DNA of 21,417 nucleotides from a virus. The notes under the pieces were generated by a model. It was not told where the DNA came from. It made no database searches and saw nothing but the letters and a program-made list of their open reading frames with translations. The stretch spans positions 1-21,417 of IMG/VR virus record IMGVR_UViG_3300048833_000586; one strand, given 5' to 3'. Both the position numbers and the translations under genes were made by a program. This document shows positions 1 through 21,417 of this stretch, one piece after another (the first letter of the stretch is position 1; every line of letters starts with the position of its first letter).

Positions 1-1240
1 CGACGAGGGACTGGACCAGCGCGAACTCCTTCGCCTGCCCGCACTCCACCACGAAGGCCAACCCCCGCTGCGCGGCGAGCAACAGTCCTCGCGCGGTCGG
101 CGTGATGTCGTCCAGCCCGTTGAAGGACAGGCCGGCGAGGGTGGTGGCGCTGGTCGTCGAGGTGGCGACCACCGCCAGCCCCTCGACGCCGATCTCGGTC
201 GCGCTGTGGCGGAAGGCCGCGGCCCGGACATTGGGCACCGCCCCGAGCAGCCGCAGATGCCGCGAGGCGGGCGCCCGATGGCGGTTGAGCACGGTGTTGC
301 CGCAGCGGGTGGCGGTCGCGGTGTAGTCGATGCTGACCTGGTAGGTGTTGGACCAGGCGACCTCGTACTCGCAATCCTGCGCCGCGGCGGTGTGCCGAGC
401 GACGATCGGCGAGCAGGCCTCCATGCGCAGCGCCCGGCCGATGATGGCCGAGCCGCTGGTCTCGTTGAGGAAGGGGATGGCGACGTTGGGATCGAGCTGC
501 CGCAGCTCGAAATTCGGCGCATCGAATACGTGCCGGTTGTGGTTGGAGTAGGCCCCGTCCGCCTTGGACAGCCGGATCCCGAAGCGGTCGATCGAGGGAT
601 TGATCCCGGTCGCGATCGCGAAGTGGCCGCCATAGTAGCGGATGGAGGTGTTCCAGGCGGTCGCGGTGGCGCAGCGGATGTCGAGGCCGATCCTATTGTT
701 GAGGATGCGCCCGAGATGGAAGGTACTGTCCTCGACGCCGCGGCCGTCGCCGAGCGTCCGCATGCCGATGGTGAAGCCCGAGACCAGGCGCAGCTCGACC
801 ACGGAGGCGTCGATGTTGCGCACCAGGATGCCGATATCGGCCTCGTCGAGCCAGTCGGACTGGGTCTGCCGGGTGACCTGCAGCCCGGCATAGTGCTTCT
901 CGCCGTTGCGGACGGCGCCGCCATCGCCGAGCGTCAGGACGGTGGCCGGGGCGGTGCCGGTGTAGCGAAGCACCCCGTGCATGATGAGGCCGCGGGCGCC
1001 GCCGCCGAGGACCACGCCGGCGGCGACGTTCCAGGTGCCGGGCGGGATGACGGCGAACTTCCCATCCGCCGCGGCACGATCGAAGGCGCCCTGGATCGCG
1101 GCACGATCATCGGCGACGCCATCGCCGAGACCGCCGAAGTCGGCGGGCAGCACCGTCTCGCGGTCGCGCAGGTACTTGGCGAGATCGGTCTTGCTGACCG
1201 CGGTGTCGAGCACCAGCAGGTCATCGATGCGGGCGGGCAT
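1..1240 (-). CDS. Tail spike / receptor-binding protein with right-handed beta-helix (partial, C-terminus outside window)
   Basis: Translating the minus strand from the ATG at 1238-1240 gives an open frame that runs off the left edge (413 residues seen). Near residues 35-50 is the N-terminal signature of pectate-lyase-like phage spikes, FGGLGDGVADDRAAIQGAF (the common D-G-x-x-D-D-x-x-A-I pattern), followed by IPPGTW. The rest is rich in short beta-strand/turn repeats with Asn, Gly and aliphatic residues (for example GLIMHGVLRY and IGILVRNIDASVVELRLVSG), typical of a parallel beta-helix. By family knowledge such proteins sit at the tail tip and bind or cleave surface polysaccharide. The start has GGAG about 8 bases upstream, and the gene lies 15 bases after the J-like gene, the usual place for host-range genes. 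Catalytic residues cannot be assigned, and the C-terminal receptor or chaperone part is not visible. Confidence 0.8.
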   Translation of the reverse strand, partial: MPARIDDLLVLDTAVSKTDLAKYLRDRETVLPADFGGLGDGVADDRAAIQGAFDRAAADGKFAVIPPGTWNVAAGVVLGGGARGLIMHGVLRYTGTAPATVLTLGDGGAVRNGEKHYAGLQVTRQTQSDWLDEADIGILVRNIDASVVELRLVSGFTIGMRTLGDGRGVEDSTFHLGRILNNRIGLDIRCATATAWNTSIRYYGGHFAIATGINPSIDRFGIRLSKADGAYSNHNRHVFDAPNFELRQLDPNVAIPFLNETSGSAIIGRALRMEACSPIVARHTAAAQDCEYEVAWSNTYQVSIDYTATATRCGNTVLNRHRAPASRHLRLLGAVPNVRAAAFRHSATEIGVEGLAVVATSTTSATTLAGLSFNGLDDITPTARGLLLAAQRGLAFVVECGQAKEFALVQSLV

Positions 1241-1255
1241 GGAGGAAGCTCCAGG

Positions 1256-3262
1256 TCAGAGCGCGATGGCAGAGACCGGCCCGGCCAGGGCCGAGACGTT
1301 GCCCTCGGCGGAGACGGCGCGCAGCCAGTACCAGCGGGTGTCGCCGGCAGTGAGGCCGGTGCGGTCCCAGAAGAGGCTGGTCGGTTCGGCCGCGAGCTTC
1401 ACGGCGGCGGCCAGGCTGTTGGTGCTCGCCTCGAACACCTGCAGACGGACCGCGTCGGACGGGAACCCACCCGAGAGACGGATGCCGCCCACGATGCCGG
1501 TGGCCGTGGGCGCCGCCACCGCCGCGGGGACGAGGGCCTGCCGCCAGCCCGACACTGCCCCGCTGCGCGCCACCGCGCGCACCCGGAAGCCGGTCGGCTC
1601 GGCGGTGGGGATGGCGGCCGCCGTGGCACCCAAGGAGCCGCCGTAGCCCTGCCAGGCCGCCACCGAGGCCGGCAGGAACTCGACCTGGTAGCCGGCAAGA
1701 TGGGAAGAGCCGACCGCGGCCCAGGACACGGCCAGGACGGCAAAGGCCGTCGCCTGTGGCGTCTCCACCGCGATGCTGGCGGGTGCTGCGATGACGCCCG
1801 GGTTCGGCAGCACCACGGCGGGGTTCGCGCCGGTGGCGCGCTCATCGACCGCCGGGTTCCAGTCCCACACCGCGGCGTCCTCCTCCTCCAGGGTGAGATC
1901 CACACCGCCCTCGGCCGCCAGTGACCAGGCGGTGACCCGCGCCGGGAACGGCGTCAGCCGGTCGAGCGCCACCATCGCTGCCTCCCAGGGCCGCAGCCGC
2001 AGCGCCGAGAGGTTGGCGGGGAAGGCCACGGTGCGCTGGCGGCGGTTGCGCTCCAGCTCGACCTTCATCAGCCGCTGCACGGTGCTGACCGAGGTGGTGA
2101 GTGGGAACTCGAGGTCACGGTAGATCATCTCGCCGCCATCCTGGGCGACGTAGTTGCTGGCCAGCAGCGGCGGGGCGTCGGTCGGCTGCCAGTTGGCGGC
2201 GGGCTCGACATAGACGGCGCGCACCCCGTTGAAGAGATCCCGCCGTGGCCGCGCGCCCTGGATGGTGACGTCGCCGCGCAGGTCGTCCGAGGTGAGCGTC
2301 GCGGCGGGCAGCGCCGGCGCGCCGGCATGGATGAAGAACCGCCCGCCGGAGACCACCAGCGCGCCCGCCATGGCGGCGGCGAGCTTGCGGGTGATGGCGA
2401 TCTTGCCCTCGGCGAGGGACAGTACGCCGTTGGCCGTGTAGCGGCGCTCGTAGACCCCGGCCCGAGTGCCGACCAGTTCGTCGCAGATGTTGGCGGCGGC
2501 GATCAACGCGGGGATGTCGATGTCGGACCAGGAGGCGCGCCAGCCGAAGGGCGCGGTGAGGTACCAGGCGAGCAGCAGGGCGGGATTGTCGGACCAGCCC
2601 ACACTGCCGGTGCGTGGGTCGAGGATGGTGTCGGCGCCTTCGACGATGGCGGCGATGTTGGGCGGGCCGGCGGGGAACGCTTCGGCGGTGAGCTTGAGCC
2701 GCACCGCGACATAGGCGCGGCCACGGCCGCGATGCTCGCTGGTCCACTGCCCGGCGGTCTCGGCGATGAGGTTGGCGTTGGCTGCCTGGTCCGAATCGCC
2801 GAGATGGCGGTCGATGCGGACCAGCCCGGCGAGCGAGCCGTCGCTCTCGACCTTGTCGCCGAGGAAGACCTCGCCGATGGCGCGCACGCGGTGCGCGGCC
2901 AGCACGACGACCGAGTAGAAGTAACCGTCCGCGCGGCCCTCATCGTCGGTCGCCGAATGCAGGAAGACGATGGGGCCGGAGACCTTGCAGCGGCCGAGGA
3001 CGAACTGGTGCTCGGTGACCGGCTGGCGGAAGGCCTGGGTGCGGCCGGCGCCGGGCTGGCCGGCGTCGAAGCCGGCGATCGCCGCCGCTTGTGGGCTGAG
3101 GCTGGCTGGCTTTTTCTGCTTCTGGGGAAAGACCGACTGGCCGATGGCGGAGACGATGAAGGCGGCGCCGGCGCCGACCACGGCACCGATGATGCCGCCA
3201 CCGACGGCGGCGGAGGCGATGCCGGCGGCGGCCACAGCGATGAGCGGCACTGCAGCCGGCAT
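1256..3262 (-). CDS. Tail tip / central fibre protein, lambda gpJ-like
   Basis: This is a 668-residue protein. Residues 1-45 are two hydrophobic Gly/Ala-rich stretches, resembling the hydrophobic part of lambda gpI and the N-terminus of many J-type proteins. The middle has features of the phage tail-tip attachment family: repeated beta strands, WSDNPALLLAWYL near residue 230, and a strand-rich region with NGVRAVYVEP. The last about 210 residues look like two fibronectin type III repeats: one with an SWAAV strand and GFRVRAVARSG, the next ending in WYWLRAVSAEGNVS. Family knowledge places this protein at the tip of the tail hub, where it contacts the receptor and starts DNA ejection. The ATG at 3262 overlaps the stop of the preceding gene (TGATG). 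Length is short compared with lambda gpJ, so receptor contact may rest mostly with the following spike. Confidence 0.8.
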   Translation of the reverse strand: MPAAVPLIAVAAAGIASAAVGGGIIGAVVGAGAAFIVSAIGQSVFPQKQKKPASLSPQAAAIAGFDAGQPGAGRTQAFRQPVTEHQFVLGRCKVSGPIVFLHSATDDEGRADGYFYSVVVLAAHRVRAIGEVFLGDKVESDGSLAGLVRIDRHLGDSDQAANANLIAETAGQWTSEHRGRGRAYVAVRLKLTAEAFPAGPPNIAAIVEGADTILDPRTGSVGWSDNPALLLAWYLTAPFGWRASWSDIDIPALIAAANICDELVGTRAGVYERRYTANGVLSLAEGKIAITRKLAAAMAGALVVSGGRFFIHAGAPALPAATLTSDDLRGDVTIQGARPRRDLFNGVRAVYVEPAANWQPTDAPPLLASNYVAQDGGEMIYRDLEFPLTTSVSTVQRLMKVELERNRRQRTVAFPANLSALRLRPWEAAMVALDRLTPFPARVTAWSLAAEGGVDLTLEEEDAAVWDWNPAVDERATGANPAVVLPNPGVIAAPASIAVETPQATAFAVLAVSWAAVGSSHLAGYQVEFLPASVAAWQGYGGSLGATAAAIPTAEPTGFRVRAVARSGAVSGWRQALVPAAVAAPTATGIVGGIRLSGGFPSDAVRLQVFEASTNSLAAAVKLAAEPTSLFWDRTGLTAGDTRWYWLRAVSAEGNVSALAGPVSAIAL

Positions 3263-3615
3263 CAGCCAATCCTCCAGGCAGTGGTGCAAGTGGTGAGCGG
3301 GGCACGGAGCAGGCCCTTGGACCCGACGAAGGCGGCACGGCCGCCGTCGACCACCACGCCGAGCCGCGGCGGATCCCCCGCCAGGACAACATCCCCCGCC
3401 CGCGCGAAATTCGGCGGGATGCGCGGGAAGCCCGCGCTGTCGGCCGTCGCCTCCAGCGAGGGCAGGCTGCGCCAGCCTGGTCGACGACCGGTGCTGGCCT
3501 GCACTGCGGCCAGAGCGAACCGCCCGCAGTTCCAGCGATGCGCATCGAAGGGGCGCGTCTCGACGGCGGCCAGCAGGGCTGCCAGCCGCGCAGGCCAGTC
3601 CGGCAATCGGGCCAT
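3262..3615 (-). CDS. NlpC/P60-like tail protein, lambda gpK position (DUF6950-like)
   Basis: This 117-residue protein contains WNCGRFALAAV (Cys30), the usual catalytic Cys context of NlpC/P60-type papain-fold peptidases. It is followed by GDVVLAG and a Val-rich strand (LGVVVDGGRAAFVG), where the catalytic His is normally found. No clear His sits in that strand, so activity is uncertain. It lacks the JAB/Mov34 domain of full-length lambda gpK and resembles the short DUF6950-type phage proteins in layout. In the family such proteins help assemble the tail tip and may open peptidoglycan during DNA entry. Its ATG (3613-3615) overlaps the previous stop by one base (TGATG), and its own stop overlaps the J-like start in the same way, which suggests strict translational coupling. 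Confidence 0.65.
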   Translation of the reverse strand: MARLPDWPARLAALLAAVETRPFDAHRWNCGRFALAAVQASTGRRPGWRSLPSLEATADSAGFPRIPPNFARAGDVVLAGDPPRLGVVVDGGRAAFVGSKGLLRAPLTTCTTAWRIG

Positions 3616-4193
3616 CAGCTGGCCGGCAGCCGAATCTCCGCCTCCTGCAGGGCGGGGACGAACTCGAAGAAGCGATCGCCCGGATACTCGGCCTGCTGGT
3701 CGGCATCGGTGTAGCGGCGCACCTCGGCGCGCTCGAGGTCGACAAGCCTGCTCTCGCAGGTGAGTGAGATGCGCGGTTCCGCCCCGTCCACCACCTGCAT
3801 GGTGTCCATTAGCCCGGCCCAGAGCGGAAACGGGTCGGCGACGAAGGCGCCCTCGGCATCGAGCAGCGCGCCCCATAGCCGCGCCGGGCGCAGCCGGAAG
3901 GACTGCTCGGCCAGCGCGATGTCCACCACCTCCTGCGGCACCGGCGACAGCGTGAGGGTGATGCGCACCGCGCGGAGCTCGGCGGTCTCCTCGATGTCGG
4001 AGACCGCACCGATGGTCCCCATGCCCTCGTAGACTGTCCCCGCCCAATTCAGCGGGCCGAGCCCGGTCCAGGCGCGGATGGGGCCCGAGGCGAAGTCGAG
4101 TTCGACCAGGACCACCGGTGTGGCGACCGGCGCGGTCGCTGCGGCGACGGCCTGGGGCGAGAGCCGCGGCGTAGCGGTGATGCCCTCCGTCAT
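3615..4193 (-). CDS. Minor tail / tail hub protein, lambda gpL position
   Basis: This 192-residue protein is rich in predicted beta strands: VVLVELDFASG near residue 27, NWAGTVYEGMG, LRAVRITLTLS and the closing FFEFVP. It resembles the beta-barrel hub proteins that follow the tape measure in siphophages of alphaproteobacteria. DUF2163-type proteins are a possible relation but not proven. Only one Cys is present (TCESRL), so the iron-sulphur site described for lambda gpL is not conserved. The ATG (4191-4193) overlaps the preceding stop in an ATGA junction. Position between the M-position gene and the NlpC-like gene is the main support for a tail-tip role. I do not recognise a specific activity. 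Confidence 0.6.
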   Translation of the reverse strand: MTEGITATPRLSPQAVAAATAPVATPVVLVELDFASGPIRAWTGLGPLNWAGTVYEGMGTIGAVSDIEETAELRAVRITLTLSPVPQEVVDIALAEQSFRLRPARLWGALLDAEGAFVADPFPLWAGLMDTMQVVDGAEPRISLTCESRLVDLERAEVRRYTDADQQAEYPGDRFFEFVPALQEAEIRLPAS

Positions 4194-4879
4194 GGCAACA
4201 CCTCCTCGAGGCGGATGGTGATGGCGGTGAAGCGCCCCGGCCGGGTGGGGTTGGCGCCCTCGTCGTCGGAGGCGAGGCGCATGGCCACCGTCGGCGTGGT
4301 CAGCACCAGCGGCTCGGCCAGCGAGGCGGCGGCGCGCAGCGGCGGGGCGATCGGGATGGTCGCCGTGCCGGTACCGGAGGCCACGACACGTTCCGTCGCC
4401 ATGTAGAGCCTCCCCGCGAGGCCGATATGGTCCCCCGCCCCGACCGCCACGGCGTTGGGCCACCAGCCCTGCGTTTGCAGGGAGAGAGCGCCGCGCGCCG
4501 CGCCGGCCGCCAGCGACGGCGTGCCGCTCCCCACAACCATCCCCGTCCCATCGGTGAAGATGGTGGCGTCCGAGAAGGAATAGGGCCCCGAGGGCACCTC
4601 GCCCTGGCTGCGGGGATCGCCGGTGCGGTACTCGCGCCGCCAGTCCCAGATGCGGACCGTGTTGGCCGAGCCAGCGAGCGCCGCGAGCAGCCCCTCCAGC
4701 ACGCCGGCCTGGATGCGGTTGAGGGGATCAAAGCTGGCCTCGGCGATCCACCGCGCCCCGTCGCGGCGCAGCACCTGGGTGGCGCGACTGACCGGCGAGA
4801 CGAAGCGCAGCGTGTTGTGCTGCAGGTAGAAGCTCAGCCGCGACGGCCGCAGCGCGGCGGGCCAGGCGTATTCGGTCAT
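4190..4879 (-). CDS. Minor tail protein, lambda gpM / distal tail position
   Basis: This 229-residue protein starts at ATG 4877-4879, with GGAGG about 8 bases upstream. The N-terminal half has a strand-rich fold with LSFYLQHNTLRFVSP and a conserved-looking VRIWDWRREYRTGD segment. The C-terminal part is Gly/Thr/Ala-rich with short strands. It directly follows the tape measure gene, where siphophages encode the protein that joins tail tube and tip complex (gpM, or Dit in other phages). The assignment rests on synteny and fold-like composition; I see no catalytic motif. The stop overlaps the next start (ATGA). Confidence 0.55.
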   Translation of the reverse strand: MTEYAWPAALRPSRLSFYLQHNTLRFVSPVSRATQVLRRDGARWIAEASFDPLNRIQAGVLEGLLAALAGSANTVRIWDWRREYRTGDPRSQGEVPSGPYSFSDATIFTDGTGMVVGSGTPSLAAGAARGALSLQTQGWWPNAVAVGAGDHIGLAGRLYMATERVVASGTGTATIPIAPPLRAAASLAEPLVLTTPTVAMRLASDDEGANPTRPGRFTAITIRLEEVLP

Positions 4880-4894
4880 GGCTCGCCCTCCCCG

Positions 4895-7063
4895 CTATCC
4901 GCGCACGGTGTCGTAGGCCGCCCCACCGCGGCGGATGGCGTCCAGGGTCATGGCCGAGGCTTGGCGGGCAATCTGGCCGGCGAGCAGCCGCAGCCGCGCC
5001 TCGACGCCGGCATCGGCCCCGCGCGCATCAATGGTGATGCTGGTGTGGATGGTCGGGCCGCCCGGCGCGGTGCCGTTCGGCAGCACTGTGCCGGCCTGGC
5101 GCGGCACGAACCATTCCGGCCCGCGCTCGCCGACGACATAGGGCTGGCCGGCGGCGACCGGCCCGCCCTCGGCGCGGAACAGCCCACCGATCGCTGTTCC
5201 GATGGAATCGAGCCAGCTACCGGCGCCCATGCTCGACAGGCCGGCCGAGACCGCATCGCCGAGCGGCTCGGTGATGACCTTTCGCGCGAGAATGCGCGTG
5301 ATGTCCTGCAGCAACCCCTCCAGCACGGAGGAGAACTTCTCGCCCTTGACGATCGCGTCCTCGAAGGCGCTGGAGAAGGTCAGGCCCAGCTCCCGCACCA
5401 CGTCGGAGGTGCGTTCCGCGCCGCGCTGCACACTCTCCTCCGCCCGTTCCAGCTCCTCCATCGCCGCGACCGCCTCGCGCTGGATGGTCTCATCGGGCAC
5501 CGCCCGGCCGGCCCGTTCCGCCCGCTCGACCAGGCTGGACAGGCTGGCGAGGCGGCGCTGGTAGCGCTCATAGGCGGTCTCGTTCTGCTGGATCAGCCGC
5601 TCGCGCTCGCGCAGCAGCCCGTTCAGTTCGCGCTCGGCCTCGCGGGCCTCCCGTGCGCCCTCATTGCTGGCGCGGCGGACGGCGGCGACGCGCGGCTCCA
5701 GCCGACGCAGCGCCTCGTCACGCTCCTGAAGTGCGAGGGTCTCGAGGCGGGTGCGCTCGGCGGCGGTGACGCCGCCGGCGGCCTCGGCCTCGCGCAGCCG
5801 GCGGACGCGCTCCTCATACTCCCGGTTGATCCGGAAGCGGTCGTCGAGGTCGCGGGTGAGCTCCTGGACGTCCTGCGTCGCACGACGACGCCGGGCCTCG
5901 GCCGCGGCGGTGGCGGCACTCTCCTGCTCGCTGCGCTGGCGCTCGCCGGCCGCCTGCTCGCCGCGGGTGATCTCGGCCTGGAGCTCCGTGTATTGCCGGC
6001 GCAGCTCCTCCAACCGGGCGGCGCGATCGACCCCGGCCTGCTGCTCGGCCGCACCGACCAGGCCGGGACGGATGCTGCCGCGGCGGACCGGGGCGGTGAG
6101 GCTGGCGCGACCGTCCTGCTGGCTTTCGAGCCGCGCGATCTGGGCCGCCAGCGCCTCGGCCTGGCGGCGCATGCCGGCGAAGCGTTCCTCCTCGCTGAGC
6201 AGGCCCGCGCCCTGGCGGACACCGTCCACGGCGCGGGCGGCGGCTGACAGCGCGCGGGCCAGCGCGTTGGACAGGCCGATGGCGCGATCGAGCTGGCCGA
6301 GGAAGTTCTCGGTCGCTGCCGTCAGCTGCCCGAAGGCGCGGCCGAGGGAGAGCGGGGCGCGATCGAGCTCGGCGCCGAGCCGCTCGGTGGCGCGCAGCAG
6401 GGCGGGAAAGACCCGCTCGGCGGTGAGCTTGCCCTCGGAGCCGAGCTTGCGCAGCTCGCCGATCGAGACGCCGAGTTCCTTGGCCAGCCCCTCGGCCAGC
6501 AACGGCATCGCCTCGAGGATGGAGCGCAGCTCATCGCCCTGCAGCACGCCCGACGCGAGCGCCTGGGCGAGCTGCAGCGTGGCCGAGGAGATCTCCTGGG
6601 TGGAGGCGCCGGAGACAATGGCGACGCGCTGCAGGCCGCCGACCAGGCGGACCACCTGGTCGGAGGTGGCGCCGATCTCGCGCGCGGCGATCGAGAAGCG
6701 CTGGAAGGCGTCGACGCTCTCGGAAACCGCAACGCCCGTGACCAGCGCATTGCGGTACAGCGCCTCATAGACCTGGCCCGCGCGCTCGATCGAGCCGGTC
6801 GCGTTCTGCAGGCGGGAGAGGCTCTGCGTCAGCGCGTCGCCGGCTTGCACCAGGGCGCGGGCGGCGACCGCAGCCCCGGCGATCTGGATACTGCGCGTGG
6901 CGACGTCGAGCAGGTCGAGCGAGCGGGAGGCGCGCTCGGCGCCGCCCTTGATCTGGTCGAGGGAGCGCTGGCCGGTCTCGCCGACCTCGCGCAGCCCGGC
7001 CTTGACCCGGGCGGCATCGTCCAGCGAGAGGCGGACCGAGACGCGGCGGGTGGCGTCGGCCAT
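4895..7063 (-). CDS. Tail tape measure protein
   Basis: This 722-residue protein is the longest in the tail module and follows the frameshifted chaperone, as in lambda. Residues about 75-260 carry the tape-measure N-terminal domain, recognisable from EISSATLQLAQALASGVLQGDELRSILEAMP (quoted in two parts: EISSATLQLAQALASG and GDELRSILEAMP) and ELRKLGSEGKLTAERVFPAL. Residues about 285-560 are charged and rich in Arg, Glu, Ala and Gln, as expected for coiled coils. The C-terminus, about residues 570-700, has the lambda gpH-like end with FSSAFEDAIVKGEKFSS and RAEGGPVAAGQPYVVGERG. The tape measure sets tail length and is ejected into the host envelope. At the usual 0.15 nm per residue it would give a tail of about 110 nm, which is an inference. 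The ATG at 7061-7063 lies one base after the preceding stop. Confidence 0.93.
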   Translation of the reverse strand: MADATRRVSVRLSLDDAARVKAGLREVGETGQRSLDQIKGGAERASRSLDLLDVATRSIQIAGAAVAARALVQAGDALTQSLSRLQNATGSIERAGQVYEALYRNALVTGVAVSESVDAFQRFSIAAREIGATSDQVVRLVGGLQRVAIVSGASTQEISSATLQLAQALASGVLQGDELRSILEAMPLLAEGLAKELGVSIGELRKLGSEGKLTAERVFPALLRATERLGAELDRAPLSLGRAFGQLTAATENFLGQLDRAIGLSNALARALSAAARAVDGVRQGAGLLSEEERFAGMRRQAEALAAQIARLESQQDGRASLTAPVRRGSIRPGLVGAAEQQAGVDRAARLEELRRQYTELQAEITRGEQAAGERQRSEQESAATAAAEARRRRATQDVQELTRDLDDRFRINREYEERVRRLREAEAAGGVTAAERTRLETLALQERDEALRRLEPRVAAVRRASNEGAREAREAERELNGLLRERERLIQQNETAYERYQRRLASLSSLVERAERAGRAVPDETIQREAVAAMEELERAEESVQRGAERTSDVVRELGLTFSSAFEDAIVKGEKFSSVLEGLLQDITRILARKVITEPLGDAVSAGLSSMGAGSWLDSIGTAIGGLFRAEGGPVAAGQPYVVGERGPEWFVPRQAGTVLPNGTAPGGPTIHTSITIDARGADAGVEARLRLLAGQIARQASAMTLDAIRRGGAAYDTVRG

Positions 7064-7064
7064 A

Positions 7065-7385
7065 TCAGGTCGTCTCCCCCTCGCGGCGGGCAGCGGTGCC
7101 CTCGGCCATGCCGATGCGGATCGCGAGCAGCAGTTCGGCGGCGAGCCAGCCGGTGGCGCCGAGTTCGCGCGCCGCAGCCAGCGCGCCGGCGGTGTCGAGG
7201 GTCAGGCCGGCCATCGTGACCTCGGCGCAGGCCGTGCCGGCGGCCCAGCAGGCATGGCCTTCAAGGCTGGCAGGAGCGTGCGAGGCGTAGGGGCAGGCGT
7301 CGGCGCAGTCGCGGCCGAGGGCGGCGCAGCCGCGGCAGTACTCGGGCCCGCGGCCGAAGTGCCAGGCGGCGCGAGCCCTCAGCCG
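7065..7385 (-). CDS. Frameshift-expressed C-terminal extension of tail assembly chaperone (gpT-like part of a gpGT-type fusion)
   Basis: This reading frame lies -1 relative to the chaperone and continues past the chaperone stop for 106 residues. It begins RLRARAAWHFG directly after the slippery site at 7385-7391. Translation of the chaperone with a -1 slip would give a protein of about 230 residues. The extension is Cys-rich (EYCRGC, GRDCADAC, HACW, TAC) and then forms two helices ending just before the tape measure start. In lambda the T domain binds the tail tube subunit and G binds the tape measure. The Cys cluster could bind metal, which is inference. An internal ATG at 7212-7214 could also be read as a short separate gene. 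Position between chaperone and tape measure supports the gpGT model. Confidence 0.75.
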   Translation of the reverse strand, partial: RLRARAAWHFGRGPEYCRGCAALGRDCADACPYASHAPASLEGHACWAAGTACAEVTMAGLTLDTAGALAAARELGATGWLAAELLLAIRIGMAEGTAARREGETT

Positions 7386-7756
7386 TTTCCCTCGGCTGTC
7401 ACCGCGGCGACTGAGGCCGTGGCGCGGTCCCAGAAGGCGGCGGCGATGTCGTCGAGGTCCATCAGCCGCTCGACCGCCTCGGGCGACAGCGGCAGCTTCT
7501 GGCCGGCAGCGTCGCCGACGCCGTCCCAGGCGGTGACGGCGTGCCGGGCCAGCGCCTTGACCAGGAACGCGAAGGACAGGCCGCGCGACATGTCGGGGTC
7601 GAGGTCCGGATCGGCGATGCGGATCGCGGCCAACCGACGCGCGGCAGCGGCCTGGGCGGCGGCCATCACCGCGGTGGTCACAGGGCGGATCTCCACGCGG
7701 ACGCCGCGCGGCAGGTCGAGCCAGTACGGCTCGGCGAGGAGGTCGAGGGTGAGCAT
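7379..7756 (-). CDS. Tail assembly chaperone, lambda gpG position
   Basis: This 125-residue, mainly helical acidic protein starts at ATG 7754-7756, with GGAG about 7 bases upstream. It has no catalytic motif. Its recognisable features are an N-terminal LTLDLLAEPYWLDLP strand pair, an Ala-rich helix and PEAVERLMDLDDIAAAFW. It lies directly before the tape measure gene, and two codons before its stop is a canonical slippery heptamer. Short form plus frameshifted long form is the conserved arrangement of tail assembly chaperones in long-tailed phages. The proteins coat the tape measure during tail tube polymerisation and are absent from the finished virion. Unlike in lambda, the gene is separated from the tail tube gene by about 2.4 kb of cargo. 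Confidence 0.8.
   Translation of the reverse strand: MLTLDLLAEPYWLDLPRGVRVEIRPVTTAVMAAAQAAAARRLAAIRIADPDLDPDMSRGLSFAFLVKALARHAVTAWDGVGDAAGQKLPLSPEAVERLMDLDDIAAAFWDRATASVAAVTAEGNG
7385..7391 (-). promoter_or_regulatory. Programmed -1 ribosomal frameshift site (slippery heptamer GGGAAAC)
   Basis: On the minus strand the chaperone frame reads GAG GGA AAC GGC TGA. The heptamer G-GGA-AAC fits the X-XXY-YYZ rule in the correct phase. Slipping back one base continues into the open frame that ends at 7065. Lambda uses GGGAAAG at the same place, so the site is nearly identical to the best-known case. The stop codon two codons downstream is also typical. A stimulatory RNA structure was not resolved by eye. 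Confidence 0.85.
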
Positions 7757-7971
7757 GCGTCACTCCGAGATTGAAGCGTTATCGACAACCCACTCAGCGG
7801 TGGGACGAGCATTTCGGGGGGGTGCAGCAACCGGGTCCAACGACCGAATGCGGAGCTTTCCGGCCGTACCAGTGCCGGCTCCGAACTGGGAGCCCGTGAC
7901 GCTCAACGCGATCGTCGATGCCCGAAGCTGAGCCCTTCGACCGGAGACTTGCCTCATCTATAGGTAAAGGC
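7757..7971. other. Intergenic cargo boundary next to the tail chaperone
   Basis: These 215 bases separate the divergent chaperone and PIN-like genes. On the minus strand a small open frame (7760-7957, 65 codons) ends three bases before the chaperone ATG, which is operon-like spacing. Its protein (ending in EWVVDNASISE) is not recognised and could be the severed end of an older phage gene or chance. On the plus strand TATAGG at 7959-7964 resembles a -10 box for the PIN-like gene, but the candidate -35 (TTCGAC, 7936-7941) is poor. No repeat or attachment-site signature was found. Confidence 0.35.
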
Positions 7972-9096
7972 ATGGAAAAATCGCCTCCTCCCGAGCTCGA
8001 GCCGCCCCGCCCGGGGGGGAGCATCCTCAAAATCAAGGAGCTCGAGCATCCGGAGGGCGGTGCTCCCCGAACGATTGCCTTCACCGAGTTCGATATCAAG
8101 CCGCTCGGCTACGAGGAGCTTGCCTCGGCCAAGCTGCACCAAGCGATGACGATTCCGCTCGAGATCTACAATGGCCGCATCGTTGAGACCGACATCAAGG
8201 ATGTCGACGTCACGAAGTATGTGCGCATCAGCACCACTCTCGAGAGTCCGTTCACTGCGCGGGCAATAGGTCTCGTGCGTGGTGGTTGGCTGCCTTCGGC
8301 GCTCGCGGCGACGCGTGCCAATGCTGTTATCCTGCCCGATCGGAACATCATCTCAGACATCGTCGGTCGGTTCGAAGCCGGCAGACCAGTGAGGCGCGAG
8401 CCGGATTTCCTAGACCTATTCGAGAATCAAAATGTGCGCATCAGCCCGCTCGTCGCGGCGCTCGAAGGTAATAGGCGCGAAATCCCGACCGCAGAGGTAG
8501 CGCGGACCCAGCTCAATGAGGCGGTGACGAAGCTTGGCCGGGCGCTGCCTCAAGCCACGCTAATGGTCGGGCCGAGCACGAATAGGGGTCTCCTTGGTCT
8601 CATCGATGACATGCAGCCCGGATTCGTACGCAAGCAGGCTTTGCTGCGGCGATTAGCGCCACGACTATGCTCACCTGCGCCGCGACAAGAGATCGACGCC
8701 CGTTGGTGGACGGTCCTGAACGAGGCAGACACTCACCAGGTGCCGCGCACCTCACTGCTGGTGCTGGCGCTGCTCAGCGCCCTCGTTCACCCTGTCGGCG
8801 AGTGCGCAGCGAAGAAGCTGCTCAAATTGCACGCCAGGTACGACGACGGCGATGCCTACAATGCGCTGAGTGATCTGCAGGCACTCGAGTTGCTCCTCCA
8901 CTGCTTCGCCTTTCAGCCGGAGATCGAGCCGCAGCTCTGCACGGCGGACCGCAACCTCGCACTGTTTTGGGTTGGCATAGGTGCCAGCGCGATTGAGCGA
9001 GCGGGCAGCGGGGTTCGATGCTCGCTAGTACCACATCCGGCAATCCTCCCCGCTCCCTACGGAGAGCGATGGGCCAAGGATATCCGCTTGGCCTGA
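7972..9096 (+). CDS. Cargo protein with PIN-like nuclease features (function unproven)
   Basis: This 374-residue protein runs against the phage operon. The chosen ATG (7972) has AGG about 7 bases upstream; an in-frame ATG at 7918 would add 18 residues. Residues 1-110 form an unrecognised mixed domain (IKELEHPEGG to RAIGLVRGGW). At residues 118-130, NAVILPDRNIISD resembles the first strand and acidic residue of PIN domains. Near the C-terminus SDLQALELLLH (Asp301) and LCTADRNLALFW (Asp326) resemble the later acidic positions. Between them lies a long helical region. If correct, it is a metal-dependent RNase, as in many toxins and defence proteins. The similarity rests on a few motifs seen by eye, so the family is tentative. 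Codons and base composition are visibly less GC-rich than the phage genes on either side, indicating separate acquisition. Confidence 0.4.
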   Translation: MEKSPPPELEPPRPGGSILKIKELEHPEGGAPRTIAFTEFDIKPLGYEELASAKLHQAMTIPLEIYNGRIVETDIKDVDVTKYVRISTTLESPFTARAIGLVRGGWLPSALAATRANAVILPDRNIISDIVGRFEAGRPVRREPDFLDLFENQNVRISPLVAALEGNRREIPTAEVARTQLNEAVTKLGRALPQATLMVGPSTNRGLLGLIDDMQPGFVRKQALLRRLAPRLCSPAPRQEIDARWWTVLNEADTHQVPRTSLLVLALLSALVHPVGECAAKKLLKLHARYDDGDAYNALSDLQALELLLHCFAFQPEIEPQLCTADRNLALFWVGIGASAIERAGSGVRCSLVPHPAILPAPYGERWAKDIRLA

Positions 9097-9113
9097 CCAC
9101 CTCTCACAGACCT

Positions 9114-9140
9114 GCTGCCGACACAATCGGTGGCAGCTTT
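9114..9140 (+). terminator. Possible intrinsic terminator after the PIN-like gene
   Basis: Eighteen bases after the stop codon, GCTGCC (9114-9119) pairs with GGCAGC (9132-9137). An alternative inner stem pairs CCGA with TCGG. The stem is followed by only TTT and then GCATTG, so the T tract is weak. Placement just after the gene end supports a terminator; strength is uncertain. Confidence 0.45.
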
Positions 9141-9221
9141 GCATTGTAAGTCGGGTGCCCTCTCGCAGAGCCAGCTACCTCAGCTTCCTCACCAGAGCCG
9201 CCCTTGCGGCGCGGGTCGACG

Positions 9222-9446
9222 TCAGGCGTACTCCGTCCCCGCCTGCTGGTTTCTCAGCACCGCGGTGATCATTCACGTCGCCGTGGCGTTGTAGGCGGCG
9301 CGGCGCTTGAAGCTCGCCTCAACGCCATCGGGTCCTTCGACCGGCGTCTTGGCGATGCGTCAGGTAGACCTCGTACAGCGTGGAGGTGAGGCTGCGGTTC
9401 GCATTGATCGTGCAGCTGAAGGCGAACTCGGCGGGCGTTTTGTTCC
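9222..9446 (-). pseudogene. Decayed duplicate of the 3' end of the tail tube gene
   Basis: This segment aligns over about 225 bases with the 3' end of the intact tail tube gene (10171-10393), in the same orientation and at roughly three-quarters identity by eye. Long shared stretches include CTTCGACCGGCGTC and GGCTGCGGTTCGC (plus-strand text). Read on the minus strand it encodes a recognisable version of the last about 74 residues (AYETGAQQNRLVATIM against TYETGALQNKLVATMM). A TGA interrupts it at 9273-9275, and an extra base near 9353-9360 shifts the frame. It ends at a stop codon aligned with the real one. There is no start and no 5' part, so it is a dead fragment. With the intact copy it forms a direct repeat around the DarT-like gene. 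The bases between 9097 and 9221 hold only the possible terminator. Confidence 0.88.
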
Positions 9447-9480
9447 GGATGGCGTACGCATCCAGAGACAGCGGTTTGGG

Positions 9481-10017
9481 TTATTGGAAATCCAGGATGT
9501 AGGCTGCCGGTACCACGGTCGGAACCAGGACTTCATAGTTGGAGGCGCGATGTATCCGGTGCCGAACGAAGATGTCATCCCGGTCCAACTCTCCCAGGAA
9601 CGCCTCGTGATCCATGCGATCGACCGCTCGCGCGACAGAGTAGGTCTTGGTGCGATAGTGGTTCGCGCGACCGAGGGCGACCTTGGCGCCGCGAAGGTGC
9701 AGAACCTGCGGATCGACACTGAGCACGCGCGGTCGTCGCCAGCGCTCGTCCGGTTGCTTCGGCATCACCACGGACGTGTGGAAGGCAAGGAACACGTCGT
9801 TCCATAGCCCGTGCTGGCGATCGAGTGACCAGGTGAGCCCGTCGCCTCCGGGGTACACTGGCGTCACCCCTCTGGTCTCCGCCTCCTGTTTTGAGAGCAA
9901 GCCGTGCTTCGCAATTGATGCCAAGTTCCTCTCATCGGTCACGTGAAAAAGGGCCCCGTGCATCTTGCTGATAATGTGCTCGACAAGGAGCGACACGTTG
10001 TCGGGGCGAGAGGGCAT
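9481..10017 (-). CDS. Predicted ADP-ribosyltransferase toxin, DarT-like (DUF4433-like)
   Basis: This 178-residue protein, taken from ATG 10015-10017, begins its core with LFHVTDERNLASIAKHGLLS (residues 23-42). This matches the DarT-type pattern in which a His (25) and the Asn-Leu of an NLxSIxxxGL motif (Asn31) line the NAD pocket. The middle has WNDVFLAFHTSVVM and RVLSVDPQVL strands. The end has SNYEVLVPTVVPAAYI, where Glu162 sits as the expected catalytic Glu before a Leu-Val-Pro strand. DarT enzymes ADP-ribosylate thymidine in single-stranded DNA and act as toxins or anti-phage effectors, usually with a DarG macrodomain antitoxin. No macrodomain gene is visible here. The start is uncertain: the frame is open to 10143, and no good ribosome site precedes 10017. 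The gene lies just after the tail tube gene in the same direction, so late transcription could reach it. Composition is less GC-rich than its neighbours. The family call is by motif only. Confidence 0.5.
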   Translation of the reverse strand: MPSRPDNVSLLVEHIISKMHGALFHVTDERNLASIAKHGLLSKQEAETRGVTPVYPGGDGLTWSLDRQHGLWNDVFLAFHTSVVMPKQPDERWRRPRVLSVDPQVLHLRGAKVALGRANHYRTKTYSVARAVDRMDHEAFLGELDRDDIFVRHRIHRASNYEVLVPTVVPAAYILDFQ

Positions 10018-10170
10018 TGTCACACATACTGGAATGACCTCGACAGAATAGCCAGCGAGGTTCTGCACGGTGGCCCGGGCATCGACCGCGGCGTCCTCGG
10101 GAGCGCAAGTCCATCTCCGGCGTGAGCTCGGGAACCGACGCAATCCAGCCTTCGCAGACGGGACCGCGGC
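10018..10170 (-). pseudogene. Possible HicB-like antitoxin fragment, frameshifted and lacking its start
   Basis: Between the tail tube stop and the DarT-like gene, one minus-strand frame reads CEGWIASVPELTPEMDL. After a one-base shift the DarT-like frame continues PEDAAVDARATVQNLAGY. Joined, the two resemble the strand-then-helix layout of HicB-type antitoxins (W/Y-x-A-x-V-P-E-L followed by an Ala-rich helix). There is no start codon, because the tail tube gene ends directly before it. It may be the remains of an antitoxin cut at the recombination junction, or an unrelated N-terminal part of the DarT-like gene. This reading is weak and depends on a few residues. Confidence 0.25.
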
Positions 10171-11127
10171 TTACGTATATTCCGTCCCCGCCAGCTGGTT
10201 CTTCAGCACCGCGGTCATCATGCGGGTGGCGGTGGCGTTGAAGGCCGCGCGGAACTCGAAGCTCGCCTCGACGCCACCCGGGCCTTCGACCGGCGTCTTG
10301 GCCAGCGCCAGGTAGACCTCGTGCAGCGTGAAGGTCAGGCTGCGGTTCGCGTCGATCGTGTAGCTGAAGGCGAACTCCGCGGCGGCGTTGTTCTGCGCCT
10401 GCGTCAGCAGCGTGGTGTCCGCGAAGCGCGCGGTAATCTGGCCGGTGGCGCGGGCGACGCCGGGATCCACGCCCTCCACCTTCCGGTCGGCGCGGATGGT
10501 GCGGACCATCTCCATGCCGTTGGCGTAGGTGAGTCGCGCCCCCGTCACCTGCGCGAGCGCGGCACCGTTGCGGCTGATCGCGCCCTGCGCCTTGTTGAAG
10601 GCGGTGTAGGTGGCGCTGGTCGGCGTGCCACCACTGCTGCTCGCGCCACGTGTGGAACCCTGCCCCATCAGCCCGAAGGTCGCGGTGGCGGGACCGGTCG
10701 GCGAGAAGTCGATCTCCAACGTATCGGCGCGCACGCCGGTGCAAAGATCGTAGCTCGGCACGTCCGGGTAGCCGATCTCGATGCTGTTCGATGGCAGCGC
10801 GGCGGCGCCCGAGGCGAAGCTGTGGATGAAGTTGGGGCTGGTGCCGGTGGTGCTCGGCGCGCCGAGCAGCAGGCGCAGCCAGAGGCGGATGTTGACCAGG
10901 TCCACCGGCCCCACCGCCAGGCCCTGCACGGTGACGGTGTCGAGGAAGGGTGCCGCCGGATCGCGGCTGCTGCCGACGCCAATGACGTCGGCATCGAGCA
11001 GCGGCTGCTCGGCGCCGAGGTCGCAGGAGAGGAACGGCATGCGCAGCCAGTCGCCCGCGGGCGCGGTGCCGTAGGTGGCCTCCGGGATCATGAGCAGACG
11101 GCAATTGGCGCCGATGGCACGGGGCAT
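10171..11127 (-). CDS. Major tail tube protein, lambda gpV position
   Basis: This 318-residue protein shows the features of siphophage tail tube subunits: a beta-rich, Gly/Ala/Thr-rich sequence beginning MPRAIGANCRLLMIPEATYG, with an ATYGTAP segment common to this family. Strands such as DTLEIDFSPTGPATATFGLMG and SLTFTLHEVYLALAKTPVEG follow, and a C-terminal FEFRAAFNATATRMMTAVLKN. It polymerises as hexameric rings around the tape measure. The ATG at 11125-11127 has GGAG about 7 bases upstream, and the gene follows the gpU-position gene with a gap of 34 bases. It ends in TAA at 10171-10173. Its last about 74 codons are duplicated as a decayed fragment at 9222-9446. That raises the possibility that the present 3' end came from a related phage, although no frame damage is visible. 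Confidence 0.85.
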   Translation of the reverse strand: MPRAIGANCRLLMIPEATYGTAPAGDWLRMPFLSCDLGAEQPLLDADVIGVGSSRDPAAPFLDTVTVQGLAVGPVDLVNIRLWLRLLLGAPSTTGTSPNFIHSFASGAAALPSNSIEIGYPDVPSYDLCTGVRADTLEIDFSPTGPATATFGLMGQGSTRGASSSGGTPTSATYTAFNKAQGAISRNGAALAQVTGARLTYANGMEMVRTIRADRKVEGVDPGVARATGQITARFADTTLLTQAQNNAAAEFAFSYTIDANRSLTFTLHEVYLALAKTPVEGPGGVEASFEFRAAFNATATRMMTAVLKNQLAGTEYT

Positions 11128-11161
11128 CGGAGATCTCCGGGATCAGCGGGAGGGAGAAGCG

Positions 11162-11608
11162 TCAGGCCAGCGGCGAGCCGGCGACGGTGAAGAACAGGGC
11201 GACGGGGACGGAGGCGGCACGGGCGGCCGCGGCGCCCTCGAACTCGACATCCTCGAAGTCGGGCGCACCGGGCTGCGCCCATTCCACCGCACCGCCGAGG
11301 GTGCGGTCAGCGGTGGTCGCTGAGGCGATGTCCACCAACAACGCGTCAAGCAGCGCGGTGCGCGCCGCCGGCGTCACGCCGCCGACGGTCACCTCGACCT
11401 CGGCGCGATGCTCGATCGCCCAAGCTAGCGGCGAGAGGATCGCCGTCTCCTCCACGGTCTCGCCATCGCGGATGACGACCAGCCCGCCCGGTGGCAGGCG
11501 CTGCGGCACGGTCTCGCCGCGCAGCACCAGCGGCGCCGGACTTCTGCCGGCCAAGGCTGTGGCGAGCCGGCTGTGCAGCGCCGCGATCGCGGCCTCGCGC
11601 ATGCTCAT
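11162..11608 (-). CDS. Tail terminator protein, lambda gpU position
   Basis: This 148-residue protein begins MSMREAAIAALHSRL with a helix, then GGLVVIRDGE, then RAEVEVTVGGVTPAARTALLDALLVDI, and ends in a strand PVALFFTVAGSPLA. This helix-strand-helix-strand pattern with a final hydrophobic strand is typical of gpU/HK97 tail terminator proteins. In some genomes the family is misnamed after acyl-CoA transferases. It would cap the tail tube when it reaches full length. The start at 11606-11608 overlaps the previous stop (ATGA); an upstream ATG at 11638 is less likely. It sits directly before the tail tube gene, as in lambda. Confidence 0.68.
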   Translation of the reverse strand: MSMREAAIAALHSRLATALAGRSPAPLVLRGETVPQRLPPGGLVVIRDGETVEETAILSPLAWAIEHRAEVEVTVGGVTPAARTALLDALLVDIASATTADRTLGGAVEWAQPGAPDFEDVEFEGAAAARAASVPVALFFTVAGSPLA

Positions 11609-12333
11609 GGCGCCGCCCTCCCACTCTCGCGCTCCCACGCCGCGACAAACCGCCCGGGCAGACGACGCAGGCCGCGTTCGGCGGCGCCCTTCACGTCCAG
11701 CCGCTTGGCGAGCTTCACCTGCGGCAGGAGCAGGAACATCGGCACCATGCCGCGGGCGAGCATGCCGCGCGCCCAGGCTTCGCGGCCCTTGCGGTTGCCG
11801 GTGCCGACCTCAGCGAGGCCGCCGGCGACCAGCCGGGTGCGGCGACGTCGACCGGCCGGCTCGCCCTGGCGGAGCGGCAGGCACCAGACGAAGCCGCGCC
11901 CCGACTGGAACGGCCGCAGGAAGCCCTGCCCGGAGGCGACCATCTGCGCCGGCGTGACCCGCATCCCCTTCTCACCGCGGCCGCGGCGGCCCCGCGCCGC
12001 ATTGAAGCCGGTTGGGATCGCGAGGAACTTTCGGCCGCCCTTGGCGCGGATCAGCGCACCGCGCTCGAAGGCGTCGATCACGTTCGGCACCTTGGTCCAG
12101 ACCAAGCCGGCGGGACGCAGCGACTGCCCCGCGCGGGGAAACACCTGCGACCGCCAGGCATTGGCGATCCCCCGTGCATTGCCGCCGAAGCTGCTGGTGA
12201 CCTGCCGCCGCAACTCGGACTTAACCTGATCGGTCTCGGCGCGGATCGCCGTCATGGCCGCGCGCTCGCCGGCGCGCACCTCGGCGGCGAGCACCTGGCG
12301 CAGGTCGCCGACGATACGGGCGGCGAGCCTCAC
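11605..12333 (-). CDS. Neck / tail completion protein, DUF6441-like, lambda gpZ position
   Basis: This 242-residue basic protein begins MRLAARIVGDLRQVLAAEVRAGERA, an amphipathic helix, followed by LKxELRRQVT-type sequence (VKSELRRQVTSSFGG). It continues with IANAWRSQVFP, GLVWTKVPNVIDAFERG, KFLAIPTGFN and VPMFLLLPQVKLAKRLDV. This layout matches the DUF6441 phage family I recall from alphaproteobacterial phages. Placement between head-tail attachment and tail terminator genes suggests it joins the tail to the head, as lambda gpZ does. The start is GTG (12331-12333), overlapping the holin stop (GTGA). The function is by position, not by a known mechanism. Confidence 0.65.
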   Translation of the reverse strand: MRLAARIVGDLRQVLAAEVRAGERAAMTAIRAETDQVKSELRRQVTSSFGGNARGIANAWRSQVFPRAGQSLRPAGLVWTKVPNVIDAFERGALIRAKGGRKFLAIPTGFNAARGRRGRGEKGMRVTPAQMVASGQGFLRPFQSGRGFVWCLPLRQGEPAGRRRRTRLVAGGLAEVGTGNRKGREAWARGMLARGMVPMFLLLPQVKLAKRLDVKGAAERGLRRLPGRFVAAWERESGRAAP

Positions 12334-12650
12334 GGCGTGCCGCCGCCGGGCGGCAGGCCGGTGCGATGGCGGATGATGGCGACCGCGAGATCATGCAGCG
12401 CCGCCTGGCCGAGGTAGCCGAACACGAAGGCGAATAGGAACCGGCCGTACTCGTTGAACTCGAGAAAGCCGCCGAGGGCATAGCCGGCACTGCCGACCAG
12501 GGCGGCGGACGGCACCTCCCAAGCGAGGCACCAGCCGAAGCGCCGACGCTCGGGGTTGTTCCACCGCACGAAGCCGCCGGCGAGACCAGCCGCGGCGCCC
12601 AGCAGCAGGTCGCGCAGGATCTCCAGCAGGGTGAGAGCGTTCTGCGGCAT
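12330..12650 (-). CDS. Holin
   Basis: This 106-residue protein has three hydrophobic segments: about residues 8-27 (LLEILRDLLLGAAAGLAGG), 46-62 (PSAALVGSAGYALGGFL) and 70-95 (FLFAFVFGYLGQAALHDLAV). The pattern of charged NNPERRRFGW between the first two segments and FGYLGQAALHDLA in the last resembles the Phage_holin_3_1/LydA type. Holins form inner-membrane holes that time lysis and release endolysin or trigger membrane-held enzymes. The start at 12648-12650 has AGGAG about 9 bases upstream, so it has its own good ribosome site. It is separated from the other lysis genes by the head-tail attachment gene. Confidence 0.75.
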   Translation of the reverse strand: MPQNALTLLEILRDLLLGAAAGLAGGFVRWNNPERRRFGWCLAWEVPSAALVGSAGYALGGFLEFNEYGRFLFAFVFGYLGQAALHDLAVAIIRHRTGLPPGGGTP

Positions 12651-12662
12651 GGGGTGGGGCTC

Positions 12663-12971
12663 CTATCGCTGGCAAAGCACGCGCCAGGCGGTGCCGGAGG
12701 CGTCGCGCTCGGCATGGGTGACGGTGAGCAGGTCGGGGCCGAGGGCGAAGCTGTCGCCGGCGGCGAGATCGGGCAGCGTCGCGATGGCGACGGCGAGGAT
12801 GTCGCTGGCCGAGAGGATCTCGGTGCCGAAGCCATCAGCCACGCGGTCTGGCGAGGACCGCACGACGCGGACCGCAACAGCAGGGCCGGTGCCGCCCCGC
12901 CGATAGACCGCCTCGGCGCCCAGATTCGGATCGGCGACCAGGGCCGCCATCGCTGCGGCGAAGGCGCTCAT
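12663..12971 (-). CDS. Head-tail attachment protein, lambda gpFII-like
   Basis: This 102-residue protein begins with a helix (SAFAAAMAALVADPNLGAEA), then strands AVAVRVVRSSPD, a GFGTEILSAS segment, IATLPDLAAGDSF and LLTVTHAERDASGTAWRVL. This is the gpFII pattern: a small beta barrel with an A-x-L-P-D-L-x-x-G-D strand and a closing G-x-x-W strand. The protein joins the filled head to the tail. The ATG overlaps the Rz1-like stop (ATGA), and the gene ends in TAG at 12663-12665. It sits inside the lysis cassette, between the spanins and the holin, which is an uncommon location. Confidence 0.7.
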   Translation of the reverse strand: MSAFAAAMAALVADPNLGAEAVYRRGGTGPAVAVRVVRSSPDRVADGFGTEILSASDILAVAIATLPDLAAGDSFALGPDLLTVTHAERDASGTAWRVLCQR

Positions 12972-13186
12972 CGCCCGCAGGCTCCACGGATGCGGGCGCG
13001 CAGGTCGCCATAGTCGTCGATCATGCGCGCCAGCACGGAGTTGGCGGGCAGCGCCACCAGCTCCTCCGCTGCCTGCACCTGCACGACACGGGAATACGGC
13101 ACCAGCGCCAGGCAGGCCGGTTCAGAACCGGCCGGAGCGCAGGCGCCCAGCAGCGCCATCAGCGCGATACTCGGCAGATGCCGCAT
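12968..13186 (-). CDS. o-spanin, Rz1-like lipoprotein
   Basis: This 72-residue protein begins MRHLPSIALMALLGACAPAG: a short basic and hydrophobic signal followed by a lipobox (LGAC) with the lipid-carrying Cys at residue 14. The mature part is short, with LVPYSRVVQVQAAEELVALP. In Rz/Rz1 pairs the outer-membrane lipoprotein joins the inner-membrane partner across the periplasm and fuses the membranes in the last lysis step. The ATG (13184-13186) has GGAGAG upstream and lies inside the Rz-like gene in another frame, so the two overlap by 65 bases. That overlap is a hallmark of spanin pairs. Sequence similarity to lambda Rz1 is not expected and was not seen; the Pro content is lower than usual. 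Confidence 0.72.
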   Translation of the reverse strand: MRHLPSIALMALLGACAPAGSEPACLALVPYSRVVQVQAAEELVALPANSVLARMIDDYGDLRARIRGACGR

Positions 13187-13355
13187 CGGCTCTCTCCCTG
13201 GCCTCGAGGCTGTCCTGCGCCGTCTCGCGTTCGACATCCGCGCGGCCCTGCCGCCGGCCCATGGCCAGCAGTGCCATCACCGCGATGGCGCCCGCCAGGA
13301 CAGCCGCGACCCAGCCACCGATGCGGGAGCAGAGGGCAGCGAGCAGCGCCGTCAT
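13122..13355 (-). CDS. i-spanin, Rz-like
   Basis: This 77-residue protein has one N-terminal membrane segment (GGWVAAVLAGAIAVMALLAMG, residues 13-33). The remainder is charged and helical, with many Arg, Glu and Ala residues (VERETAQDSLEARERADAAS), consistent with a periplasmic coiled coil. That is the layout of lambda Rz, but it is about half the usual length. The ATG overlaps the endolysin stop (ATGA). The lipoprotein gene starts within its 3' part in a different frame. Together they form a complete overlapping spanin pair. Confidence 0.7.
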   Translation of the reverse strand: MTALLAALCSRIGGWVAAVLAGAIAVMALLAMGRRQGRADVERETAQDSLEARERADAASAEYRADGAAGRLRSGRF

Positions 13356-13993
13356 GCCGGCCGCCGCAGGCGCCACAGCAGGACGCCGAAGATGGCGGCG
13401 AGGATCACCGCGATGGCGACCATCGGCGCTAAGCCGCCGAGCGCCTGGATCGCCGGTGCCGCCTGAGCCGCAACGGTCGCCACGCCGGCCGCGCCGACTG
13501 CCACCGCGCCGCGGCCTGTGCCGGTGGTGGTGGCGACCTGCCGCAGCGTCGCCGGTGCAGGCGGCGGCACGCCGGCCATGGTCATGGCGCGATCGATGAC
13601 GGCGGGCGGATAGGCCAGCCCGGCGCATTCATGGGCGATGATGGCCTCGACCATAGGGCGGAGCTGCTCATGCCGGTGCAGGTCGACCGGATCGTCGGCG
13701 GCCACACCCATGCGCCGTGCCACAACGGCGACATAGGCGCCGGTGTCGTTCTCGCCAGGCGGCGCCCAGCGGTCGATGATGCCGCGCACCGTCCGCAGGC
13801 CGTGACGATCCTGGTATGTGGTGAGCAGGGCGGCCAGGGCGCGGATGCCATGCTCGTGGCTCACGAACCGGCAGAAGCGCCCGTCCGAGAGCGGATCGGC
13901 GAGCCCTTGCCATTTGTTGGCCGGGACATACTCGATGTTGCCGGGATTGCGGTTGCGATAGCCCCGCGTGGCCTTGGGATCGATGCGGCTCAT
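13352..13993 (-). CDS. Endolysin (lysozyme-like, RN-PGNI family) with C-terminal membrane segment
   Basis: This 213-residue protein carries YRNRNPGNIEYVPANKWQGL near residues 12-31, the signature of phage peptidoglycan hydrolases often annotated as 'structural protein' or virion protein. It continues with FVSHEHGIRALAALLTTYQ, IIDRWAPPGENDTGAYVAVVARRMGV and LRPMVEAIIAHE, all family hallmarks. The final about 60 residues differ: a Gly/Ala/Val-rich stretch (GAVAVGAAGVATVAAQAAP) and a membrane helix (APMVAIAVILAAIFGVLLWRL) ending in RLRRPA. It could be a membrane-tethered or holin-fused enzyme. There is no N-terminal signal, so export is not explained by the sequence. Its start overlaps the preceding stop (ATGA), and it heads the lysis genes. 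Confidence 0.75.
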   Translation of the reverse strand: MSRIDPKATRGYRNRNPGNIEYVPANKWQGLADPLSDGRFCRFVSHEHGIRALAALLTTYQDRHGLRTVRGIIDRWAPPGENDTGAYVAVVARRMGVAADDPVDLHRHEQLRPMVEAIIAHECAGLAYPPAVIDRAMTMAGVPPPAPATLRQVATTTGTGRGAVAVGAAGVATVAAQAAPAIQALGGLAPMVAIAVILAAIFGVLLWRLRRPA

Positions 13994-14340
13994 GCGCCGC
14001 TCGCAGGAACACGGATCAGCATCACCCGCACCGAGGCATCGGCCGCGAGTGCGGCCACGGTGCAGAGCCCGACCTGGTAGTTGCCCGTGGCAGAGGTGGT
14101 GATGCGGCGGTTGGTGTTGTCCCAGAACACCCGCGCCCCCTGGCTGATGGCGAGCGCGGGCTCCTTGGTGAGCTCGAACTCACCACGGGTCTCGCACTCG
14201 ACGCTGGCGTTCTGCGCGGCGTCGGACGCCGCCACCCCGAAGAAGGCGCCGACCAGCATGCCCTGGCCGGAGAGGATGCCCCCGGCGTAGGGCGCCACTA
14301 TCGGGATGGAGCGCGCGTCGGGACGGATGCAGTTGCGCAT
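13990..14340 (-). CDS. Capsid-associated protein, DUF2190 family (decoration position)
   Basis: This 116-residue protein matches the DUF2190 layout: IVAPYAGGILSGQGMLVGAFFGVAASDA, then ECETRGEFELTKEPALAISQGARVFWD (quoted in short parts: RGEFELTKEP and QGARVFWDNTNRRITT), and a closing SVRVMLIRV strand. The G-x-x-V/L-G-x-x-F-G-V-A core and the Y/F-W-D-x-x-x-x-x-I-T-T turn are characteristic. The family is found next to capsid genes and is considered a head decoration or stabilising protein, equivalent in position to lambda gpD. Its ATG has AGGAG about 8 bases upstream. The 73-base gap after the capsid gene contains a strong hairpin. Confidence 0.78.
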   Translation of the reverse strand: MRNCIRPDARSIPIVAPYAGGILSGQGMLVGAFFGVAASDAAQNASVECETRGEFELTKEPALAISQGARVFWDNTNRRITTSATGNYQVGLCTVAALAADASVRVMLIRVPASGA

Positions 14341-14360
14341 GGGAGGGTCTCCTGAAACGC

Positions 14361-14386
14361 CGAAGGCGCCCGACAGGGCGCCCTCG
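14361..14386 (-). promoter_or_regulatory. GC-rich hairpin between capsid and decoration genes
   Basis: GGCGCCC (14365-14371) and GGGCGCC (14376-14382) form a perfect seven-pair stem with a four-base loop. Three further pairs (CGA with TCG) follow after one mismatch. No T tract follows on the minus strand, so it is not a classic terminator. It may stabilise the capsid mRNA 3' end or reduce downstream transcription. Confidence 0.5.
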
Positions 14387-14413
14387 ACGAAGCTGCTTCG
14401 GTGGTGAGACGGA

Positions 14414-16516
14414 TCAGGTGCCCGGGTTGAACCAGGCGCCGCGCCAGTCGATGGCGCCGACGCCGAAGTCGAAGATCACCGAGACCTCGACGCCGTCCGC
14501 GCCCTGGACGGGCCCGGTCGTGACCTGCGGCCCCTCGGCGCCGTTGAGGTAGCCGTAGACATAGACGGGTGCGGTGACTGGGTCGGAGAACAGGTACCAG
14601 CGGTTCGCCGCAATCAGCGGCTCGATGATTGGCTGCACGAAGCCGGCAAAGACGTTCGCCTTGCCGATCTCGGCTGCCTGCACGACCACGGTCGCCTGGC
14701 GCGCGGCGAGTTCGAGGTTCGGACCGACCAGCAGCCGCATGGTCTGGCCCATCGAGATGGGCAGCCCGTCCAGCGTGCGCTGCTTCATGATGGCGGTGCG
14801 GCCGGCACCGATGGTCGAGGTGTCGAGCACCGTGCCGGTGCCAGCCTTGTTCGCCCGCGCCGCACCGGTGGCGAACACGGGCGCGCTGCCGGTGGTCAGC
14901 GTCGGACCATCGCCATTGGCGCTATTCAACAGGTTGTAGGCGGTGGCGTTCTCGAACTCGGCGACGCGGCGGCCGATCGCCGCGGCGAAGTCGGTGAAGG
15001 CGCCCAGATCGTCGTTCACCAGCATCGGCCGCGTGACGCGGATGCGCCGCGCGAAGGTCTGCAGCAGGACGATCTCCTGGCTCTCGGACATGGTGCCGAC
15101 CTGGATCTCGCCGTTCTCGGCGAGCGGCAGCAGGGTCGGGAAGTCGCCGATGCGCAGGTGCCGGTGAGGCTTGAAGTCGCGGAAGTCGCGGCGGAGGAAG
15201 ATCTGCCGGTAGGTCGGCTGCGCCGGCTGGTAGGCGGCGAGCAGCATCTTGTTGGCCGCGGCGGCCAGCAGCAGCGGGAAGTCGGAGGTGGTGTGGAAGG
15301 CGCGCTCGGCCAGGAGCGTCGGGTTGCGCGGCACGCTGCGTTCGCCGCGGGCGCGCAGCAGTTCGCCGATCATGTCGGAGGGACGCCAGCCCATGAACTC
15401 GACGTGCCGTCCCGCCACCTGCGGCTGGTAGCCGGGCATGGCGCGGGCCGCGAGCGCCTCAGCCATGGCGTCGAGGATCTGCGCCGGGTCGTCGTGGCCG
15501 GGGCCGGTCTCGGGGCGGGCGGGGATGGAGGGACGCGGGCCCTGCGCCACCAGGGCGTCGAACAGGGCGCGACGGGCCTGGTCGCCGGTCCAGCCCTCGG
15601 CGATGGCCTCCGAACGAACCGGGGTGATGCGGTCCGCCGGCAGCAGGGCGCGGGCCGCATCGACCGCGGCGTCGATGCCGGCGATGCGCTCGCGTTCGGC
15701 GCGCTGCGCCTCGGCGCGGACCGCGTCGAGGTCCGGTGCGGCGCGGGTCGGCTCCGGCGCCGGGGCACTGGGCGCGGGGCTGGGCGTGGTGGTCACGGGC
15801 GTCTCCTGGGGCGGATGGGTCGGCGGCGCCGGCGGGGCGGCCGGCTCGGCCTGCGGGGCCGGCGTCGTCTCGGGCATGGGTGGATCCTCGTCAGGCAGGG
15901 CGGGCTCGATCGCGATGGCGGGCGGGCCCTGCGGCGCCTCACCACGCACCGCCGCATCGCGGTCCACGGGAACCGGCACGACGGAGATCTCGAAGGGCTC
16001 CCAATCCACCGCGCGGTGGACGGTCTCGCCGGTGGCGGCGTCGGGCCGCGGCTCGTAGCGGTGCACGCGATAGCCGACGCTCACTGCCCGTAGCGTGCCT
16101 TCGGCGATGCGCTGCCAGACCGGCTCGACGTCGGCGGCGGAGCTGAACTGCAGCGTGGCATAGCCGCGCCCGCGCTCGAGGCGGGCGGCGGTGACGCGAC
16201 CGAGCACGTCGCGCGCGCCGCCGCGGCGATGGGTGTCGAGCACCGGGGCCTGGCCGGAGCGCAGCGCCTCCATCCGCACCGCGTTCGGCGACATCTCCAG
16301 CTCCTCGGTGATCCGGCCGAGGGCGGGGACGAAGTTGCGGGCGCGGGCGCCGGTCGACCACACCACCTCGACGGTGCGCGAAGCGCGATCGACGGTGGCA
16401 GGCGCGGTGATGGCGCGCTGCGCCACGAGCGACTGCACAGCGGTGGGCGTTTGATCGAGCATAGCGGCGTGTTCCGGCGCGGCATCGCTGCCGCTCGGGT
16501 CGGCCAAGGTCGTCAT
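14414..16516 (-). CDS. Prohead protease-major capsid protein fusion
   Basis: This is a 700-residue fusion. Residues about 30-200 are an HK97-type (S78) prohead protease: APVLDTHRRGGARDVLGRV carries the catalytic His, LRAVSVGYRVHRYEP carries the catalytic Ser, and WEPFEISVVPVPVDRDAAVRG is the conserved end of the domain. Residues about 205-260 are a Pro/Ala/Thr-rich linker, and residues about 260-340 are a charged helical part that could act as scaffold (delta domain). Residues about 360-700 are the capsid protein, with DFKPHRHLRIGDFP, FARRIRVTRPMLVNDDLGAF and the closing IDWRGAWFNPG. Such fusions are known in some phages. The protease would mature the shell after assembly. The start has GAGGA about 9 bases upstream. 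A second start at 15877 probably yields capsid without protease. Confidence 0.88.
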   Translation of the reverse strand: MTTLADPSGSDAAPEHAAMLDQTPTAVQSLVAQRAITAPATVDRASRTVEVVWSTGARARNFVPALGRITEELEMSPNAVRMEALRSGQAPVLDTHRRGGARDVLGRVTAARLERGRGYATLQFSSAADVEPVWQRIAEGTLRAVSVGYRVHRYEPRPDAATGETVHRAVDWEPFEISVVPVPVDRDAAVRGEAPQGPPAIAIEPALPDEDPPMPETTPAPQAEPAAPPAPPTHPPQETPVTTTPSPAPSAPAPEPTRAAPDLDAVRAEAQRAERERIAGIDAAVDAARALLPADRITPVRSEAIAEGWTGDQARRALFDALVAQGPRPSIPARPETGPGHDDPAQILDAMAEALAARAMPGYQPQVAGRHVEFMGWRPSDMIGELLRARGERSVPRNPTLLAERAFHTTSDFPLLLAAAANKMLLAAYQPAQPTYRQIFLRRDFRDFKPHRHLRIGDFPTLLPLAENGEIQVGTMSESQEIVLLQTFARRIRVTRPMLVNDDLGAFTDFAAAIGRRVAEFENATAYNLLNSANGDGPTLTTGSAPVFATGAARANKAGTGTVLDTSTIGAGRTAIMKQRTLDGLPISMGQTMRLLVGPNLELAARQATVVVQAAEIGKANVFAGFVQPIIEPLIAANRWYLFSDPVTAPVYVYGYLNGAEGPQVTTGPVQGADGVEVSVIFDFGVGAIDWRGAWFNPGT
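15885..15889 (-). promoter_or_regulatory. Internal ribosome binding site for protease-free capsid precursor
   Basis: Inside the fusion gene, GAGGA lies seven bases before an in-frame ATG (15875-15877, residue 214). It falls exactly at the boundary between the protease domain and the Pro-rich linker. Use of this start gives a 487-residue scaffold-plus-capsid protein, providing capsid in excess over protease. Lambda and other phages use nested in-frame starts for the same purpose (C/Nu3). Confidence 0.55.
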
Positions 16517-16660
16517 GCTGTAATCCTCGTCTGAGCGGCCCTGTGACCCCGACCCACCGAATTGCCGGGGGATGTCAGCGTTCGCTGGTGCGCACCGATT
16601 CCGATGCAGACGGTTGGACGCGCGTGCTAGCGTTCTGGCCTTCGGCTAGGAGTGAGCAAG

Positions 16661-17068
16661 ATGCAGCACCGAACCGGCCTGACCTGCACCGTCGCAACCC
16701 TGATCGCCTGTTATCCGGCGCTGGCGCAGCAGCCGCCTGCGCGGCCCAATCTTCTGCTGCAGGAGACAGTCCAGGGAATGCCGCGCGGCGAGCGCCAGCA
16801 GGTCAGCGTGATGACGGCGACCATCAACCCCGGCCAGAGCACGGTCTTCCATACGCACCGCTTTCCAGTGACGGTCTACATCCTGGAGGGGGTCTTCACT
16901 CTCGAGATGGAGGGGCGCGAGGCGATTACGGTTCGGGCCGGCCAATCCATGGTGGAACCGCCGAATGTCCGCATGACTGGCTACAACCGAAGCGCCACCG
17001 AGCCGACGAAGGTTGTAATCTTCTATGTGGCGGAACCAGACACGCCATTCCTGGATCCGATCCGGTAG
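16661..17068 (+). CDS. Secreted cupin-domain protein (cargo gene)
   Basis: This 135-residue protein has an N-terminal signal peptide: an uncharged core TCTVATLIACYPALA with likely cleavage after Ala-Leu-Ala at residue 22. The mature part is a single small cupin: GQSTVFHTH (His64, His66), VYILEG, and motif two at GQSMVEPPNVRMTGYN. The Glu of motif one is absent (Pro69/Val70), and the His of motif two is replaced by Met105, so the standard four-ligand metal site is incomplete. The ATG has AGGAG eight bases upstream; an upstream GTG at 16652 is less likely. It lies between portal and capsid genes but on the opposite strand. No strong promoter or terminator was found within 16517-16660 or 17069-17110. 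The role is unknown; periplasmic small-molecule binding or host modification is possible. Confidence 0.8.
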   Translation: MQHRTGLTCTVATLIACYPALAQQPPARPNLLLQETVQGMPRGERQQVSVMTATINPGQSTVFHTHRFPVTVYILEGVFTLEMEGREAITVRAGQSMVEPPNVRMTGYNRSATEPTKVVIFYVAEPDTPFLDPIR

Positions 17069-17110
17069 AATAGCACCAGCACGCCTATCGGGAGTCGCGA
17101 CACCACACCA

Positions 17111-18589
17111 TTAACCCTGCGAGGACCGCTCCTCATTGAGCGTGGTGGCGGCGCCGGTCGCCGCGATCTCGACGGCAGCCATCTGCGCGGCGTCCTGCGC
17201 CGCGCCAGACTTCGCGACGCGGCGCGGATCGGTGTCGAGCGAGATGCCCGCTTCATCGAGCAGGGCATTGGCCTCACGGATCATCTCCACTGCGGTGCGG
17301 AAGTCGTAACCGAAGGCGCCCGCGGCCTCGGGCTGCGGCACGAAGCCGGCACGGACCTGCGCGATCAGGGCGGTGGTGTCCTTGAGCGGGTCGATCATCT
17401 CGTGCGCCGGCGGGACGTGGCTGACGCCGTCCGGCATCTCCGCCGCCCACAGCCCGAGCAGCGCTCCCTGCTGATGGAAGCGCTCGGCGATCGGTCGCAC
17501 CAGCATGGGGATCAGCATCCCGTACTGGACCTGCTCGCAGAGGCGGCGGAACTCGATCTTACCGGCCCGGAGGCTGGAGTAGTTCGCCTGGGTCAGGTCG
17601 CCAGAGACCTGGTCGTAGGTCAGCCCAGCGCCGACGGCAGCAGCCTCCAGCGCGCGGCGAGCAAAGGCGGCATGGCTGCCTCCGCCCGAGGGGTTCACCA
17701 CCTCAACCGAGCCCATGCCGCGGCGATACAGGATCATCCCCGGCTCAAAGCTCTCGACCGTCCGACCCTGCGCATCCCGCAGCAGGCCGGCGGCGGCGCC
17801 GGTCAGGGCCTCGTCGCCCTCCTCCGTCACCACCGCGGCGAGGCAAGCCTCGATCTTCGCCTTCATGAGCAGCGCGGCCTCGTAGTCGCCGAGATCGCGC
17901 AGCCGCAGCAGCACTGGCGCGAGCCACGAGACGTCGCGCAGCTGGCCGGGCCGGCGCTTGCGATAGACGTGCAGCACCTCGGAGGCCGGGATGCGCTGGC
18001 TGCTCTGCCAGGTCGCCCCCAGTAGGATCCACGCCGCGCCGGGGTGGACGCGATGCAGCCAGTAGCCGATCGGCGCACCGGCCTCGCCGAGCGCGATGCC
18101 CTGGATGGTCGGGGCGCCCTCCACCATGCCGTTGCGCGCGGCGTCGAGGTGGTCCGCCTCCAGCACCTGCAGCCGCAAGGCGATCGGATTGGCAGGCGAT
18201 GGCGGCACCATCAAGAAGCGCACGAAGCACTCGCCGCTTTCGACCACCGCCCGCATGACCAGCGCCTGCAGACCGTACAGATCGAGCCGCCCCTCGGCAT
18301 CACAGGCGGTGCTCTCCGCCCAACGCTGCCAGGCGCGGCCGTGGGCGTCGTCGGGCCAGCGGGTGGTGATGCCGGCGCCGACGGCGTTTCCGGTCCACAG
18401 GTCGACGATACGGCTTGCATAGGGATCGTTGCGGACGGCATCGCGGGCGCGGCGGGCGACCGTCGCCGCGGCCATGCCGACCTCGGCATTGGCGCTGCCG
18501 CCGGAGGGCGCCCAGGCGGAGGCCCGATGGTCCTGCGCCGCGGCATAGCCGCGCAGGACATTCCATGCATCACGGAGACGGCCCATCAC
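17111..18589 (-). CDS. Portal protein, lambda gpB family
   Basis: This protein of about 492 residues has the features of the lambda-type portal family: RARDAVRNDPYASRIVDLWTGNAVGAGI near residues 47-74, ESGECFVRF, LEADHLD, EVLHVYRKRRPGQLRDVSWLAPVL (seen as EVLHVYRKRRPGQ and VSWLAPVLLRL), a KIEACLAAVV helix and DLTQANYSSLRAGKIEFRR near residue 335. It forms the dodecameric ring at the capsid vertex through which DNA passes and docks the terminase. The start is GTG (18587-18589) or the adjacent ATG (18584-18586); the GTG overlaps the gpW-like stop. The gene ends in TAA at 17111-17113, and the capsid gene follows only after the opposing cupin gene. Length is normal for the family. Confidence 0.94.
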   Translation of the reverse strand: MMGRLRDAWNVLRGYAAAQDHRASAWAPSGGSANAEVGMAAATVARRARDAVRNDPYASRIVDLWTGNAVGAGITTRWPDDAHGRAWQRWAESTACDAEGRLDLYGLQALVMRAVVESGECFVRFLMVPPSPANPIALRLQVLEADHLDAARNGMVEGAPTIQGIALGEAGAPIGYWLHRVHPGAAWILLGATWQSSQRIPASEVLHVYRKRRPGQLRDVSWLAPVLLRLRDLGDYEAALLMKAKIEACLAAVVTEEGDEALTGAAAGLLRDAQGRTVESFEPGMILYRRGMGSVEVVNPSGGGSHAAFARRALEAAAVGAGLTYDQVSGDLTQANYSSLRAGKIEFRRLCEQVQYGMLIPMLVRPIAERFHQQGALLGLWAAEMPDGVSHVPPAHEMIDPLKDTTALIAQVRAGFVPQPEAAGAFGYDFRTAVEMIREANALLDEAGISLDTDPRRVAKSGAAQDAAQMAAVEIAATGAATTLNEERSSQG

Positions 18590-18825
18590 CTGCTTACTGC
18601 GCGTGAGAAGCTGGCGAAGGTGACGCTGGGGCGACGCGCGGCGCTGTTCTCCGCCGCGTGCAGCACCGCCAGCGCGCGGCCGAGTTCGTCCAGCGAGCGG
18701 TATTCGACTGTGCGGCCGTCGAAGGTCACGCGCGTGGTACCGCCGGTATAGGTCGCGGCCAGCGTCGCCGCGCGGCTGCCGGCGGGCTGCGCCAGCGCCC
18801 AGGCGAGAACAGTCGGATCCATCAC
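18586..18825 (-). CDS. Head-tail joining protein, gpW-like
   Basis: This 79-residue protein has the usual layout of small gpW-type connectors: an N-terminal helix, a strand pair TTRVTFDGRTVEYRS, then a helix SLDELGRALAVLHAAE and a basic tail RRPSVTFASFSR. The V-x-F/Y-D-G-R-x-V-E-Y segment is the hallmark. gpW attaches below the portal and closes the filled head before tail docking. As in lambda, it lies directly before the portal gene. It begins GTG-ATG; the GTG overlaps the preceding stop (GTGA), and the same GTG-ATG arrangement recurs at the portal start. Confidence 0.82.
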   Translation of the reverse strand: MMDPTVLAWALAQPAGSRAATLAATYTGGTTRVTFDGRTVEYRSLDELGRALAVLHAAENSAARRPSVTFASFSRAVSR

Positions 18826-19430
18826 GCGGCCCTGAGCGTCGGCAGCGGCGTCGCCGCGTTGACGAGATAGGACAGCCCGTTCGGCGGGCTGGGCATGATC
18901 GGCACGCCGGCCTGATGGGTCAGCGCCGCGAAGAAGCCGTTCTCACTGCCGGTGGTGCCGCCACCGGCGCCGCCATCCGCCGCGGCCGAGCCGAGCAGCA
19001 GCGTGTTCCCGCCGCTGAACGCCTGCGTGCTGGTGCCACGCACCGAGGGCGTGCCGGAAAAGCAGAACAGCAGCCACCAGACCCCAGCCGGGATCCAGCG
19101 CGGCTGCGCGAAGGGGCAGATCGCACTGCCGGTCGAGGTGGTGTCGGCGTCCGCCACCGGCTCCTCGATCACCGTCCCCGGCCGGCCGGCGCCATTGTCG
19201 GCGGCCAGCGCCATGCGCAGGAGGCCGGCCGCGCCGGTCGTCACGCTCACCGCCATGGCCGAGAAAAGCCCGGGCCGGGCCAGCACGTAGGGGACGCAGT
19301 ACAGCCGGTTCGCCGTCATCGCGACGGCGCCGCCGACCGCGCGCGCATGCTGCGAGGCGTAGAAGCGCCCCGAGACGTAGGGCAGCATCGCCGGCGCCGG
19401 CGGCAGGTAGTGCTGGAACAGCGCGGTCAT
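18822..19430 (-). CDS. Putative virion appendage protein (possible head fibre/decoration)
   Basis: This 202-residue protein is not assigned to a family. It looks like a beta-sandwich phage surface protein: NRLYCVPYVLARPGLFSAMAV, LLRMALAADNGAGRPGTVI and IPAGVWWLLFCFSG form the strand pattern seen in carbohydrate-binding parts of phage fibres, where the segment with 'dNG.G.PG' precedes an 'aG.yWl' strand. The C-terminal third is Gly/Ala/Ser-rich. It is encoded between terminase and gpW-like genes, overlapping both neighbours (ATGA before, GTGA after). That is an unusual place for a tail fibre and suggests a head-bound appendage. No signal peptide or membrane segment is seen. Confidence 0.45.
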   Translation of the reverse strand: MTALFQHYLPPAPAMLPYVSGRFYASQHARAVGGAVAMTANRLYCVPYVLARPGLFSAMAVSVTTGAAGLLRMALAADNGAGRPGTVIEEPVADADTTSTGSAICPFAQPRWIPAGVWWLLFCFSGTPSVRGTSTQAFSGGNTLLLGSAAADGGAGGGTTGSENGFFAALTHQAGVPIMPSPPNGLSYLVNAATPLPTLRAA

Positions 19431-19780
19431 GCGAGCGGCCGGATGCCGAGGGTGAGCAGGCGCTCCGCCGCCTGGTTCACCGGCGCGGCGGCAAGGCCGG
19501 AGCGCAGGCGCAGCCAGCGCCAGCCGAGCAGCAGCGTCGGCGGCAGGGTGAGCGCCCGGCCGGCAGCAGCCGTCAGCACCACCTCATTGCCGAGGTGGTC
19601 GTGGAGATCGGCCCAGGCCGTGGGCTCGCCTTCATCGAGCGAGCCCTGCAGGGTGAGCGGCGCGTCGGTCCAGGCGGCCGGCAGCAGCAGCAGGCAGACG
19701 CCGTAGCCGACGCTGGCGACGGGTCCGCTCAGCGCCTGGCCGGCGGCGATGCTGGTGCGCACGGGCACGATCGCGGTCAT
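19427..19780 (-). CDS. Small phage protein, putative structural beta-sandwich
   Basis: This 117-residue protein starts at ATG 19778-19780, preceded by GGAGAT about 5 bases upstream and 14 bases after the terminase stop. It contains a hydrophobic strand YGVCLLLLPAAW, then LTLQGSLDEGEPTAWADLHDHLGNEVVLTAAAGRA and GWRWLRLRSGL (quoted in parts: LTLQGSLDEGEP and WRWLRLRSG). The 'paaWt.a.Ltlqgs.D' and 'lrLRSG' segments resemble small conserved phage proteins that accompany fibre or decoration genes, and the fold is probably a beta sandwich. The function is unknown. It overlaps the 202-residue gene (ATGA), so the two are probably made together. Confidence 0.55.
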   Translation of the reverse strand: MTAIVPVRTSIAAGQALSGPVASVGYGVCLLLLPAAWTDAPLTLQGSLDEGEPTAWADLHDHLGNEVVLTAAAGRALTLPPTLLLGWRWLRLRSGLAAAPVNQAAERLLTLGIRPLA

Positions 19781-19794
19781 GCGGATCTCCAGGT

Positions 19795-21417
19795 TCAGCG
19801 CAGCCAGCCCTGGCGCGGGGCGAGCCAACCACGCGGGCGATGGGCGTCGGGTGGTGTTGCGGGCGTCGCCAGTTCGGCCTGCGGCGGCGACGGCGGAGCG
19901 ACATTCCGGGCGGCGGGAAGCTCGCTCGGCCGCAGCGGGGCATCGGCGATCTGGTTCCGCAGCTGCTGCCAGAAGCGCTCGCCGTAGCGGTCGGCACCGA
20001 GCAGCCACAGGGCGGCGCGCGCGAGCACGGCGCAGTCCAGCGCTTCGTTCCGTTCCCTGAGCTTCGCCCATTCCTGCCGCGCGAAGCCGCGGCGATCCTT
20101 GGTGGTGCGCAGCTGCTCCGCAACCAGCTGCTTCACCCACTCGGCCTCGATGCCCTGCGGCAGGTGCACCCAGCCGGGCGGGAACTCCTCCGCGTCGCCG
20201 CGGCCGAGCCACAGCCGGCGATAGAGATCGGCCTTCCAGGTCGATACCGAGACGGTCCAGAGCTTCAAGCCACGCCGCAGCTTGCGGCCATCGACCAGCG
20301 CGTCCACCGGCGTCGGGCCTTGCACGGGCTGTGCCCGGTTCCAGCCATCGATGCCCTTGGTGGGCGCGATCCGCGGATCCCGCAGGCGGCGCAGGTGTCC
20401 ATAGACGGCCGCGGTGTCGCGGCCGCCGGTATCGACGCAGAGCCGGGCGATGCGCATGGCGCCGCCGCCGCGCCGCGGCCAGTCGCGCGCCAGCAGCTTC
20501 GCCAGATCGTCCCAGGGCTCGCGGTCCCGCGGGCTGCCCTGGATCACCACATGGTCCACCAGCCAGGAGGAAAAGCCCTCGGCCCAGCCCCAGACGTCGC
20601 ATTCCAGGCGATCATCCTGCACGTCGACGCCGGCGGTCAGCACCAGCGCGCCCGCAGGCGCCACGCCCATCGCAAAATCCTCGCGGCGCTCGACCAGGCG
20701 CTCCCAGTCCGGCGCCTCGCCCTGCTCCTGCCAAGTCTCGCCCAGAACCGTATTCTTGAAGGTCTTGATGTCCTCGGGCTTGCCCTGGGCGGCTTCCCAA
20801 TCGCGGGCGATCTGCGCCCAGGACAGCCAGCCCACCGGCGAGTAGAGCGCCGAGATGTGGAAGCCGATCGTGTGCGGATCCTGGCCCTCGGCCGTCGCGC
20901 GCCATTCGCCGCCGCCGAGCAGGGCGGTCTTGTCGTGCTCCTGCATCGGGTGGTCGCAGGCCGTGCAATGATACCGCGCCGTCTCGGGCGCACCCTTGTC
21001 CCAGAGCAGCCGCTCGAAGCGCAGCCACTGCATCTCCCCGCATTCGGGGCACGGCACGAAGAACCGCCGCTGGTCGCTGGCCAGATACTCCCGCTCGATG
21101 CGGCTGCGGCCGGCGATGGTCGGCGTCGAGACCAGGAACGCCTTGCGGCGCCAGCCGAAGGTGCGGGCGCGGGCCTCGGCGAGCGCGATCGGATCACCCT
21201 CGTCGGCGACGTCGCCGGGATAGGCGTCCACCTCGTCGAGAAACAGGAACCGCGCCGTCATCGAGCGCAGCCCGACCGCACTATTCGCGCCCGTCAGAAC
21301 CAGGATGCCGCCGGGGAATTCCTTCGACAGCATGGTGTTGCCGCTGTCGCGAGCCCGCGCCGGGGCAACCCGCTCCCGCAGCGCCGGTGTTTCCTCCAGC
21401 AGCGGGTCGATGCGCTG
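19795..21417 (-). CDS. Terminase large subunit, GpA family (partial, N-terminus outside window)
   Basis: The open frame runs in from the right edge; 540 residues are visible and the first part (Walker A region) is outside. FLFLDEVDAYPGD is the Walker B motif, and RKAFLVSTPTIAGRSRIEREY follows as the coupling segment. CPECGEMQW with HCTACDHPM forms a probable zinc-binding pair of Cys motifs. GVDVQDDRLECDVWGWAEG and RLCVDTGGRDTAAVYGHLR hold nuclease-domain Asp residues. Lambda gpA-type enzymes pump DNA into the prohead and cut it at cos-type sites. The protein ends in a Pro/Ala-rich tail before TGA at 19795-19797. The GpA type argues for lambda-like packaging and against a gene transfer agent. 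A small subunit gene would be expected just beyond the right edge. Confidence 0.93.
   Translation of the reverse strand, partial: QRIDPLLEETPALRERVAPARARDSGNTMLSKEFPGGILVLTGANSAVGLRSMTARFLFLDEVDAYPGDVADEGDPIALAEARARTFGWRRKAFLVSTPTIAGRSRIEREYLASDQRRFFVPCPECGEMQWLRFERLLWDKGAPETARYHCTACDHPMQEHDKTALLGGGEWRATAEGQDPHTIGFHISALYSPVGWLSWAQIARDWEAAQGKPEDIKTFKNTVLGETWQEQGEAPDWERLVERREDFAMGVAPAGALVLTAGVDVQDDRLECDVWGWAEGFSSWLVDHVVIQGSPRDREPWDDLAKLLARDWPRRGGGAMRIARLCVDTGGRDTAAVYGHLRRLRDPRIAPTKGIDGWNRAQPVQGPTPVDALVDGRKLRRGLKLWTVSVSTWKADLYRRLWLGRGDAEEFPPGWVHLPQGIEAEWVKQLVAEQLRTTKDRRGFARQEWAKLRERNEALDCAVLARAALWLLGADRYGERFWQQLRNQIADAPLRPSELPAARNVAPPSPPQAELATPATPPDAHRPRGWLAPRQGWLR

What the first reader, a model, noticed from the sequence alone, without database searches (positions are those of the whole stretch)
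9222..10393. DarT-like gene flanked by an intact and a decayed copy of the tail tube gene's 3' end
The last about 74 codons of the tail tube gene occur twice in the same orientation: intact at 10171-10393 and decayed at 9222-9446, with an in-frame TGA (9273-9275) and one extra base near 9353-9360. The toxin-like gene lies exactly between them. This is the pattern left when incoming DNA carries a replacement 3' end for its target gene and pushes the old end downstream, where it decays. Some integrative elements and recombining phages leave such a footprint. It implies that a structural phage gene serves as a docking site for cargo, keeping the tail functional while adding a gene. The mechanism is inference; the duplication is read directly from the sequence.
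Basis: partly seen in the sequence, partly recalled or inferred. Interest (0 to 1): 0.78.

Follow-up and report, generated by a model that had tools for sequence, protein, structure and literature searches.

The report
Stacked phage cargo displaces tail-gene end
In a family of viruses living mostly in Acetobacteraceae bacteria, one spot between two tail genes collects toxin and defence genes, and adding a new gene there can leave a copy of the old end of the neighbouring tail gene behind as a scar, as happened here.

Summary
The duplication is real. Window 9222-9446 is a decayed second copy of the tail tube gene's last ~74 codons (187/223 identical, in-frame TGA, extra base), with a DarT-like ORF between it and the intact end. 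A second metagenome contig carries the same junction.

The tube-to-chaperone interval is a cargo hotspot: of 149 distinct complete intervals, 5 are empty (0-13 bp) and 144 hold 0.6-7.1 kb, including toxin-antitoxin and defence genes.

Tube 3'-end scars recur (E<=1e-5) in 4 of 154 searched intervals, two of them homologous; all are in sense, reach the stop codon and lie between cargo ORFs. In three of the four, the sequence after the scar matches another phage's interval from base 1 after its tube stop.

Best reading: additive, non-allelic recombination between related prophages; incoming cargo brought a tube 3' end and displaced the old one. No integrase or resolvase match fell in the interval in 40 viral records. 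Systematic travel of cargo with tube ends is not supported.

The parts
10171..11127 (-). intact tail tube gene (318 aa); its 3' end is 10171-10393
   Evidence: PF18906 E 3.3e-51; phrog_290 tail protein
9222..9446 (-). decayed copy of the tail tube gene's last ~74 codons: displaced-end scar
   Evidence: 187/223 identical to 10171-10393, TGA at 9273-9275, extra base near 9355; nhmmer E 1e-54 (in the identical contig L164)
9481..10143 (-). newer cargo: DarT-like ORF (220 aa; likely start 10017, 178 aa)
   Evidence: PF14487 DarT 23.7 bits over a cut-off of 22.5, E 4.5e-5; 47.6% to a plasmid protein annotated DarT family; conserved H, T, N and E in a 4-sequence alignment
7918..9096 (+). older cargo: 392-aa ORF of unknown function, opposite strand
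   Evidence: no Pfam, PHROG, PADLOC or NCBIfam match; 10 plasmid records with relatives, best 62.5%
7379..7756 (-). tail assembly chaperone gene: the other border of the cargo interval
   Evidence: phrog_313 E 2e-14
7757..10170 (.). whole cargo interval between tube stop and chaperone start (2,414 bp)
   Evidence: homologous interval in relatives is 0 to 7,142 bp

Best explanation
The stretch between the tail tube gene and the tail assembly chaperone gene is a cargo site in a family of temperate phages. Cargo is added by non-allelic recombination between related phages or prophages: on one side the incoming DNA is joined through the tube gene (or further upstream), on the other side its end is joined at or just inside the old tube gene's 3' end. 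The product keeps a complete tube gene whose 3' end came with the new cargo (here the DarT-like gene), followed by the displaced old 3' end, which is free to decay, and then the old cargo (here the 392-aa ORF) and the chaperone. Shown: the scar, its recurrence, its position between cargo ORFs, its collinearity with single-cargo intervals of other phages, and the origin of the two window copies from different members of one clade. Inferred: the order of events in the window, the homologous nature of the left crossover, the illegitimate nature of the right join, and that donor and recipient met as prophages or during coinfection.
For: (1) 149 distinct complete tube-chaperone intervals: 5 empty, 144 of 595-7,142 bp, so cargo is gained and lost there. 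(2) Tube 3'-end scars at E<=1e-5 in 4 of 154 searched intervals (L164=window, L150, L261, L155; the last two homologous), all sense and all reaching the stop codon; reversed-sequence decoys gave no hit at E<1. (3) Each of the four lies between cargo ORFs. (4) After the scar, L150 matches the whole 807-bp interval of L168 at 93.3%, from base 1 after the tube stop; L261 and L155 match the whole 645-bp interval of L291 at 92% and 89% from base 1. (5) Ladder: the L018 interval (705 bp) forms the left part of L139 (93%), and the L139 interval (1,220 bp) the left part of L150 (96%). (6) 20 of 144 intervals of at least 500 bp contain at least 75% of another phage's complete interval: 14 on the chaperone side, 7 on the tube side, 2 internal, some counted twice; in 13 of the 14 the old interval's match begins within 29 bp after its tube stop. 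(7) Window copies differ at 37 sites, 19 of them third positions, as usual between clade members (mean 18.1); 9 + 9 at second and first positions exceed the mean (5.6 + 5.0); 12 scar alleles are absent from 32 relatives (decay); at 11 sites the scar has the clade's majority base and the intact gene a minority base, so the scar is not a copy of this phage's own gene end. (8) 17 of 37 genomes with a match carry two or more near-full-length tube genes, so related prophages share cells.
Against: For the window no phage was found with either cargo alone, so its order of events is inferred. The lineage test is inconclusive. Cargo-sharing pairs do not on average share tube 3' ends more than non-sharing pairs (last-bin means 80 vs 79, 79 vs 83, 93 vs 87, 81 vs 86). 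Only 3 of 14 chaperone-side composites show a tube scar; in the fresh case L053/L241 (99.2%) the join is about 27 bp after the stop and leaves none. RecT, ERF and Rad52 recombinase families were not found in 23 phage records. L150's own tube gene is seen only as its last 59 codons because the contig ends there.
Confidence: 0.8

Rival explanations
1. Tandem duplication of tube-cargo-chaperone units by unequal crossing-over, followed by deletion of the inner chaperone and tube parts, leaving a chaperone 5' scar and/or a tube 3' scar. This is a variant of the best explanation with a different right-hand join.
For: L078 has a weak chaperone 5' match (hmm 1-86, E 0.068) directly abutting a weak tube 3' match (E 0.038) between two cargo ORFs; L150 has a weak chaperone 5' match (E 0.29) and a strong tube 3' scar; L046 has a clear chaperone fragment (E 2e-9) inside its interval.
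Against: No chaperone fragment in the window interval; most composites have neither scar; the L078 and L150 chaperone matches are weak on their own.
Confidence: 0.35
2. Site-specific integrative element that uses the tube 3' end as attachment site and carries a replacement end.
For: Same topology as elements inserted in gene 3' ends; three scars start at nearly the same place (last 68-71 bp).
Against: No PF00589 or PF00239 match inside the interval in 40 viral records (1 and 12 matches, at least 7.2 kb away); scar lengths of 68 to 224 bp; many additions have no scar. A serine-recombinase-like ORF was seen by eye 3 kb from the tube fragment of L145/L305, in a rearranged contig.
Confidence: 0.06
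3. Plain local duplication of the phage's own tube 3' end with later insertion of the DarT-like gene between the copies.
For: Both copies belong to the same tube clade.
Against: At 11 sites the scar has the clade majority base where the intact gene has a minority base, and third-position divergence equals that between different phages; the scar is as close to other phages' tubes as to its own (own rank 6 of 162).
Confidence: 0.08
4. Assembly or binning artefact joining two phages.
For: Metagenome-derived record.
Against: The junction is present in a contig of another sample at 99.97%; the same architecture occurs in contigs of cultured genomes (L150, L155 in G002).
Confidence: 0.03

Closest known systems
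[quoted passage not shown] 2022, PMC9122126; passages read)
   Same: One phage position with highly variable antiviral cargo between conserved genes; the authors suggest that a homologous second crossover exchanges cargo
   Different: Those hotspots lie beside cos; here the site lies between tail tube and chaperone, modules add up, and displaced gene ends mark the additions. The passages read left the exchange mechanism open
Phage morons (for example Tab in phage JBD26, PMC10884400; passages read)
   Same: Single accessory genes inserted between late structural genes, protecting the lysogen
   Different: Here serial stacking with gene-end scars can be read
Orphan cdiA-CT/cdiI modules of CDI and Rhs loci (PMC3150448; abstract and passages read)
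   Same: Displaced fragments of the upstream gene's 3' part, in varying lengths, lie in front of older toxin modules
   Different: There the displaced part is the toxin domain; here the displaced end is a structural gene end without known function and the cargo is independent
Relaxed homologous recombination of temperate phages with prophages (PMC3945230, PMC2327257; abstracts read)
   Same: Homology-driven exchange between diverged phages as source of mosaics
   Different: Those systems use Rad52-like recombinases; RecT, ERF and Rad52 families were not found in 23 records here

Membership tests
Prophage cargo (moron/defence) hotspot | Variable accessory genes between two conserved phage genes, with empty sites | tested here: met
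   149 complete intervals, 5 empty, 144 of 595-7,142 bp; 320 ORFs fall in 222 sequence clusters
Prophage cargo (moron/defence) hotspot | Cargo includes toxin-antitoxin or antiphage genes | tested here: met
   ParD, ParE, Phd/YefM, caspase, macro domain, GmrSD, SIR2, ABC-3C; LmuA/LmuB, BilD, IetA, DarG matches in PADLOC. 106 of 320 ORFs were given, and only the top 25 families of each were visible
Prophage cargo (moron/defence) hotspot | Cargo protects the lysogen | not testable with these tools
   needs an experiment
Integrative element in a gene 3' end | Element-borne site-specific recombinase | tested here: not met
   no PF00589 or PF00239 match in the interval in 40 viral records
Integrative element in a gene 3' end | Constant direct repeat (core) at both ends | tested here: not met
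   scars of 224, 71, 71, 68 bp; most composites lack any
Integrative element in a gene 3' end | Replacement 3' end restores the target gene, old end displaced | tested here: met
   window and L150, L155, L261
DarT (ssDNA thymidine ADP-ribosyltransferase) | Sequence match over the curated cut-off | tested here: met
   PF14487 23.7 vs 22.5 bits; no NCBIfam model and no PHROG matched; PADLOC DarT only E 0.002; no solved structure matched
DarT (ssDNA thymidine ADP-ribosyltransferase) | Conserved NAD-site and catalytic residues | tested here: inconclusive
   H25, T27, N31 and E162 invariant in a 4-sequence alignment; their roles are recalled, not from a call
DarT (ssDNA thymidine ADP-ribosyltransferase) | Neighbouring DarG macro-domain antitoxin | tested here: not met
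   the only other cargo ORF has no Pfam or PADLOC match
DarT (ssDNA thymidine ADP-ribosyltransferase) | Modifies thymidine in ssDNA | not testable with these tools
   needs an assay

The most novel reading that the evidence does not exclude
The tube/chaperone junction is a stepwise accretion site: displaced tube 3' ends and chaperone 5' ends are a readable record of the order in which prophages acquired defence and toxin modules, and the conserved last ~70 bp of the tube gene acts as a recurrent homology arm for adding cargo without breaking the tail.
Probability: 0.45. Interest if true: 0.65.

Novelty: new variant of a known kind. Interest (0 to 1): 0.52.

Why it matters
How prophage defence hotspots gain and exchange modules was left open in the passages read of PMC9122126. 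Here extant phages give ancestor, intermediate and composite intervals (L018, L139, L150, L168), so the order and borders of additions can be read and tested in the laboratory. It also shows that a structural gene's end can be replaced during cargo gain while the gene stays complete.

Tried and rejected
Lineage test on the window: nearest neighbours of 5' part, intact 3' part and scar all come from the same clade (L087 first for both 3' copies), and each structural gene has a different nearest relative, so mosaicism hides any switch. A test whether cargo travels with tube 3' ends gave no consistent rise; single pairs such as L012/L071 do show identity through the last ~70 bp and the cargo.

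The tube fragments of L144, L148/L194, L193, L195, L196 and L197, all from the 3' part of the gene, have no intact tube in front in the stretch held and look like degraded or deleted prophages; they were not counted. L145 and L151 were added by hand to (E 3e-34 and 1e-13) and not counted, because no intact tube lies in front; L305 shows a rearranged contig for L145. L198 and L199 hold internal tube fragments not reaching the 3' end. L078 was kept as weak (E 0.038). Nine of 163 distinct intervals were too short (<40 bp) to search. In one search two further hits had E<1: L229 antisense (0.12) and L285 sense (0.74). The full-gene profile gave two further antisense hits at E 0.03-0.06 (L067, L101).

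Paper searches: two returned nothing; in the listings shown by the others I saw no title or abstract start describing this site in Acetobacteraceae prophages; this says only what those ten searches list. De Paepe (PMC3945230) and Martinsohn (PMC2327257) seen as abstract and outline; PMC9122126, PMC3150448, PMC10884400 and PMC11364771 as passages.

Full report
What is there. The window is a 21.4-kb IMG/VR virus record with head and tail genes on the minus strand. The tail tube gene is 10171-11127 and the tail assembly chaperone 7379-7756. Between them lie a DarT-like ORF (9481-10143, minus strand), a decayed copy of the tube gene's 3' end (9222-9446) and a 392-aa ORF on the plus strand (7918-9096). 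It is also present in L164 from another sample.

The site in relatives. 80 viral loci and 71 genome loci, then further loci, gave 269 tube genes with a downstream stretch, 163 distinct after removing near-copies, 149 of them complete to the chaperone. The titled records are mostly Acetobacteraceae (Neoroseomonas, Roseomonas, Siccirubricoccus and others). Five intervals are empty (0-13 bp) and 144 span 595 to 7,142 bp. Cargo is diverse: 320 ORFs in 222 clusters. Named families among those examined include ParD, ParE, Phd/YefM, caspase, macro domain, GmrSD, SIR2 and ABC-3C and PADLOC matches to Lamassu LmuA/LmuB, BilD, IetA and DarG. 206 cargo ORFs point against and 88 with the tail genes by my GC-frame ORF choice. 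Mean G+C is 62.4% in intervals against 68.6% in tube genes.

Scars. A profile of the tube gene's last 240 bp found, at E<=1e-5, four scars in 154 searched intervals: L164 (the window's twin), L150, L261 and L155. L261 and L155 are homologous, so this is three independent cases. All are in sense and reach the stop codon; reversed decoys gave nothing at E<1. Each sits between cargo ORFs. A fifth, L078, is weak (E 0.038). Chaperone fragments also occur inside intervals: clear in L046 (E 2e-9), weak in L139, L078 and L150.

Composites. The decisive evidence is collinearity. In L150 the 807 bp after the scar match the complete 807-bp interval of L168 (93.3%), beginning at the first base after L168's tube stop; in L261 and L155 the sequence after the scar matches the complete 645-bp interval of L291 in the same way. 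The front part of L150 is the L139 interval (96%), whose front part is the L018 interval (93%). Across 144 intervals, 20 contain most of another complete interval, 14 of them on the chaperone side, i.e. with new cargo added on the tube side. In 13 of these 14 the old interval begins within 29 bp after its own tube stop. Three of the 14 retain a detectable tube scar. In the freshest case (L053 against L241, 99.2%) the join is about 27 bp behind the stop and no scar is left. So scars mark those additions where the join fell inside the old tube gene. There the intact tube end must have arrived with the new cargo or been supplied by it.

Source of the two window copies. They differ at 37 sites. 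Third-position differences (19) equal the mean between clade members (18.1), and the excess at first and second positions (9 + 9 against 5.0 + 5.6) and 12 scar-only bases fit decay. At 11 sites the scar has the clade majority base where the intact gene has a minority base. The copies therefore derive from two phages of one clade. Which one matches the 5' part cannot be told.

Mechanism. I favour additive, non-allelic recombination between related phages or prophages. 17 of 37 genomes with matches hold at least two near-full-length tube genes, and L139, L150 and L155 lie in one genome (L150 and L110, the twin of L155, are in G002; L139 carries the same AUDH01 record series as L150). No tyrosine or serine recombinase match lay in the interval in 40 viral records; the nearest was 7.2 kb away and 10 of the 13 matches were 28-33 kb away. 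RecT, ERF and Rad52 families were not found in 23 records, so a phage recombinase for relaxed homology is not shown and host recombination or an unrecognised enzyme is assumed. An average over cargo-sharing pairs gave no sign that cargo generally brings a tube end.

DarT-like gene. It passes Pfam's DarT cut-off narrowly, is 47.6% identical to an annotated DarT-family plasmid protein and keeps H25, T27, N31 and E162, but has no DarG neighbour. The older ORF has relatives on 10 plasmid records and no named family.

Verdict. It is a new variant of a known kind: a prophage cargo hotspot with readable stacking scars.

Noticed in passing
window 16652-17068 (+): A plus-strand ORF of 138 aa lies between the portal and capsid/protease genes; by eye it resembles a secreted cupin-like protein, so a second cargo site is possible.
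   Followed up: no
L148:5592-7568 (L194): A 658-aa open frame joins an unrelated upstream protein in frame to tube residues 200-318, apparently by deletion.
   Followed up: partly
L193:8567-8839, L196:212-394, L197:10307-10447: Degraded prophages in which head genes are joined to the tube 3' end by deletion, with cargo-like ORFs or the chaperone beside some of them.
   Followed up: partly
L208:6340-7851: A macro-domain protein with a PADLOC DarG match lies in the homologous interval of another prophage; no DarT partner was looked for by search.
   Followed up: partly
L226:5875-9033: Cargo that by eye looks like a mercury-resistance operon (reductase-like and MerR-like ORFs) in a tube/chaperone interval.
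   Followed up: no
L145/L305 (contig C76 of G004): A tube 3' fragment with HipAB-like and VapBC-like ORFs and a serine-recombinase-like ORF upstream (by eye), in a contig holding two tail-gene regions.
   Followed up: partly
H12, OP858991.1:8326-9255: A Synechococcus phage record annotates the tail-tube relative as 'site-specific tyrosine recombinase', probably a wrong label.
   Followed up: no
L206 interval: A stretch 53% identical to tape measure residues 293-578 lies inside the tube/chaperone interval.
   Followed up: no
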